From assembly GCF_000189755.2 (NCBI RefSeq), contig NZ_KI912183.1:1118257-1182256 (forward strand): DNA of 64,000 nucleotides, in the 5' to 3' direction. Source of the stretch: Desulfotomaculum nigrificans DSM 574. Lineage in GTDB: Bacteria; Bacillota; Desulfotomaculia; Desulfotomaculales; Desulfotomaculaceae. The notes beneath the pieces are model-generated. The model did not search any database. It was not told the DNA's origin and saw only the letters and a program-made list of their open reading frames with translations. Below, one piece after another: positions 1 through 64,000 of the stretch. Made by a program: the position numbers and the translations under genes. The stretch's first letter is position 1. Each line of letters starts with the position of its first letter.

Positions 1-1178
1 TCCATTTCTTCAGTATCTCTGGCGTCGGTAAGAATGGTGGGGTGCAGGTTACCGTCCCCGGCATGACCAAAGGTACCAATTTGTAAGTTATATTTTTTAG
101 CGATATCCTGCAAGGCCACCAGCATTTCAGTAATTTTGCTGCGGGGCACGGTAGCATCCTCCAGTACAGTGGTAGGTTTTACCTGGGCTAAAGCAGGCAA
201 TGCTGCCCGCCGGGCGGCCCACAGACCGTCACGCTCTTTATCATCCTTGGCCACTTGAATTTTCCCTTTATTTTTCTCTACTACTTTGACCACAATGGCG
301 GCTTCCCGCTCTACCACTTCGGGAATACCATCCACTTCAATTAGCAGCAAGGCCTCGGCATTGGTGGGTAGACCTACCTTGGCAAAGTTTTCTACAGTTT
401 GAATGGTTACCTTGTCCATGATTTCCATAGTGGCGGGAATTACTTTACTCCGCACAATTTCGGTAACGGTATTGCCCGCATCGGCCAGGTTATTAAAAAT
501 GGCCAGCATGGACTTCCTAGCTTCCGGAGCCGGAATTAATTTAACAGTAATTTCAGTAATGATGCCCAGGGTACCCTCGGCACCGGTAAATAGCTTGACC
601 ATATCATAAGCGGTCACGTTTTTAACGGTTTTACCGCCAAAACGAGCCACTGAGCCATCAGCCAGTACAACTTCCAAACCCATAACATAATGTTTGGTTA
701 CACCATATTTAAGACCCCGCAAACCACCGGAGCATTCCGATACACTGCCCCCCATAGTAGCTGTGGCCACAGTTCCGGGATCAGGTGGGTAAATCAAACC
801 AAAGGGGGCCACGGCATTGTTAAGGTCCTGGATAACCACACCTGGCTGTACAACGGCCACCAGATTATCGGCATCAATTTCTAAAATCTTGTTCATGCCT
901 TGCATGGACACAACAATACCACCCTGAATAGGAATGGTGCCTCCACTCAAATTGGTACCAGAACCTCTGGGATATACCGGAACTTTATACTCCCGGGCAA
1001 TGTTAATGATTTGCACCACTTCATTGGTGCTAGCAGGCACCACCACTACATCCGGCAGTTTGCTGGGCATGTCTGCAGTGGCATCGAAGGAATAACAAAT
1101 TAAATCTTCAGGATCGGTAACAACCTTCTCCTTACCTAATGCCTGAATCAATGCATCGATCACTTGTGCCTTTGCCAT
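1..1178 (-). CDS. glcD: FAD-linked 2-hydroxyacid (glycolate/lactate-type) oxidase, partial
   Basis: The frame runs off the left edge, so the C-terminus is missing (392 codons present). GlcD-type flavoproteins oxidise 2-hydroxy acids such as glycolate or D-lactate. The PCMH-type FAD-binding half is visible: RGSGTNLSGG at about residues 71-80, PPDPGT at 131-136 and GGSVSECSGGLRGLKYG at 143-159. The cap half follows, and GHAGDGNLHP, a family signature, lies at the window edge. The start is ATG at 1178 behind GGAGGGT. No partner (GlcF or Etf) can be seen because the downstream side is cut. The electron acceptor and exact substrate cannot be told from this part. Confidence 0.88.
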   Translation of the reverse strand, partial: MAKAQVIDALIQALGKEKVVTDPEDLICYSFDATADMPSKLPDVVVVPASTNEVVQIINIAREYKVPVYPRGSGTNLSGGTIPIQGGIVVSMQGMNKILEIDADNLVAVVQPGVVIQDLNNAVAPFGLIYPPDPGTVATATMGGSVSECSGGLRGLKYGVTKHYVMGLEVVLADGSVARFGGKTVKNVTAYDMVKLFTGAEGTLGIITEITVKLIPAPEARKSMLAIFNNLADAGNTVTEIVRSKVIPATMEIMDKVTIQTVENFAKVGLPTNAEALLLIEVDGIPEVVEREAAIVVKVVEKNKGKIQVAKDDKERDGLWAARRAALPALAQVKPTTVLEDATVPRSKITEMLVALQDIAKKYNLQIGTFGHAGDGNLHPTILTDARDTEEM

Positions 1179-1199
1179 ATATAACCCTCCAAGTTAAAA

Positions 1200-1215
1200 T
1201 TAATTAGTTAATTAA
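1200..1215. promoter_or_regulatory. AT-rich palindrome upstream of glcD
   Basis: TTAATTA-GT-TAATTAA has 7-bp perfect arms and sits about 20 bases before the glcD start. It could be an operator, but AT-rich palindromes are also common by chance. The rest of 1216-1452 shows no gene or clear structure. Confidence 0.25.
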
Positions 1216-1452
1216 CAGCTGCAGCATTACCATTATAGGGTCCGAGGGTATGGTGGTATGATCTTGCAGCCTAAAAAATACATTTGTTTTATAAGATATT
1301 TAATAAGATTCCATAAATTATTGGCTTAACTACTCGGTCAATTTTTTTTAAAAATAATGCTATTATTACACGAATATATTAGCACAGCTTAGGAGTTATT
1401 TCCAGAGTGAAATTATTTTAATTTCAAAATTTTAAGTGAAGCTTTTATTTCT

Positions 1453-1482
1453 AAAACAAAAAACCTTCCCCCATTGGGAAGG
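1453..1482 (-). terminator. Intrinsic terminator after tupA
   Basis: On the minus strand CCTTCCC and GGGAAGG form a 7-bp stem followed by a T-rich tract (TTTTTTGTTTT). It lies just past the tupA stop. Confidence 0.8.
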
Positions 1483-1509
1483 CTTCATGAACTTAGATTT
1501 ATTTACCTG

Positions 1510-2388
1510 CTACTTTTTAACAGCATCGGGGAAGAACAGTGGTTCACCGTATTTATCCACGCCAAACTTGCTAATCATCTCTTGGGTTTCCGGGGAAACC
1601 ATGAAATCTACGAAAGCTTTACCCCCTGCAGCATTCACTTTACTGAATTTCTCGGGATTAATATTCATCACATGGTAGATATTTAACAGCGATTTATCTC
1701 CTTGCAACAGGATATCCAGTTTTAAATTTTTCTTTTGAGCCAGGTAGGTAGCCCGGTCGGTTAAGGTATAACCTTGTTTTTCCGAGGTGATGTTCAATGT
1801 CTGACCCATACCGGAACCGGATTCCTGGTACCACTTTTGACCCTTGGGATTTACTTTAGCTTCTTGCCACAGGGACAATTCCTTCTTATGGGTTCCTGAG
1901 TCATCACCCCGGGAAACAAAAATGCAACCTTTGTTAGCAATTTTCTGCATGGCCTCGGCTGTGGTTTTAGCGCCTTTAATACCAGCCGGGTCATTGGCCG
2001 GTCCTACCAAAATAAAGTCGTTATGCATAACCAGGGAGTAGTTAATACCTATACCTTTATCCACCAATGGTTTTTCCGACTTAGGAGCATGCACCAGCAA
2101 CACATCAGCCTCGCCCTTCTCGCCCATAGCCAGGGCAGCCCCGGTGCCTACAGCAATAATTTTTAATTTATAGCCTGTTTTCTTTTCAAAGGCAGGTTGC
2201 AGTACATCCAGCAAACCACTATCCTGGGTGCTGGTGGTGGTGGCCAGAATTACTTCTTTATTATCGGCAGCGGGCTTGGCCGCTTCTTTTTTAGTTTCTT
2301 CCTTTCCCTGTTGCTGGGCACAGCCCGCTCCCACCAGCATTACCAATACTAAAAATGCAGCCAGGATACTTGATTTAAATTTTTTCAT
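1510..2388 (-). CDS. tupA: Tungstate ABC transporter substrate-binding lipoprotein
   Basis: TupA binds tungstate outside the membrane and delivers it to the TupBC permease/ATPase. The N-terminus is a lipoprotein signal with Cys23 in LVGAGC. The mature part begins with the TupA/PBP-like signature ILATTTSTQDSGLL (about residues 47-60) and continues with GTGAALAMGEKGEADVLLVH and SRGDDSGTHKKE, which supply oxyanion-binding Thr/Ser residues in the family. An ATG six bases upstream lies only 3 nt from GGAGG; the ATG at 2388 has a 9-nt spacing and is preferred. tupB and tupC are not next to it. A probable Mo/W-cofactor riboswitch precedes it, and a tungsten enzyme operon lies 9 kb away. Molybdate specificity cannot be excluded. 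Confidence 0.88.
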   Translation of the reverse strand: MKKFKSSILAAFLVLVMLVGAGCAQQQGKEETKKEAAKPAADNKEVILATTTSTQDSGLLDVLQPAFEKKTGYKLKIIAVGTGAALAMGEKGEADVLLVHAPKSEKPLVDKGIGINYSLVMHNDFILVGPANDPAGIKGAKTTAEAMQKIANKGCIFVSRGDDSGTHKKELSLWQEAKVNPKGQKWYQESGSGMGQTLNITSEKQGYTLTDRATYLAQKKNLKLDILLQGDKSLLNIYHVMNINPEKFSKVNAAGGKAFVDFMVSPETQEMISKFGVDKYGEPLFFPDAVKK

Positions 2389-2473
2389 ACTCATATTCCT
2401 CCATAAATTTTACGTTTTATGTTTTTGATCAAATTACCTAAAATATGTACGCTAAAGAACTTTCACCCCCTTT

Positions 2474-2515
2474 AATAAATAAAGCCGTGTACTGCGCAAA
2501 AGAGCAGCACACGGC
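2474..2515 (-). terminator. Leader terminator upstream of tupA
   Basis: On the minus strand GCCGTGTGCTGC pairs with GCAGTACACGGC around a short loop, followed by TTTATTTATT. It lies between the riboswitch-like RNA and tupA, so it is placed to act as an attenuator rather than the end of a gene. Confidence 0.75.
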
Positions 2516-2517
2516 GC

Positions 2518-2636
2518 ATCAAGACCGCACCATAACTCTCCTTTCCGCACCAGGAGGCCTACCCGTTTCCAGATAAACCCTATCGGCTTACAGCCCATAA
2601 CAGGTCAATGTCTTAGAGCTGTAAGCTCGGAGATAT
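2518..2636 (-). ncRNA. Probable molybdenum/tungsten cofactor (Moco/Tuco) riboswitch
   Basis: Read on the minus strand, this leader has a perfect 9-bp stem GCTTACAGC/GCTGTAAGC (2618-2626 with 2586-2594). A conserved-looking block follows: GGCCTCCTGG (2550-2559), then GCGGAAAGGAGAGTTATGG. An outer AAGAC/GTCTT pairing closes the fold. The block resembles the GCCTCC...GGAAAGG...ATGG core of the Moco RNA family as I remember it from E. coli moaA. Position before a terminator and a tungstate-binding protein gene fits ligand-controlled attenuation. A covariance-model search was not possible here. Confidence 0.6.
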
Positions 2637-2690
2637 ATATTTTATTAATTTTTGTATTCTACTTAAAAATGTAAAAACCTTCTGTTGGTT

Positions 2691-3170
2691 TTAATTTTCT
2701 GTTATTTTATTTTTCCCTGCTGACTCAAGGAGCAGCTTCCGCAGTTGTTGGGCAAATCTGAGGTCGTCCTCCGGTGACCGTTTCCGAGGTCCCTTGGTTC
2801 GCCCCCCTGCCCGGCGCTGCTTGGCTTTAATCTCCCTTTCTTCCAGGAGAAAGTCAATGGTTTCCGGCTGAAATATTCTGCCCCAGGGGGAAATAGCCCC
2901 GGCTCCCTTGGCCAAAATTATGGCTGCTAAACCCCAGTCCTGGGTGACCACCACATCACCTGGGCGGGTTAAGTTGGCCACCCGGATATCAGCTTCCTGA
3001 GATGAGTTGCCCACGGTAATATGGTGGGGTGAATCAATATTATGGTTAAAGCTGGCCACCGTCCAAAGTTCCCGGTGGAACTCTGCACTAAGCTCTCGGC
3101 AAATGGTCAAAACACTTTTGGGACAGGCATCAGCATCAACGATTATCTTTAGCGTCGTATGTTTTAACAT
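2691..3170 (-). CDS. YaiI/YqxD (UPF0178, DUF188) family protein
   Basis: A 159-residue member of UPF0178, a small conserved family with a PIN-like fold and no firmly assigned function. The signature [12 protein letters not shown] lies at about residues 9-20, and [19 protein letters not shown] and the C-terminal [24 protein letters not shown] block are all family hallmarks. The frame is open up to a TTG at 3197, but ATG at 3170 has AAGGG at 9 nt and gives the usual length. It follows the FtsA-like gene by 28 bp on the same strand and is probably co-transcribed with it. Confidence 0.85.
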
Positions 3171-3198
3171 AATAAAATCCCTTACTAATAATTTCAAT

Positions 3199-5073
3199 TT
3201 AAATAGATATTTCTATATGATCACCGTCTTGAATGATATCGGTATACTCACAGGGCTCACCGTTACGTGTAATTTGTACCATGCCGCTGTATTTGGTGAC
3301 GTCAATATCTATGTAATTGAATATATCAACCAGAATATATTCCTGCTTACCCTTCATTATTATGGCCTGGCCGTTAACGTTTATATTAATGGCGTTATCC
3401 TGGGCAGCTTTGCTTTCCCTAGTTACCTGGTTAACTATTTTTTCCGAAATTACTGATTCAGGTTCACCAGGCCAAGTTATTTCCAACACATCGCCGTCGG
3501 CAATGGGCTGATCCGGCCCGGCGGGTTGGCCGTTAAGGATACAAACCACCTGAGCTGCACCGGACACCTGCGCGGGTAAAAAATCAGCCACTTTAGCTGT
3601 TGCATCTTTACCGTTCACTGCTCTGGTTACCTCAATTACATCCCCGTCCTTAACAGTGGTTTGCAAATTAGCAATTTCGCCGTTGACTTTAATAACCGCC
3701 GGTTGTCTCATTTCTCCGTACACGATGTGGGGCTTGCCATTTAAGGTAAATCGTAAGTCCTTACCGTTATGTCCTAAAAGATCCCCGGGATCAAACTCTA
3801 AAAAGCCCAGGGCCTTAATAACGTTCATATTGGCTGTATTAAACAGGCAAAAAACTTGTCCGTTAACTGTAATATTAATAAAGTTTTGCCCTATTCTTTT
3901 ACTTGCCACCGCCGCAATACCGACTACGGTAACTCCTTCCGGACCAGCCAGTTCCTTTTTCTTTAAGCCATCAAGAATCTTGACATGGGAACGGTTTCTG
4001 AGTACCACCCGCTGTTCGGCTAACCCTAATTTCCGAGCAATTCTGTTTACCAGGGTGGGAACCTGGGCTCCGCCCCCCACACACATAACCGACTTGGGCG
4101 CCACCTGGCCATTAAGCTCTAATATATTATGGGATATTTCCTCGGCCAATTTTTCCACCGCCGGGTCAATAATGGCCAAAATTTCTTCCGATGTGGTAGT
4201 ATATTCTATACCTAGAATATCCTTATATTTAATCTTCCCCCCTTGGGCCAAATTGCGTTTTATTTGCTCTGCTGTCATGAAATCAACCATTAAAGCCTGG
4301 ACGATTAATTCAGTGATTTCATCTCCTGCTGTAGGAACCATGCCATAAGCCTGCACGGCGCCGTCTTTAGTGATGGCGATATCCGATGTTCCGGCACCCA
4401 CATCAACCAAAGCCAGGTTCAATAAACGTAATTCTTCAGGAATCACAACCTCACAGGCAGCAATGGGTTCCAGGGTCAAACTAAGAGGTTCTAAATTGAC
4501 CCGGCCGAGTACGGCATATAAACTATTAACCACCGATGCCGGCAGAAAAGTGGCCAATATATCAGCGGCAATTTTCTGGCCCCGATGGCCAATGAGGTTA
4601 GTAATTGAAAAATCATTAAGGTAATAAGCCAGTACACTATGGCCCACGCAGAAAAATTTCTCTTTCTCCCCCTGGTATAGCTCGCTCTCCAACAACCGCT
4701 GGGCTTGCTGCACGCCCATCAGTTCCAGACTATGTACCATCAGGGAGTCAATCTCAACATCCTCTGCCAGTTCCTGTTCCACCCGGCACTGGCGAGTTTT
4801 TAATGATCGGCCGGCAGCGGCGATGGCCACCCGTTTAAGTTCAAACTTAAGCTTCTTCTCCAGTTCATGCTTTACCCTGTGCACTGCCTCCGCTACCCTT
4901 GGTATATCATGAATTTGCCCGTCCAGCATGGCTCGGCTCTGGTGCTCCACCATTGACTGGGCCAAAATTTTAAAGGTTCCATTTTTCACTGCTACCACCA
5001 GGCCAATGACAGTTCTGGTGCCAATGTCCAGAGCAAAGACGATATTATTTTGATCATAGACTGGTTTAGGCAT
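3199..5073 (-). CDS. FtsA-like actin/Hsp70-superfamily ATPase with C-terminal beta-grasp-like repeats
   Basis: The N-terminal 390 residues have the FtsA/PilM-type nucleotide fold: phosphate-1 [14 protein letters not shown] (13-26), phosphate-2 [13 protein letters not shown] (221-233) and adenosine motif [13 protein letters not shown] (329-341). FtsA proteins normally have about 420 residues. This one has 624, and the extra 230 contain three segments each ending in a DGD-x-(I/L)-E-(V/I) strand (476-482, 526-532, 617-623), the look of ubiquitin/ThiS-like beta-grasp domains. No FtsA-type amphipathic membrane helix is obvious at the C-terminus. There is no ftsZ next door, so a role in division is not shown; it may be an envelope or cytoskeletal ATPase of its own class. 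Confidence 0.7.
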
Positions 5074-5137
5074 AAAACAAACTCCTCAACCGTTGATTTT
5101 AAGTAACTCTGTTCGACAGGTTTTTCCATATCCCTTC

Positions 5138-5173
5138 CCAAAAAGAAAATTCTCAGCGTTAACTGAGAATTTT
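5138..5173 (-). terminator. Terminator after the glucan phosphorylase gene
   Basis: AAAATTCTCAG and CTGAGAATTTT form an 11-bp stem around six bases. On the minus strand it is followed by CTTTTTGG. Confidence 0.75.
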
Positions 5174-5181
5174 AAGCAGGA

Positions 5182-7725
5182 TTAGAAATTAGCCGCCCAG
5201 CTGGCCAGAGGTAGTTCAAACTTGGTGGCAAACTTGGGGTTGTTGGGTCGGATGCGCACAGTGAAACCACAAGTGCCCTGCTCCAGGGTAAAGCCCCCTT
5301 TATATCGGTAAACTCCTTCTTCACTTTGGCCTTCCACCGTCAAGGGGGATGTCTTAATCCCAACTAAAGTATGATCCCCCTCACAACCATGCACAACTTC
5401 TACCGCCACATCATGCGGTGGTATCGGTCCCAGATAAACAGTGGCGGTCAATTGCATGTCTTCCCCGGCTTTAAATTCCCGATCACTTTCCACCTCCACC
5501 GATTTGACAGTCACATGATGCCAGTTGTCTTTAATAAACCGTTTGTAATCCTGAACCTGGCTGGCTACCTGAAAATTGTTAGCGGTAAATTCCTCCCCCC
5601 GGCGGACGGCCTGACTGTAGAAACGATCCGTGTATTCCTTAACCATCCGCTCGGTACTAAACTGCGGGGTGATGGTTTTTATGGAATTTTTCATGCGGTC
5701 CACCCATTCCTTGGGATAACCATCGGTTTGGTTATAGTAAGCAGGTATAATTTGATCCTCTAATACGGAGTAAAGATGGAAGGCATCGTCTCTATCCTGA
5801 TCATCCTCGGTACGATAACCGGTTTCTCTACCCACGGCCCAGCCATTTTCTCCGTTGTAAGCTTCCGGCCACCATCCATCCAGCACACTGCAGTTAATTA
5901 CCCCGTTGACTGCTGCCTTCATCCCACTGGTGCCACTGGCTTCCATGGGCCAGCGGGGGGTATTGAGCCAAACATCAACTCCCTGTACCAAATGCCTGGC
6001 CACATTCATATCATAATTTTCAATGAAAATAATCTTACCCTTGAAGGGCTCTTCCTGAGATATATCATAAATATATTTGATTAATTCCTGGCCTGCCCGA
6101 TCGGCCGGGTGAGCTTTTCCGGCAAAAATTATTTGCACAGGTCGCTCCGGGTCACTGAAAATCCTGGCCAATCTCTCCTTATCTCTAAACAGTAAGGTGG
6201 CCCGCTTATAAGTGGCAAAGCGTCTGGCAAAACCAATGGTAAGGGCCTCGGGGTTAAGATACTCAGCAACCTCAGCAATATTTTCGGCTGCCTCCTGGTT
6301 GCGGGTTTTTTGTTTTTGCAATATACTTCGGACAAAATTGATAGTCTTTTTCTTTAGGGATTTATGTAAACCCCATAATTCCCGATCAGGAATATTACCT
6401 ATCGCGTGCCAGGGCTCCGGATTGCTAATGTTACCATGCCAGGCAGTACCCAGGTAAGAATTCAGTAATTCACGCAGTTCCCGGGACATCCAGGTCAGGG
6501 TATGAATACCATTGGTAACGGAGAAAACAGGCACCTCTTCCACCGGAATAGGATCAAACAGATAATGAAACATCTTACGGGTAACGTTTCCATGCAGTTG
6601 GCTCACACCATTACAATATGCCGACAAGTTCATGGCCAATATGGTCATGTTAAAACTATGACTTTTGGGATCCCAACCCAGGTTCATAAAGCTATCCCTG
6701 TCTACACCCAGCAGCCCATAGTAGTGGTTGAAATAGCGATGTACTCTGTCCGGGTCAAAAGTATCATGACCCGCCGGTACCGGTGTGTGAGTGGTAAAAA
6801 TAGTGCTGGCTCTCACTGCCTCCTTGGCTGTGGCCAGGGGAACACCGGCTTGCACCAGTTCTCGCAATCTTTCGATGCATAGGAACGCGGCATGGCCCTC
6901 GTTAATATGCCAGGCTGCCGGGTTGATCCCCATGTATCTTAAGGCCTTAACCCCGCCAATGCCCAACAGTATTTCTTGAGATATCCGAGTTTCCCGGTCA
7001 CCGCCGTAAAGCTGGGCGGTTAATCCTCTATCGTGGTCACTGTTTAAGGTTATATCAGCATCCAATAAATAGACTTTAATCCTGCCAATCTGCACTTGCC
7101 ATACTTTAAGATAGACCACCCTGCCCGGTAAATCCACCGGGATAATTACTTCCCGGCCATCCTCCGTAAGGGCAGGCCGCACCGGCATTTCATTATACTT
7201 TTGGAACGGGTAATGGGCCTCCTGCCAACCCTCTCGATTTATATACTGGGTAAAATAGCCTTGCTTATAAAGTATGCCTACCCCCACCAGGGGTAAGCCA
7301 ATGTCACTGGCGGCTTTACAATGGTCCCCGGCCAACACGCCCAAACCACCGGAATAAATAGGTAAGGATTCGTGCAGGCCAAACTCGGCAGAAAAGTAAG
7401 CAATGGTCTTGCCGGCCAAATCGGGATATTGTTCGGCAAACCAGGTCTGATTGTTCATATACTGATCCAGTTCAGCCATGACCTGATCGTATAAATTCAG
7501 ATATTCCTGATCCCCAGCCATCCGGGCCAAATCATCCGGGCTTACTTCCAGTAACAATTTTACCGGATTATGATTTAACTCCTGCCATTTATCGCGATTA
7601 ATTCTTTCAAATAGTTCCAGGGCTTTGGGCTGCCAGCTAAACCAAAAATTATAAGACAGTTCCTTTAATCTGCTAATCCTCTCCGGTAACTGCGGGCTAA
7701 CAGTAACCGTACGAAAGAAATACAT
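5182..7725 (-). CDS. glgP: Alpha-glucan phosphorylase
   Basis: Releases glucose 1-phosphate from glycogen or maltodextrin using pyridoxal phosphate. At about 847 residues it matches the bacterial/archaeal alpha-glucan phosphorylase type with an N-terminal DUF3417 region (FRTVTVSPQLPERISRLKEL...NFWFSW). GGLGVLAGDHCKAASD and NEGHAAF mark the N-terminal half; EASGTSGMKAAVNG contains the lysine expected to hold the cofactor. The longest frame begins at TTG 7740, but ATG 7725 follows GGGGGGTGAC and gives the family N-terminus. It stands alone here, without glgA or glgB, and is divergent from the next gene with a 211-bp gap. Confidence 0.93.
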   Translation of the reverse strand: MYFFRTVTVSPQLPERISRLKELSYNFWFSWQPKALELFERINRDKWQELNHNPVKLLLEVSPDDLARMAGDQEYLNLYDQVMAELDQYMNNQTWFAEQYPDLAGKTIAYFSAEFGLHESLPIYSGGLGVLAGDHCKAASDIGLPLVGVGILYKQGYFTQYINREGWQEAHYPFQKYNEMPVRPALTEDGREVIIPVDLPGRVVYLKVWQVQIGRIKVYLLDADITLNSDHDRGLTAQLYGGDRETRISQEILLGIGGVKALRYMGINPAAWHINEGHAAFLCIERLRELVQAGVPLATAKEAVRASTIFTTHTPVPAGHDTFDPDRVHRYFNHYYGLLGVDRDSFMNLGWDPKSHSFNMTILAMNLSAYCNGVSQLHGNVTRKMFHYLFDPIPVEEVPVFSVTNGIHTLTWMSRELRELLNSYLGTAWHGNISNPEPWHAIGNIPDRELWGLHKSLKKKTINFVRSILQKQKTRNQEAAENIAEVAEYLNPEALTIGFARRFATYKRATLLFRDKERLARIFSDPERPVQIIFAGKAHPADRAGQELIKYIYDISQEEPFKGKIIFIENYDMNVARHLVQGVDVWLNTPRWPMEASGTSGMKAAVNGVINCSVLDGWWPEAYNGENGWAVGRETGYRTEDDQDRDDAFHLYSVLEDQIIPAYYNQTDGYPKEWVDRMKNSIKTITPQFSTERMVKEYTDRFYSQAVRRGEEFTANNFQVASQVQDYKRFIKDNWHHVTVKSVEVESDREFKAGEDMQLTATVYLGPIPPHDVAVEVVHGCEGDHTLVGIKTSPLTVEGQSEEGVYRYKGGFTLEQGTCGFTVRIRPNNPKFATKFELPLASWAANF

Positions 7726-7936
7726 GGCGTCACCCCCCAATTGAAGTGGTCAAAAACATATATACCTATTTTGCCAATAAACCCGCTAAAGATATGCGCC
7801 TTTTATTCCTAATAGAGTTAAGATTAATTTTCTTAAAGTGAGGTTCCTGGCGCAGGATTTACGACATTAAATGACGTATTTTATTGCTTTGAAATAAGCA
7901 ATTTTATCATCATCTACTTTAGCACGGAGGACCTAA

Positions 7937-9079
7937 ATGTGGATTTACTGGGTTACCCTGGGATCGGTTTCAGCAATTCTTTACTTTCCGAATAAACGAT
8001 TATTTTCTAAGAAAATTGCTTTAACATCTTCTGTGGCTATCTTTGTTTTAGGTGCCCTCTACCCTTTGCTGCAGACAAAACTGTTTTTGTGGCAAGTGTT
8101 GTTAATTTTTGGCTGTATAATAACGGCATTGGCAGTTTATTTTGGGAACCTTCAACAACCGGATAACACATCACAAACAGCCGAGGATAAAACAGCTACC
8201 GTTAGTGGCAAACCTGAGAAATCTCCAGCACCCCTGGATGAACCGGAAATCGGTACCGAGGAACAGCCGGAGTTTCATCAATACATAGACAAAGCAGGGC
8301 TTCCAGATCTTGCTGTTAGCGACACCAACCCGGAATTGTTGACCTCCGGTACCACCAAGCCAGGAGAAGTAAATCCTAATGCAATAACGATGGAGCAATT
8401 AACTGTACCTGAGCCAGTGCAAATTGAAGAAGTTGCCGCCACAGCGGAAGTAATACCGGAACAAACACCTATTGAAGAGGAGTCGACTGAAGAAGAGTTA
8501 GTGAAAAAATTAGAAGAAGAGTTAGCTGAAGAAGCTCTATCGGAGGAAGTTCTAGCTGAAGCAGATTTAACCGATGACTTATTAATTCAGGCAAACTTAA
8601 CGGAAGAAGTTCCTCTCCATGCAGATGTCACCCAAGAGGTTGTTTCTGAAGAAGATTTACCAGAGGAGATACCGGTTGAAGGAGAGCTAACCCAGGAGGC
8701 TTTCGTTGAGCCTTCTCCCCAGGATCTATTGGCCGAAGGATTGCGGCAGGTCAGGCTTAAAAATTACCCGGAGGCAGTCCGGCATTTTAACCAGGTAGTT
8801 ACCTCCACAACCGAACCGGAGCTAATATATATGGCGGTTAGTGAATTAAGCTCGGTTTACCAACACCTTGGATTATATCCTTTAGCTGCTCAAATTATTA
8901 AAGCCTTTATGGAACAACCGGATTTAAAAAATCACCCAGGAATGAACCACCTGGAACAAAAAATGAGGTTTATTTATTGCCTGACGGAGCTGTTAGACAG
9001 CCACCGTTTGGGACATATTCCTTACGATCAAGTTCCTGAATCAGTACGTAGAGAGGCTTTTATCAACTCTCTTAAATAA
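7937..9079 (+). CDS. Membrane-anchored acidic repeat/TPR-like protein, unknown function
   Basis: I do not recognise a named family. Two or three hydrophobic segments in residues 5-70 suggest membrane anchoring. Residues 80-180 are Pro/Glu-rich and probably disordered. Residues 200-259 form six decapeptide repeats with consensus (D/N/E)L(T/S/P)(E/D/Q)(E/D)xxxxx. The C-terminal 120 residues are helical and TPR-like (LLAEGLRQVRLKNYPEAVRHFNQVV). The start ATG has GGAGG at 6 nt. It leads a cluster with PRC-barrel and VanW genes, 37 bp before the former, which points to an envelope role; that is inference. Confidence 0.75.
   Translation: MWIYWVTLGSVSAILYFPNKRLFSKKIALTSSVAIFVLGALYPLLQTKLFLWQVLLIFGCIITALAVYFGNLQQPDNTSQTAEDKTATVSGKPEKSPAPLDEPEIGTEEQPEFHQYIDKAGLPDLAVSDTNPELLTSGTTKPGEVNPNAITMEQLTVPEPVQIEEVAATAEVIPEQTPIEEESTEEELVKKLEEELAEEALSEEVLAEADLTDDLLIQANLTEEVPLHADVTQEVVSEEDLPEEIPVEGELTQEAFVEPSPQDLLAEGLRQVRLKNYPEAVRHFNQVVTSTTEPELIYMAVSELSSVYQHLGLYPLAAQIIKAFMEQPDLKNHPGMNHLEQKMRFIYCLTELLDSHRLGHIPYDQVPESVRREAFINSLK
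8534..8713 (+). repeat. Six 30-bp units encoding decapeptide repeats
   Basis: Units read LSEEVLAEA, DLTDDLLIQA, NLTEEVPLHA, DVTQEVVSEE, DLPEEIPVEG and ELTQEAFVEP. The protein period is exactly ten residues while the DNA has diverged. Confidence 0.75.
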
Positions 9080-9116
9080 ATAATGAGTAATTTCTTTAAA
9101 GGAAGGAGAAAATGTA

Positions 9117-9866
9117 GTGAAATTCAAAGATCAAATTGTAGGATTACCTGTTTTAAGTATTGCCGAAGTAGTTACTCTGGGAAAGGTTGAGGATGTGGTA
9201 ATTAACCCGGACAACGGAGTAGTAGAGTACTTAGTTGTGGAGCCCGAAGCATGGTATAAAGAACACCGATTGATTTCCTTTCGGGATGTAGCCGGTATCG
9301 GTGAAGATGCTGTAACCACTGAAATAAAGGCCAATGTGGTAGACATAACCTCCGTTCCCGCCGCTCTGGACCTACTCCAGAAGGATGTTCAGGTGGTAGG
9401 TTCCCGGGTCATGACCAGAAAAGGTAAGATCAACGGTTCCATTGATGAAATGGTGATTGATGAAGAAACAGGTAAAATTACCGCCTGCCGCTGGGTAGCG
9501 GGAGATCACCAAAAGACCGGCTTAATTCCTGCCAATATGGTGATTACCTTTGGTAAAGGTATGCTCGTGGTGGAAGATAATTTTGAGTCTGCCCTGGTGG
9601 ATGAGGCTTCTGAAATTAAGACCGATCTAATTAGCGACCCTGCTGTGGTAAAACATGAAACACCTACTGTAATTAATGAGGATCCGTTACAATTCTTTGA
9701 AGATCAACAAAAGCAATATTTAATTGGTCGTACCGTCACCACCGATATTCTCACCGATGATGGGGATATCATTGCTGCGAAGGGTGACAAAGTAACCCAG
9801 GAAATGGTGGACAAGGCTGTGGCAGCTGACAAATTCGTGGAGTTAACCCTGAATACCCGTGAATAA
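9117..9866 (+). CDS. PRC-barrel domain protein
   Basis: 249 residues with two PRC-barrel-like modules. The first is KDQIVGLPVLSIAEVVTLGKVEDVVINPDNGVVE-type and the second begins near residue 95 (DVQVVGSRVMTRKGKINGSIDEMVID). Such barrels occur in RimM, photosynthetic reaction centres and sporulation YlmC/YmxH proteins and mediate protein contacts. A C-terminal segment (GRTVTTDILTDDGDIIAAKGDKVTQEMVDKA) looks like a further small beta-rich domain. Start is GTG 9117 with AAGGAG at 8 nt; an ATG at 9112 is followed at once by a stop. Its 3' end overlaps the VanW gene by 8 bp, indicating translational coupling. Confidence 0.85.
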   Translation: MKFKDQIVGLPVLSIAEVVTLGKVEDVVINPDNGVVEYLVVEPEAWYKEHRLISFRDVAGIGEDAVTTEIKANVVDITSVPAALDLLQKDVQVVGSRVMTRKGKINGSIDEMVIDEETGKITACRWVAGDHQKTGLIPANMVITFGKGMLVVEDNFESALVDEASEIKTDLISDPAVVKHETPTVINEDPLQFFEDQQKQYLIGRTVTTDILTDDGDIIAAKGDKVTQEMVDKAVAADKFVELTLNTRE

Positions 9867-11226
9867 AATACGGCTAACCTCGTTGCTTACCCTAGCCCTG
9901 GGTATTCAATTATTGGTTAGTATCAGCCTGTCCAGCGCTGCATTGAAATTTTATTACCAGGGATCAGTTTTACCAGGTCTTACGGTGCAAGGCATTGATA
10001 TCGGGGGGCTCAAATATCATCAGGCGGTGGAAAAACTTAAACAAGAATTACCTTGGCCCAGCCCGGAAAGCCTGCTGGTATTAGTTGGTCCCCAGGGCCA
10101 GACCACCAATATCAGTTACGCCGATATTCAATATCGGCCTGATTACGAAACTACAGTTACGGAAGCATTAAAACAAAGCAGCAAGATTGCCGCCTGGACC
10201 AATTTAAATGGCTTGTTTAGGACCATTAACACCGGATATGAACAGCCCCTGAGAACTAAGTTTAATCAGGCAGCTTTTAACAGCATCCTAAATGACCTGG
10301 CAGTCAAATATAACCAACCGGCTCGGGATGCCCAGCTGGTTGTTAATGGCAATAATATTACTATATTTCAAGATATTAAGGGAATTCAGCTGGACAATCA
10401 AAGGACTATGCTTGAGTTGGCCAGATTACCACTAAACCGGCACCGACTGGAGCTGAAATTTAAAACTGTCGAACCTGCTGTCAAGGCAGAGGACTTCAAA
10501 GGAATTAACTCCCGGGTTGCTATCTTTGTGACCCAGTTTGATCCAACTAAAATTGATCGAACTTATAATATTAAGTTAGCCAGTAGATTAATTAATAACG
10601 TACTGGTTAAGCCCGGCCAAATCTTTTCCTTGGATAAGACCCTGGGACCGCGCAAACCAGAAAATGGTTACCGTCCGGCACCTGTTATCGTTAATAATAA
10701 ATTGGTCCCGGATTATGGTGGTGGGGTCTGCCAGGTTGCCACAACCCTGTATAACGCCGTATTATTAGCAGGTTTAACGGTGATTGAAAGAAGTCCCCAC
10801 TCCATGCCGGTACCCTATGCCCCGGTAGGTAAGGATGCTACCATCGCCGGAGACCTTATTGATTTTAAATTTTTAAACAGTACCCCTTACCCTATCCTCA
10901 TCACCAGCCAGGTACATCAGGGGAAACTTTTAGTCAGTATTTTCGGCCACCGGGAGGGGGCGGCGGCCAGATTAATTAAAATCGAAACGGAACGTGACAT
11001 CATCAAATCTGCCAGTAAATATGTGGAAGACACCACTTTAAGCCCGGGGCAGGTGGTGGTCCGCCAACCAGGACGAGACGGCTATACTCTAAAAACCTAC
11101 GAAGTTATATTAGAAAATGATAAAGAAATTTCCCGTCGGCTTATTTCGCAAAATTCTGTGCAGCCGGAACCGGAGGTAATCGCCGTAGGACCAAAAGTTC
11201 GCAACAAAGGGGCGGTTGCCAAGTAA
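9859..11226 (+). CDS. VanW family envelope protein
   Basis: 455 residues. An N-terminal signal/membrane segment precedes a peptidoglycan-binding-4-type region (VLPGLTVQGIDIGGLKYHQAVEKL). The VanW domain is marked by PGQIFSLDKTLGPRKPENGY and by DYGGGVCQVATTLYNAVLLAG. The C-terminal 70 residues look like a G5 domain (YVEDTTLSPGQVVVRQPGRDGY). VanW proteins are widespread in Firmicutes, are found in some vancomycin-resistance clusters, and have no established catalytic role. Start is GTG overlapping the previous stop. No vanA-type ligase is present, so this should not be taken as a resistance gene. Confidence 0.88.
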   Translation: MNKIRLTSLLTLALGIQLLVSISLSSAALKFYYQGSVLPGLTVQGIDIGGLKYHQAVEKLKQELPWPSPESLLVLVGPQGQTTNISYADIQYRPDYETTVTEALKQSSKIAAWTNLNGLFRTINTGYEQPLRTKFNQAAFNSILNDLAVKYNQPARDAQLVVNGNNITIFQDIKGIQLDNQRTMLELARLPLNRHRLELKFKTVEPAVKAEDFKGINSRVAIFVTQFDPTKIDRTYNIKLASRLINNVLVKPGQIFSLDKTLGPRKPENGYRPAPVIVNNKLVPDYGGGVCQVATTLYNAVLLAGLTVIERSPHSMPVPYAPVGKDATIAGDLIDFKFLNSTPYPILITSQVHQGKLLVSIFGHREGAAARLIKIETERDIIKSASKYVEDTTLSPGQVVVRQPGRDGYTLKTYEVILENDKEISRRLISQNSVQPEPEVIAVGPKVRNKGAVAK

Positions 11227-11228
11227 AA

Positions 11229-11260
11229 GGCACCACTGGTTTAAGTGGTGCCTCTCTGTT
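11229..11260 (+). terminator. Terminator after the VanW gene
   Basis: GGCACCAC and GTGGTGCC form an 8-bp stem followed by TCTCTGTT. The T tract is weak. It sits between convergent genes. Confidence 0.65.
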
Positions 11261-11267
11261 AAGTAAG

Positions 11268-11507
11268 TTAAATATTAATCTTGGACAAAATCTCATCATT
11301 CTCCGGGAAACGACCCTGCTCCTTTTTAGAGAAGATCAATTTCCCATTTACCTTCACTTCAAAAACACCGCCGCTGGAAGGTAGCAATTCCAAAGACGAA
11401 ACTTTATTCTTGTAGGCCCGCAGTAATGTTTCAGTCAGACCGACTGCTTTGGGTAAATAACCTCAGGCGGTGCAATACTCAATGGAAATTTTCATGTTTT
11501 CTGCCAT
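11268..11507 (-). CDS. SelW/Rdx-family selenoprotein (in-frame UGA = selenocysteine)
   Basis: 79 residues if TGA at 11463-11465 is read as selenocysteine (residue 15). The redox motif is Y-C-T-A-U-G-Y, matching the CxxU of SelW, and the frame continues with FEVKVNGKLIFSKK, the conserved GFFEV-x-V-x-GKLI-x-SKK block of the family. Conservation on both sides of the UGA argues against a pseudogene. A bSECIS-like hairpin follows the UGA at the expected distance. The start is ATG behind AGGAGG. The gene follows moaD of the AOR operon by 60 bp with no clear terminator between. Rdx proteins are thioredoxin-fold thiol redox proteins; the partner is unknown. Confidence 0.9.
11432..11446 (-). promoter_or_regulatory. 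bSECIS-like hairpin of the SelW-like gene
   Basis: On the minus strand CAGTC-GGTCT-GACTG begins 16 nt after the UGA. The loop starts with GG, as required in bacterial SECIS elements (a G within the first two loop bases). Confidence 0.75.
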
Positions 11508-11567
11508 TTCATTTCCTCCTTTATTGACCTTCTTATTTTGTCGCATTTTTTATCCACTAAACCGTGG

Positions 11568-11864
11568 TTAACCCCCGGTGACCGGGGTAACCACGGTTAA
11601 ACAATTACCATTATGCACCATTTTATCTTGATCATCCGGAATCCGCAAAGCCATGCCCGGCGCCCCTGGTTCAGGGGACAAAACTAAAGTTTGTCGGTCC
11701 ACTTCTTTAAAGACCGGGTCAGGTAGCAATTCCTCTAAATGCTGCAGCACCCTGGCCACTGTGACGGGTTGGGAAAATTCCAGTATATCCCCCCGCCGCC
11801 CGGACAGCAGGCGGACGACACCCAGGTAACGAATAAAAACCCTGATCCGGTCGGGTTTATCCAT
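11568..11864 (-). CDS. MoaD/ThiS-like sulfur carrier, AOR-associated
   Basis: 98 residues with a beta-grasp fold pattern (VFIRYLGVVRLLSGRRGDILEFSQ) and a C-terminal Gly-Gly after VTPVT, the feature used to carry thiocarboxylate. MoaD proteins donate sulfur to the dithiolene of molybdopterin. Its start overlaps the AOR stop by 8 bp, so it is probably a dedicated carrier for tungsto-pterin synthesis for this enzyme or an accessory subunit; similar small proteins accompany AOR genes elsewhere. Confidence 0.85.
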   Translation of the reverse strand: MDKPDRIRVFIRYLGVVRLLSGRRGDILEFSQPVTVARVLQHLEELLPDPVFKEVDRQTLVLSPEPGAPGMALRIPDDQDKMVHNGNCLTVVTPVTGG

Positions 11865-13761
11865 TAATTAACCCCCGCTCCTCCAATTCATCAGCTTCTT
11901 TGGTCAGGCCCAGTTGACGCAATTTGGTGCCGGTGGGCCGCCCGGTATTAATATCCCAACCCCTGGCCTGATAATATTCATCCAACATGGGTTCCAGTTC
12001 CACAACGCTACCGGCAGAGGGACCGGAGTCAGCAGGCAATGGCTCATGGGTAAATCGTTTGGGCAGGGTATCATCCTGTCTGGATAGACCTTCTCTCACG
12101 TTAAAGGCCCGTTCCAGGTTGACCACTCGTTCACAAATGGCCTGTACCTCATCGCCGTCAATATCCCAACCGGCCACTGCCCGCATCAACTGAGCTGCTA
12201 ACCGGAAATCTATGATTTCCATATTGACGATGGTATTTTTGCAGGCCTCCAGGCAGTCGGACAGGGCAGACCACTCTTCATAGTGCTTAACTACCCGCCC
12301 CTTGCCTTTATACTTCAAGCGGAAGGCGGCATCCGGGTGGCCGTACAACCTCTCACCCGCTGCCGCATCCTCACTGAATTCAAAGGAAGGCTCCGAACGC
12401 AGGTGATCGCCACCCCGGCTGGCCACCGCAAAGCCCAGGGCGTAGGCCTTTAAGCCTCTGGGGTCCGCCTGGAATAATTCCAGCCCCTTAACATGCAAAG
12501 CCAGTTCCTCAGAACCACGGCCAATCAAGCGGGCGGCCGCCCTGACCCCATCGGCTAGAATATTACCAAAGCCCTCCCGGGTATTGATTTTATTAATCAG
12601 GGTTAGCACGGTATCCACGTTACCCCAGGACAAATCCAGCCCGTCTGCTTCGGAACGAGAAATAATGCCCTTTTCATACAGCTCCATGGCAAAGGATATC
12701 ACTTCTGAGGTGGAAATAACATCCAGGCCGTAACGGTTGCATAAATCTACCGCTTTTAAGGCAGCAGCCAAATCCGTCACTCCCACCCGGGAGCTAAAGC
12801 CGGCCAATCCTTCAAATTCCGGCCCTTCGCTTTTTAGTCCGGCAAAGGGGCCATCAGTTACCGCAAAGAAACGGCTGCAGGGAATGGTGCAGGCAAAGCA
12901 GGATTTAGATTTTAACTTGTAGGTCTCAGCCAGGGCCTCACCGCTAACCTCTTCAGCTTTGTGAAAACGCCCGGTTTGGAAATGGCGGGTGGCCAAACAA
13001 CCGGCTTCGTTCAGGGCATGCACCAGTTTGGTGGTACCCATCAAGGCCCGGGCAGGATATTCCCGGTGCTCATAAATGGCCCGGTCAATATCCTTAAGCA
13101 ACCGGTCAAATTCATCCGGGTCTGCCACCTGCACCGGGTTGGTCCCCCTAACGGCAATGGCCTTAAGATTTTTGGCGCCCATCACCGTGCCCATACCGGT
13201 CCTGGCCGCCGCCCGAACCAAGTTGGTAAACACTCCGGCGAAGCGTACGCCGTTTTCGGCTGCCGTACCAATGGCGGCCACCTGCACCCTGGGGTCCCCC
13301 AGTTCATTGAGTATAGCTGCCTGGGTCTGCCATATATCTAACCCCCAGAGGTGCTCTGCCGGTTTTAAAGCCACAGTATCATTATGAATAAACAGGTACA
13401 CCGGTTTAGGGGCTTTACCTTCAATGATAATTTGATCGTAACCGGCAAACTTGATCTCCGGGGCAAAAAAACCGCCGGCGTTGGAGTCACCCAGGATACC
13501 GGTTTGCGGTGACTTGGCGCTAATATTAAATCTGGCCGCCCCCGGAAACATGGTTCCCACCAGCGGGCCGACACCAATAAACAATTTATTTTCCGGACTT
13601 AAACCGTCCAGTTGGGGCGAAATTTCATCATATAACCGGCGCATATTAAAACCCCGGCCACCTAAATAACCTCTCGCCAGATCCTGCTCCAGCGGTTCAA
13701 CGGTAAATTTGCCGGTGGTTAAGTTCACTCTTAATACTCTGCCGCCATATCCACAGGTCAT
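11857..13761 (-). CDS. aor: Tungsten-containing aldehyde:ferredoxin oxidoreductase
   Basis: 634 residues, full length for the AOR family. These enzymes oxidise aldehydes to acids with reduction of ferredoxin, using a tungsten bis-pterin and one [4Fe-4S] cluster. The N-terminal GGRGFNMRRL pterin signature is at residues 34-43. Cluster cysteines are C288, C291 and C295 in CFACTIPC, the same numbering as in the Pyrococcus enzyme, and a fourth lies in DCLEAC (C503 or C507). Start ATG at 13761 follows the ferredoxin gene by 15 bp. Tungsten rather than molybdenum is inferred from the family and from tupA in this window. Confidence 0.95.
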   Translation of the reverse strand: MTCGYGGRVLRVNLTTGKFTVEPLEQDLARGYLGGRGFNMRRLYDEISPQLDGLSPENKLFIGVGPLVGTMFPGAARFNISAKSPQTGILGDSNAGGFFAPEIKFAGYDQIIIEGKAPKPVYLFIHNDTVALKPAEHLWGLDIWQTQAAILNELGDPRVQVAAIGTAAENGVRFAGVFTNLVRAAARTGMGTVMGAKNLKAIAVRGTNPVQVADPDEFDRLLKDIDRAIYEHREYPARALMGTTKLVHALNEAGCLATRHFQTGRFHKAEEVSGEALAETYKLKSKSCFACTIPCSRFFAVTDGPFAGLKSEGPEFEGLAGFSSRVGVTDLAAALKAVDLCNRYGLDVISTSEVISFAMELYEKGIISRSEADGLDLSWGNVDTVLTLINKINTREGFGNILADGVRAAARLIGRGSEELALHVKGLELFQADPRGLKAYALGFAVASRGGDHLRSEPSFEFSEDAAAGERLYGHPDAAFRLKYKGKGRVVKHYEEWSALSDCLEACKNTIVNMEIIDFRLAAQLMRAVAGWDIDGDEVQAICERVVNLERAFNVREGLSRQDDTLPKRFTHEPLPADSGPSAGSVVELEPMLDEYYQARGWDINTGRPTGTKLRQLGLTKEADELEERGLING

Positions 13762-13776
13762 CTCTGCCGGCCTCCT

Positions 13777-14559
13777 CTACTTCATAGCCGCCCTGGCGCC
13801 ACCCTTAAGGGGTGCCTCACCGGCCCGGCCAAAACGTAAAGCACCAGTCGCACAACGGTCCACACACTTGGGATCACCGCCGCATAAATCACAAATCAAA
13901 GGTTTGCCATCTTTAAAATGAATGGAGCCAAAGGGACAGGCCTCGGCGCAGGCTCCGCAGCCCTGGCAAATCTCAGGTTTAAGCTGCACCGCATGGGTCT
14001 CCGGATGGCGCTCCAGGGCACCAACGGGGCAAGCCTGCACACAGCGGGCGTTGCCGCACTGGCGGCACACCAGGGGACGATCCAGGCCGTTGGGTTCGTC
14101 TTTACTAACCCGAACCCGGGACTCTGTTTCGGAAAACATACCGGTTTTATGAAAACTACAAGCCAATTCACAGGAACGGCATCCTGAGCATACTTTTTCG
14201 TTAACTAGCATGCGAGGAAAAGGCTTGTCTTCCTTGGGATTAATTCCTTGATCGGCACAGGCAGGGGAAACGCTATCTCCCACAGGTATCCGTTCGATAC
14301 GGTAAATTACCATACCGTTAGGATCAGGGCAGCACATATGCTGCGTACTGGGTAGCCAGTCATTAGTCTCAGCTATCTTTCTCTGCTTGGCGGGAAACAT
14401 GGGCAGCATGGCTGCGAGGGCCCACATGCAAATGTGCTTACCATCGGGGATAATAATTCTCCCACCCTTAACCTCAAAATAATCTCCGGGCCGCATGGGT
14501 AAATCACAAAACCCACGGACCTCCTCAACTACAACACGTAAATCGTACACTCTGGCCAC
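13777..14559 (-). CDS. TIGR04076-domain / multi-[4Fe-4S] ferredoxin fusion, AOR electron partner
   Basis: 260 residues. Residues 1-95 match the TIGR04076 type (RPGDYFEVKGG, CMWALAAMLP, CPDPNGMVIYRI). From about residue 118 a four-cluster HycB/AOR-type iron-sulfur domain follows: CSGCRSCELAC, CRQCGNARCVQACP, CQGCGACAEACP and CDLCGGDPKCVDRC. It lies directly upstream of AOR and most likely takes or delivers its electrons. TIGR04076 proteins are usually small and free-standing, so the fusion is notable. The C-terminal tail is Ala/Gly/Lys-rich. Confidence 0.88.
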   Translation of the reverse strand: MARVYDLRVVVEEVRGFCDLPMRPGDYFEVKGGRIIIPDGKHICMWALAAMLPMFPAKQRKIAETNDWLPSTQHMCCPDPNGMVIYRIERIPVGDSVSPACADQGINPKEDKPFPRMLVNEKVCSGCRSCELACSFHKTGMFSETESRVRVSKDEPNGLDRPLVCRQCGNARCVQACPVGALERHPETHAVQLKPEICQGCGACAEACPFGSIHFKDGKPLICDLCGGDPKCVDRCATGALRFGRAGEAPLKGGARAAMK

Positions 14560-14759
14560 TCCTTAATCCTAAAATTTTATAACGGTATGCTCATTAAAGA
14601 TACCTCTGCGTATAATGTTAACGGAAATCAATGACTATTGTAAACGTAAAATTTTTCTGGTATTATTCTTTATGAGCAGAAATTTTCTATTATACGTCTA
14701 ATCATGTCCAATAATTTAAAAGCCAGGAGTTAGTTGAGACTTCATGACAACCAAATAAG

Positions 14760-14809
14760 TTGAGAGGAGTTGAGATTAGCGGAGATCAGCTGAGGGGAGC
14801 TTAGCTAGG
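14760..14809 (+). repeat. Five 10-bp tandem imperfect repeats
   Basis: TTGAGAGGAG, TTGAGATTAG, CGGAGATCAG, CTGAGGGGAG, CTTAGCTAGG run without gaps in the leader of the permease gene. The rest of 14560-14759 shows no gene. Confidence 0.6.
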
Positions 14810-14814
14810 TGCTT

Positions 14815-14841
14815 CCGCCAGTAGGGCGGTATTTTTATTTT
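14815..14841 (+). terminator. Possible leader terminator before the permease
   Basis: CCGCC-AGTAG-GGCGG followed by TATTTTTATTTT lies 22 bp before the permease start. Placement suggests attenuation, or a terminator insulating the gene. Confidence 0.55.
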
Positions 14842-14863
14842 AAGATGAGAGGAGCCGAGTTCT

Positions 14864-16270
14864 GTGACCAAATCTGATATAGTGGCCAGAGAAAAAGGAT
14901 TGCTGAGAGATTTGTCCCAAGGCCAATTAACTATGATTGCCCTTGGTAGTGCCATTGGTACCGGACTTTTTTTAGGTAGCGGCTTTGCCGTTAGCCTGGC
15001 TGGACCGGCAGTAATTTTAAGTTATGTGGTGGCTGCCATTGTGGCCCTAATTATGATGGGCTGCCTGTCAGAGATGGCGGTGGCTCACCCGGCAGCCGGA
15101 TCCTTCGGAGCCTACGCTGAGATGTACATTGGGCCATTCGCTGGTTGGTCAGTTCGTTACACCTATTGGGCCTGCCAGGTAATTGCGGTGGGCGGTGAAG
15201 TGGTAGCTGCCGCCATTTATATGCAGTATTGGTTCCCCAACATTCCCAGTTGGATCTGGATGGTAGCCTTCGCAGCCCTGATGGTGTATATTAATGCCAG
15301 TTCGGTATCCAATTTTGGTACCTTTGAATACTGGTTCTCCATGATTAAGGTTAGCGCCATTGTCTTCTTTATTATTACCGGTGTGGCTGTTGTCTTTGGT
15401 ATAGGCACTGAACCTATTGGCGTAGCCAATTTAACTAAAGAAGGTGGCTTTTTCCCCAAAGGCTTAAGCGGCGTTTGGATGGGTGTTGTGATGGCCATCT
15501 TTAGCTTTATTGGAGTTGAAGTGGTGGCTGTTACCTCCGGGGAAGCTAAGCACCCGGAAGTGGCCATTCCCAAAGCCATGCGCACCATGGTACTACGGTT
15601 AATTATTTTTTACCTGTTTAGTTTGACCATCATGCTTTGTGTGGTTCCCTGGACCCAGGCCGGTGGTAAAGTAAGCCCCTTTGTTCAGGTATTTTCCGCT
15701 GTAGGGATTCCCTACGCAGCCGGCATTATGAACTTTGTAGTGTTGACTGCGGCTCTGTCCAGTATGAACGCTAACTTATACTTGACATCCCGGATGATGT
15801 TCTCCCTGGCCCGTGGTAATTATGCTCCTCGGGTTTTAGGTAAGCTGAGTAAAAGGGGTACACCTGTCAACGCCCTGCTGGCTTCCACCGGGGGAATTGC
15901 CCTGGCTGTATTGCTGCAGACCCTGGGCAATGAAAGTGCTTATCTTTACACCTTTGGTATTGCCCTATTCGGAGCGTTGTTTGTATGGAGCATGATTATT
16001 GTTACCTTCTTCCGTTTCCGGGCCAGCCGGATCCGGGAAGGAGCTAAACCACTACCGACCCGCATGCCCCTGCATCCGGTTTTACCCGGCATTGGCCTGG
16101 TGCTGCTGGTATCTATTATGGTCACCTTCTATTTTCATGAATTCTTCCGGGTTGGTGTCTATAGCGGTATCGGTTGGCTTATTCTGATGTATATCTCTTA
16201 TCTGGCCTTTGGACGTAGAAATTACGCCGCTACAGACAAACAAGTATTAATAGATACTAACAATGCCTAA
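14864..16270 (+). CDS. APC-superfamily amino acid permease
   Basis: 468 residues with about twelve hydrophobic segments. The amino-acid-binding signature in TM1 is IALGSAIGTGLFLGSGFAV (about residues 26-44), and the GABA/aromatic amino-acid permease family pattern continues with AGPAVILSYVVAAIVALIMM and SEMAVAHPAAGSFGAYAEMY. The family moves amino acids with protons. Substrate cannot be named from sequence. Start is GTG behind GAGAGGAG. No degradation gene adjoins it. Confidence 0.9.
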   Translation: MTKSDIVAREKGLLRDLSQGQLTMIALGSAIGTGLFLGSGFAVSLAGPAVILSYVVAAIVALIMMGCLSEMAVAHPAAGSFGAYAEMYIGPFAGWSVRYTYWACQVIAVGGEVVAAAIYMQYWFPNIPSWIWMVAFAALMVYINASSVSNFGTFEYWFSMIKVSAIVFFIITGVAVVFGIGTEPIGVANLTKEGGFFPKGLSGVWMGVVMAIFSFIGVEVVAVTSGEAKHPEVAIPKAMRTMVLRLIIFYLFSLTIMLCVVPWTQAGGKVSPFVQVFSAVGIPYAAGIMNFVVLTAALSSMNANLYLTSRMMFSLARGNYAPRVLGKLSKRGTPVNALLASTGGIALAVLLQTLGNESAYLYTFGIALFGALFVWSMIIVTFFRFRASRIREGAKPLPTRMPLHPVLPGIGLVLLVSIMVTFYFHEFFRVGVYSGIGWLILMYISYLAFGRRNYAATDKQVLIDTNNA

Positions 16271-16280
16271 GCATATTGTT

Positions 16281-16310
16281 AAACCCGAGGTTAGCCTCGG
16301 GTTTAATTTT
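16281..16310. terminator. Bidirectional terminator
   Basis: AAACCCGAGG-TTAG-CCTCGGGTTT has a 10-bp perfect stem with AATTTTT on the plus side. It separates two convergent genes. Confidence 0.85.
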
Positions 16311-16317
16311 TAGGTTA

Positions 16318-17202
16318 TTATTTAGTGGCCGGTTTACTATGCCCGTGAATGGCTTTCTTCTTAAACCTACCCCCATGTACGTCATGAACTTCTTCAATAG
16401 CAATAAAGGCTTCCGGATCAATATCCAAAACAATACCTCTTAACTTTGCCACTTCCAGCCTGGTTACCACACAATAAAGTACCTCTTTATCTTCCTGGGT
16501 ATACCCTCCCTTAGCATACAGATGGGTAACCCCCCGGCCCAGTCGATGCAAAATAGTATCAGATATTTCTTCAGCTTTATCGGAGATAATCATCACTGAC
16601 TTTGATTCCTCTAATCCCTGGATGACGATATCGATGGTTTTATAAGCCACAAAATAGGTAATTAAAGAATACATGGCCCTTTCCCAACCAAACACAAAAC
16701 CGGCGCTGCCCAAAATAAAAATGTTAAAAAACATTACCACTTCGCCCACAGAAAAGCTTAATTTGGGACCTAAAATCAGAGCGGTAATTTCTGTCCCATC
16801 CAGTGACCCACCGTAGCGTAGGATTAGACCAACTCCAATGCCCAGGACAATGCCGCCAAATACAGTGGCCAGCAATAAATCGTTAGTAAAGCCCGGAACA
16901 GGGTGTAAAATAGTGGTGAAATAAGACAGCGCTGATACTGCATAAAGAGTCGACAGGGTAAAGGTTTTACCAATGTGTAGATAACCCAACACCAGGAAGG
17001 GTAGGTTTAATCCTATAATAAACAGTGATAGAGGCAATTTAGATAAATAACTGGCCATAATGGAAATACCAATGATGCCGCCGTCTACCAATTGGTTGGG
17101 TATTAAAAATAACTCTAGCCCGGCGGCCGCAACCAGGGCGCCAAGGGTAAGAAAAATGGTCCTTTTTATAATTCTGGCTATGGTTTGTTTAGCCAATGTC
17201 AT
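16318..17202 (-). CDS. YitT family membrane protein (DUF161/DUF2179)
   Basis: 294 residues. Five or six membrane segments (LTLGALVAAAGLELFLIPNQ, then NQLVDGGIIGIS) form the YitT domain, and the last 80 residues are the cytoplasmic DUF2179 domain (KSVMIISDKAEEISDTILHRLGRGVTHL...GGY). Function of the family is not established; transport roles have been proposed. The frame is open to a GTG at 17289, but ATG at 17202, with AAGGGGGC just upstream, gives the usual family N-terminus. Confidence 0.88.
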   Translation of the reverse strand: MTLAKQTIARIIKRTIFLTLGALVAAAGLELFLIPNQLVDGGIIGISIMASYLSKLPLSLFIIGLNLPFLVLGYLHIGKTFTLSTLYAVSALSYFTTILHPVPGFTNDLLLATVFGGIVLGIGVGLILRYGGSLDGTEITALILGPKLSFSVGEVVMFFNIFILGSAGFVFGWERAMYSLITYFVAYKTIDIVIQGLEESKSVMIISDKAEEISDTILHRLGRGVTHLYAKGGYTQEDKEVLYCVVTRLEVAKLRGIVLDIDPEAFIAIEEVHDVHGGRFKKKAIHGHSKPATK

Positions 17203-17456
17203 CGCCCCCTTATATGATTGATCTATAAATTTTAGGGGTAACCGATTTGAGCCGGTTACCCCCCTTTGATAACCAAAATCCGTTGCCACCTTTAAAAAGG
17301 TTTAATCCTAAAAAGATAATTATATATATATTATAGTATATCAGACTCAACAGTTATGTTCAATAACCCGATTCTATCTTTTTGCCAGTATTCCCAATAT
17401 GCTTCCGGCCACTAGCTACTACTGACGACTTGATCCTTTTCCGTACAAAATTGGCC

Positions 17457-17491
17457 ATACAAAACCTCACCCAATGGGTGAGGTTTTGTAT
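17457..17491 (-). terminator. Terminator of the AprBA-like operon
   Basis: ATACAAAACCTCACCC pairs perfectly with GGGTGAGGTTTTGTAT around three bases. The 16-bp stem sits just past the ferredoxin-like gene; its T content lies within the stem itself. Confidence 0.75.
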
Positions 17492-17500
17492 CATTGTTCA

Positions 17501-17809
17501 CTATTTGTTACGAGTTCTTACAATAAATTTTTCTACATTTCCATTTATATCAATACAGGTCCATTCAATTTCTTTTTCTTTCTTCTTGGGGATCAACTTG
17601 GCCGGATAATATCCCAGCTGGTAAGGTATTCTGGTTTCTATAGCACCTGTGGGGCAATCTTTAACACAGGCCATGCAGTCCCAGCAGTCCCGCTTAGAGC
17701 GGCAGAAGGCAGTATTAGTGGCCTCATCAATCTCCATTAAATCACCGGGGCAAATTTCTTCGCAATTACCACAACCAATGCATTTTTCTTTGTCTACTAC
17801 TGGTGGCAT
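17501..17809 (-). CDS. AprB-like two-[4Fe-4S] iron-sulfur subunit
   Basis: 102 residues. Two ferredoxin motifs, CIGCGNCEEICPGDLM and CWDCMACVKDCPTGAI, with a C-terminal strand region (EKEIEWTCIDINGNVEKFIV) that parallels the tail of APS reductase beta subunits. It is shorter than classical AprB (about 150 residues). It lies 19 bp after the flavoprotein gene and is probably its electron-transfer subunit. Whether the pair reduces adenylylsulfate or another sulfur compound is open. Confidence 0.8.
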   Translation of the reverse strand: MPPVVDKEKCIGCGNCEEICPGDLMEIDEATNTAFCRSKRDCWDCMACVKDCPTGAIETRIPYQLGYYPAKLIPKKKEKEIEWTCIDINGNVEKFIVRTRNK

Positions 17810-17828
17810 AATATCTAACCTCCCGTTC

Positions 17829-19589
17829 TTACGCTTTTAACCTGTCACCAGGGATAATTTGTTCGTATGGGCGAGTAAACATTTCCACTTCACCTGTTTC
17901 TGGGTTGCGGCGTGAGTTGACAAAGCAATCGAACTTCTCATCATTCTTCTCGGGGAAATCGGCTCTGGTTTGCCAACCCGGCCACCTGGTTTCTTCACGA
18001 TACATTAGGTGATGTACCAATACTTCGGCCACATCTAGCCGGTCAATTACTTCATGGGCTTCCATCAGCTCATGCAAGTCGGAGGCCATTAAGTACTGTG
18101 CCTGCTGTTGCATGAGCTTGATATGGCGCAGCGCATATTCCAAACCTTCACGGTTCATACGGAAAAACTGGTGTACCCCGCCTGCATACTCATCCATCAA
18201 ACGCTGTAGCCTTTCTTCCATTTCTCTGGGTTTAATCCCATCACCTACTATCCGGTAACGGAAACCGGGAGCAAAAATCCGCTCAATTTCTTGGTTTATT
18301 TGTGCTTCGTTAATTTGCCCAGGTTCTACAGCAGCTACATACTCCACTGCTGCCCTGGCTGCCAGTAAACCTTCGGCAGCACAACCACCTACAAATTTGT
18401 TAGGCGTGCCACCGGCTACATCACCACAAGCAAATAATCCCGGCAAGGTGGTCTGTCTCTTAACATCTACCCAATAACCACTGGCGGTGTGGCCACCTAC
18501 AATGTACGGGTCGGAACCGTAAATCTCAATGGGGTCTTGGGTTAAATTTTGGGCTCTACTGGCCAGGAACAAAACATAACTGGGACGTTCGTTAAGGTAA
18601 TCTACCTTCATATCATGAATTTGTTCCGGTGTCATGTTCCTTGTATCAACAAAACAAGGGCCCCGGCCTTCACGCCATTCATCCATGGGCAGGTTAGCCC
18701 GAATAAACCTTGGTGCTGCATCACCACCGAGGTGGGCATAACGAGTATTTAAAATTTGTTCACCTTTGCAGTTAATCATCGGTGTCTTGTAACCAACTGA
18801 AATAGTATCGATAGGACCGTTAAAATCCTTGGTCCTGGTGGCACACCAGCGCATTTCAAAGGTAGTCATCTCAGCACCGGCGCGTATACCCATGGCATAA
18901 CCGGTGCCTACATTAAAGGGAGAGTACCAAAGCTGGTGGTGGCTGTCGTTACCGTCATTTTGGTATGGTTTATAAAGCCCGGCAGCACCACCGGTAGCAA
19001 TCAGAGTAGCCTTAGCCCTAATGATATAAACTTTCCCGTCCCTTACACCAAAGCCAATGGCTCCGATTACTCTTTCGCCATCCATTAAATAGTTAGTAGC
19101 TACTACACGGTTTAAAATATCGCAACCAAATTCTCGGGTTTTCTCGGCTAGAATCACTTTCATTTCTGAACCACTGATAGTGATATCCCATTTACCACGA
19201 GTTTTGTATTCTTCCCCGTCTTCTTCGTACTTAATGGGCATGCCCCATTCTTCCCACTCTTCAATTGGCTGATTTAATACTTCAGCCATTGTAATGGTCA
19301 GGTCTTCCCGTAACAGACCACCGGCCTGGGAACGACTCCAGCGCACGAAATCTTCTATTGTACGACCCTTCTTGATGTAAGTGTTAATGGCGTCCATACC
19401 GCCTGCCAGGCAACCGCTACGGTCAATATGGGCCTTTTCCATTAAGGTTACTTTTAAATCCGGATTGCGACGTTTGGCTTCAATCCCGGCAAAGCATCCG
19501 GCGTTACCAGCACCAATGATTAATATATCGGTATCAATATAAACCTTCTCAATTTCTCCAACATTAGTTGGTAAACTGGCTCTAGGCAT
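17829..19589 (-). CDS. AprA-like FAD flavoprotein subunit
   Basis: 586 residues of the fumarate reductase/APS reductase alpha superfamily. The N-terminal dinucleotide motif is ILIIGAGNAGCFAGIEA. AprA-like blocks follow: RSGCLAGGMDAINTYI, GLLREDL, EEWGMPI, and NCKGEQI. The arginine of the AprA ARFKDGYGP block corresponds to ATRTKDFNGP here. FACGDVAGGTPNKFVGGCAAEG is the C-terminal FAD site. It is shorter than true AprA and may be a paralogue, so dissimilatory APS reduction is not claimed. It shares an operator-like site with the broken transporter upstream. Confidence 0.8.
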   Translation of the reverse strand: MPRASLPTNVGEIEKVYIDTDILIIGAGNAGCFAGIEAKRRNPDLKVTLMEKAHIDRSGCLAGGMDAINTYIKKGRTIEDFVRWSRSQAGGLLREDLTITMAEVLNQPIEEWEEWGMPIKYEEDGEEYKTRGKWDITISGSEMKVILAEKTREFGCDILNRVVATNYLMDGERVIGAIGFGVRDGKVYIIRAKATLIATGGAAGLYKPYQNDGNDSHHQLWYSPFNVGTGYAMGIRAGAEMTTFEMRWCATRTKDFNGPIDTISVGYKTPMINCKGEQILNTRYAHLGGDAAPRFIRANLPMDEWREGRGPCFVDTRNMTPEQIHDMKVDYLNERPSYVLFLASRAQNLTQDPIEIYGSDPYIVGGHTASGYWVDVKRQTTLPGLFACGDVAGGTPNKFVGGCAAEGLLAARAAVEYVAAVEPGQINEAQINQEIERIFAPGFRYRIVGDGIKPREMEERLQRLMDEYAGGVHQFFRMNREGLEYALRHIKLMQQQAQYLMASDLHELMEAHEVIDRLDVAEVLVHHLMYREETRWPGWQTRADFPEKNDEKFDCFVNSRRNPETGEVEMFTRPYEQIIPGDRLKA

Positions 19590-19658
19590 ATCTGTTCCTC
19601 CTTTTATTGATTAACTAATTTAGACAACTAATAAATCAGAAACTTATTTAAAATTACC

Positions 19659-19674
19659 TGTGATAATGGTAACA
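19659..19674. promoter_or_regulatory. Crp/Fnr-type operator candidate, site 1
   Basis: TGTGATAATGGTAACA, inside CCTGTGATAATggTAACAAA, lies 70 bp before the AprA-like gene. Half sites TGTGATAA and TGTTACCA are imperfect inverted copies. A nearly identical site lies at 20516. Confidence 0.55.
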
Positions 19675-19781
19675 AACCATTGATATTTTTAACACCATCA
19701 TGGAGACAAAGTAACATCAAGTTCTTTAACATCATCTGTCACAAAGAAGACAATTTAGCTTTGAACTTGTACTCATAATCT

Positions 19782-20377
19782 CTACATGGCCCAAAGGGGG
19801 AATCCATTAATGGCCCACCAGGGCACCATTACTAGGGCAATATAAATGATAGCGCAGAGGGTTAAAATACTCCCTACCTTCATAAACTCAACAAAACTAA
19901 ATTCGCCGGAACTATAAGCAATTAGAGAAGCTGTTACCTCCATAGGTAAAATCAATGCGTAAGTATCCACATTTAAAACAGCCAGGGTAAAGGCCACACT
20001 GTTTAATTTAAGTAACGGGGCCATCGCAAAGACAATGGGTGCCATTAAGGTTATGGTTTAACAAACACTCCGGTAGCTATTAACATTAGTGGAATAGCCA
20101 AACCGGAAATACTCTTCGGTAGAGCATCCGTGACCCAAATCACAATAACCCAAGCCATAATTGCGATAGTAGTTTTGGCTGCTGGTTTTAAACCGGCTAC
20201 ATCTGGTAACCCGTCCTTAATTAAGAAGAAAACAATCCAAGATAAAATAAATCCAATAATAGCAACCTTAGGGTTTTTAGCATTAGCTCTAGCGTTTTCC
20301 AGTACAGAGCCGGGTTTTGATTGTTCGATGTTTCTTAGTTCGGTTCTCATCACCGACACATATATCCCTCCAATCAC
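19782..20377 (-). pseudogene. DASS (sodium/sulfate-dicarboxylate) symporter remnant with internal deletion
   Basis: Two fragments in different frames. The 5' part (20051-20377, 108 codons) has the family N-terminus with LPKSISGLAIPLMLIATGVF and then stops. The 3' part (19782-20045) has the last two or three membrane segments (LPMEVTASLIAYSSGEFSF...WWAINGFPLW). A normal DASS protein has about 450-500 residues; only about 195 remain, so some 250-300 central codons are missing and the frame has shifted. It is in line with the AprBA-like genes and was probably once their anion importer. Confidence 0.82.
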
Positions 20378-20515
20378 ATGGTAACAAGAGTATATGAATT
20401 ATAAATAATATCTTATAAATGATTAAAAATATATTATTTAAGTCACCTCCGAATTGTTGTGATTAAGAAAACCATCACATAGCTTTGCGGAATCTGCGCA
20501 TATTCCATCAAAACC

Positions 20516-20531
20516 TGTGATAATAATAACA
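20516..20531. promoter_or_regulatory. Crp/Fnr-type operator candidate, site 2
   Basis: TGTGATAATAATAACA within CCTGTGATAATaaTAACAAA, 139 bp before the transporter remnant. It matches the site at 19659 at 14 of 16 positions. The regulator encoded at 20725 is an obvious candidate binder. Confidence 0.55.
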
Positions 20532-20607
20532 AATCCCCTTACTCTTGATTACCATGCCTCAGACAGAATGGTGTCAATCTTTTTGTCTTTGTATGTCTTG
20601 CAGCTGA

Positions 20608-20629
20608 CATAAAATATGTATATTTTATG
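20608..20629. promoter_or_regulatory. Palindrome in the upstream region
   Basis: CATAAAATA-TGTA-TATTTTATG has 9-bp perfect arms. It lies between the regulator gene and the transporter remnant. Confidence 0.4.
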
Positions 20630-20683
20630 ACTTATATCCCCTTCAAGCCGGATACTTCCTTTAGATAGTGCAACTTCATGCAT

Positions 20684-20716
20684 AAAAAAAACGGCCAGAC
20701 TACTCAGGTCTAACCG
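20684..20716 (-). terminator. Terminator after the Crp/Fnr gene
   Basis: On the minus strand CGGTTAGAC pairs with GTCTGGCCG (two G-T pairs), followed by eight T. Confidence 0.8.
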
Positions 20717-20724
20717 CATTATAA

Positions 20725-21375
20725 TTACTCAATCCAACTGGCCAACTTTTGAGGATTTACGGCTACAATATCCCTACCCTCATAGATGATACATCCCTCT
20801 TCCTTAAACAGAGTAAGGGTGGAGGAAACTGTTTGCCGGGCAGCACCTACCATACACGCCAGTTCCTCTTGGGTAATCCTTAATCTAACATGAATGATAT
20901 CATCTTTTACCTTACCGGATCGTTCGGCCATATTTTTTAATACCAGGGCTAATCGTCCATGTACATGATTACTGATAAAATCATGGATAGTATTTTGTGA
21001 CTCACGCAACCTGGCACCCATTAACTGCATAATTTTGGCGCTGAACTCCGGGCTTTCCGCCAGTAATCTCTTAAATTCTTCACCCCAGATAATATATAAA
21101 GAAACGTCGTCCATTGCTTCGGCACAGCATTCCCTACCGGTACCGCTAAATATTTCAGCCAAGCCAATAAAATCACCCGGATAGCGGAGAGCTACGGTAA
21201 CTTGCCGCCCGTCACTAATTGTACGATAGATTCTAACCCATCCACTCTTAATAAAATATACCTCGTTTGTCCTTTGACCGGCCGTAAAAATGATTTGTCC
21301 TTTGGGGTACTTAACCAAGAAACCAACAGAGCCCAATCGTTTTTCTTCATTTTTTGTGAGATTTATGGTAGTCAT
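20725..21375 (-). CDS. Crp/Fnr family transcriptional regulator
   Basis: 216 residues. The N-terminal cyclic-nucleotide-binding-like barrel (FLVKYPKGQIIFTAGQRTNEVYFIKSGWVRIY...GDFIGLAEIF) is joined by the dimer helix to a winged HTH (ITQEELACMVGAARQTVSSTLTLFKEEG). No N-terminal cysteine cluster is present, so it is not an FNR-type oxygen sensor. Start ATG follows AAGGGGGAGC. It probably controls the AprBA-like/DASS genes downstream, which carry matching operator-like sites; that link is inference. Confidence 0.9.
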   Translation of the reverse strand: MTTINLTKNEEKRLGSVGFLVKYPKGQIIFTAGQRTNEVYFIKSGWVRIYRTISDGRQVTVALRYPGDFIGLAEIFSGTGRECCAEAMDDVSLYIIWGEEFKRLLAESPEFSAKIMQLMGARLRESQNTIHDFISNHVHGRLALVLKNMAERSGKVKDDIIHVRLRITQEELACMVGAARQTVSSTLTLFKEEGCIIYEGRDIVAVNPQKLASWIE

Positions 21376-21541
21376 ACCCTGCTGCTCCCCCTTCGCAATT
21401 AATACCCAGAAAAATACTGATAGACCTTGGGAGATAGATCATGGTTATTTTATCATGAGAAAGACAATATTTTTGTCAAATTCATGACAAACATTTAAAG
21501 GGTAACCTGCTAGTAGCTGTTACTTTTAAAACAATTCGATG

Positions 21542-23914
21542 CTACCCGTGAAAACGTTGCAAACCCTCCGCATACTGTTGCAGTTTGGCATCCACCATAG
21601 CCAATACCGAACCCGGCGTATAACGGCCATCGGGTCCCCTTTCACCTGCGGGCATGCCGGTTAATAACTCTATTCCCTCTTCTATGCGGGATATGGCATA
21701 GATATGAAACAGCCCCTGTTCCACCGCCGCTACTACTTCATGGCTTAGCATCAAGTTATCCACGTTTTGTACCGGGATAATCACTCCTTGATTACCGGTA
21801 AGTCCCCTGGCCTGACAAACTCCAAAGAACCCCTCCACCTTCTCGGTAACCCCGCCAATTGGTTGAATCTCGCCGTTTTGGTTCACTGAGCCGGTAACTG
21901 CCAGGGATTGTTTCACCGGTACCCCCGCCAAGCTGGACAACAGGGCGTAAAGTTCGGCGCTGGAGGCACTGTCCCCCTCCACCCCCTCATATAACTGTTC
22001 AAAGGTTAAGCGGGCCGACAGACACAAAGGTTTATCCTGGGCAAACATTGACCCCAGGTAACCGGTCAAAGTATGCACCCCCTTGGCATGAATACTACCG
22101 CCCATCCGGGTTTCCGTCTCAATATTGACCAATCCCTCGTGTCCCATAAAGGTTTTGGCGGTTATCCGGGAAGGCTTACCAAAGGCATAGTAGCCAGTGT
22201 CCAGGACGGCCAGACCGTTAACCTGGCCAACCACCGCCCCTGTAGTATCCACTAAAATTTTACCCCGCAGAATCAGTTCCTGTATCCTTTCCTCCACCCG
22301 GCTGCATCGATAAATCTTTTCCTTAATGGCTTGCCGTACATGTACCGCCGAAACCAACTGGGCCCCGGCGGACTGGGCCCAGGCCGCCGACTCCAGAATA
22401 ATCTCCACCACTTCGTTAAACTGGGTGGAGAGCTTATTTTGGTTAGCTGCCAACCGGGAACCATATTCAATAATTTCCGCCAACCCGGACCGATCAAAAT
22501 GTGGTAAACCCTCCCGCCGACACACGGAACCCACAAAAGCCACATAATTCCTGAGATTTTCTGAGGTCCTTGGCATCACCACTTCAAAATCCACCATTAC
22601 CTTGAACAGTTTAGCAAAATCTTCGTCCACCTGCTGCAGGAGATGATAAAACCTGGGGGAGCCAATGAGGATTACTTTAACGTTTAAGGGAATTGGCTCC
22701 GGTTTTATGCTGATGGTGGGTACCGAACGTTGGGTTTCACCAATATTTTCTACGGTAACCTGCCGGTTTTTTAAAGCTTTTTTCAGCGCATCCCAGGAGT
22801 GGGGGTCGGCAAACAGATCTTTGGCCTGTAAAATTAAATAACCCCCGTTGGCCCGGTGCACAGCACCCGGCTTAATCATGGTGAAATCAGTGTTTACCGT
22901 GCCCATCTGGCTGCGGTACTCCAGTTTGCCAAAAAGGTTATAGTAATGGGGATTGGTTTCCACTACCACTGGCGCACCAAAGGTATCCGCATTATTAACC
23001 AGCAAGTTAACTAAATAATTTTTATAAAAATCATGGCTTTCATCTTCCGCAGCCGATTCCTGGTGACCAGCACTGACTTTGCTGATTAAATCCTCGGCCA
23101 AGTGTCGGAGATGGGTGATAATCCGGGGGAAATCCCGGTACCGGTGTTCTAGCTTTTTAAATAAGGGGCTGGTAGTTTCCCGTACCAACTCTTGATCCAT
23201 TTGTGCCACTACATGTTCGGCTTGTTTTTCCATCATGCGACCGTCATAAACAATCTCTTCGGTCCGTTTTTGCAGTTGCTTTAATTTTTGCTCAAAGGAC
23301 ACCCGGGTTTCCTCCGGTAGTGCCTGGTATTGCTCACTGGACAGGGGTTTGCCATCCTGCACCGGAATAAAGAAAATTCCCTCTTCGGAAGTTTTCATAA
23401 TAAACCCGGACTCATTGGCCTCTTGTTTGAGCTGGTTTAGGGCATCTTCCAATTGCTGTTGTAAGCCACGCAGAATGGTATTCTTGCGATTTTCATAATC
23501 CTTGCCTTCAAATAACTTTGCCAGTCCGGTCTTTAATTCTTCAATTAGATTACTCATATCCCTTTGAAATTTTTGCCCCATGCCGGCGGGCAGGGTTACT
23601 GCCAACGGCATATCAGGATTGTTAAAGTTGTATAATAAGCACCAATCCCCTGGCACTTCTTCCCTGGCCGCCACCTGGGTAACCACGGTTTGAATGTAGG
23701 TGGTCTTGCCAGTACCGGGTGGCCCGGAAACAAAAATGTTATAACCCGGTGCCTTCATATTAAGTCCAAATTGCATGGACTTGACGGCCCTTTCCTGGCC
23801 AATAAAGTCCTTTAACGGCGGCACATCAGCTGAGGTGGTGCAAAACTCCAATTCTTCAGGTTGACACCGGCGGCGCAATCGGTTAACTTCAACCCTGGTT
23901 TGCTCAATCACCAT
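21542..23914 (-). CDS. Lon-like ATP-dependent protease (AAA_32 type)
   Basis: 790 residues. The N-terminal AAA part begins with FIGQERAVKSMQFGLNMKAPGYNIFVSG and Walker A GPPGTGKTT (about residues 60-68). A coiled-coil-like insertion follows (residues 110-270, Gln/Glu-rich). The C-terminal S16 protease domain has the catalytic Ser in EGDSASSAELYALLS and Lys in GGVTEKVEG. This layout is the 'lon-related putative ATP-dependent protease' type, distinct from LonA and LonB. Start ATG 23914 follows TGGAGGTATTTT. It stands alone. Confidence 0.92.
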   Translation of the reverse strand: MVIEQTRVEVNRLRRRCQPEELEFCTTSADVPPLKDFIGQERAVKSMQFGLNMKAPGYNIFVSGPPGTGKTTYIQTVVTQVAAREEVPGDWCLLYNFNNPDMPLAVTLPAGMGQKFQRDMSNLIEELKTGLAKLFEGKDYENRKNTILRGLQQQLEDALNQLKQEANESGFIMKTSEEGIFFIPVQDGKPLSSEQYQALPEETRVSFEQKLKQLQKRTEEIVYDGRMMEKQAEHVVAQMDQELVRETTSPLFKKLEHRYRDFPRIITHLRHLAEDLISKVSAGHQESAAEDESHDFYKNYLVNLLVNNADTFGAPVVVETNPHYYNLFGKLEYRSQMGTVNTDFTMIKPGAVHRANGGYLILQAKDLFADPHSWDALKKALKNRQVTVENIGETQRSVPTISIKPEPIPLNVKVILIGSPRFYHLLQQVDEDFAKLFKVMVDFEVVMPRTSENLRNYVAFVGSVCRREGLPHFDRSGLAEIIEYGSRLAANQNKLSTQFNEVVEIILESAAWAQSAGAQLVSAVHVRQAIKEKIYRCSRVEERIQELILRGKILVDTTGAVVGQVNGLAVLDTGYYAFGKPSRITAKTFMGHEGLVNIETETRMGGSIHAKGVHTLTGYLGSMFAQDKPLCLSARLTFEQLYEGVEGDSASSAELYALLSSLAGVPVKQSLAVTGSVNQNGEIQPIGGVTEKVEGFFGVCQARGLTGNQGVIIPVQNVDNLMLSHEVVAAVEQGLFHIYAISRIEEGIELLTGMPAGERGPDGRYTPGSVLAMVDAKLQQYAEGLQRFHG

Positions 23915-24063
23915 AAAATACCTCCATAAACCAATTTTAGATTTTATACGACTTATTGACCCGAGCTCCTGCCGGAGTTGGAAATATTTTGTTAAGTTGT
24001 TAGCAACAACTGCCTGTGCTATACTACCTTTGACATATAATAATCTATGATGAGGTAGAAGCC

Positions 24064-25029
24064 ATGTATGAAAAATCCACCCGCTACCGTCAATACTCCG
24101 ATCACCTGGTAAAAAAGTTTGGTCTAAAAGTATATAAACTCCCCGTCAACCTGCCCGGCACCTGTCCCAACCGAGACGGTACCGTTGGTCGAGGGGGGTG
24201 TATTTTTTGTGATGAGGAGGGGGCCGGCTTTGAATGCCTACCTAACACTCTATCGGTGCAAGAGCAAATTCAAAAAAACCGGGCCTTTTTTATTAAACGA
24301 TTTAATGCCCAAAAATTTATCGTCTACTTTCAGGCCTTTACCAACACCTACCTGCCCCTGGATCAATTCAAAGAAAATATGCTGGCCGCTGCCAGCGAAG
24401 AAGACGTGGTGGGTATTTCTATATCCACTCGCCCGGATTGTATTAACGATGCCTACCTGGATGTTTTGCAGGAACTGCAAACCCAGTATGGTTTGGATAT
24501 TAATATCGAATTAGGCCTGCAGACTGTCAACTACCACACCCTGAAAAAAGTTAACCGGGGCCACACCCTGGCGGAGTTTATTGATGCTGTTAACCGGATT
24601 AAACTAAGAAATTTTGAAATTTGTGTACATATTATCTTAAATTTACCTTGGGATAACATGGTAGATGTAATTGAAAACGCCAAAATACTTTCTGCCCTGG
24701 GTATTCATTACGTTAAGCTACACTCGCTTTACGTGGTGAAGGGAACGGTATTGGCCACCATGTACCAGCGGGAAGAGTTTTCTATAATTCCCTTGGCGGA
24801 ATACATTGACCGGGTGGTGACTTTCCTGGAATACCTGGACCCGGATATTGTGGTACAGCGTTTGGTGGGTAAAGGTCCCCAGGATAACCAGCTGTTTTCC
24901 AACTGGAACACCAGTTGGTGGAAAATTAAACAGAGTATTGAAGGTGCTTTGGAACAAAAAGACACCTGGCAGGGTAAAAAATGTGACTATTTAAATGGCA
25001 AAGCTTTAAAATTTATCTCGCATAAATGA
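24064..25029 (+). CDS. TIGR01212-family radical SAM protein (YtqA-like)
   Basis: 321 residues. The cluster-binding motif is the wide form CPNRDGTVGRGGCIFC, characteristic of the TIGR01212/Elp3-like group rather than classical CxxxCxxC. VGISISTRPDCI and ELGLQTVNYHTLKKVNRGH follow in the TIM barrel. Substrate unknown; some relatives are thought to act on tRNA or on sulfur insertion. Start ATG behind GATGAGG. No operon partners. Confidence 0.9.
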   Translation: MYEKSTRYRQYSDHLVKKFGLKVYKLPVNLPGTCPNRDGTVGRGGCIFCDEEGAGFECLPNTLSVQEQIQKNRAFFIKRFNAQKFIVYFQAFTNTYLPLDQFKENMLAAASEEDVVGISISTRPDCINDAYLDVLQELQTQYGLDINIELGLQTVNYHTLKKVNRGHTLAEFIDAVNRIKLRNFEICVHIILNLPWDNMVDVIENAKILSALGIHYVKLHSLYVVKGTVLATMYQREEFSIIPLAEYIDRVVTFLEYLDPDIVVQRLVGKGPQDNQLFSNWNTSWWKIKQSIEGALEQKDTWQGKKCDYLNGKALKFISHK

Positions 25030-25043
25030 TATCCGTATAGACC

Positions 25044-25105
25044 ATACAGAAGAAAGAGGATTAACTCTCAGGAATTCCCCAGAGTTAATCCTCTTTCTTC
25101 TGTAT
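25044..25105. terminator. Bidirectional terminator with 25-bp perfect stem
   Basis: Arms at 25044-25068 and 25081-25105 are exact inverted copies (ATACAGAAGAAAGAGG... and its complement) around a 12-bp loop. It separates convergent genes; the T-rich pyrimidine run lies inside the right arm. Confidence 0.75.
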
Positions 25106-25108
25106 AAC

Positions 25109-25960
25109 TTACCTAAACAACTTTCGATTATGGTTAACCGGCTTTAATTTCCAGCCGCTCCAGAGAACCAGCAGTACACCCAGTGCCAGATAGGTAACAG
25201 TAAATGTTCCCCAATAGGGCAGCCACATTTCTCTGCCCGGACCGAAAGACGCATTCTCGCCCAGAATCCGCATCATCACCATTACCGGATTAATGTCTTG
25301 TAAAATTTGCACCACCAATGGCGTCTCCCTTAGTTGCAACATGGCCATGCTGGCCTGGGACCGGTATAACTCATAGAGGAAACCCGCCAGAAAACCAGTA
25401 CCGGCCAGCAAGGAAAAAACTACAGCATAGGTGGTAATAGTACTTACGCCGGTGCGTTTAAAATAGGTAGAACAGGCCACCCCAATGGCCGCAAACAGGA
25501 ACATGCAGATAAGAAAGAATCCAAATACCCCGGCAATTTGCGACGGCGACATGCCGCCGTACATAAATACCAGGCTGTACAGGGGCAACGTGGCAAAAAG
25601 CAGCAGGACCATAAAGGAACAGGCGGAAATTACTTTACTCACCACAATACTTAAGGGACTAAGCTCAGTGGTTAACAGCACATTTAAAGTTTGCCGCTCC
25701 CGCTCGCCACTGATGACCCCCGCCGTTAGACCCGGCACCACAAATGTTAACAGTCCCAGTTGAGCCATACTTAATACCATAAAAATTTCCTTACTGCTGC
25801 CAGGTTGGAAAAAGGCCGGACCATTACGCCACTTCAGGTAAATATAGCCCAGAGAAAAACCACCCAGCACCAACAGGTATAGCAGTATCACCAAGGGAGA
25901 CCGGTAGGAACGGAACCTTTGCCGTAGCTCCTTCAGTAAGACCGGGTTTAATTCTTTCAT
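25109..25960 (-). CDS. ABC-2 type transporter permease
   Basis: 283 residues with six hydrophobic segments. MKELNPVLLKELRQRFRSYRS is the typical cytoplasmic N-terminus of this permease class, and GVISGERERQTLNVLLTTELS between TM2 and TM3 is the coupling-helix signature. It pairs with the ATPase at 28360, from which it is now separated by an IS607-type insertion. Without the insertion the two genes overlap by ATGA. It may now depend on transcription through the element. Confidence 0.9.
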   Translation of the reverse strand: MKELNPVLLKELRQRFRSYRSPLVILLYLLVLGGFSLGYIYLKWRNGPAFFQPGSSKEIFMVLSMAQLGLLTFVVPGLTAGVISGERERQTLNVLLTTELSPLSIVVSKVISACSFMVLLLFATLPLYSLVFMYGGMSPSQIAGVFGFFLICMFLFAAIGVACSTYFKRTGVSTITTYAVVFSLLAGTGFLAGFLYELYRSQASMAMLQLRETPLVVQILQDINPVMVMMRILGENASFGPGREMWLPYWGTFTVTYLALGVLLVLWSGWKLKPVNHNRKLFR

Positions 25961-25978
25961 CTATTGCACCTGGTTTCT

Positions 25979-26239
25979 AAAACTTACGCATACTTACTTA
26001 AAATACAGCGTAAGTTTTTCACCCGTCCGACTAACGGGCGGCAGTGTCACAGGATTCAACTGCTGGGCCATAAGCTCTCGCTTATGTTCCGGGTGGTTTA
26101 CCTTGCGGTTCACCGCCGTCAGCTTATGCTGTCCGTCCGGCCCGGAAAGGGTGTTACCCTTGCCTCGGTAGTTAACTTTTGACAGCAGCCTTTCACAGCG
26201 TGTACTGCTGCCATCACGCAAACTTATGAGAATAGGGTC
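25979..26239 (-). ncRNA. Predicted omega RNA (reRNA) region of the TnpB element
   Basis: 260 bp between the tnpB stop and the element's right end contain no convincing gene but many stems, for example CCGTCCG.../CGGGCGG and the terminal AAAACTTACGC hairpin (25979-26017). TnpB guide RNAs are made from this position and read out into flanking DNA. The RNA itself is inferred. Confidence 0.55.
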
Positions 26240-27676
26240 TTACCCTACACCTAACAGTTCTTTCCGGTGAACCTGCCAGGAAACCAGGCTGTTCACCCCT
26301 TTCTTCTTTAGCTGTTTTAATATTGCTTTCTTGACAGCAGACCACTGCTGCCAGTTATTTAACTTTCTAAAGCCTTCTTTTGCTTTAATAAACCTGTCTA
26401 CCAATCGTTTAGGAATTCTTTCATAGTCAAACCCCAGACCCCTCCGGGCTATCACTAAGGCTGCTGCCTGGTGGTTTGATAACCCGTACTGGTGCTGGTA
26501 TTTCAGAATTCCTATGACCGAGGTAAAGGCCGGTTTTACCTTTATTACCGGCACACCCTCACGGGCAGCACACCGGTCAATATATGCCAGAAACTTTGAC
26601 CAGACAAAACCGTGGCTCATACGGTTAAATTTGGCCGTTACGGATTTGTCGTGTTTAAATTTCAAATCTTCTACTGCCAGGGCACCGCCTGTTTCTTTTG
26701 CCAGAGCTACTACTTTCTTTGCCTTTTCTCCAATAAGGTTATTCCTCCGGTTGCTTTTGGCATAAGTCCATTCTCCCTGGCCTAACCACTGACTGCCCCG
26801 GTACTGTCCCAGGCAGTCTGTTAGGGCAATTCCTAAGCCGTCAGGGTTGGTATCTACCCCAACAGCACCGTGGGCATGATAGGGATCCGGCATATCTTCT
26901 TCGATGGTGACATGAATATAGTACCTGCCGTCCTTACGAATTATTTCTACTTGGTAGGAGCTGCCTGTTTTAAGGTAGTCCAAAACCATCTGCCGGTAGT
27001 TTCGACCATTGATTTTTCTTGTTTTTTTGGAAGGTTTATGGGCCAGGTAAACCGGAACGGTGATACGCTTATATCTGCCTGTTCCAGTTGGCTCGGCGGC
27101 TATATCCAGGTAGATTTGACCGTTCATCTCGTACAGGCGTGTATTCAAGTTGCCGCCCTTGGTTTTGTCTCCCCGGGACAGGTAACGGTTGCTTCTTGCT
27201 TCCTGCCATTCTTCCCGGGTGATATTGCCCTTACACCTTTCCAGAAACAGTCTCTTTCCTCCGAAAACTATTGTCGGAAAGGTCTTGGCTTCCAGGTGTT
27301 TTTGCCAGTCTGCCAGCTTCCTCTGTTCCTTTTCCAGTCGTTTTTGCAGGTTGGCTTTTTTCTTGGACGATTTGGCTTTAGTTATTCGCTTTTGGGTAAA
27401 CTCTACTTTGGCCAGGGCATTGGCGTAGTGTAACTTGACCAATTCATGCTGGCTTTTGATGGTGCTTTGGGCATCATACACCGCATCGTTGGCCTGGCGG
27501 GAGTTGAGGTTAAACTTGACCTGCACGCCTTGGCGGATGTCCTGGTTTCTTTTGCCTTCCAGTAATCTTTTAAAGCTCCACCTGACTGCTGCACAGTAAC
27601 GGGCCATGAGGTTATCGAGGTAGGCTTGTTGGGTTTCGGTAAGTTCAAGGATTACTCCCATTGCCGTCGTTTTCAC
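26240..27676 (-). CDS. tnpB: TnpB-family RNA-guided nuclease-like protein, atypical C-terminus
   Basis: 478 residues from the preferred GTG at 27676, which has GAGGTGG at 6 nt (a TTG at 27697 is possible). RuvC-I Asp is in GVDTNPDGLGIALTD and RuvC-II Glu in GALAVEDLKF. The usual zinc ribbon (CxxC...CxxC) is absent, and the RuvC-III region reads LSNHQAAALVIARRGLG, with no Asp where canonical TnpB has DxNAAxN. TnpB nucleases protect and re-copy their element by cutting empty sites with a guide RNA. Activity here is uncertain. Its start overlaps tnpA. Confidence 0.85.
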   Translation of the reverse strand: MKTTAMGVILELTETQQAYLDNLMARYCAAVRWSFKRLLEGKRNQDIRQGVQVKFNLNSRQANDAVYDAQSTIKSQHELVKLHYANALAKVEFTQKRITKAKSSKKKANLQKRLEKEQRKLADWQKHLEAKTFPTIVFGGKRLFLERCKGNITREEWQEARSNRYLSRGDKTKGGNLNTRLYEMNGQIYLDIAAEPTGTGRYKRITVPVYLAHKPSKKTRKINGRNYRQMVLDYLKTGSSYQVEIIRKDGRYYIHVTIEEDMPDPYHAHGAVGVDTNPDGLGIALTDCLGQYRGSQWLGQGEWTYAKSNRRNNLIGEKAKKVVALAKETGGALAVEDLKFKHDKSVTAKFNRMSHGFVWSKFLAYIDRCAAREGVPVIKVKPAFTSVIGILKYQHQYGLSNHQAAALVIARRGLGFDYERIPKRLVDRFIKAKEGFRKLNNWQQWSAVKKAILKQLKKKGVNSLVSWQVHRKELLGVG

Positions 27677-28304
27677 CGGCAGCCACCTCGCTTTCAATGA
27701 CCTGCACCAGTTTTTTTGCCACTCTACCGCCGCGTTTTCCGTAAAGTCTGGCTGAAAAACCGGTTACTATGGCTATCATGTCTTCTACCAGTTCTTCTTG
27801 CGGTTCTTTATTGGGCCGGTCATCTACTTCTTCGATAACCACGTTAAATTGTCGGCAAAATTCTTTGAGATGCTTGTAACCAAAACGGGTTAAACGGTCA
27901 CGGTATTCTATGAGAACAATATCTACTTGACCACCGGCGATAATTTTTAATAGTTTGCTGAGTTCTTTACGGTTTTCGTTTAACCCGGAGGCAACTTCCT
28001 GATACTCTGCAACTACAGCATATTTCCTGCGCTTGGCGATTCCTTGCAATCGCTCCAATTGTCGGATTAAGTTCCCGTTGTCAGCCTGTTTTTTAGTAGA
28101 AACTCTGGCATATATAGCACAACGATTTCCTTTAATTTCTACAGTTTTACCCATAACAGCAAGCAGTTCGCTTTCGTCATACCGACGATGACCGCCAGCA
28201 GTTTTTATCGGATGTATAATCCCTTCTCTTGACCATCTGTGAAGGGTACTGATGTGCAAATTGTATAATTTTTTAACCTCTTTTGCTGTTAAATATTTTC
28301 TCAT
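27645..28304 (-). CDS. tnpA: IS607-type serine recombinase (transposase)
   Basis: 219 residues. A MerR-like HTH at the N-terminus (YLTAKEVKKLYNLHISTLHRWSREG...GGHRRYDESEL) precedes the serine recombinase core, with the nucleophile in IYARVSTKKQADN (about residue 69) and the arginine-bearing DIVLIEYRDRLTRFGY. Start ATG lies inside one arm of an inverted repeat and has AGAGGTGG at 6 nt. The 3' end overlaps tnpB. IS607 recombinases move the element by circular intermediates into GG sites. Confidence 0.93.
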   Translation of the reverse strand: MRKYLTAKEVKKLYNLHISTLHRWSREGIIHPIKTAGGHRRYDESELLAVMGKTVEIKGNRCAIYARVSTKKQADNGNLIRQLERLQGIAKRRKYAVVAEYQEVASGLNENRKELSKLLKIIAGGQVDIVLIEYRDRLTRFGYKHLKEFCRQFNVVIEEVDDRPNKEPQEELVEDMIAIVTGFSARLYGKRGGRVAKKLVQVIESEVAAGENDGNGSNP

Positions 28305-28348
28305 TATTAACCACCTCTGTTACCATTGTAACATATTGGTTAATAATG
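28302..28348. repeat. Inverted repeat at the left end of the IS607 element
   Basis: CATTATTAACCA (28302-28313) is exactly complementary to TGGTTAATAATG (28337-28348), with GTTAC-CATT-GTAAC nested between. It covers the tnpA start codon and is the likely recombinase binding or autoregulatory site. Confidence 0.7.
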
Positions 28349-28359
28349 GCTATGATTAA

Positions 28360-29316
28360 CTATCTTTGCATAAGTATTTTGGAAGCTGTTTTAACCTCCC
28401 CGGTAACTGCCATAAAGGCATCTTCTAAATTGCCCTTTATTTCGGCAAACTCCAGCACCGGCCAACCCCTGGCCATGATTTCCTGCAGCAGTTTGCCCTG
28501 GGCAGATTTATTTCCGGTAAAGGATACCCTGGCCCAACCGGCATCCCCGTCTACACTAAGCACCTGGGCTTGCCCTTGCAGAAAACTTATTAACTCGGGC
28601 AGTCTTTCCGCCACTTCCACCTTTAGTATTCTGGCCCCCTGGCGAGCGGCCGTGACTTCCTCTACCGAACCGCTGGCCACCAACCGTCCTTGCTCCAATA
28701 TAGCAATGTTATCACACATCTCGGCCAATTCCGGCAGGATATGGGAGCTAATCAGCACAGTTTTGTTCATCCGCCGCAACTGCCGGATCACCTCTTTCAT
28801 TTCCGCCCTGGCCCGGGGATCCAGTCCTGAAGCCGGTTCATCCAAAATTAACACAGCCGGGTCGTGCACCAGGCAGCGGGCCAGGGCCAGCCGCTGCTTC
28901 ATGCCGCGGGACAGTAAATCCACATAGCAATCCGCTTTGTCCCTGAGGTTCACCAATTCCAATAAATCCCGGACTAAACCGGGCCGCTGGCCGGCGGGTA
29001 TCCGGTAGGCCGCAGCATAAAATTCCAGATACTCCGTTGCCTTCAGCCCATCATATACCCCAAAAAAGTCCGGCATATAACCAATTAACCGGCGAACAGC
29101 GGTGGGCTCCTTAACCACATCATGCCCTCCTACCAGGACAGTGCCACCGTCGGGGGCCAGTAAGGTGGCGATAATTGACATGGCCGTGGTTTTACCCGCC
29201 CCGTTGGGCCCAATTAAACCGTAAACCCGGCCGCCTTCTATGTTTAGGGTAAAATCCCTTAAGGCGCAGTTCTCACCGTACCTTTTAGTTAACGATTTAA
29301 TCTCCACCGCATTCAC
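28360..29316 (-). CDS. ABC transporter ATPase, C-terminus altered by IS607 insertion
   Basis: 318 residues. Walker A GPNGAGKTT (about 35-43), signature LSRGMKQRLALARCL, Walker B VLILDEPASGLD and the H-loop SSH are all intact. The last six residues (KILMQR) are encoded by the insertion element; the reconstructed original end is S-R-C-N-R-stop overlapping the permease start by ATGA. Function is probably kept since only the extreme tail changed. Start is GTG overlapping the stop of the preceding gene. It probably exports an unknown substrate with the permease at 25109. Confidence 0.93.
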   Translation of the reverse strand: MNAVEIKSLTKRYGENCALRDFTLNIEGGRVYGLIGPNGAGKTTAMSIIATLLAPDGGTVLVGGHDVVKEPTAVRRLIGYMPDFFGVYDGLKATEYLEFYAAAYRIPAGQRPGLVRDLLELVNLRDKADCYVDLLSRGMKQRLALARCLVHDPAVLILDEPASGLDPRARAEMKEVIRQLRRMNKTVLISSHILPELAEMCDNIAILEQGRLVASGSVEEVTAARQGARILKVEVAERLPELISFLQGQAQVLSVDGDAGWARVSFTGNKSAQGKLLQEIMARGWPVLEFAEIKGNLEDAFMAVTGEVKTASKILMQR

Positions 29317-31667
29317 TGGCTAACCACTCCTTCCACCGTTACCGCAGGCATTAATATCCGGTCCGGTTGGCCCAACCCGGAGACCTTTTCTACCTGCAGG
29401 CGAAATTCACCGTTCGGTGAACGGTAGCGTTGCAACTGGTCCGATCCAATTTTCAATCCCGACCCCGGCAGATCTACCCAGTTGTTCTCCTGCCAATCAA
29501 AGTAACGTAGAGAAAAATTTTTATTTTCCCGGCCTGGGAATTCCAGTTCCACCACCCGCACAGCTTTATCCCGGAAGGGCCGGTCTAAGTTAATACTAAA
29601 GGTAACCTTGCCCTCAAAAACTGTGTAGCCGGCGGCATTGCGTTCAAAGGCACCCCGTGAATCAATTATTTGCGGTATGAGCATACCTGGCGGCAACTTA
29701 ACAGCTTTACCCGGAGCGATATCCAAGCGCAGGTTTTGTTTCACCAAAGCTAAACTATAGTCTTTAACCGGCTCTCCCGAGAGGATTTGGAACAGATCCA
29801 GGGAATCATCACTCCAACCCAGGAAGATAACATCATCGCTGTTCATATTTCTTTGCATGGGGCCCAGGGCCACCTCCACCATCTGTCTCTCCCTGACATA
29901 TTCATCCCTTTGGCCCGGTGCAATGGGAGGCACCAACCCATTTCTCACATCGTTGGGACCCAGACTGACAGGCCAGTTGTTAATGGCTTGATTTACTTCA
30001 ATACTGTCACCGGCGTCAATTTTACCCAGGGCAATGGAACCCGCCCCCACCATAATCCGGCAATCCCGCAGCTTCATTGTAGTATGATTACTGATACGGC
30101 CCCTGAGGGTACCGTTATCCAAAGTCAGCTGACCTTCAATTTGACCCAGGTTATTCTTCACGGCAATGGCCCGGGCCTGGCGCATGGACCAGTACTCCAC
30201 ATTTTGAAATGACAAGTTGGGGCGGTCACCGTATTGAATAATGGGGGCTGATTTGTTGGGACCCATTTGGTAATCATTGGACAAAATGATGGACCTGGCC
30301 GGTCCCTGTACATTGAGGGTACCCCCGTAGGGGCTGACAAAGGCCCCGGTGGCATTGACTTCAGCCAGATGCTTGTCCAAAATATCAACCACCGCCAGGG
30401 TTTGGCTGATGGGAGCATGAATTCGCTGGGCCGGCGACATCAGATAAACCACCAGGGTGGTTAGCAGAGCCGCCGATGGTATCAACCACCATAACCAGTC
30501 TCTGCGGTCACGGCGTTTTAAAATTAAATACAGGCCCGGTCCCACCACCAGGACATAAATAAACCAGATAACTGCCACCCGGGGTACCGGTGGCATTTTC
30601 AGTTGAGGCAGGTAGCCCGCCGCCTGGCTCAATATATCACCTGCCATATATTTTTCTGTGTGGTCGGTAAATGCCAAACGACCTTCTTTGGTTTTGCCAA
30701 AAACCAGGGGCCAAACAGCTGTAGACTCGGCAGTCAGTTGTTCCAGAGGAATGCCGCAGAAAACCACCTGGCCCTGGCCCAGCTGGCGGGAAGCCACCAC
30801 GATTACACCATTGACCTGGGCCAAGACTTGGCCTTTGGTTAGGCGGCCGGTGGTAACAGAAACCGTCCCTTTAACCAATCGCAATCCCCCCAGGTCAGCG
30901 GCCACCACCCTTTGCCCCTCTGCGGTAACCGGCGAAATATCAGCCAGTGCCCCACCGGAGTAGGTACCGGCGCCGCCGGAAATCAGCAACATGCCCCCCA
31001 GGGAGACCCAATCCTTTAATGTTTTTAATTGTTTATCACTTAGTTTGGCCACGGCCTGATCATCCACGATAATTACATCCACCAATCCCAATTCCAGGGG
31101 GTCCTCTGGCAAATGGTCCGGGGCCAAAAACTTGATGGCTGTCTGTCCGGTAAAGGTTTGATCCAACCAGGAAGCAATACCACCTTTGAGTGGTTTCTCG
31201 CTTAAACTTAAGGCAATTACCCCGCTGCTGACGGCGGTACCTTGAATATAGCTTTGGGCCACCGGCGTCCCGTCCACCAGTAAAGTTACCACGGCGCCGG
31301 CATTAATCAGTTGGCCGGGCACCATCAGACCGGTTTGGACCAGCCCGCCCGCCGGTACCTGCACCAACTTCTGGTATCTCATGGACTGGTTGGGTTCCGG
31401 TGATTCATGTTCGGATTTATCTCTTTCCACCACCAGCAGTCCTTTAAAGGCTGCCCCTTGGTTGGCAATGGTTATATTTACTCCGGTGGGAAAATTAACT
31501 TTGTACATCCCGCTTAAACCAGGTTGCACCGCCAGTCGCACCTGATCCGGACCCGCCTGCTGGGCCATAGCCGCGGTTGGCCCCATTAAGGCCAGTAACA
31601 GTAGCATGGTTAAAATGGCCCCCAGGGTCCATTCACAACCCCGGGTTTTCTGCCGCATATTTCGCAT
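29313..31667 (-). CDS. Large exported/membrane protein of the ABC operon, unknown function
   Basis: 784 residues. A signal-type hydrophobic stretch (LGAILTMLLLLALMGPTAAMAQ) begins the protein. Residues about 190-330 resemble a glutamine-amidotransferase-like fold (DLGLVDVIIVDDQAVAKLSDKQLKTLKDWVSLGGMLLISGG). Two membrane helices follow near residues 370-420 (WFIYVLVVGPGLYLILKRRDRRDW). The rest is beta-rich and external. Such proteins often accompany ABC-2 transporters of unknown role. Overlaps the ATPase gene start and follows the propeller gene by 3 bp. Confidence 0.75.
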   Translation of the reverse strand: MRNMRQKTRGCEWTLGAILTMLLLLALMGPTAAMAQQAGPDQVRLAVQPGLSGMYKVNFPTGVNITIANQGAAFKGLLVVERDKSEHESPEPNQSMRYQKLVQVPAGGLVQTGLMVPGQLINAGAVVTLLVDGTPVAQSYIQGTAVSSGVIALSLSEKPLKGGIASWLDQTFTGQTAIKFLAPDHLPEDPLELGLVDVIIVDDQAVAKLSDKQLKTLKDWVSLGGMLLISGGAGTYSGGALADISPVTAEGQRVVAADLGGLRLVKGTVSVTTGRLTKGQVLAQVNGVIVVASRQLGQGQVVFCGIPLEQLTAESTAVWPLVFGKTKEGRLAFTDHTEKYMAGDILSQAAGYLPQLKMPPVPRVAVIWFIYVLVVGPGLYLILKRRDRRDWLWWLIPSAALLTTLVVYLMSPAQRIHAPISQTLAVVDILDKHLAEVNATGAFVSPYGGTLNVQGPARSIILSNDYQMGPNKSAPIIQYGDRPNLSFQNVEYWSMRQARAIAVKNNLGQIEGQLTLDNGTLRGRISNHTTMKLRDCRIMVGAGSIALGKIDAGDSIEVNQAINNWPVSLGPNDVRNGLVPPIAPGQRDEYVRERQMVEVALGPMQRNMNSDDVIFLGWSDDSLDLFQILSGEPVKDYSLALVKQNLRLDIAPGKAVKLPPGMLIPQIIDSRGAFERNAAGYTVFEGKVTFSINLDRPFRDKAVRVVELEFPGRENKNFSLRYFDWQENNWVDLPGSGLKIGSDQLQRYRSPNGEFRLQVEKVSGLGQPDRILMPAVTVEGVVSQ

Positions 31668-31670
31668 AGA

Positions 31671-33065
31671 TCAGTCCCTCCGCTTCTTCCACTGTTGCTC
31701 CAGCATTACTTTAACCAGGGCCACAGTATCACCGTTCCGGCGAGCAAACAGTAACCATTTCCCATCGGGGCCAAAAACTTGCCCTTCACACTGGTTAATT
31801 TCCTTAAGCACCAGAGTCTTGGGCTCCCCGGAACCATCCATTTCCTGCTGGCGCAGCCAGTTAATCTCTAACCCGGATACCTGGTTTGGCGCTGCCACCA
31901 GTAAATTACTGCCAGCCAACCAGTCTTGCCCCTGCCTTAATCGTTTACTAATGGCTGAACCATCGTTACCCAGATATACCGCTCTAATTTCCGGCACCTG
32001 CTGGCGAACACTGTATTGCGGTTCACCATCCGGCATGAAAGTCAGTATCCGTTCCTGGGTTTTCTGGGTAACGAAGGCCAGATAACCGTTTTTACTCCAG
32101 GTGGGCCTTTCACCCGGCCCCAGCAATTGGGTGTCACCGGTTTTGATATCTACCAAATAGAGGACATAACTGTTTTCTTTATCCGGTTGCTGCACCACCA
32201 GATGTTTGCCATCCGGCGACCAGGCAGGGTAATCTCCCTGGGTAACCAGCCTGGCCTGCCCGGTGATGGGCTTAACCCAAACCTCCGCCGGTTCCCCCGC
32301 CCGCTTAACTACATAGGCCAATGTATCGCCACCGGGGGAGAAGGTCAAGTTAGCATAGTGCCAAGCCGGCTTAGCCCATTGGCTGTTATCCTTCGGCTTA
32401 AGATTACTGAATTTAGATCCCCCGGAGGTTAGGTTTACTACGGGTAGTTGCTGTATTTCTTCAACACCGTGGGATCCTACCACAAAGGCCACCTGATGGC
32501 CATCCGGTGACCAAGTGGGGGAACGAAAATAACCTCCCTCCGGTGGGTCAAGGGTGGCCACTTGCATACCACTGGCCGATAAAAGAACCAACCGCCCGCC
32601 GCGCACCACTAAAATTTGCTGGCCATCCGGGCTAACAGCCGGATATAAGGGTTGGTCCTCAGCCCAAAATCTGGTAATCTCCTGAGGCAAACCGACTGGT
32701 TGTAAAATAACTTCCCCGCCGGCATGGCGCCAAAGGCCAACCACGGCCGCTATCAACAGCACGGCTAAGACTAACATTCCGGCAGGCTTTAACCACCTGG
32801 AACATTTTGGGGATGGCTCAGGTACCGTTCCCATAATCACCGGGGCAGTGGTTAATTGACCACTTTCCCTTAATTTCTCCTGCTGTTCCAGCAGTTTTTT
32901 ACGTAATTCCTCCTGCAGTCGACGGTTCACCGGTACTACTTCTCTCACCTGACGCATGTGGTTAAGTAATTGGGACAGGCCGTCTTCCCCTTGTTGTCTG
33001 GCCCGGAGCCACTGGTCAATGGGGAGAACCTTGTTGTCCTTATCGCGGGAGTTATTTTCCGGCAT
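31671..33065 (-). CDS. Membrane-anchored TolB/WD40-like beta-propeller, putative anti-sigma factor
   Basis: 464 residues from ATG 33065 (AAGGGGG upstream; a longer frame starts at 33092). Residues 1-90 are cytoplasmic and charged, a single membrane helix lies near 95-115 (MLVLAVLLIAAVVGLW), and the external part has at least five propeller repeats with SPDG or SPGG motifs. Placement directly after an ECF sigma gene, overlapping it by 14 bp, suggests it binds and holds the sigma factor and senses an envelope signal. No classical zinc-binding anti-sigma motif is present, so this is inference. Confidence 0.75.
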   Translation of the reverse strand: MPENNSRDKDNKVLPIDQWLRARQQGEDGLSQLLNHMRQVREVVPVNRRLQEELRKKLLEQQEKLRESGQLTTAPVIMGTVPEPSPKCSRWLKPAGMLVLAVLLIAAVVGLWRHAGGEVILQPVGLPQEITRFWAEDQPLYPAVSPDGQQILVVRGGRLVLLSASGMQVATLDPPEGGYFRSPTWSPDGHQVAFVVGSHGVEEIQQLPVVNLTSGGSKFSNLKPKDNSQWAKPAWHYANLTFSPGGDTLAYVVKRAGEPAEVWVKPITGQARLVTQGDYPAWSPDGKHLVVQQPDKENSYVLYLVDIKTGDTQLLGPGERPTWSKNGYLAFVTQKTQERILTFMPDGEPQYSVRQQVPEIRAVYLGNDGSAISKRLRQGQDWLAGSNLLVAAPNQVSGLEINWLRQQEMDGSGEPKTLVLKEINQCEGQVFGPDGKWLLFARRNGDTVALVKVMLEQQWKKRRD

Positions 33066-33603
33066 CTGGCATACCCCCTTCCCGGGCAGCATATTTACTT
33101 CTCAATTGTTTCAGAGCCCGATGGTGCAACATCCGTACGGCCGATTCGGTTTTGCCTAAGACCTGTGCTATTTGAGCAAACTTTAAATCCCCGGCATAAC
33201 GCAGGGCAACCACATCCCGGTAATCCGGCGCTAAATCTCTTAATAATTGGCGCAGCTTACGTAATTCCTCTCCCTGCAAGATTTGCTCTTCAGGTCCGCC
33301 CTCGGAAGTGGCCGCCAATTCCAACAGCACATCATTACTGGCATACTCCCGGCGTCCCCGCATGTAATCCACATATACATTGTGCGTTATTCTAAAAATC
33401 CAGGCAGCAAAAGGCCCATCTCCCCGGTACTTATGAAAATTTTCCAGGGCCTTCATAAATACAGTGGTGGTTAGATCGTCGGCATCCCACACACTGTCTA
33501 ACCGGTACCGGAGATAGCGGTTTACCGGTGCAAAATAAAGATCATACAGTTCTGCAAAGGATAATTCAGCATCCGGGTGGCGCTGATTAGTGGCTGGGGT
33601 CAT
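33052..33603 (-). CDS. ECF-type RNA polymerase sigma factor
   Basis: 183 residues. Region 2 is visible in FAELYDLYFAPVNRYLRYRLDSVWDADDLTTTVFMKALENFHKYRG and AAWIFRITHNVYVDYMR. Region 4 reads LAPDYRDVVALRYAGDLKFAQIAQVLGKTESAVRMLHHRALKQLR. It heads the operon with the propeller protein, the large exported protein and the ABC transporter, and probably drives that operon. Start ATG at 33603. Confidence 0.93.
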   Translation of the reverse strand: MTPATNQRHPDAELSFAELYDLYFAPVNRYLRYRLDSVWDADDLTTTVFMKALENFHKYRGDGPFAAWIFRITHNVYVDYMRGRREYASNDVLLELAATSEGGPEEQILQGEELRKLRQLLRDLAPDYRDVVALRYAGDLKFAQIAQVLGKTESAVRMLHHRALKQLRSKYAAREGGMPDAGK

Positions 33604-33689
33604 TAAAAATACCTCATTTCATCAAATCCGTGAGTGTTTGAATCGATTCACTGGTAAAGACGCCAGAAATAAGGAAATGTAACACTAAA

Positions 33690-33735
33690 TACAAAAATAA
33701 GTCCGCCACAAAATTTCTGCGACGGACCTTGTTTT
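33690..33735 (-). terminator. Terminator after glpX
   Basis: On the minus strand AAGGTCCGTCGCA and TGTGGCGGACTT form an imperfect stem followed by ATTTTTG. Confidence 0.6.
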
Positions 33736-33747
33736 ATTTATATTAAT

Positions 33748-34716
33748 TTACTCCATAACCAAATGGGGTTTGTTGGGAATACTGTGTAAAGCTTTAATCC
33801 AGCGGACGGTCTTGGTATGCGCCCGCATAACAATAGAGTGGGTTTCCGCCCGGTCATTACCTACAAAGCGCACCCCTCTCAGCAGCTCCCCGTCAGTAAC
33901 CCCGGTGGCCGCAAAGATGGCATCGTTACCACGTACCATATCATCCATCATCAGCACTTGTCTGGGATCTTTCAGACCCATTTTTATACAGCGGTCATAT
34001 TCCTCTTGATTAGCAGGTACTAAGCGGCCCTGCTGCTCACCGCCCAGCGCCTTAATGGCAGCGGCTGAGATAACCCCCTCCGGAGCCCCGCCAATACCAA
34101 TATAGAGGTCGATACCGGTTTCTTCAAAACAGGTGGCAATGGCGGCACCAACATCACCGTCACTGAACAGTCTAACCCTGGCACCGGTACGGCGAACAGC
34201 CTCAATAATTTCTTTGTGCCGATCCCGCTCCAAGATCATCACGGTGCAGTCCTGAATTCTCTTTCGATTAGCCCGGGCCACAATTTCCAGTGTCCGGGGG
34301 ATCGGGTCATCAATGTGAATTAAACCAGCCGCCCGGGGACCCACAGCGATCTTCTCCATATACATATCAGGGGCATGCAGCAGGTTACCCTTATCCGAGA
34401 TGGCCACCACGGCCAGCGCGTTATTCAAACCTTTGGCCACAATATTAGTGCCTTCTAACGGATCCACAGCCACATCAACTTCGGGACCGTGACCGGAACC
34501 AACCTTTTCTCCGATGTATAGCATCGGGGCTTCATCCATTTCCCCTTCACCGATCACTACGGTACCGTCCATATTGACAGAGTCAAACATGGCCCGCATA
34601 GCACTGGTGGCTGCTTGGTCCGCCTCGTTCTTTTTACCTCTCCCCATCCAACGGGCTGAAGCCAGAGCAGCTACCTCCGTTACCCGCACTATCTCCAGAG
34701 CAAGCTCTCTATCCAC
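33748..34716 (-). CDS. glpX: Class II fructose-1,6-bisphosphatase
   Basis: 322 residues from GTG 34716, which has AAGGAGG at 8 nt and gives the family N-terminus [14 protein letters not shown]; an upstream start at 34746 is possible. The enzyme removes the 1-phosphate of fructose 1,6-bisphosphate in gluconeogenesis. Metal and phosphate-binding blocks are present: [30 protein letters not shown] and [14 protein letters not shown]. Stands alone. Confidence 0.95.
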
Positions 34717-34906
34717 AAAAAAGACCTCCTTAGATTTAAACCCCATTGTTTTTATACCAACCTACTAAATATTATATCATTGTCCAGACAAGTTAGGATT
34801 ATTTTTTATCTTGACATCATTACTAGAATTAATTAATCTTAACCCAAGATTAATGAAAAGTTAGTTAAGGGGTGGTAGAATAAGAACAGAGAAAGGGGGT
34901 TAGGTT

Positions 34907-35059
34907 ATGTCCGAAAAGGAGCATGCCATTAAAGCACTAATGGAAATGATTAAGCAGAATGAACTGCGCCAGGAGAAGCAACAGGAATTACGGGAATGGT
35001 TTACCAGCTTAAATGCAGACTTGATGAAAGCAATTAGATCTCTGCAACAGGGGGCTTAA
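34907..35059 (+). CDS. Small predicted helical protein (50 aa)
   Basis: A 50-codon frame starting ATG behind GAAAGGGGG at 8 nt. The product begins MSEKEHAIKALMEMIKQNE and is rich in Glu, Lys and Gln with a single aromatic patch (REWF), so it should form one or two amphipathic helices. Codon use looks normal. It lies 78 bp before the MFS gene on the same strand. I do not recognise a family. Confidence 0.5.
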   Translation: MSEKEHAIKALMEMIKQNELRQEKQQELREWFTSLNADLMKAIRSLQQGA

Positions 35060-35137
35060 ATATGGGCCTTTTTTTATTGCCTTTTCGGACATGAAATATT
35101 AATATTAAGATGTAAACTTAGGTTTAAGGAGGCAGTC

Positions 35138-36346
35138 ATGGAGGTAAATCAGGAGGCCCGCATCAAACGGGACTTTTTTCTTTTTATGCTGGCCGGGGTT
35201 TTCATGGGGTTATATTCCGGTCTCTACGACCCTTCATTTAATAACTATTTGAATGACACGTTTCATATCAGTGAGGTAGCCCGGGGCGGTCTGGAGTTTC
35301 CCCGAGAAATGCCCGGTTTTTTGGTTGTATTTACCACCGGGTTGTTAATTTTTTTGCCGGATGTGCGGATTGCCCTGGTGGCCGGCTTGGTCTTGTCCCT
35401 GGGATTGTTCGGGCAGGGGTTATTGTCGCCCACTTTTAGCTGGGTGGTCATTTGGATGATTACCTGGAGTATCGGCAGTCACCTATATATGCCGTTGGAA
35501 TCCAGTATCGGAGTGAGCCTGTCCAAACCAGCAGAAGTGGGTAAACGATTGGGCCAATTGGGGGCAGTAAAAACTGCTGCCTCGGTACTGGGCTTTCTTT
35601 TAGTGTGGGTTGGTTTTCGTTATTTACATATGACTTACAAGTTGATCTTTACCCTGGCTGGTCTAAGTGTGCTGGCAGCATGTGTATGTTTGTTGATGAT
35701 GCAACCACGTAAAAGTACGGTAAAGCGGCAAAGATTCCTTTTTAAGCGTAAGTACTTACTTTTTTACTGGCTGAATGTTCTATTTGGGGCCCGCAAGCAG
35801 GTATTTCTCACCTTCGGCCCCTGGGTATTGATTAAAATTTTTCATCAACCGGCTACCACCTTTGCGTTGCTTGGTATAGTGGGCACCATTGCCGGTATTG
35901 CCTTCCGGGCTTTATTAGGCAAAGCCATTGATAAGTTTGGCGAACGTACCGTCATCACCTGGGAGTCCGGCATGCTGGTTATTGTTTGTCTTTGTTATGG
36001 CTTTGCCCGGGACATTGGTGCGGGTAGTTTAGCCATTTGGTTGGTGTTTGGCAGTTACATTGCCGACCAACTGTTATTTGCCTGTAATATGGCCCGGGCC
36101 ACCTATTTAAATAAAATCGTGGACTCACCCGATGATATGACTCCCACCCTGTCCATGGGCGTTACCATTGACCACCTGGTATCCATGACAGTTCCTTTCT
36201 TTGGCGGCTTGGTTTGGGCCAAGTTTGGTTTTCAATATGTGTTCCTGCTGGCTGCGGCCATTGCCCTGCTAAACCTATTAGCTGCCCTGCGGATTAACGT
36301 ACATAAAGTTGCGGCAGCTACCGTCCAATCCTCCACCGGGGCGTAA
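35138..36346 (+). CDS. MFS transporter
   Basis: 402 residues with about twelve hydrophobic segments and a central cytoplasmic loop (QPRKSTVKRQRFLFKRK). The N-terminus reads FFLFMLAGVFMGLYSGLYDPSFNNYL. GTIAGIAFRALLGKAIDKFGER is an MFS motif-A-like loop between TM8 and TM9. The substrate is unknown. Start ATG has TAAGGAGG at 7 nt. Its stop directly abuts that of the convergent pseudouridine synthase gene. Confidence 0.88.
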   Translation: MEVNQEARIKRDFFLFMLAGVFMGLYSGLYDPSFNNYLNDTFHISEVARGGLEFPREMPGFLVVFTTGLLIFLPDVRIALVAGLVLSLGLFGQGLLSPTFSWVVIWMITWSIGSHLYMPLESSIGVSLSKPAEVGKRLGQLGAVKTAASVLGFLLVWVGFRYLHMTYKLIFTLAGLSVLAACVCLLMMQPRKSTVKRQRFLFKRKYLLFYWLNVLFGARKQVFLTFGPWVLIKIFHQPATTFALLGIVGTIAGIAFRALLGKAIDKFGERTVITWESGMLVIVCLCYGFARDIGAGSLAIWLVFGSYIADQLLFACNMARATYLNKIVDSPDDMTPTLSMGVTIDHLVSMTVPFFGGLVWAKFGFQYVFLLAAAIALLNLLAALRINVHKVAAATVQSSTGA

Positions 36347-37234
36347 CTATGGCGACGGATTTAACAAAGCTTTCATATCCCCCGGCAGGGGACAGGCTAA
36401 TTTGATTAATTGGCCGGTAACCGGGTGGCTAAAGGCCAGGTAAGCACAATGCAGAGCCTGGCGTTTAATCAGGGAAAGGTCCCCGCCATAAAGGTCATCC
36501 CCCAACAGGGGGTGACCGATGTGAGACATATGTACTCTCACCTGGTGGGTACGACCGGTGACTAGTTCCACCCTTACCAGACTACCCCAGGATAGCTGCC
36601 GCAACACCCGGTAATGAGTGATAGCTGGTTTCCCGGCCGGAGTAACCACACGTTTAATTAGACTACCTGCCTCCCGATCGATGGGCGCCGTAATGGTGCC
36701 CTTTTGCTTAGCTAATTTCCCCGTCACCATGGCCAGGTAACGGCGGCACATTAGCCCTTGATTGATCTGAGACTGCAGCTGCTGGTGGACATAGGAATTT
36801 CTGGCCACCAGCACCAGACCAGAGGTATCCCGGTCAATCCGGTGCACCGGTCTAAAACGGGCCGGCGACCCCTGCTGCAGCCAGTAATATAAGACCCCGT
36901 TGGCCAAAGTTCCGGTGGGTTCAGTGGTTAAAGGATGCACCAACATACCCGGCGGTTTATGCACGGCCATAATATCCTGGTCTTCGTAAATAATAGATAA
37001 ATCCATGGGTTCAGGCACAATGGAACTGACTTCCTGTTGCATAGAAATTTCTAATATGGCCCCCGGAGCTACCCTGACATTACTGTTAACCGGTTGGCCG
37101 TCAAGCAAGACGGCCCGCCGCTGCTTGGCCCGGCGCAGTAAACTACGGGAAACACCCAGTCCCTGCCGCAATACTCTTTCCACTGTCCACCCGGCCTGAT
37201 CCTGGCAAACCGTTGTTTTGATCCTCACTGACAT
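36347..37234 (-). CDS. RluA-family pseudouridine synthase with S4 domain
   Basis: 295 residues. An S4 RNA-binding domain (TVERVLRQGLGVSRSLLRRAKQRRAVLLDGQPVNSN) precedes the catalytic domain, whose Asp is in HRIDRDTSGLVLVARN. KPPGMLVHP and TGRTHQVRVHMSHIGHPLLGDDLYGG are also conserved. It isomerises uridines in rRNA or tRNA; whether it is RluD-like or another member cannot be told. No intergenic space separates it from the convergent gene. Confidence 0.92.
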   Translation of the reverse strand: MSVRIKTTVCQDQAGWTVERVLRQGLGVSRSLLRRAKQRRAVLLDGQPVNSNVRVAPGAILEISMQQEVSSIVPEPMDLSIIYEDQDIMAVHKPPGMLVHPLTTEPTGTLANGVLYYWLQQGSPARFRPVHRIDRDTSGLVLVARNSYVHQQLQSQINQGLMCRRYLAMVTGKLAKQKGTITAPIDREAGSLIKRVVTPAGKPAITHYRVLRQLSWGSLVRVELVTGRTHQVRVHMSHIGHPLLGDDLYGGDLSLIKRQALHCAYLAFSHPVTGQLIKLACPLPGDMKALLNPSP

Positions 37235-37435
37235 CTCACCCAGCTAAATTTGGTAAATATGATTTGTTGTTACTCAGGTAAACCCGCAGCTGTTCCTGAA
37301 TAGATAAAATAACAGCAGTAAATAAGACCTTATTTAAAATCAAATTATTACCATCTTTATTAAGGAGGATTTATGGTACTCCAGGTCTAATTTATATCGT
37401 TTAAGTATCATAATTTTATTAAAGGGGGGACCACC

Positions 37436-37978
37436 GTGTTAGCCAATACTCTGGCCGAAAAAAGGGAGTTACTAGTCTGGTTTCTCAGAACCAATCGACT
37501 AAAAAAACCTGAAGCAGCCCGGGTCCTGGAATTTATTAAAAACAACAAAGACATACTGGCTCGGGTAAAGTTTACCAGCAAACTTGCTGATAAAAAGGAT
37601 ACCCTGCTTGTTTCCGCGGTGTACACCAACACTTTCCCCTTTGAATTCCGGTTAAATAATGTTCATTATGGTACGGTTGATGAGGTTATTCATCAACTAA
37701 AAACAAACCCACCTAAAGTTTTATATGTTTGGCTTTCCTATGTCAGCCCGCCCAGTTGTAAATTATGTAACCGTTCCGTCAGAAGACCAGTGCGGAATAG
37801 AATTAGTCCTGCTTCGGCGGCTCACCGCATGCTGGTGGATGCCGTACGGGCTGTAAATCAGCGGGAATGGCAGCGTAAACATTTGTTACAAGAAATTGAT
37901 AAAGCTCTGGATAACAGGGATATACAAGAGTTTAACCGTTTAACTGAAGAATTAAAAAAGCTTTCCTGTGAGCATTAA
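37436..37978 (+). CDS. YpiB (UPF0302)-like protein with IDEAL domain
   Basis: 180 residues. The N-terminus (EKRELLVWFLRTNRLKKPEAARVLEFIKNNKDILARVKF) follows the UPF0302 pattern of Bacillus YpiB, and the last 35 residues (LLQEIDKALDNRDIQEFNRLTEEL) look like an IDEAL domain. In Listeria the homologue ReoY affects ClpCP-dependent degradation of MurA; such a role here is inference. A CKLC motif near residue 108 is an addition I cannot place. Start GTG has AAAGGGGGG upstream. Confidence 0.65.
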   Translation: MLANTLAEKRELLVWFLRTNRLKKPEAARVLEFIKNNKDILARVKFTSKLADKKDTLLVSAVYTNTFPFEFRLNNVHYGTVDEVIHQLKTNPPKVLYVWLSYVSPPSCKLCNRSVRRPVRNRISPASAAHRMLVDAVRAVNQREWQRKHLLQEIDKALDNRDIQEFNRLTEELKKLSCEH

Positions 37979-37993
37979 ATTTTTAATACCATG

Positions 37994-38026
37994 ACCTCCG
38001 GAATAATTATCCGGGGGTTATATTTT
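37994..38026 (+). terminator. Terminator after the YpiB-like gene
   Basis: ACCTCCGGA and TCCGGGGGT form a 9-bp stem (one G-T pair) followed by TATATTTTA. Confidence 0.65.
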
Positions 38027-38139
38027 AGCAATTTTTACATTGGCCCCACAAGTAGCAGGTAACCTTCATCCAGATATAGAATTTTGTGATTACATAAAGA
38101 GAAATTTTACTCTGTATAATTATGGGAGGAGTTTATTGG

Positions 38140-40155
38140 ATGCCAAAAATAAGAACCGCTTGCCCAATGGACTGCTATAGCCATTGTGGATTGGTGGCAC
38201 AAGTTGAGGACGGTAAAATTATTCAAATAGACGGTGATGTAAACCATCCATTAAATAAAGGATTAATTTGCCAAAAGGGCCGGGTCAAACACCTGCAGCG
38301 GATCTACAGCCCGCAGCGCATAACCACCCCGCTACGTAAAACCTCTGCCGGTTGGCAATCCATTTCCTGGTCCGCAGCCTATGATATTATCGCCGAAAAA
38401 CTAACCCCACTGGTTAAGTTATATGGCCCAACAACTATTCTGCACCATGATAACTGTGGTTCCGAAGGCATTCTGAAAAGCCTGTCCCGCCGCTTTTTCA
38501 GCGCCCTGGGCGGATGCACCCGGCCCCAGGGCAGTATTTGCTGGGGTAGTGGCTACCAGGCCCAAGTTTATGATTTTGGTCGGTTACAATTACACAGCTG
38601 GGAAGATGTTTTAAACTCCCGGCTGATAATTTTATGGGGCCGTGATCCTGCCAGCACTAATATTCACATGCTGTCTTTACTGCAGCAGGCTAAAAAGCAA
38701 GGAGCCAAAATTATTGTGATTAATCCGGTGGAGGTGGCCAGCTGCCGCCTGGCCGACTGGCATATTGCTCCCCGGCCCGGCAGTGACGGCGCCCTGGCCC
38801 TGGCGGTGGCCAACGAGATAATCAAAAACGATTGGATTAACCAGGATTATATTGATAAGCACGTTTTGGGCTACCCGGCCTATCGGGAGTTGGTGGCCCA
38901 ATACCCGGCGGAAAAGGTGTCAGCCATTACCGGGATACCGGTGGAACAAATTTGCACCCTGGCCCGGGAATATGGTACAACTTCTCCCGCCAGCATTTTC
39001 TTTGGTTATGGACTGCAGCGTTACACCAACGGCGGACAGACTGTCCGGGCCATTGATGCTTTGGCCGCCATAACCGGCAATATCGGCATCCCCGGCGGCG
39101 GTGCCAATTACGCCGGTGGTCACTGGAAGGGTATGCTGGCGGACATCACCGGCAGCGAATTATCGCCAGAGGTGCGCAGACTACCCTGGCCTACCCTGGC
39201 TGAGGCCATGTTAAAGGCCAATGATCCCCCCATTAAGGCCATTTTTGTTACCCGTTCCAATCCCTTGACCCAGTTACCTGATACCAGCAGGGTAAAAGAA
39301 GCTTTTAGTCAATCAGAACTTACGGTGGTGGTGGACTTTTTCCTCAATGATACCGCCCAAATGGCAGACCTGGTGTTACCCTGTACCACCTTTTTGGAAG
39401 GGGAGGATGTGCTTTATTCTTCCTGGAATCATTACATGACCTACCAGCACCAGGTGGTGTCCCCGGTGGGACAGTGCCGGTCGGATCACCACATTTTTGC
39501 CGGTTTGGCCCAGCATATGGGGCTACCGGGTTTTCCTAATCTTAGCGACAGCCAGTGGTTGGAGCAGGCCCTGGCTCCCCTGGCCCAGTACGGTATCACC
39601 CTGGATAAATTAAAAGAAGGGCCTGTCCGACACCCGCTGGCCCCGGATGTGCCGTGGCATGATGGTAATTTTGCCACCCCCAGCGGTAAATTTGAACTAT
39701 ATTCACAACTGGCCGAGGCAGACGGCGTTAACCCCCTGCCTGATTATGTAGAACCTGCCGAGAGTCCCCTACGGAACCCCGGCTTAGCACAAAATTACCC
39801 GCTGCATTTAATCACCGTTCACCACCCTGACTATTTGCATTCCCAATTCTGGAACCTGTCCGATGCAGGTCAAAGCAGGCAACCGGTTTACCTGCACCCG
39901 GACACCGCGGCGGTATACGGTATCGAGGATAATGCACCTGTGATTGTGGCCACCAGCCGGGGCCAAATCACCTGCCAGGCTAAGCTTAGCCCTAAGGTAC
40001 GGCCGGATACAGCATTACTTTATGAAGGTCATTGGCTGAGCCACGGCAACGGGGTTAATTTGTTAACCGGGCAATATCGCCCGGATATGGGGCTGGGTAC
40101 CCCGTACTATGACTGTCTGTGCCGGGTTACCCCTAAGGCTGGCCTAAAAAAATAA
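38140..40155 (+). CDS. Molybdopterin (Mo/W-bisPGD) oxidoreductase
   Basis: 671 residues from ATG 38140, with GGGAGGAG at 8 nt; an upstream in-frame ATG at 38122 has no site. The [4Fe-4S] motif is CPMDCYSHC with a fourth Cys in LICQKG. WGRDPASTNIHM, GSDGALALAVAN and the C-terminal HPDTAAVYGIEDNAPVIV dinucleotide domain mark the DMSO-reductase superfamily. The metal-ligand region probably lies near GSICWGSGYQAQ. No twin-arginine signal is visible, so it should be cytoplasmic. No electron-transfer subunit adjoins it; substrate unknown. Confidence 0.88.
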   Translation: MPKIRTACPMDCYSHCGLVAQVEDGKIIQIDGDVNHPLNKGLICQKGRVKHLQRIYSPQRITTPLRKTSAGWQSISWSAAYDIIAEKLTPLVKLYGPTTILHHDNCGSEGILKSLSRRFFSALGGCTRPQGSICWGSGYQAQVYDFGRLQLHSWEDVLNSRLIILWGRDPASTNIHMLSLLQQAKKQGAKIIVINPVEVASCRLADWHIAPRPGSDGALALAVANEIIKNDWINQDYIDKHVLGYPAYRELVAQYPAEKVSAITGIPVEQICTLAREYGTTSPASIFFGYGLQRYTNGGQTVRAIDALAAITGNIGIPGGGANYAGGHWKGMLADITGSELSPEVRRLPWPTLAEAMLKANDPPIKAIFVTRSNPLTQLPDTSRVKEAFSQSELTVVVDFFLNDTAQMADLVLPCTTFLEGEDVLYSSWNHYMTYQHQVVSPVGQCRSDHHIFAGLAQHMGLPGFPNLSDSQWLEQALAPLAQYGITLDKLKEGPVRHPLAPDVPWHDGNFATPSGKFELYSQLAEADGVNPLPDYVEPAESPLRNPGLAQNYPLHLITVHHPDYLHSQFWNLSDAGQSRQPVYLHPDTAAVYGIEDNAPVIVATSRGQITCQAKLSPKVRPDTALLYEGHWLSHGNGVNLLTGQYRPDMGLGTPYYDCLCRVTPKAGLKK

Positions 40156-40179
40156 TTTTATGTTATAGAAACCTTGATT

Positions 40180-40397
40180 ATGCCACTGATGCCTCTGGCC
40201 ATATACACCTTTATGACCATTACCCCGGCCCTGGACTCTGGCCTGTGAGGAAGTTTGGAATAGGGGGTATCATCGCGTTAGCGGGCATATTCACTTCACC
40301 AACGGCAGGTTTTGTTATCCTTATGACCGGTATCTTTGTTCCTTTAGTCTTGACCATCGCTTACTCTTATCTTTTATATGCCAGGACAGCGAAGTAA
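40180..40397 (+). pseudogene. Possible remnant of a membrane protein gene
   Basis: Two hydrophobic stretches in different frames overlap at 40245-40248: MPLMPLAIYTFMTITPAL from 40180, then a 51-codon frame from GTG 40245 with two predicted membrane helices (GIFTSPTAGFVIL, VPLVLTIAYSYLLY). Neither start has a clear ribosome binding site. It could be a decayed gene; a distant likeness to the last helices of CydB is too weak to name it. Confidence 0.35.
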
Positions 40398-40423
40398 GTT
40401 TTAGTCCTTTGGCCATAAAGAAA

Positions 40424-40457
40424 GACAGTCGCCTCGTCAGGGACTGCCTTTTTTTCT
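40424..40457. terminator. Terminator between convergent genes
   Basis: CAGTC and GACTG flank an 11-base loop and are followed on the plus strand by CCTTTTTTTC. Confidence 0.65.
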
Positions 40458-41356
40458 TATGATTCAGGTTTTGATTTTTCCTTTTCAATTCTGTCTAAAA
40501 TTCTAAGCAAATCGTCACGGTCAAAACGATATTGTTCAGAGCAAAAATGGCAATTAATTTCCGCCTGCCCCTGCTCTTCCAGCATGGCCGTAACCTCATC
40601 TTTACCTATGCCCACCAGCAAGTCTTCCAATCGTTGCCGGGAACAGGAGCAATTAAAACTAACCGGCTTCTTTTCTAATATTTTTACCTCAATGCCCCGG
40701 GTTACCCGGTCAATGATATTCTCCGGGGTTTCCCCATTATGGATCAGGGCACTAACCGGGGGTAATTGAGCCAAATTTTGCTCTAGTTTTTCAAGGGTGT
40801 CCTTAGGGGCCTCCGGCAATAATTGGAGCAATAATCCCCCGGCTGCCACCACCGAATTATCTGTCTCCACCAGTACACCCAGAGCCACTGCCGATGGTGT
40901 CTGTTCCGATGTGGTGAGGTAGTGGGCAATATCCTCGGCTATTTCTCCGGAAACCAAGTCAACACTACCGGTAAAGGGATCCTTTAGGCCCAAATCCCGG
41001 GTTATATGTAGTTGTCCACGCCCCACCGCTGCCCCCACCGGCAATTTGCCCGCTGGTGTGCTTGGCAGGTGTACCTGCGGTTCCTGGACATAGCCCCTTA
41101 CTTCTCCTTTGGCATTGGCGGTGACCACAATTGCTCCCAGCGGGCCATCGCCCATTATGCGAATGGTGAGTATATCCTCCCCCTTCAAATTAGCCCCCAG
41201 TAACAGCCCCGCGGTCAGGGTGCGACCTAAAGCTGCTGTAGCCACCGGCCAGCAATTATGCCGCACCCGGGCCTCCTCCACCGTGGCGGTGGTGCGGGCG
41301 GCAAATATACGAAAGCTGCCGTCAACAGACACGCCTCTAACCAAATAGTCCTGCAT
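40457..41356 (-). CDS. hslO: Redox-regulated chaperone Hsp33
   Basis: 299 residues, family length. Hsp33 is a cytosolic holdase switched on by oxidative unfolding. The N-terminal domain has VEEARVRHNCWPVATAALGRTLTAGLLLG. The C-terminal zinc switch is CSC (FNCSCSRQRLEDLL) plus CHFC (INCHFCSEQYRF), all four cysteines present. ATG 41356 lies after GGAGGACTTCCATA. Stands alone. Confidence 0.95.
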   Translation of the reverse strand: MQDYLVRGVSVDGSFRIFAARTTATVEEARVRHNCWPVATAALGRTLTAGLLLGANLKGEDILTIRIMGDGPLGAIVVTANAKGEVRGYVQEPQVHLPSTPAGKLPVGAAVGRGQLHITRDLGLKDPFTGSVDLVSGEIAEDIAHYLTTSEQTPSAVALGVLVETDNSVVAAGGLLLQLLPEAPKDTLEKLEQNLAQLPPVSALIHNGETPENIIDRVTRGIEVKILEKKPVSFNCSCSRQRLEDLLVGIGKDEVTAMLEEQGQAEINCHFCSEQYRFDRDDLLRILDRIEKEKSKPES

Positions 41357-41445
41357 TATGGAAGTCCTCCAGAATATATTTTACATGGGTTATTCTACCA
41401 ACCGGGACATGGCCTGTCAATTTTACTTGTTACAAAGTCTTTCAA

Positions 41446-41489
41446 TATTAAAAAGGCAACCCTGGCCAGCCTACAGGCTAAGGGTCGCA
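41446..41489 (-). terminator. Terminator after the small membrane protein
   Basis: On the minus strand GCGACCCT...AGCC pairs with GGCT...AGGGTTGC and is followed by CTTTTTAATATT. Confidence 0.65.
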
Positions 41490-41494
41490 CTCTT

Positions 41495-41959
41495 CTAAAT
41501 TCTGAGCCTTCTATCCGGACCAGGAGCCAGGTTAAATGTGGTGGCAAACCAAGTTAAGGCAGTGAAAGCGCCTATATCCACCAGTAAACTGGCCAGATAA
41601 TGCCAATGGATATATTCCGCCACTCCGGTCTGTATGATTAATATTTCCATAGCTAAATATAAAAGTGAACCAACCAGAATATTGATAATTTGTAAGGCTT
41701 TGCTACGGGGCAAATACTGGGTAAACAAAACCCCCATAGTAAAAATAGGCCCAAATTTATAGAAGATGGAACAACCGGCCCAGGGGATGATCACATCATA
41801 AAATTTATATAAGTTCAGCTGTTGTCCGCCCCAGTCCACCAGGGAAGCCAGGGCGATGGTAAATATACCGCCAAAGATTGTCCTCTTAAGCTGCCATACA
41901 TCTACCATCACATAAAATACAACCCAGGAAACAATGGCACTTATCACCCAGGGCATCAT
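41495..41959 (-). CDS. Small multispanning membrane protein, unknown function
   Basis: 154 residues with four or five hydrophobic segments (VISAIVSWVVFYVMVDVW, RTIFGGIFTIALASLVDW, FGPIFTMGVLFTQYL, IINILVGSLLYLAMEILI). The pattern resembles uncharacterised Firmicute membrane proteins of the CBO0543 kind; no function is known. Start ATG-ATG behind AGAGGTG. Flanked by terminators on both sides, so it is a single-gene unit. Confidence 0.7.
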   Translation of the reverse strand: MMPWVISAIVSWVVFYVMVDVWQLKRTIFGGIFTIALASLVDWGGQQLNLYKFYDVIIPWAGCSIFYKFGPIFTMGVLFTQYLPRSKALQIINILVGSLLYLAMEILIIQTGVAEYIHWHYLASLLVDIGAFTALTWFATTFNLAPGPDRRLRI

Positions 41960-42047
41960 AACACCTCTCTTTCCCTTAAAACTATTGTGGCAATTACCTA
42001 AATACCCTATTCACAATAAAAATAACAAAATATGGGTTGCTGTAACT

Positions 42048-42077
42048 AAAAGCCCTGAGCCATGGCTCAGGGCTTTT
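42048..42077. terminator. Bidirectional terminator
   Basis: AAAAGCCCTGAGC and its complement around CATG-centred bases form a near-perfect palindrome with a T run on each strand. It ends the cluster transcribed leftwards. Confidence 0.85.
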
Positions 42078-42081
42078 TACT

Positions 42082-42609
42082 TTAGTGGCAACCGCCGCCA
42101 CCATGATGATGGTGATGATGGCCACCACAACCACATTGGGTTGGCCGGGTAACCAGAGTACCAGCTGCATAGGCTTCCGCTACTTCTTGTATGGGGCCGG
42201 CGGCTCCATTAACCACTTTAATACCCATTTGTTGCAGTGCCTGTATCATGTGACCGCCGATACCGCCGCAAATGATTACCTCAATTTGCTCATTTTTCAG
42301 CATATTGGCAATACCGCCGTGGTTATGCTGAAGACCTTCGTTGGAAATAATTTGGGTGTTTTTTACTTTTCCGTTTTCCACCTCAATAACGGCAAACTCC
42401 TGGGTTGTACCAAAATGTTCATTAACGTATCCGTTTCTCACTGGCATTGCGATTTTCATAAGGAATCCTCCTTTATTGATTTCGTTGCTGCTATTATTAA
42501 TTAGTTGCAGATCTCCCCCGCAACTACATTTGGGTTCCTTGGGTATTTCTTTGAAAATCCGTAGGTATTCTACAATCTTTCCACATTTGATACATTTAAA
42601 CCTTACCAT
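42082..42609 (-). CDS. Zinc-ribbon / NifX-like (DIMCo) protein with His-rich tail
   Basis: 175 residues. Residues 1-50 form a small zinc ribbon (FKCIKCG...PKCSCGG). From residue 51 the DIMCo fold of NifX/NafY/orange proteins follows (MKIAMPVRNGYVNEHFGTTQEFAVIEV...IICGGIGGHMIQALQQMGI). The tail CGCGGHHHHHHGGGGCH should bind metal. Inside the frame, AAAGGAGG precedes an ATG at codon 51, so a shorter product starting MKIAMPV may also be made. It begins 1 bp after the upstream ATPase stop. Confidence 0.85.
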   Translation of the reverse strand: MVRFKCIKCGKIVEYLRIFKEIPKEPKCSCGGDLQLINNSSNEINKGGFLMKIAMPVRNGYVNEHFGTTQEFAVIEVENGKVKNTQIISNEGLQHNHGGIANMLKNEQIEVIICGGIGGHMIQALQQMGIKVVNGAAGPIQEVAEAYAAGTLVTRPTQCGCGGHHHHHHGGGGCH

Positions 42610-42610
42610 T

Positions 42611-43474
42611 TTAGCAAACTCCCAATAGAACGGTAACCTGATCCCAAACCTGTCTGATTGACCTCTGTGCTTCTCCCGGTTCTAAAAGGGTTGCTGGGAC
42701 CCCATTTATCACAGATTGATGCATCACCGGGTCATATGGAATTCTCCCAATCACCGGCACACCTAATTTGTTAGCAGCATCTTCAATACGCCGGCAATTT
42801 TCTTCATCCAAATCATACTTATTTATACATACAGCCGTGAGACAGCCAAAACCCGAGGCCACCCGGATAACCCTTTCCATGTCATGGATGCCTGAATGAG
42901 TTGGTTCTGTAACGATTAAGGCCATATCGGTCCCGGCCAGGGAAGAGATCACCGGACACCCAATACCCGGGGGACCGTCACTAATAATAAGCGGAATATT
43001 TCTTTCCTTAGCGATTTCCCTGGCTTTTTTACGAACCAGATTCACCAGTAACCCTGAGTTACCTTCAGCAATGCCTAACTTGGCATGGACCATGGGGCCC
43101 CATTGGGTTTCAGACAAATAGCAATACCCGGATAAGTGATCTATAAGTTGTACCGCTCCGGACGGGCATACCTGGTAACACAAGCCACAACCCTCACAGG
43201 CATACTTGTTCACCACACTGTCTTTTATGGCTGCAAACCGGCACAGTTCCTCACAGGTGCCACATTGGGAGCACAACTCCGGAGAAATTTCGGCCCTCTT
43301 GCCACCATAAAAGGGTTTCTTTTCTTTGATATCAGGGTGCAGCAGCAAATGGAGATTGGCGGCGTCCACATCACAATCACAAATGACCGAGTTCCCTGAC
43401 AAGGTGGCAAATGATCCTAGAATACTGGTTTTACCGGTTCCTCCTTTGCCACTGATTATGGTTAACTCTTTCAT
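42611..43474 (-). CDS. MinD/Mrp-type P-loop ATPase with ferredoxin insert (copy 1)
   Basis: 287 residues. Deviant Walker A SGKGGTGKTSI (about 8-18) and DGPPGIGCPVISS mark the MinD/NifH-like superfamily. Two [4Fe-4S] motifs, CSQCGTCEELC and CEGCGLCYQVCPSG, are inserted near residues 65-110. Such ferredoxin-MinD proteins are found beside NifX/ORP proteins and may insert or deliver metal clusters. Overlaps copy 2 by 4 bp. Confidence 0.9.
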   Translation of the reverse strand: MKELTIISGKGGTGKTSILGSFATLSGNSVICDCDVDAANLHLLLHPDIKEKKPFYGGKRAEISPELCSQCGTCEELCRFAAIKDSVVNKYACEGCGLCYQVCPSGAVQLIDHLSGYCYLSETQWGPMVHAKLGIAEGNSGLLVNLVRKKAREIAKERNIPLIISDGPPGIGCPVISSLAGTDMALIVTEPTHSGIHDMERVIRVASGFGCLTAVCINKYDLDEENCRRIEDAANKLGVPVIGRIPYDPVMHQSVINGVPATLLEPGEAQRSIRQVWDQVTVLLGVC

Positions 43475-44325
43475 TGTGACACCTCCCCGCTAATTTGATG
43501 GTAGAGGTTATAGAATTTGTCCCGCCATATCTTATCGCTGTCTACCAGGGGTATACCTTTGGCATAAGCCCGGGCAATCTCCGTTTGAAATGGAATACGC
43601 AGTAAAATGTTAATTCCATTTTCCGCACAAAAGCGATCAATGATCTGGTTACCTGGCATATCACGGTTAATGACAACACCGCATGGTATCTTTAGTACCC
43701 TGAGCATATCAACGGCTAATGCCAGGTCGTTTAATCCGAAGGGAGTTGGTTCGGTCACCAGCAGGCAATAATCAGTATCTGTAACAGCTGCCATAACCGG
43801 ACAAGAACTTCCGGGCGGCCCGTCAATGATGGTGATATAATCCCTTTCGGCTGTTTCCCGCACGGCCTTCACCACCGGCGGGCTGATGTGGGTGCCTAAT
43901 TTGAGTCTACCGCTAACCAACCTTAAATCTGCGGTCTGACTTACACTAACTGTGCCGACTTCTCTGGCAGCCGGCTCCAAGGCTCCGGTGGGGCAAAGGT
44001 GCCAACATCCACCGCAACTGTGACAAACGTCAGGAAAAATTACCAGCGTGCGTTTCATTAGGGCAATGGCATTAAACTGACAAACTTCAGCGCATTTTCC
44101 ACAGTACTGGCATTTTTCGTAGTTTACCTTGGGAACAGGTAAACTTACGGTACGTTCACTTACCGGTTGAGCTTTGAAAAAGATGTGAGCATTAGGCTCC
44201 TCCACATCACAATCCAACAACTGAACCGGCTTTTGCTCATACGCAAGAGACAACGCCAAACTGGTGGCCACCAGGGTCTTACCGGTGCCGCCCTTACCAC
44301 TGGCCACGGATATTATCATTTGCAC
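43471..44325 (-). CDS. MinD/Mrp-type P-loop ATPase with ferredoxin insert (copy 2)
   Basis: 284 residues, a diverged paralogue of the gene it overlaps. Walker A SGKGGTGKTLVATSL, DCDVEEPNAHIFF, two clusters (CQYCGKCAEVCQFNAI and CHSCGGCWHLCPTGAL) and DGPPGSSCPVMAAV are present. The paired copies probably form a heterodimer, as proposed for the equivalent ATPases of ORP gene sets in Desulfovibrio; that is inference. Confidence 0.9.
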   Translation of the reverse strand: MQMIISVASGKGGTGKTLVATSLALSLAYEQKPVQLLDCDVEEPNAHIFFKAQPVSERTVSLPVPKVNYEKCQYCGKCAEVCQFNAIALMKRTLVIFPDVCHSCGGCWHLCPTGALEPAAREVGTVSVSQTADLRLVSGRLKLGTHISPPVVKAVRETAERDYITIIDGPPGSSCPVMAAVTDTDYCLLVTEPTPFGLNDLALAVDMLRVLKIPCGVVINRDMPGNQIIDRFCAENGINILLRIPFQTEIARAYAKGIPLVDSDKIWRDKFYNLYHQISGEVSQ

Positions 44326-44330
44326 ACCAC

Positions 44331-44690
44331 CTAACGCCCGTGCGGGCCCACATTGGGAAATTTAGCCTCAGTCAGCTGACCAAGTTTAAACTTTTCCACC
44401 ATTTCTGAAACTTTACCCGTTGCTCCGGTGTACATGACAATACCGGCGGCGGCCAGAGCTGAAAAGGCATTCGGACCTACGTTGCCGGTAATCACCGCAT
44501 CCACCTGTTGATCATTAAGCAATTTAGCTGTGGCAATACCGGCAGATCCTTGGGAAAAACGTCCGGTGTTTTCAATAACTGATTGCTCACCTGTAGCCAT
44601 GTTATATACAATAAAGTATTCACATCTACCCAGGCGAGGATTGACTTCACTGTCCAGGGTTTTTCCAGAAGCAGAAATTGCTACTTTCAT
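44331..44690 (-). CDS. NifX-like DIMCo (dinitrogenase iron-molybdenum cofactor) protein
   Basis: 119 residues, single DIMCo domain (MKVAISASGKTLDSEVNPRLGRCEYFIVY...AVITGNVGPNAFSALAAAGI). Family members bind Fe-Mo or Mo-Cu-S clusters. ATG follows AAAGGAGGGG. No nif structural genes are present, so nitrogen fixation is not implied; the context is an ORP-like set. Confidence 0.9.
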   Translation of the reverse strand: MKVAISASGKTLDSEVNPRLGRCEYFIVYNMATGEQSVIENTGRFSQGSAGIATAKLLNDQQVDAVITGNVGPNAFSALAAAGIVMYTGATGKVSEMVEKFKLGQLTEAKFPNVGPHGR

Positions 44691-44868
44691 ATAGACCCCT
44701 CCTTTTGTTTTTAAAGGAACACACCCCCCTCAACAAAACACTCACACGACCCGAACGTCTCTGCTGGCGATTCAAAGCTCCTCTTTGCCAGCACCACCAG
44801 TCCCTTTGGCCTCTCCCCATTGTTGTCATGGATGGATTGCTACAGAAAGGGGATCTATTTTTCCACAT
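44647..44868 (-). CDS. Candidate small Arg/Trp-rich protein (73 aa)
   Basis: The frame starts ATG behind CAAGGAGGGG at 6 nt, about 20 bases after the mrp stop, so initiation is likely. The product (MWKNRSPFCSNPSMTTMGRG...) is rich in Arg, Trp and Cys and overlaps the NifX gene by 44 bp. Small Gly/Met-rich DUF5320 proteins occupy this spot in related clusters, and this could be one that has frameshifted. Doubtful as a real protein. Confidence 0.3.
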   Translation of the reverse strand: MWKNRSPFCSNPSMTTMGRGQRDWWCWQRGALNRQQRRSGRVSVLLRGVCSFKNKRRGLYESSNFCFWKNPGQ

Positions 44869-44891
44869 CTGGCACCCCTCCTTGAATTAAC

Positions 44892-45734
44892 CTAGCTTAC
44901 CTGTGTATTTACCTTCATGAGTTTAGGAATATCCTCGAAGGCCTTGGTAGTAGTATCCTCTACCAGCCCAGTATCACAAAGACGGGTTAATTCTTGATCA
45001 ATAGGCAGCACCTCCAGTACCGGAAGTCCGTCCAAGGTATCTCCTTTTTGCAGAGCCTTACCAAAGATTTCAAATTTCTCCCCACACTTAGGGCAAGTGG
45101 CATAGGCCATATTTTGTACAAAGCCCAATAAGTGAGCTTCCATAATGCCGGCCATGCGTACAGCCTTCTTAACCACCATCACGGCCAAATCCTGGGGTGA
45201 GGTTACCACTACAATTCCATCCACGGGAATTTGTTGCAGTACAGTTAAAGGAACATCCCCGGTGCCCGGCGGCATATCCAACAGTAAGTAGTCTAATTCG
45301 CCCCAGTTAACATCGGTCCAAAATTGTTGTACAGCACCAGAAATAATTGGCCCCCGCCAAATGACCGGTTCATCTTCTCTTTCCAGCAACAGGTTTAAAG
45401 ACATAATTGATATACCGGTGCGGCTTTGGGCCGGCAACAATAGTCCTCTGCTCTGGGGTACCCTCTTAACCCCAAACATTTTGGGTATGCTGGGCCCGGT
45501 AATATCGGCATCCAAAATTCCTACCTTATAACCCATTCTCTTAAGGTTTACTGCCATCAGAGCGGTTACGGAGGACTTACCTACACCGCCTTTTCCGCTC
45601 ATTACGGCAATGACGCGACCGATTTTGCTTTGGCCACCGGGATGCAGTTTGGGTGGAGGGCTGCATTTTTCCCCACCGCAGGTTCCCTCTTTCATCTCAC
45701 TACAACTGGAGCATTGACCATTTTCCTTACTCAT
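44892..45734 (-). CDS. Mrp/NBP35-type Fe-S cluster carrier ATPase
   Basis: 280 residues from ATG 45734 (GGGGGG at 7 nt; the frame is open 24 codons further). N-terminal cysteines (CSSCSEMKEGTCGGEKC) precede deviant Walker A MSGKGGVGKSSV. DADITGPSIPKMFG and LLDMPPGTGD are typical of Mrp/ApbC, and the C-terminal CPKCG is a further metal site. Mrp proteins carry [4Fe-4S] clusters to apoproteins. It follows the DUF134 gene in one transcription unit. Confidence 0.92.
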   Translation of the reverse strand: MSKENGQCSSCSEMKEGTCGGEKCSPPPKLHPGGQSKIGRVIAVMSGKGGVGKSSVTALMAVNLKRMGYKVGILDADITGPSIPKMFGVKRVPQSRGLLLPAQSRTGISIMSLNLLLEREDEPVIWRGPIISGAVQQFWTDVNWGELDYLLLDMPPGTGDVPLTVLQQIPVDGIVVVTSPQDLAVMVVKKAVRMAGIMEAHLLGFVQNMAYATCPKCGEKFEIFGKALQKGDTLDGLPVLEVLPIDQELTRLCDTGLVEDTTTKAFEDIPKLMKVNTQVS

Positions 45735-45766
45735 TCTCTTTCCCCCCAAGTTGGTATATTTTGATA

Positions 45767-46165
45767 TTAACACTCTTCCCAATCTGTAGATTGACAGAAG
45801 GGACATTTAGTATGGCGTCTGCAAAAGGTGCCCTGCCATTTGTGGCCGCATTTCTTACAGGTTAGATTAGATAATTTTACTTGGTAGTTTCCCCCCTCAA
45901 CCCTAATGGCCAGACCGTTAATTAAAGCCTCGGCAATCTTTTTCCTGGCCGCTACAATCATCCGGTGAAAGGTAGGCCGCGATACAGCCATCTTCTCAGC
46001 GCAAACCTCATGTTCTAAACCTTCCAGGTCACAAAGTCGGACAGCCTCCAATTCTTCCACGGTAAGGTTTACCTCGGACAACTGAGTCATGGGAATCCCC
46101 TGGGGTTTAAAATATGTAACTATAGGTAATCTCTCCACCCTGCGGCATTTAGGGGGTCTCGCCAT
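45767..46165 (-). CDS. DUF134 family DNA-binding protein with C-terminal zinc finger
   Basis: 132 residues from ATG 46165, giving the family start MARPPKCRRVERLP; an in-frame GTG lies three codons before. The middle holds an HTH (LTVEELEAVRLCDLEGLEHEVCAEKMAVSRPTFHRMIVAARKKIAEALI) like sigma region 4. The C-terminus has two CxxC pairs (CKKCGHKW, CPFC). DUF134 genes commonly head Mrp/NifX clusters, so it is likely the local regulator. Confidence 0.9.
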   Translation of the reverse strand: MARPPKCRRVERLPIVTYFKPQGIPMTQLSEVNLTVEELEAVRLCDLEGLEHEVCAEKMAVSRPTFHRMIVAARKKIAEALINGLAIRVEGGNYQVKLSNLTCKKCGHKWQGTFCRRHTKCPFCQSTDWEEC

Positions 46166-46240
46166 TGGCTCCACATCCTATCATTATTGACATCTGTTCA
46201 TAACCATCATATACCTATTATGAACTTTTGTCAATAAACC

Positions 46241-46278
46241 CAAATAAAAAACCGGCAGGATTATTCCTCCGGTTCATG
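46241..46278 (-). terminator. Terminator-like hairpin upstream of the DUF134 operon
   Basis: On the minus strand ACCGGAGGA...TCCTGCCGGT is followed by TTTTTTATTT. No minus-strand gene lies upstream for several kilobases, so it either insulates the operon or sits in its leader. Confidence 0.5.
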
Positions 46279-46424
46279 CTTCTGTATTTTATTCAGAAGG
46301 TGTATTTCATTATAAAAATCTCCCCTTGACAAAATACACTTAATTAAAAATATATTAGACAAAATAAAACATATTCCTTTATACTATAATTAAATAACTG
46401 ATCGGCAACAAGGAGGGGGTACGG

Positions 46425-46685
46425 ATGAAAGTTTTACTTTGGTACCTTTTGGCCGTCAACGTATTAACTTTCATCATGTTTAACCTGGACAAATGGTTTG
46501 CTACAACCGGAGGTTGGCGCATATCTGAGAGAACTTTAATCCTGTCCTGTCTCTTTGGTGGTGCTTTGGGCGGATATTTAGGCATGCGCTATGCCCATCA
46601 TAAAACCAGAAAAGCATTCTTTTCTCTGGGTGTTCCCGCCCTTGGAGTAATCCAATTGGTATTATTCTTCTGGATCTTGATCTGA
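46425..46685 (+). CDS. DUF1294 family small membrane protein
   Basis: 86 residues with three hydrophobic segments. The DUF1294 pattern is clear: NLDKWFATTGGWRISERTLILSCLFGGALGGYLGMRYAHHKTRK followed by a final helix. Function unknown. ATG has AAGGAGGGGG upstream and a strong terminator follows, so it is monocistronic. Confidence 0.88.
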   Translation: MKVLLWYLLAVNVLTFIMFNLDKWFATTGGWRISERTLILSCLFGGALGGYLGMRYAHHKTRKAFFSLGVPALGVIQLVLFFWILI

Positions 46686-46706
46686 TCCCGATTCAAATAT
46701 AATTCA

Positions 46707-46738
46707 CCTACTGCACAAAGGCAGTAGGTTTTTTGTTT
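46707..46738 (+). terminator. Terminator after the DUF1294 gene
   Basis: CCTACTGC-ACAAAG-GCAGTAGG followed by TTTTTTGTTT. Confidence 0.9.
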
Positions 46739-46789
46739 GGGCATTGACTTAATTAAGAAGGAATTTATAAAATGTCATCAAATATTATA

Positions 46790-46807
46790 TGGTATACCGG
46801 TATACCA
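46790..46807. promoter_or_regulatory. GntR operator candidate, site 1
   Basis: TGGTATACCGGTATACCA is a perfect 18-bp palindrome that ends 13 bp before the gntR start and overlaps its promoter/leader. A sister site lies after the gene. GntR/FadR-type sites commonly have a TGGTnnACCA shape. Confidence 0.8.
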
Positions 46808-46820
46808 AGGAGTGAACTAA

Positions 46821-47543
46821 ATGGTGGAAGATTTTAATTTACAGCCCCTGGAGTATGAAGCAAAACCACAGATAAGAGATAAGGTTTATGAACGATTACG
46901 GCAGGCCATTTTGACAGGAAAGCTGCAACCCGGCCACCGGCTGGTTGAGCGTAAACTGGCGGAACAGCTTGGTGTCAGCAGAACTCCGGTGCGGGAAGCA
47001 ATCCGCATGTTGGAATTAGAAGGGTTAGTGTCCCACCTGCCCCGGGTCGGGTCAGTGGTGGCTCAAGTTACTGACCTGGAGGTATTGGAAATATACCGTA
47101 TCAGGGCGGTACTGGAAGGTTTAGCTGCCCGTATGGCTGCCGAAAACATTAAACCGGACCAATTACAGCGACTAACTGAACTACTGGACAGCATTGACAA
47201 GTATGCTGACGAGACAAACTTGGATTTAGACCTATTGTCTATCATCCACCGGGAATTTAATGATGTTATCTACAAAGCTGCCCATAGTCCACGCCTTTAT
47301 GGCATGATCACTTCTCTAGTTGATTACATTGACAGATATACCAGGGTGGGTTACTGTCATCCGGGCCGGATTAAAGAGGCCACCAGAGAACACCATCAAT
47401 TGGTGGAAGCCATCAAACTACGAGACGGTGGCTTAGCGGAAAAGGTGGCCAGGGAACACATTGACAATTCCAGACGGGCCTATTTTAGCGAAGTAGCCCA
47501 AAAACTTAACTTTGTCGGCAATAATTTTGATCACCAGGACTAG
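46821..47543 (+). CDS. GntR-family regulator (FadR/FCD type)
   Basis: 240 residues. The winged HTH (KVYERLRQAILTGKLQPGHRLVERKLAEQLGVSRTPVREAIRMLELEGLV) is followed by an all-helical FCD ligand domain whose metal/ligand residues are present: D and H in LLSIIHREFNDVIYKAAHS, later EHHQLVEAI and AREHIDNSRR. It lies between two near-identical palindromes, implying autoregulation and control of the downstream transporter gene. Ligand unknown. Start ATG behind AAGGAG. Confidence 0.92.
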   Translation: MVEDFNLQPLEYEAKPQIRDKVYERLRQAILTGKLQPGHRLVERKLAEQLGVSRTPVREAIRMLELEGLVSHLPRVGSVVAQVTDLEVLEIYRIRAVLEGLAARMAAENIKPDQLQRLTELLDSIDKYADETNLDLDLLSIIHREFNDVIYKAAHSPRLYGMITSLVDYIDRYTRVGYCHPGRIKEATREHHQLVEAIKLRDGGLAEKVAREHIDNSRRAYFSEVAQKLNFVGNNFDHQD

Positions 47544-47545
47544 AT

Positions 47546-47562
47546 TGGTATACCGTATACCA
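47546..47562. promoter_or_regulatory. GntR operator candidate, site 2
   Basis: TGGTATAC-C-GTATACCA, palindromic with a single central base, lies 35 bp before the chrA-like start. It has the same arms as site 1 with the centre one base shorter. Confidence 0.78.
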
Positions 47563-47597
47563 CTATTTTAGATTAACTTAAAAAAGGAAGTGTATGT

Positions 47598-48221
47598 ATG
47601 GCTAACCAACATAATAAACCTATTGATCTAAAGACTCCTCAGGAGAAGAAAATGCAAACAGCGGCGGTAGCTGCAGTTGCCACTGTACCTTTTTATCTGG
47701 CTCTGTGGCAGCTCTTCGTGGCCTTTGGCCGGGCTAATATATTTGGTTTTGGCGGCGGGCCCAGTGTTATTCCTTTGATTCAACAAGAAGTGGTTGATAA
47801 TTTTAAATGGCTCAGCACGGAAGAATTTACGGATTCCCTGGCCATGGGCAACGCCCTGCCCGGCCCCATCGCCACCAAGATGGCCGCCTACGTAGGTTAT
47901 AAAATTGCCGGAATTTGGGGTGCCATCTCCGCCCTGGTTGGAACTGTGGTGCCAACGGCTGTGGCTATGGTGGCATTAGCCGGGTTATATTTTAAGTATA
48001 AGGATGCCCCACAAATGGTAGGCGCCTTAAAAGCAGTACGCCCGGTGGTGGTTGTCCTGTTAATTCAAACAGTGTGGGAAATGGGAGTCAAGTCCTTCCC
48101 TATTCCGGTCACCTGGATTATTGCCCTGGTGGCCATGGTGGCCCTGTTTCAGTTTAAAATCCACCCGATTATCCTGATTGTTGCTTCCATGCTGTTTGGA
48201 TTACTTTTCCTTTCTCGTTAG
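47598..48221 (+). CDS. ChrA-family (chromate transporter) membrane protein, single-domain
   Basis: 207 residues, one CHR domain. Signature blocks: FGRANIFGFGGGPSVIPLIQQEVV, ALPGPIATKMAAYVGYKIAG and VRPVVVVLLIQTVWEMG. Short CHR proteins usually occur as adjacent pairs facing opposite ways in the membrane; here only one is present. Known members export chromate or related oxyanions, but the natural substrate in this organism is not known. Controlled, by position, by the GntR regulator upstream. Confidence 0.88.
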   Translation: MANQHNKPIDLKTPQEKKMQTAAVAAVATVPFYLALWQLFVAFGRANIFGFGGGPSVIPLIQQEVVDNFKWLSTEEFTDSLAMGNALPGPIATKMAAYVGYKIAGIWGAISALVGTVVPTAVAMVALAGLYFKYKDAPQMVGALKAVRPVVVVLLIQTVWEMGVKSFPIPVTWIIALVAMVALFQFKIHPIILIVASMLFGLLFLSR

Positions 48222-48225
48222 CACA

Positions 48226-48254
48226 CAAAAAAGGGGCTAACAAACAGGTTAGCC
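48226..48254 (-). terminator. Minus-strand terminator
   Basis: On the minus strand GGCTAAC-CTGTTT-GTTAGCC followed by CCTTTTTTGTG. It could end transcripts coming from the spore hydrolase gene through the repeat element. Confidence 0.7.
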
Positions 48255-48282
48255 GCCTAAAGTTTGGTTTGCTCATCAAGTC

Positions 48283-48499
48283 GCAGGTACTTCTGTTATC
48301 CACCGTTCACCCCGATCTCCGCACCGAAGTCACTAGGACTCACTGCCGGGCAAAAACTGGTCACCCTCCACGCGCCGTCCTGGCGCGGTCGGGCTAACGC
48401 GCACTTCCTGTGCGCGTTTCCAGTTTTTTGCCCCCCGTTCGTCAAGTGCCTTGACTGTGCTCCGATAGGGGTTCACTCTTGGATAACAGAAGTTCCTGC
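48283..48499. repeat. 217-bp structured inverted-repeat element
   Basis: The ends are a 20-bp inverted repeat with one mismatch: GCAGG(T/A)ACTTCTGTTATCCA. Homology between the arms continues inward with mismatches to GGGCAAAAACTGG (48349-48360) and its complement (48420-48432). Two perfect GC-rich hairpins lie in the centre: CGCGCC-GTCCT-GGCGCG (48371-48387) and AACGCGCAC-TTCCT-GTGCGCGTT (48396-48418). No gene is present. It may be a MITE or a structured RNA. Confidence 0.75.
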
Positions 48500-48557
48500 C
48501 CACCTTTACGATTTTTAAGTGATATCCTGTGGGGTCGGCTGTTCTTTAAAAACAGTT

Positions 48558-49169
48558 TTACTTGGCAAATACGTGCCGACCGATTTGACCGGTTATCGGT
48601 CTGGACCACACCCACTTACTTTGAGCAGTTGCCGGGTTCCAGAAATACAGGGCACCGTTAGTGGGGTCCCAACCTTTAATGGCGTCCTCCGCCGCTTTAA
48701 TAGAATCGGCAGTTAACGGTCTTTGATACTGATTGTTCGTTACTGATTCAAAGGCGTTGTCCTGGCTAATCACCCCATACAAAGTATTAGGAAATTGCTT
48801 ACTTTGCATACGGTTAAGAATTACCGCACCAACGGCCACTTTTCCCAAATAAGGTTCATCATACGCTTCACCGTTAATAACCATGGCCAGCAGGTATACT
48901 TCATTGCGATTAAGATGACCGCGGGACACCTGATGTTCATTAACAGCCTGTGCTGCTTTTAGGTTTTTATTTTCCTCTTGAATTTTTTCAGTTGTTTGTA
49001 CCTTTCTATCCTGAGGCTGTTCCACATTAACCATCTGCCGGGTAATCGGCATCACGGACAATATCAACACAACCACGGCCAAACCGGCAGCAATAACTTT
49101 GCGGGTGAAGTGAGGTACTGAAATATTAATTTTTTGTTCTTTAACTAGTTTGATTATTTTTTTCAACAT
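48558..49169 (-). CDS. SleB/CwlJ-type cell wall hydrolase (Hydrolase_2)
   Basis: 203 residues from ATG 49169 (AAAGGAG at 8 nt; a GTG three codons upstream is less likely). An N-terminal membrane helix (KVIAAGLAVVVLILSVMPI) anchors a C-terminal domain typical of spore cortex lytic enzymes: LLAMVINGEAYDEPYLGKVAVGAVILNRMQS, with the catalytic Glu in NGEA, then FWNPATAQSKWVWSR. It may act in sporulation/germination or in vegetative wall turnover. Confidence 0.9.
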   Translation of the reverse strand: MLKKIIKLVKEQKINISVPHFTRKVIAAGLAVVVLILSVMPITRQMVNVEQPQDRKVQTTEKIQEENKNLKAAQAVNEHQVSRGHLNRNEVYLLAMVINGEAYDEPYLGKVAVGAVILNRMQSKQFPNTLYGVISQDNAFESVTNNQYQRPLTADSIKAAEDAIKGWDPTNGALYFWNPATAQSKWVWSRPITGQIGRHVFAK

Positions 49170-49192
49170 ACATTTCACTCCTTTCTAGTGAA

Positions 49193-49275
49193 GCTTGTAA
49201 GATACAAGCCTTACGTCGTCGGGAGGAAAGGCCGCAAAACCTTTAGCGCTAAATATCAGCGCGGTTAATAAACTA
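49193..49275 (-). other. Hairpin-rich leader of the hydrolase gene
   Basis: GCTTGTA-AGA-TACAAGC (49193-49209) and further stems around 49223-49265 lie directly upstream of the ribosome binding site. I compared it by eye with the c-di-AMP riboswitch that often precedes wall hydrolases and found no match. Unassigned. Confidence 0.3.
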
Positions 49276-49387
49276 TCATACACTTGATTGAAGTGTAAAC
49301 CCACAATTTTTGCCTGTGTTGCCAAATGAATATTTATTTCGGGGCCAGGATAACACTAACCTGGATGAAAAGTAGAGGAGGTTAACC

Positions 49388-49627
49388 ATGACAGACATTA
49401 GTATCAGCCTGGACCGGGTTACCAGCGGAGATGCACTGCAAAAGGTGGATCAGGCCATAGCTCAAATAGGCCCAGAGGATGAACTAACCATTAGCATGGA
49501 AGCTGCTGATGCCCACGATGCCGATCAAATCTTAGCCCTGTTAAGTCGTAACAATTTTGATTACCAACCCAGAGGCAGCCACAATGGTAAGAAATATTTA
49601 ATAACTGCCCGGAGAAGATCAGAATAG
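49388..49627 (+). CDS. Small alpha/beta protein, possibly TusA-like fold, unknown
   Basis: 79 residues starting ATG behind AGAGGAGG. The order strand-helix-strand-helix-strand (DELTISMEAADAHDADQILALLSRNNFDYQPRGSHNGKKYLITARR) resembles the second half of SirA/TusA sulfur carriers, but the Cys-Pro active site of that family is missing and there is no cysteine at all. No function is proposed. Convergent with the next gene, sharing a terminator. Confidence 0.65.
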   Translation: MTDISISLDRVTSGDALQKVDQAIAQIGPEDELTISMEAADAHDADQILALLSRNNFDYQPRGSHNGKKYLITARRRSE

Positions 49628-49677
49628 GCTTAATCAAAAAGGACGGTTATTCGCCGTCCTTTTTGATTAAGCCTATT
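49623..49677. terminator. Bidirectional terminator with 24-bp perfect stem
   Basis: Arms 49623-49646 and 49654-49677 (AATAGGCTTAATCAAAAAGG... and complement) are exact around a 7-base loop, with a T5 run in each strand. It includes both stop codons of the convergent genes. Confidence 0.85.
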
Positions 49678-49945
49678 GACAAATATGAAATGATTCTGGC
49701 TGGCTAAAATGTATGCTGTCCACCATTACTCCGTTAATATTTTTTAACTCGCGCTCCAACTGTTGATATTCTTCCCCGGTGGCTTCCATAGTCAGGGTTA
49801 TAATTCCCCTCTCCCGACTGGGGCTGGGTATGCCGTTGCGGCAAAGAATTTTATCACCATAGCGGGTTATAACCTGTTGCACCTCCGGAGCCTTGGAACC
49901 TCGCTCATCTACCATCAGGCCTACCACATAGATATCCTTTTGCAC
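49673..49945 (-). CDS. TM1266-type iron-only hydrogenase system regulator-like protein
   Basis: 90 residues with an ACT-like ferredoxin fold. DIYVVGLMVDERGSKAPEVQQVITRYGDKILCRNGIPSPSRERGIITLTMEATG matches the TM1266 family, whose hallmarks are the VGRMGIPY-like loop and RGI. These proteins are named for linkage to [FeFe]-hydrogenase genes and resemble the NikR ligand domain without a DNA-binding part. No hydrogenase is nearby; the Hdr operon lies on the same strand upstream. Confidence 0.82.
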   Translation of the reverse strand: MQKDIYVVGLMVDERGSKAPEVQQVITRYGDKILCRNGIPSPSRERGIITLTMEATGEEYQQLERELKNINGVMVDSIHFSQPESFHICQ

Positions 49946-50046
49946 CGATACTTACCTCCTTGTAGTTGCTATGCTTAATATGGCTCTGCTGCCGGTTTTT
50001 ATACAGAATTTAAGGCCACCTCAATATGAGATGGCCCCGCTATGTG

Positions 50047-51165
50047 CTAGTGTTTACCGGTATTTAATTCAGGAAATTCGTGTTCTTTATAGGTAGTTAA
50101 CGGTAAAGGTTCCTCCAGGTCGCGTCCGGGTTCGTACTCAAAACGTTCTTGAATCGGCAGGGTTAAAGCCTGGAACATTAAGCCAACCGGAATATCCATG
50201 GGACAAGCATTTTCACACTGACCACAACCTACGCAGGATAGGCCCATGTGGTTAACCCTGGTCAGGTGGAACAAGACAGTATCAGTGGGTAATTCAATGG
50301 CGCCTTTCCGCTTGGCATACTGCATATATTTTTCCCCGTTATGGTCAAAAATAGGACCGGCAGAAACGCATTCACGGCAGAAACAAATGGGGCATGCTTG
50401 GCGACAGTTTTGACACTTAATGCAAGTGGCCAAAACATCAGCCAGCTTATCCATACTGTCCACAGACTTTCTGAATTCAGATATCGCGGCAGCTTTAGCC
50501 TGCGCTCTCTCGTTAACTAGCTTTTCTAAAACCTTAACCCGGCTGTCCGGGGCACTGCCTTGCCCTAATCCGGTTACACCGGACAAGTCAAGGTCATCTT
50601 TGGCGTTAACCAGCAGGTTTCCGTTCATACCCAGCCAGCCAATCACAATATCGGTATTGGTTGGTTCGGGATAGGTACAAACTGTACAAGCCCGGCGCAA
50701 ACTTTCTCCAGTGGGGTTGCTGCCGTCAGCCGCTTGGCTGGCCCATGATTTAGCATCCACCTGGTCGGCTTTGACCATTTGGGCATAGTCTTTGGGAGCA
50801 AAGGTGCCAATGCAGTCTACACCAATAATAACCAGGTTATCCAGTTCCGCTTGTTTTAATTTAACCAATTCCACTAAAGCGCGGACTTCACAGGAACGTA
50901 GTACCACACCTACTTTTTCCGGTAAATCCCGAGATAAATTGGCCACCAGTCTGGCTGCATTAAGACCATTTACCGGTGCAAAGGGGTTGGCGGCACCCAG
51001 CATTTCCGGATCCGTTACCAAAGTGGGGACAAAGTTGGTTTTTGCCGTTACTTCCTGGGGTACCAGCACAGCGCTGATAACCCCGGAAGTCAATAATGAT
51101 TTTAAAAATCCCTGGGCCGCACCAACAATGTCGCCCCCGTTTGTTTTAATAGTATAACTTTTCAT
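50047..51165 (-). CDS. FrhB/FdhB-like flavin iron-sulfur subunit of the Hdr operon
   Basis: 372 residues. The middle part (GVVLRSCEVRALVELVKLKQAELDNLVIIGVDCIGTF) is the signature of the F420 hydrogenase/dehydrogenase beta family (FrhB), which binds FAD and clusters. Two C-terminal [4Fe-4S] motifs follow: CIKCQNCRQACPICFCREC and CVGCGQCENACPMD. In this organism type it could accept electrons from formate, NAD(P)H or ferredoxin. It is the last gene of the hdr operon, 18 bp after mvhD. Confidence 0.85.
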   Translation of the reverse strand: MKSYTIKTNGGDIVGAAQGFLKSLLTSGVISAVLVPQEVTAKTNFVPTLVTDPEMLGAANPFAPVNGLNAARLVANLSRDLPEKVGVVLRSCEVRALVELVKLKQAELDNLVIIGVDCIGTFAPKDYAQMVKADQVDAKSWASQAADGSNPTGESLRRACTVCTYPEPTNTDIVIGWLGMNGNLLVNAKDDLDLSGVTGLGQGSAPDSRVKVLEKLVNERAQAKAAAISEFRKSVDSMDKLADVLATCIKCQNCRQACPICFCRECVSAGPIFDHNGEKYMQYAKRKGAIELPTDTVLFHLTRVNHMGLSCVGCGQCENACPMDIPVGLMFQALTLPIQERFEYEPGRDLEEPLPLTTYKEHEFPELNTGKH

Positions 51166-51183
51166 GCCCTAACGCCTCCCACC

Positions 51184-51636
51184 TTAGATTTCCCAATTGC
51201 TGCGCAGCGGGTTTGGTCCCAACTCTTTCAGCTTGTTGGTCATTTCTTTAATTACTTCACCAAAGTATGCACCCTGGGAAGCACTGATGAAACGCAACCA
51301 TAGACGTTCCTCTGCTACGCCAAGTTGTTGGAGTACGTTTTTAGCCACGGCCACCTTACGACGGGCCTTGTAATTGCCACTACCATAGTGGCAGTCACCC
51401 TCGTGTCACCCACCCACCAGGACGGCATCGGCACCGTCCAGAATGGGTTTAATCATATAAAGGGGATCTACCGAACCGCTGCACATAACCCGGATAATCC
51501 GCACGTTAGGGGGATATTGAATACGGGATGTACCTGCTAAATCTGCACCAGTGTATGAACACCAGTTACAAAGCATAGCGATAATCTTGGGTTCAAATTC
51601 ACCTTGTGGTTGTACTTTTTCTTCCGGAACACTCAT
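51184..51636 (-). CDS. mvhD: MvhD-type [2Fe-2S] subunit, selenoprotein (in-frame UGA)
   Basis: 150 residues if TGA at 51406-51408 is read as selenocysteine (residue 77). The frame reads ADAVLVGG-U-HEGDCHYGSGNYKARRK; in other MvhD proteins this position is Cys in GCHxGDCHY, and Sec-containing MvhD is known in methanogens and sulfate reducers. Earlier cysteines CNWC and MCSG belong to the cluster site. The subunit passes electrons between HdrA and a hydrogenase or dehydrogenase. A bSECIS-like hairpin follows the UGA. ATG start with AAGGAGGG. Confidence 0.93.
51375..51393 (-). promoter_or_regulatory. bSECIS-like hairpin of mvhD
   Basis: TGCCACTA-TGG-TAGTGGCA, an 8-bp perfect stem whose loop carries G at position 2, starts 12 nt after the UGA (loop 20 nt away). 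Confidence 0.8.
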
Positions 51637-51657
51637 AAAATAACCCTCCTTTTCTCC

Positions 51658-54600
51658 CTAGCTGTTACTGGCATCCAACATGGCCAGAATTTGTGCTTTT
51701 TCAAAACCCTTTTGCTGGGAAGCACCGCTGGGACAAGCAGCCACGCAGGCACCACAACCCTGACAAAGAACATCCAGTACCTCAGCTACCTTGGTCTGCT
51801 CGTTCATAACTCGGGCTCCGTAGGCACAAGCTTCTACACATATGCCACAGCCTTTGCACCACTTGGGATTAACCATCGCCACGTTACCAAGGGACTCCAG
51901 TTTATCCTTGGACAGCATGGTCACCGCCCGCACCGCAGCGGCATTGGCTTGGGCAATAGATTCGTCAATTAACTTGGGCGAGTGGGCCAAACCGCACAGG
52001 TATAAACCATCCGCCGCAAAATCAACCGGGCGCAGTTTCATGTGGGCCTCGGAATAAAATCCGTCAGCGTTTAAAGGTACCTTAAATATTTGACTTAAGG
52101 TATCAGTACCCTCGGAAGGAATAATGCCCGTACTCAGTACCAACAGGTCGGTATCCAGCTGTAGCACTTTATTCAAGATGGGATCTTTAACAGTAACAGT
52201 CAATTTATCACCGTTAGCTGCCACCTGCGGCTTTTCTTCCAGGGTATATCTTACGAAGATAACGCCTTTCTTTCTGGCTTCGGCATAATAGGTTTCGTAG
52301 AAGCCATAGGTTCTGATATCACGGTAAATGACAAATATATTGGCGTCGGGGTTTTGCTCTTTTATTTTTAAGGCGTTCTTAATGGCGTTATAGCAACAAA
52401 TACGACTGCAGTAAGGTCTGTCACTGTTCCGGGACCCGACACATTGAATCATCACGATATTCTTAGCTGAACCGATACCACCGGAGGCCAACTTCTGTTC
52501 TAACTGCCGCTGGGTTACAACAGCGGGATGCTGGCCATAAAGGTATTCATTAGTGGTGGCTTCCTGGGCGCCGGTAGCCACAATTACCACACCGTGATCA
52601 ACATTTTTGTCCCCACTGGGTGTAGACAGGGTAGTTTTGTAGTTACCCAGGTAACCGGCTACCTCTTTTACCTCGGACCGGAGATACAATTCAATATTAG
52701 GATGGTTATTTACATCGGCAATTAGCTTTTTAACGATAAAAGCAGGGTCATTTCCTTTAATGGTATATTTAATTTCCAGAGCATTGCCACCCAATTTATC
52801 ACTGCGTTCCACCAACACAACCTTGAATCCTTGGTCAGCCAAATTCAGCGCATTGGTCATGCCGGCAATACCTCCACCAATGACCAGTGCCCGACGATTA
52901 ATATCCATGAAGGATGTATATACCGGCTTAAGCAGCTTAGCCTTAGCCACGGCCATGTTAACCAAATCTTTGGCCTTTTCCGTGGCGGCCACCGGGTTAT
53001 CCCGGTGTACCCAGGAAGAATGTTCTCGGATATTGGCCTGTTCAAAGAGATAAGGGTTTAGACCTGCTTCGCGAATGCTGCTCATGAATAACGGCGCATG
53101 GGTTCTGGGTGTGCAGGAGGCAACTACCACCCGGTTGAGTTTGTGTTCCTCAATTCTGGCTTTAATGTTTTTGATACTATCTTGGGAGCAACTAAACAGA
53201 AACTCCTCTGCGTGTACAACGCCAGGTATGGTTTTAGCAAACTCCACCACTTCCGGTACCTTAACCACGCTACCGATATTAATACCACAGTTGCAAACAA
53301 ATACCCCAACTCTAGGATCTTCTTCACTAATATCCCGTTCAGGGGGATACTCCTTAACCTTACTTAAGGTGCCCCTGACTTCGCTCAGCAACCGGGCCGC
53401 ATTGGCTGCTGCGGCACTGGCATCAACCACTGTTTCCGGAATATCCCTCGGGCCACAGAATGCACCACTGGCAAAAACACCTTCTCTGCTGGTTTGACCG
53501 GGTCTAAATTCGATGGTTTTACAATAGCCGAAGCTATCCAATTCAATGCCGCAGGCTTTAGCCAGATCAGCGTTACCAGCCGAAGGCTTCAGTCCAACTG
53601 AAAGTACCAGCATATCGAACTGTTCCTCAGTAAGTTTTCCATCGGAATTTCTATATCTAACAATTATGTTTTTGGTTTGGGGGTCTTCTTTTACTGAGGA
53701 GATCATGGCTTTTTCATATTTCACGCCATGCTGTAGTCGAGCCCGATCATAATATTTTTCAAAATCCTTACCATAGGCCCGAATATCCATATAAAAGATT
53801 TTGGTTTCCAAACCAGGTTCGTGTTCCTGGGCAATGATGGCATGTTTGGTAGCGTACATGCAACAAACCGCCGAGCAATATTGATTGCCTTTGGCCCTGT
53901 CCCGGGATCCGACACACTGGATGAAGGCAATTTTCTTGGGTTCCACATGATCCGAAGGCCGCACCAGGTGACCCATAGTGGGTCCACTGGCGGACAGCAA
54001 TCGTTCAAACTGCAGGCTGGTAAGCACATTGTCATAACGCCCCCAGCCAAATTCTTCCCGCAAATCCCCGTCCATGGGCTCAAAACCAGGGCTTAAAATC
54101 ACCGCACCAACATTCAGTTCCAATGTTGTATCAGGCATTTGGTGATTGATGGCTCCTGCCGGACAAGCCTCCAGGCACTTACCGCAAGCCTTAGGATTTT
54201 TAATCTTCAGGCACTTGGTTGTATCAATAGCGTAGGCCCCTGGGGTGGCCTGGGCATATAGCTTATAAATGGCTTTACGTTTCCTTAACCCGCCATCAAA
54301 ATCATCTACTACCTTTACCGGGCACTTTTCAGCACAGGCACCGCAACCAATACACTTCTCAATATCCACACACCGGGCTTTTTGCAATACCGTGGCCTTA
54401 AAGTTACCGGCCTCACCTTCCAGCCCAACCAGCTCCGCGCCGGTGATAATCTCAATATTGAGGTGTCTTCCCACGTCCACCAGTTTGGGAGACATGGTGC
54501 ACATGGCACAGTCGTTGGTGGGAAAGGTCTTATCCAGCCTGGCCATGGTACCACCGATGGCGGGCTTTTTCTCCACCAGATAGACCCGGTAGCCGGACTC

Positions 54601-54681
54601 GGCCAGATCCAGGGCGGACTGCATCCCGGAGATGCCGCCGCCCACAACCAGTACTGCACCGATTTTCTTTTTATCCGTCAT
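51658..54681 (-). CDS. hdrA: HdrA-like flavoprotein, internally duplicated
   Basis: 1007 residues. HdrA is the FAD core of heterodisulfide-reductase complexes and the site of electron bifurcation. The N-terminal half has VLVVGGGISGMQSALDLAESG, the HdrA-specific TFPTNDCAMCTMSPKL, cluster motif CIGCGACAEKCP and IQCVGSRD. A second FAD unit begins near residue 590 (ALVIGGGIAGMTNALNLADQG) with its own IQCVGSRN, and the C-terminus has CKGCGICVEACAYGA and CQGCGACVAACPSGA. The duplication resembles HdrA2-type proteins. It lies 15 bp after the larger HdrA gene. Confidence 0.9.
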   Translation of the reverse strand: MTDKKKIGAVLVVGGGISGMQSALDLAESGYRVYLVEKKPAIGGTMARLDKTFPTNDCAMCTMSPKLVDVGRHLNIEIITGAELVGLEGEAGNFKATVLQKARCVDIEKCIGCGACAEKCPVKVVDDFDGGLRKRKAIYKLYAQATPGAYAIDTTKCLKIKNPKACGKCLEACPAGAINHQMPDTTLELNVGAVILSPGFEPMDGDLREEFGWGRYDNVLTSLQFERLLSASGPTMGHLVRPSDHVEPKKIAFIQCVGSRDRAKGNQYCSAVCCMYATKHAIIAQEHEPGLETKIFYMDIRAYGKDFEKYYDRARLQHGVKYEKAMISSVKEDPQTKNIIVRYRNSDGKLTEEQFDMLVLSVGLKPSAGNADLAKACGIELDSFGYCKTIEFRPGQTSREGVFASGAFCGPRDIPETVVDASAAAANAARLLSEVRGTLSKVKEYPPERDISEEDPRVGVFVCNCGINIGSVVKVPEVVEFAKTIPGVVHAEEFLFSCSQDSIKNIKARIEEHKLNRVVVASCTPRTHAPLFMSSIREAGLNPYLFEQANIREHSSWVHRDNPVAATEKAKDLVNMAVAKAKLLKPVYTSFMDINRRALVIGGGIAGMTNALNLADQGFKVVLVERSDKLGGNALEIKYTIKGNDPAFIVKKLIADVNNHPNIELYLRSEVKEVAGYLGNYKTTLSTPSGDKNVDHGVVIVATGAQEATTNEYLYGQHPAVVTQRQLEQKLASGGIGSAKNIVMIQCVGSRNSDRPYCSRICCYNAIKNALKIKEQNPDANIFVIYRDIRTYGFYETYYAEARKKGVIFVRYTLEEKPQVAANGDKLTVTVKDPILNKVLQLDTDLLVLSTGIIPSEGTDTLSQIFKVPLNADGFYSEAHMKLRPVDFAADGLYLCGLAHSPKLIDESIAQANAAAVRAVTMLSKDKLESLGNVAMVNPKWCKGCGICVEACAYGARVMNEQTKVAEVLDVLCQGCGACVAACPSGASQQKGFEKAQILAMLDASNS

Positions 54682-54696
54682 AGGTTTCCCAACCTC

Positions 54697-57600
54697 CTAT
54701 CCCAAAGCCGCATCCATCATGGCTAGCAGTTGCTGTTTTTCAAAGCCTCTCTGCTGGGTAGCACCACTGGGGCAAGCTGCCACGCAAGCTCCGCAACCCT
54801 GGCACAATACCTCACGCACCAGAGCCACGCCCCGCCGCTCATCTAGTACCCGGGCACCATATGCGCAGGCTTCTACGCATATACCGCAGCCTTTGCACAG
54901 TTCGGTATCTACTTCGGCGGTAATACCCAAGGACTCTAACTGTCCCTTGGAAAGTAGGGTTACCGCCCGGACCGCAGCGGCATTAGCCTGGGCAATGGTT
55001 TCGGTAATGTTCTTGGGTCCATGAGCCAAACCACAGAGGTAGAGACCATCAGCAGCAAAGTCCACTGGTCTTAACTTCATGTGGGCTTCCAGGAAGAAAC
55101 CGTCCGCATTTAAAGGAACCTTAAACAACTGGCTTAAACGTTCTGTATCCGGACGCGGCTGAATACCGGTGGCCAGTGCCAGGATATCCGCGTCAATTTT
55201 AATGGGCCGTTGCAATACATGATCGGTAATGGTCACCGTCACTTTATTGCCATTAGCCGTTACCTGGGGCTTATCATCAACACTATAGCGAACGAAGATT
55301 ACTCCCTTGCGACGGGCTTCGGTGTAATATTCTTCTTTAAAGCCATAGGTTCTAATATCCCGATACAGGATAAATACATTGGCAGCTGGATTTAATTCCT
55401 TAATTTTTAAGGCATTCTTAATGGCATGGGTACAACATACCCTGCTGCAGTACGGCCGGTCAGGTTCCCGGGAGCCAACACAGTTAATCATCACCACTGT
55501 TTTGGCATCCCCCAGGCCTTGGTCAGCCAGTCTTTGCTCCAGTTGAGTCTGGGTCATCACAGCCGGGTTGCTGCCATACAAATAGGAGGTGGTTTGCATT
55601 TCATCAGCACCGGTGGCAATAATCACAGCCCCGTGCTCAACTTCTATTTTAGAACCGTCTTCCTTAACCAGGGTGGTGTTGTAATTACCCAGATAACCGG
55701 TTACATCTTCCACCTGAGCATTAAGAACAATATCAATCAGTTGATGTGCTTCTACCTTGGCCTTTAAGTCAGCCACAAACTTGGGTATATCTTCTCCTCT
55801 TAAGCTGTAGCGCAACTCGGTAGCCCGACCACCAAGACTGGCGGTTTTTTCCACCAGGGTAACCGCAAATCCTTGCTCGGCCAGGGATAAGGCGTTGGTC
55901 ATACCTGCTACACCGCCGCCGATAACCAGTGTCCGCTGGTTCAGTTCAATAAAGGAGGTTTGCACCGGCTTAAGCAATCTTACCTTGGCCACCGCCATTT
56001 TGACCAGATCCTTGGCTTTTTCGGTTGCGTCCTCCGGGAAATCCCGGTGTACCCAGGAGGACTGCTCCCGAATGTTGGCGTGCTCATAAAGGTAAGGGTT
56101 TAGTCCGGCTTCTTTCATGCTGCTTTGGAACAGCGGAGCGTGAGTTCTCGGCGTGCAGGAAGCCACCACCACTCTGTTCAAGTCATGTTCCACAATCCGT
56201 TCTTTAATTTTAATAATGTTATCCTGTGAACAGGTAAATAAGAATTCTTCGGTATGGACAACCCCCGGCAGGGTCTTAGCAAACTCTACAACTTCCGGCA
56301 CCTTTACGACACTACCGATGTTGATACCGCAGTTGCAAACAAACACACCTACTCTGGGCAGTTGGTTAGTTACATCCTTTTCCGGCGGGAACTCTGGTAT
56401 CACGGTCAAAGTTCCGCGAGCCGGAGCCAGTAAACGGGAAGCCATAGCTGCAGCAGCACTGGCATCTACTGCCGTTTCCGGAATATCCTTGGGTTCCCCG
56501 AAGGCACCGCTAATGAAGATACCCGGCCGGGAACTGCAGCCCGGCGTGAATTCCGCAGTCCGGCAGAAGCCATACTTATCCAGCTCAATATGGGCAGCGT
56601 TACCTAACTCCCTGGCCCCTTCGGGGGCAGACAGGCCAACGGACAGCACTACCATATCGAAGGTTTCATGGTGGATATTGCCGTTTTCATCGGCATAACG
56701 GATAAACACATCATCGCTGCCATCTTTGGCCGGATCTACGCCGTAGATACGGGAACGCACGAATCTGACGCCATGCTCCTCTTTGGCCCGGTTTTGATAC
56801 CGTTCAAAATCTTTACCCGGTGTACGCATATCCATATAGAATATGGTTGCCTCTAATGGCTCTTGACTGTGTTCTTTGGCAATGATGGCCTGTTTGATGG
56901 CATACATACAACATACTGAGGAACAATAGCCCTTATCCACTCTTTCGTTACGGGAGCCAACACACTGAATCCAGGCAATCTTGGTTGGTTCCTTATGATC
57001 CGACGGGCGTACCATGTGTCCGGCAAAGGGACCACTGGCTGATAAAATACGTTCAAATTGAATACTTGTCACCACGTTAGGTAACTTGCCGTAACCGTAA
57101 AGTTTCAAATCCTTTGGATCATATGGTTGAAAGCCGGGGTTTAAAATCACGGAGCCAACTTCTATTTCTAATTCCTTATCCTGCATGGTGTGATCAATGG
57201 CCTTGGGTAAGCAGGCTTCCACACACTGCATGCATTCAGAACATATGGCGCAGTTCAAGCAGCGTTCGGCTTCAGCCTGGGCCTGTTCAGGAGTAAATCC
57301 CAGACCCACTTCCTCATTGTTGGTAGCTCTTCTTTCCGCCGGTGCATAACTCTGCTTAACATGGGGTTGGACAGCATAAGATTCTACCGGTCTGGGTATG
57401 GGGGCAACTTTTTCTTCGGGTACTTTGAACTGCCGGTTGGCCTTTAAGTCTTCACCTTGTATGTAGCGATGGATGCTCTCGGCAGCTCGTTTACCTGCTC
57501 CTACTGCGTCAATTAAGAGGGCCGGACCGGTGAAAACGTCACCACCGGCAAAAATACCGGGTACATTGGTGGCCAGGGTGTCCGGATCAGCCACAATGCG

Positions 57601-59145
57601 GTTACGCCGTTCGTTGGCCAGCGGTTTGTCACCCACAAAGGATAAATCAGCAGTTTGGCCAATGGCAGAGATAACAGTGTCAACATCTAGCCACTCAGTG
57701 ACAGTGTCACCGTAAACAGGTACGGCCCGACCCTGCTCGTCTTTCTCCATGCGCAACACTTCAATGGAAGTAACACTGGATACCTTACCATTTTTCCCTT
57801 TAATTTCCTTAATTAAAGTTTTAAAGTGGAATTGTACACCTTCTTCAATGGCTTCTTCCACTTCTTCCTGGGCTGCCGGCATTTCTCCCCGGGTCCGGCG
57901 GTACAGTACATGAACTTCGGCACCCAACCGGCGGGCACTCCGGGCAGCGTCCATGGCCACGTTACCGCCGCCCACCACCAGTACTTTACGGCCAATCTCC
58001 ACCTTTTCACCCAGGCCAATCTTACGCAGCATATCTACAGCCGAGATAACACCTGCCAAGTCTTCTCCGGGGGTTCTCATGCTGGTGCCCTTTTGGCAAC
58101 CTACACCCAGGAAGATAGCCTTATAACCATCCTTAAACAGGCCGTCGATGGTAATGTCTTTTCCTAAGGCGGTATTAACTTTTATTTCAACACCCAGCCT
58201 CTTGATTAAATCTATCTCTAAGTCTACCCATTTCTTAGGCAGGCGGTATTCAGGAATACCTACCCGCATCATACCGCCGGTAACCGGTAGTGCTTCAAAG
58301 ACGGTAACCTGGTAGCCCTTCAGCGCCAGGAAATAGGCAGCGGATAAGCCGGCCGGGCCGGAACCGATGACAGCTACCTTCTCATCCCTCTGGGCTTCTT
58401 TTTCCGGCAGTGGTAAGCTGTCAATATTTTGATAGGCTATATCTGCAGCTAATCTTTTCAGGGTGGCAATTTGAATGGGATCATCAACCTTGGCCCTGTT
58501 ACAGGCAGTCTGACATGGATGAGCACAAATGCGGCCGCAGATGGCAGGGAAAGGCATGTCTTTATAAATCATTTTCCAGGCATCAATGAATTTACCGGAC
58601 TTAATTAATTGTACATAACCCTGAACATTAATGCCGGCGGGACAGGCAGCCCGACAGGGAGCCACACCGCGCTTGTCAATGGCAAAGGCATTGGGAGTGG
58701 CCTGGGCATAAAGTTTATAGGTAGCTTTGCGTTGATCAAATTCACCGTTAAACTCGTTGGGCAGTTCCACCGGGCAAACCCGCGCACAATCGCCGCAACC
58801 GGTACATTTAGAGATATCAATATAGCGAGCCTTCTGGTGAACCTTAACCTTGAAATTGCCGGGTTCACCGGAAATATCTGTCACCTTGGCTCCAGTTATA
58901 ATTTCAATATTATTATGTCTACCCGTATCTACCAGTTTGGGAGACATAATACACATGGCACAGTCGTTAGTTGGAAAGGTTTTATCCAACCGGGCCATGG
59001 TACCCCCAATGGCAGGCTTTTCATCCAATAGATAAACTTTAAAGCCGGATTCAGCCAAGTCCAGGGCGGATTGCATACCTGAAATTCCGCCGCCCACAAC
59101 CATGACCGCACCGGTCATTTTTTTGTCGGTTTGGACGTTGCTCAT
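54697..59145 (-). CDS. hdrA: HdrA-like flavoprotein with inserted GltD-type NAD(P)H domain
   Basis: 1482 residues. Same order as the neighbouring HdrA (VVGGGISGMQSALDLAESG, TFPTNDCAMCIMSPKL, CTGCGDCARVCP), but after about residue 150 some 470 residues are inserted. These match the glutamate synthase small subunit: CRAACPAGINVQGYVQLI, CGRICAHPCQTACNR, VAVIGSGPAGLSAAYFLA and VLVVGGGNVAMDAARSARRLG. HdrA then resumes, followed by the second FAD unit (LVIGGGVAGMTNALSLA) and two C-terminal clusters. The insert should add a second FAD and an NAD(P)H site, making NAD(P)H a direct electron donor or acceptor. Confidence 0.92.
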   Translation of the reverse strand: MSNVQTDKKMTGAVMVVGGGISGMQSALDLAESGFKVYLLDEKPAIGGTMARLDKTFPTNDCAMCIMSPKLVDTGRHNNIEIITGAKVTDISGEPGNFKVKVHQKARYIDISKCTGCGDCARVCPVELPNEFNGEFDQRKATYKLYAQATPNAFAIDKRGVAPCRAACPAGINVQGYVQLIKSGKFIDAWKMIYKDMPFPAICGRICAHPCQTACNRAKVDDPIQIATLKRLAADIAYQNIDSLPLPEKEAQRDEKVAVIGSGPAGLSAAYFLALKGYQVTVFEALPVTGGMMRVGIPEYRLPKKWVDLEIDLIKRLGVEIKVNTALGKDITIDGLFKDGYKAIFLGVGCQKGTSMRTPGEDLAGVISAVDMLRKIGLGEKVEIGRKVLVVGGGNVAMDAARSARRLGAEVHVLYRRTRGEMPAAQEEVEEAIEEGVQFHFKTLIKEIKGKNGKVSSVTSIEVLRMEKDEQGRAVPVYGDTVTEWLDVDTVISAIGQTADLSFVGDKPLANERRNRIVADPDTLATNVPGIFAGGDVFTGPALLIDAVGAGKRAAESIHRYIQGEDLKANRQFKVPEEKVAPIPRPVESYAVQPHVKQSYAPAERRATNNEEVGLGFTPEQAQAEAERCLNCAICSECMQCVEACLPKAIDHTMQDKELEIEVGSVILNPGFQPYDPKDLKLYGYGKLPNVVTSIQFERILSASGPFAGHMVRPSDHKEPTKIAWIQCVGSRNERVDKGYCSSVCCMYAIKQAIIAKEHSQEPLEATIFYMDMRTPGKDFERYQNRAKEEHGVRFVRSRIYGVDPAKDGSDDVFIRYADENGNIHHETFDMVVLSVGLSAPEGARELGNAAHIELDKYGFCRTAEFTPGCSSRPGIFISGAFGEPKDIPETAVDASAAAAMASRLLAPARGTLTVIPEFPPEKDVTNQLPRVGVFVCNCGINIGSVVKVPEVVEFAKTLPGVVHTEEFLFTCSQDNIIKIKERIVEHDLNRVVVASCTPRTHAPLFQSSMKEAGLNPYLYEHANIREQSSWVHRDFPEDATEKAKDLVKMAVAKVRLLKPVQTSFIELNQRTLVIGGGVAGMTNALSLAEQGFAVTLVEKTASLGGRATELRYSLRGEDIPKFVADLKAKVEAHQLIDIVLNAQVEDVTGYLGNYNTTLVKEDGSKIEVEHGAVIIATGADEMQTTSYLYGSNPAVMTQTQLEQRLADQGLGDAKTVVMINCVGSREPDRPYCSRVCCTHAIKNALKIKELNPAANVFILYRDIRTYGFKEEYYTEARRKGVIFVRYSVDDKPQVTANGNKVTVTITDHVLQRPIKIDADILALATGIQPRPDTERLSQLFKVPLNADGFFLEAHMKLRPVDFAADGLYLCGLAHGPKNITETIAQANAAAVRAVTLLSKGQLESLGITAEVDTELCKGCGICVEACAYGARVLDERRGVALVREVLCQGCGACVAACPSGATQQRGFEKQQLLAMMDAALG

Positions 59146-59173
59146 TTACGTTAACCTCCATCCCTTTAAGAAG

Positions 59174-60022
59174 TTACCCAGCCTGTATGGCACTTAATAC
59201 TTTGCTGGGGTCCACCAGGTGCTTATTCAGCCAGTTACCGGCTTCAGATATGCCAAAGGCCAGACCCATTAACTCGGTAAAGAAGAACACCGGCATATCT
59301 TCACCGGGGGGACGCCTCATTTCCAGGTTGGTTTGGCACAAAGGACAAGAGTTAACCACCAGATCCGCTCCTGCCTCCCTGGCTTTGGCCAGAATTCTTC
59401 CGGACAAGTTGGTTACCATGGCCGACTTGGCCACGGAATGCCCGGCCCCACAGCATTCAACTTTATAGGACCAATTCACCGGTGTGGCCCCTAAAGCCTT
59501 AACCAATTTGTCCATTTGCATGGGATTTTCGGTGCTATCGATACCGGTTATTTCAGCCGGGCGTACCGATAAACAACCGTAATAACAGGCTATTTTCAGG
59601 TTTTTCAAAGGTTTCTGAACTTTTTTGGTAATAGCGGGCAGACCAATCTTTTCTACCATGTAGGCCAAAAGATCATATACTCTAGGCTTGCCGTCATATT
59701 TAAAGTTTAATAATTTTTCCATTTCTTGCCGGACTGCCGCATCATTGGTCATATTATATTCAGCGGTTTTCAGACGGTTGAAACAAGCCGAACAGGGTAC
59801 TACACAGTCAAGATCCATGGCTTGCATCTGTTTTATTGTTAGGGCAGGAAGCCCTACTGCCAATCGGTGATTGGTGGCGTGTGCTGAGGTGGCCCCACAG
59901 CAGGTCCAATCAGGTATCTCCACCAAATCAACATCCAGCGCCTTACATACTGAACGAACGGAGCTGCCATATTCCTTGGCTGTCGCTTCCAGAGAACAAC
60001 CGGGATAATATGCCAGTTTCAT
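59174..60022 (-). CDS. hdrB: Heterodisulfide reductase subunit B-like
   Basis: 283 residues from ATG 60022 (GAGGGG upstream). Two CCG domains are present: YYPGCSLEATAKEYG with DWTCCGATSAHATNH and CVVPCSACFNRL, then CYYGCLSVRP with VECCGAGHSVAKSAM and VNSCPLCQTNLEMR. These hold the non-cubane [4Fe-4S] clusters that cleave disulfides in methanogens. Since methanogenic CoM-S-S-CoB is not expected here, the natural substrate is unknown. Confidence 0.93.
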   Translation of the reverse strand: MKLAYYPGCSLEATAKEYGSSVRSVCKALDVDLVEIPDWTCCGATSAHATNHRLAVGLPALTIKQMQAMDLDCVVPCSACFNRLKTAEYNMTNDAAVRQEMEKLLNFKYDGKPRVYDLLAYMVEKIGLPAITKKVQKPLKNLKIACYYGCLSVRPAEITGIDSTENPMQMDKLVKALGATPVNWSYKVECCGAGHSVAKSAMVTNLSGRILAKAREAGADLVVNSCPLCQTNLEMRRPPGEDMPVFFFTELMGLAFGISEAGNWLNKHLVDPSKVLSAIQAG

Positions 60023-60060
60023 GATCAATCCCCTCTCTTCCGCAGTAACCGTAAACTATT

Positions 60061-60621
60061 TTATTTTTTCCTGGCCCATTCAAAAATGCGCTTGACTTCG
60101 GTTTTGCTGGGAACACTATGCGGGAACAAGGCAAGTTTTCCTTTTAGGAACATTTTTAAACCCACACCAACATCTTCCATTAGGTGTCCGCTCTTCAACT
60201 TATAGCGTATCAACATGGTACTTTCATGGGCTCTACCGTGGGATTTGACTGAATCCAGGAAGCATTGGTGGAATAAATTAATGTCCTTTTCTCCTGGTGT
60301 AATCCCTTGTTCAATGGCCATTTCTCGCAAAGCATCCATCACCGCTGCGATACGGATACCGTTTGGGCAGCGGGCGCCGCAGGTTTCGCAGCCAACACAG
60401 ACCCAAATAGCTTTACTCTTTAGCAGCTCGTCCTTTAAGCCAAACTGAATCATCCGGAGAACCTGGTTGGTGTCAATCTCTCCGTACTCAGCAATGGGAC
60501 ATCCGGAAGCGCATTTTTGGCATTGGAAACAAAGTTCAATTTCCTGGCCACTACGTTGTTTGACCTCTTTTGTGAAATTTAGGTCTAGCGCCTTCGGACC
60601 TCCTTCGGTTATAATGTACAC
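60061..60621 (-). CDS. hdrC: Heterodisulfide reductase subunit C-like
   Basis: 186 residues from GTG 60621, which has GGGGGGTGG at 4 nt; an ATG at 60636 lies within that purine run and has no site of its own. Two ferredoxin motifs, CFQCQKCASGCPI and CVGCETCGARCPNG, match HdrC, which wires HdrA to HdrB. First gene of the operon, 38 bp before hdrB. Confidence 0.92.
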   Translation of the reverse strand: MYIITEGGPKALDLNFTKEVKQRSGQEIELCFQCQKCASGCPIAEYGEIDTNQVLRMIQFGLKDELLKSKAIWVCVGCETCGARCPNGIRIAAVMDALREMAIEQGITPGEKDINLFHQCFLDSVKSHGRAHESTMLIRYKLKSGHLMEDVGVGLKMFLKGKLALFPHSVPSKTEVKRIFEWARKK

Positions 60622-60707
60622 AGGTCCACCCCCCATTAAGCGTCCGCTTCGATTTTACTTTAGTTTAGTTTATCACACGCTATATTTTGAACAAACTCTC
60701 AGCTGTA

Positions 60708-60755
60708 TGGACTAGACACCCAATATCGCTATAATTTGGGTTCTAGTCCATTTTT
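60708..60755 (+). terminator. Terminator-like hairpin upstream of hdrC
   Basis: TGGACTAGA(C)ACCCAA pairs with TTGGGTTCTAGTCCA (one bulge) and is followed on the plus strand by TTTTTAATTTT. There is no plus-strand gene before it, so it may end an unannotated transcript or be a protein-binding palindrome. Confidence 0.45.
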
Positions 60756-60916
60756 AATTTTAATTCGCTTATATCCAGGCAGTTTCTCGCTTTTACTTTC
60801 ATTAGCTTAATTCAGAATAATCGACAAATTGGTCAACCCTTGATTTATAAGGGTTTTTGGGGGGCCAAAGCCATCCGTTATATTTTTTATTTTTTTCGCC
60901 ACAGCTAAAACAGTGT

Positions 60917-60949
60917 AATTTCGCTGAAACCATTTTCGCTGGCGAAATT
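60917..60949. promoter_or_regulatory. Inverted/direct repeat upstream of thiM
   Basis: AATTTCGC and GCGAAATT (8-bp arms) flank a second copy of TTTCGCTG, so TTTCGCTG also occurs twice in direct order. Operator candidate. Confidence 0.4.
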
Positions 60950-61070
60950 AAAGTTAGTCAGTTAGATGACAAAAGTATAACTACAATAATATAAAAAATG
61001 TGGTTAAAGGATAATCTTATGATTAAGGAGTATACATAACAAGGAACCATATGATAGGAGGTCGAACCAA

Positions 61071-61877
61071 ATGAATAAACATATTAGCCTAATCTGTGAA
61101 ACCCTGGATGATGTGCGTAAAAAAAGCCCCCTGGTACATAACATTACCAACCTGGTGGTTACCAACGTAACTGCCAATGCCACACTGGCTGCCGGGGCCT
61201 CGCCGGTTATGGCCCATGCTCCGGAGGAAGTAGCGGATATGGTAGGTATTGCTTCTGCTCTGGTGCTTAACATCGGTACTTTGGATGTCAATTTAATTGA
61301 TGCTATGGTCAAGGCCGGGCAAGCAGCTAACCACAAAAACATTCCGGTCCTACTTGATCCAGTGGGGGCAGGGGCCACTCCCCTGCGAACGGACAGTGTA
61401 ATGCGCATAATGAAGGAAGTAAATATCAATATATTGCGAGGCAATGCTTCGGAAATTTCCATTATCGGTGGTTACGGTGGACAAGTTAAGGGTGTTGATG
61501 CCGTGGGTTCCTTTGAGGGCCTGGGTGATAAAGTAAGAGAAACATCGCAACGACTTGGCACGGTGGTAGCTGTTACCGGCGCCACTGACTATATCAGTGA
61601 CGGGACTCGCTTGGCCAGGGTATATAACGGCCATAAGCTATTGACCCATGTAACCGGCACCGGTTGTATGGCCTCGGCAGTCATTGGGGCCTTTGCCGCT
61701 GTGCAAAAAGATTATTTTATGGCCACTGTGGCCGCCCTGAGTTACTACGGTGCGGCTGCCGAATTGGCTGCCCAACAAGCCAAAGGCCCGGGCAGCTTCC
61801 ATGTGGCTTTGTTTGATTCCCTTTACAATTTAACCCCCGCCGCCCTGGCTGGTCTAGTTCGGGTAGAAATTGAGTAG
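61071..61877 (+). CDS. thiM: Hydroxyethylthiazole kinase
   Basis: 268 residues. ThiM phosphorylates 4-methyl-5-hydroxyethylthiazole for thiamin salvage. Family motifs: SPLVHNITNLVVTNVTANATLAAGASPVMA at residues about 18-47, VLLDPVGAGATPLR and VTGTGCMASAVIGAF. Start ATG has AGGAGG. It stands alone, without thiD or thiE, and no TPP riboswitch is visible upstream. Confidence 0.95.
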   Translation: MNKHISLICETLDDVRKKSPLVHNITNLVVTNVTANATLAAGASPVMAHAPEEVADMVGIASALVLNIGTLDVNLIDAMVKAGQAANHKNIPVLLDPVGAGATPLRTDSVMRIMKEVNINILRGNASEISIIGGYGGQVKGVDAVGSFEGLGDKVRETSQRLGTVVAVTGATDYISDGTRLARVYNGHKLLTHVTGTGCMASAVIGAFAAVQKDYFMATVAALSYYGAAAELAAQQAKGPGSFHVALFDSLYNLTPAALAGLVRVEIE

Positions 61878-61900
61878 AAAAGCAATTTTCATGATTTTAC

Positions 61901-61935
61901 GGAAATAAAAACTGGCCCACGAAATGTGAGCCAGT
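61901..61935 (-). terminator. Terminator after the spore protein gene
   Basis: On the minus strand ACTGGCTCAC-ATTTC-GTGGGCCAGT followed by TTTTATTT. Confidence 0.85.
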
Positions 61936-61945
61936 CCGGGGAAGG

Positions 61946-62104
61946 TTACAACATGCTTCGTTCAGCCCTCTGTATCGCCAGCTTGACAAAGTTACCACAC
62001 TCTCTAGAGGTTAGGTTACCATAGTCGTTGCCTTGGATACGGTCCGCTACACCCATTTCCCGGGCTAACTCGTATTTCAGGGCATCACTCATATATTTAG
62101 CCAT
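61946..62104 (-). CDS. Small acid-soluble spore protein, alpha/beta type
   Basis: 52 residues from ATG 62104, with GGGGGGT upstream; longer upstream starts lack a site. MSDALKYELAREMGVADRI and GNLTSRECGNFVKLAIQRAE show the two conserved helices of alpha/beta SASPs, which coat and protect spore DNA. It is shorter than typical members (60-70) and GNLTSRECG is the usual GPR-adjacent Gly-rich second half. Expected to be made in the forespore; a sigma-G promoter was not confirmed. Confidence 0.9.
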   Translation of the reverse strand: MAKYMSDALKYELAREMGVADRIQGNDYGNLTSRECGNFVKLAIQRAERSML

Positions 62105-62250
62105 GTTCTTACCCCCCTTATTAATTAAACTGGCCATTTTGCACATTAACTATACCAGGTAAAAAGTTTCTCTGGACTTTTAACTCCTAAACATAAATAA
62201 TTTAATATTGTGAAACCCAAAGCAATAATCAGCACAGGAGACATATTATT

Positions 62251-63009
62251 ATGAGTAAAAACTTACAAAAATTATTCTTAACACAGGTTACCAGGGCCAT
62301 TAGCCATTTTAAAATGATTGAACCAGGTGATAAAGTTGTGGTGGGGGTTTCCGGCGGTAAGGATAGTAGTACTTTATTATTTTTTCTGAACATGTACCGC
62401 CACCGGTATTTAAAAAAGATTCCCTTTGAGTTACATGCTGTACATTTGGATATGGGTTTAGGAGCAGATTTAGCTCCCCTGAAGGAATTTTGTCACAGGC
62501 TAAACATTCCCCTGACTATTAAAAAAACTGACATTGGTACCATTTTGTTTGATATAAGGAAAGAAACCAACCCTTGCGCCTTATGTGCCAACCTGCGCCG
62601 GGGCGCTCTTCATAACACTACCCTGGAGTTGGGCTTTAACAAGGTGGCTTTAGCCCACCATTTGGATGATGTTATGGAAACCTTTTTCATGAGTTTAATC
62701 TTCAATGGTAATATGAAAACCTTTGCCCCCAAAACCTACCTTGACCGTACTGATTTAACCGTGATCCGCCCCTTTATCTATGTGACGGAGGACCAAGTTT
62801 TAGAGTTAGTGGATTTAGAAAACATTCCGGTGGTGCATAATCCCTGCCCGGCCAACAAGAAAACCAAACGGGAGGAAATTAAACATCTGGTAGACAACCT
62901 GGCCCAAACATATCCTGACATTCGGCAGAAGTTTTTAACTTCACTGCTTAATTTTGATGCCAAAAACCTATGGCCTGCCAGAGAAAACAAAAAAGGCCGG
63001 TGGGGCTAA
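62251..63009 (+). CDS. TtcA-like tRNA thiolation protein
   Basis: 252 residues. The PP-loop SGGKDSS is near residue 35. CALCANLRRG, a CxxC after the core, and NPCPANKKTKRE near the end fit the TtcA/TtuA group that puts sulfur into tRNA with a [4Fe-4S] cluster. 2-thiocytidine-32 synthesis is likely but not proven, since close relatives act elsewhere. Start ATG behind CAGGAG. Confidence 0.88.
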   Translation: MSKNLQKLFLTQVTRAISHFKMIEPGDKVVVGVSGGKDSSTLLFFLNMYRHRYLKKIPFELHAVHLDMGLGADLAPLKEFCHRLNIPLTIKKTDIGTILFDIRKETNPCALCANLRRGALHNTTLELGFNKVALAHHLDDVMETFFMSLIFNGNMKTFAPKTYLDRTDLTVIRPFIYVTEDQVLELVDLENIPVVHNPCPANKKTKREEIKHLVDNLAQTYPDIRQKFLTSLLNFDAKNLWPARENKKGRWG

Positions 63010-63030
63010 CCAGCCCGCCGGCTTTAGTCT
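62990..63030. terminator. Terminator shared by convergent genes
   Basis: GGCCGGTGGGG and CCCGCCGGC(T) pair around CTAACCAG; on the minus strand TTTTTTGTTTT follows. It overlaps the end of the ttcA-like gene. Confidence 0.7.
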
Positions 63031-63059
63031 TAATTTTTATGAGGTCACAACTCACTTTT

Positions 63060-63545
63060 TTATGCGGTTTCGGACTTAAACCAACGGGCATTAACCCTTT
63101 CCTCCGCCGGTTCAATCACCTTATTAAAGGCGCGCAAATCACCGGCACCGACAATATCAACCCCGCTGGGAACAAATAAGAAAATTTCAGAACTAACCTT
63201 TTTGGCAGACCCGTTAAGGGCAAATACCACCCCGCTGGCATAATCCAAAATACGCTGGGCCTCTTCAGGATGAACTTCCGACAAATTAACAATAACAGTT
63301 TGTCCACCTTTCAGGTGTTCAGCTACGATTTGCACATCGGTAAAGGTTCGTGGTTGGGTGGATACAATTTTGGTTTGCCGCACGGAAGGAACAGCAGCCA
63401 ACTCAGGACGGGGTATGGATTTACGGATGTTTTGTTCCTTGCTGGGAATTTCAGGTGCTTTTTCCGGTTTCTTTTCTGCTATCTCTTCTTCTACTTCTTC
63501 AAAGCCAATAAAATTTAAAAGTTTGTCTATAAAACCGTGAGACAA
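63060..63545 (-). CDS. sepF: Cell division protein SepF
   Basis: 161 residues. SepF polymerises and tethers FtsZ to the membrane. The N-terminal helix (MSHGFIDKLLNFIGFEE) is the membrane anchor, residues 20-65 are a flexible linker, and the C-terminal core reads VQIVAEHLKGGQTVIVNLSEVHPEEAQRILDYASGVVFALNGSAKKVSSEIFLFVPSGVDI. It is not in its usual ylm-cluster setting here: neighbours are ttcA-like and a redox protein gene. Confidence 0.94.
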   Translation of the reverse strand: MSHGFIDKLLNFIGFEEVEEEIAEKKPEKAPEIPSKEQNIRKSIPRPELAAVPSVRQTKIVSTQPRTFTDVQIVAEHLKGGQTVIVNLSEVHPEEAQRILDYASGVVFALNGSAKKVSSEIFLFVPSGVDIVGAGDLRAFNKVIEPAEERVNARWFKSETA

Positions 63546-63726
63546 CCTAAACGCTCCTTTCGGCTCAGCCTACAAAATGTTAATCCGGTCGACATAAAAA
63601 ACCTCTAATGGTATTATGCGGAAAAATTTGCTATTTTTCTATAGGACTATGGGCCTATTTACAAGTGAAGTTTTTCCTATCTCATGGGTAAACTAACGGT
63701 AAGCTGTTAAAGGGAGGTTGTATTAA

Positions 63727-63984
63727 ATGGGTGACTATCATGTAACTCTTTTTACTTCGCCGTGGAATAAAGCCGAATGTGATCAGGCCAGGCAATTTCT
63801 AGAGGAAAAAGGTATAAATTTTGAGGAAAAAAGTATCCAAGATCCCGGAGCTAAGGGAGAACTGGCCAAAAAAACAGGCCGTACTGAATGTCCTTCCATT
63901 GATGTAAACGGTCACCTGGTGGTAGGCTTTCTACCTAACAAATGGAATCATTTGCTAAGCGATGAGCCTCTGGAACTCACCTAA
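63727..63984 (+). CDS. Glutaredoxin-like protein lacking the canonical CxxC
   Basis: 85 residues with a thioredoxin fold: YHVTLFTSPWNKAECDQARQFLEEKGINFEEKSIQD, then CPSIDVNGHLVVGF with the cis-Pro strand. Where glutaredoxins have CPYC the sequence reads SPWNKAEC, so the N-terminal redox Cys is replaced and a Cys occurs seven residues later. The protein may be non-catalytic or use Cys of KAEC and ECPS. Start ATG behind AAAGGGAGG. Confidence 0.8.
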   Translation: MGDYHVTLFTSPWNKAECDQARQFLEEKGINFEEKSIQDPGAKGELAKKTGRTECPSIDVNGHLVVGFLPNKWNHLLSDEPLELT

Positions 63985-64000
63985 TAAATCTAGTGGTGAT

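Follow-up and report, generated by a model that had tools for sequence, protein, structure and literature searches.

Two questions arise at this locus: whether a UGA codon that interrupts a short reading frame is decoded as selenocysteine (Sec), and whether the protein made in this way is tied to the tungsten enzyme whose genes lie immediately upstream. The locus is part of the window, by which we mean the whole stretch of 64,000 nucleotides of Desulfotomaculum nigrificans DSM 574 that was analysed; the features discussed below are collected in Table 1.

A SelW-family protein across an in-frame UGA

Standard gene calling on selW would yield 14 residues only. Translation of the minus strand with TGA read as Sec gives the intact protein MAENMKISIEYCTAUGYLPKAVGLTETLLRAYKNKVSSLELLPSSGGVFEVKVNGKLIFSKKEQGRFPENDEILSKINI, followed by the stop codon, just as the original prediction had described it; its coordinates were exact and its strand, left unstated there, is minus, while a plus-strand reading of the same interval was ruled out by the absence of an open frame. 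The active-site motif is C12-T-A-U15 (CxxU), placed at the N-terminal strand-helix turn, and both the C12 and the U15 positions are invariant in the aligned set (A2). Assignment to the SelW/Rdx family follows from a match to PF10262 (Rdx) at 86 bits against a curated cut-off of 22.6 and to NCBIfam NF041051, the “SelT/SelW/SelH family (seleno)protein” model, at 100.4 bits against a cut-off of 88; the best NCBIfam model overall is the Campylobacter-type one.

The fold predicted by AlphaFold2, from an input of 16 relatives and with Cys substituted for Sec, is the thioredoxin-like fold of SelW (pLDDT 83.5). Comparison of this model with crystal structures of bacterial SelW-family proteins gave 2fa8 as the best match (TM 0.90, rmsd 0.9, E 4.5e-09), and a profile search with the protein recovered the same bacterial SelW-family proteins together with mouse SelW.

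Table 1. Positions of selW, its signals and its upstream neighbours in the window.
Feature	Position	Strand	Basis or remark
selW (SelW/Rdx selenoprotein, 79 residues, Sec at residue 15)	11268..11507	-	stop TAA 11270-11268
In-frame UGA as selenocysteine, CTAU motif	11463..11465	-	TGA invariant in 18 aligned relatives
Shine-Dalgarno-like AAAGGAGG before ATG of selW	11516..11523	-	direct sequence reading
bSECIS hairpin, 5-bp stem CAGUC/GACUG, loop GGUCU	11432..11446	-	covariation, alignment, single-sequence folds
Intrinsic-terminator-like hairpin after selW, then TTTTACTT	11225..11256	-	fold -23.8 kcal/mol including flanks
Terminator-type hairpin, stable, over moaD stop codon	11562..11596	-	folding; tail here TTTAGTGG
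MoaD/ThiS-like protein, ends GG	11568..11864	-	ThiS 21.8 bits, just below 22.5 cut-off; neighbour outside SelW unit
Aldehyde ferredoxin oxidoreductase (AOR)	11857..13761	-	AFOR_C 438 bits, AFOR_N 262 bits; neighbour
Ferredoxin-like protein, TIGR04076 domain and 4Fe-4S clusters	13777..14559	-	domain matches; neighbour

Decoding of the UGA codon

Four independent lines agree on recoding: the selenocysteine machinery, conservation of the codon, protein-like evolution beyond it and the downstream hairpin. The machinery is complete in the genome, where all four of the genes that had been proposed as a check were found, namely selA (624 bits, cut-off 268) just upstream of selB (399.9 bits, cut-off 242), selD (407.7 bits) and selC, a tRNA-Sec with anticodon UCA. 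An in-frame TGA also lies close to the start of this genome’s selD (L017 1501-2424), and SelD is therefore probably a selenoprotein here as well.

The codon is kept across large distances: TGA occupies the Sec position in 9/9 genus genomes and in 79 of the 80 relatives sampled from Firmicutes, Chloroflexi, Neomarinimicrobiota, Actinomycetota and other groups; a search for selW in 120 genomes gave matches in 22, each with an internal TGA. Among nine orthologues, differences per codon 3′ of the UGA amount to 0.19, 0.16 and 0.51 at codon positions 1, 2 and 3, a pattern by which the codons past the UGA are judged to evolve as protein. Truncation of the homologues at this codon, named beforehand as fatal to a selenoprotein, is thus not seen.

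The hairpin begins exactly 16 nt after the UGA, at the spacing originally proposed, and covaries beyond what shuffling produces. Across 18 sequences, 98.9% of the cells in the stem hold standard pairs, with pair 24-36 occurring as G-C, A-U, U-A or C-G and pair 26-34 as C-G, U-A or U-G. The covariation score of 0.439 compares with a mean of 0.161 for shuffled alignments and is reached by 0/500 shuffles, a control that ignores relatedness; when the 3′ side is slid by 1–3 columns, a control that retains relatedness, pairing falls to 6–41%. In the apical loop, the second base is an invariant G and the first is G in the window and A in some relatives. Since the stem lies within coding sequence, constraint on the protein could explain part of its conservation, yet an RNA structure is favoured because the pair changes are two-sided and compensatory.

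That the UGA is instead a true stop and the frame behind it a decaying pseudogene is scarcely credible: the 14-residue gene call would suit such a reading, but the UGA is invariant across the genus, the sequence after it evolves as protein, the SECIS covaries and the machinery is complete. The in-frame UGA of selW almost certainly encodes selenocysteine, as in its relatives, and the prediction of a SelW selenoprotein masked by this codon holds up in the agreement of machinery, codon conservation and SECIS. SelB together with the selenocysteyl-tRNA would bind the bSECIS just downstream of the UGA and insert selenocysteine, and the small product, of thioredoxin fold and with CxxU as its active site, would act as a thiol/selenol oxidoreductase.

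Gene order around selW

Upstream of selW and on the same strand lies a cluster for a ferredoxin (Fd), AOR and a MoaD-like protein, with the selW start about 60 nt beyond the moaD stop. The original prediction had made selW the last member of a tungsten-enzyme operon, cast SelW as a redox helper of that enzyme and proposed conservation of the AOR-SelW order as a check. We compared the selW locus with those of eight congeners and of relatives outside the genus, using flanks of up to 8 kb. The cluster stands near selW in only 2/9 genomes of the genus, the window’s own and G001 (Desulforamulus putei), and D. putei is the sole carrier of AOR in the fetched flanks among 80 named relatives, with none outside the genus.

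The usual genus neighbour is a cysteine-synthase-like (CysK-like) gene, which lies directly upstream of selW, on the same strand and at a gap of 50–150 nt, in G001, G004, G006, G007 and G008. In G003, a transposon separates the two; by eye, this insertion (L046 8507-10845) is of IS607 type, with genes for a MerR-like serine recombinase and a TnpB-like protein. In D. putei, the order is Fd-AOR-MoaD-CysK-like-SelW. Five of the nine genomes (G003, G004, G006, G007 and G008) have the CysK-like gene by selW and no AOR cluster at the locus; an orthologue of the window’s AOR was found in none of G003, G004, G006 and G008, which hold distant paralogues only, and for G007 this search covered a genome that is 72% complete. 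G002 and G005 carry an orthologous AOR cluster (84% identical) followed by CysK, with selW elsewhere, beside NADH dehydrogenase genes; in G005 a VanW-domain gene comes immediately after CysK, and no remnant of selW was found between the two. The window’s genome lacks an orthologous CysK, its best match being a 45% paralogue elsewhere. The combinations seen are thus CysK-SelW without AOR, AOR-CysK without SelW, all three together and AOR-SelW without CysK.

A strong stem-loop of terminator type over the moaD stop codon is found in four genomes (11562-11596 in the window, L043 9880-10080, L063 5060-5240 and L064 5100-5285) and is followed by a U tract in G001, G002 and G005; in the window the stem is kept and the U tract, within the tail TTTAGTGG, is poor, so that transcription of moaD might in part run on into selW. 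The hairpin after selW sits between selW and a convergent VanW-domain gene. A scan of positions 11150-11950 for promoter and terminator consensus sequences gave zero matches, and thus no sigma-70-type promoter for selW, although folding gives two hairpins in that interval. The sole Rfam match in the window is a Mo/W cofactor riboswitch (RF01055, 74.9 bits) at 2522-2644 on the minus strand, upstream of a co-oriented lipoprotein-like gene (1510-2394) whose product is possibly substrate-binding.

No stable partner gene of selW was found across phyla. A GlgP gene lies near selW both within the genus and among family-f3 genomes, and it was rejected as a functional partner and classed as synteny because it is about 190–1300 nt away, often with opposite-strand genes in between. 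UGA-containing selW genes stand beside or between selD and selA in loci of Fictibacillus, Bacillus and Peribacillus, and beside these genes in one Verrucomicrobiales MAG (L100 at 6850-9680, L094, L111, L118, L119, L123, L132-L137 and L145); in ten loci of this set, selA is directly downstream of selW, on the same strand and within 250 nt.

Candidate functional partners of SelW

These arrangements bear on which protein, if any, SelW serves. A partnership with the CysK-like protein in sulfur or cysteine metabolism is unlikely: the same-strand adjacency in five genomes speaks for it, but the pairing was seen in the genus only, with no CysK found near SelW outside it, three genomes of family f3 have selW near GlgP without CysK, and the two genes are apart in G002 and G005, with CysK missing from the window’s genome (G000).

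That SelW assists AOR as a redox helper, with selW co-transcribed as the final member of an Fd-AOR-MoaD operon, is in our view very improbable. The shared strand and short gap, the AOR cluster near selW in D. putei and the poor U tract in the window could be cited for this reading; it is opposed by the five genomes with selW at the locus without the cluster and the two with the cluster and selW elsewhere, by the confinement of the arrangement to D. putei among the named relatives, by the CysK-like gene that intervenes there and by the terminator with its U tract at the end of moaD in relatives. Joint inheritance of an AOR-SelW unit in a single clade of AOR-bearing genomes was rejected as well, since the GlgP gene tree does not unite these genomes. 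A narrower form, in which the missing CysK-like gene and the weakened moaD terminator would have brought selW under the control of the AOR promoter in this species only, with SelW made with and serving AOR, strikes us as equally improbable. Our literature search found no work joining SelW to AOR, and the portions of text available to us on SelW and on tungsten do not link the two. Neither the operon nor the helper role of the original prediction is supported by this comparison.

The best explanation, and one we hold to be very probable, is that selW is the Desulforamulus orthologue of a known bacterial SelW-like selenoprotein, with Sec inserted via the bSECIS and with the adjacency to AOR stemming from rearrangement. 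In some species, the AOR cluster would occupy the site upstream of the CysK-like gene that normally precedes selW, and moaD and selW adjoin in the window because this species lacks that gene; this direct contact is most readily explained as an incidental outcome of rearrangement. Judging from gene order, AOR is a neighbour of SelW by such rearrangement and not its conserved partner. The scattered distribution of the genes is the basis for the proposed sequence of events, with cysK lost here and AOR gained or lost. The most likely role of SelW, to go by its family, is general thiol-disulfide or peroxide-related redox chemistry; a recent review states that SelW clusters with peroxiredoxins in metagenomes and suggests shared redox processes (PMC13188914).

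The locus offers a clean example of how standard gene calling would cut a selenoprotein short, and of an attractive AOR-selW adjacency that dissolves on comparison with eight congeners. It does not support any novel function for SelW in the enzymology of tungsten.

Relation to known selenoproteins

A 2006 survey of bacterial selenoproteomes already listed SelW-like proteins as a selenoprotein family and named one in Desulfotomaculum reducens, and it described Cys forms of SelW-like proteins as rare in organisms that use Sec (PMC1794560). With the bacterial SelW-like selenoproteins (PF10262; NF041051, TIGR02174), the protein in the window shares the domain, the CxxU motif, the length, the fold and the UGA with a downstream bSECIS. 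Campylobacter jejuni SelW (CJnc60) is likewise about 80 residues long with a UGA decoded by tRNA-Sec, and the difference lies in the evidence, as full-length translation beyond the UGA was established there experimentally by Ribo-seq and proteomics (PMC11955535) and is inferred here. Mammalian selenoprotein W (2npb) belongs to the same superfamily by sequence and fold but is more distant from the protein in the window (TM 0.64). The eukaryotic SECIS element lies in the 3′ UTR. Compared with the bacterial SelW-like selenoproteins, nothing of substance is different, and selW in the window extends the orthologues of a long-known selenoprotein to one more species of the group.
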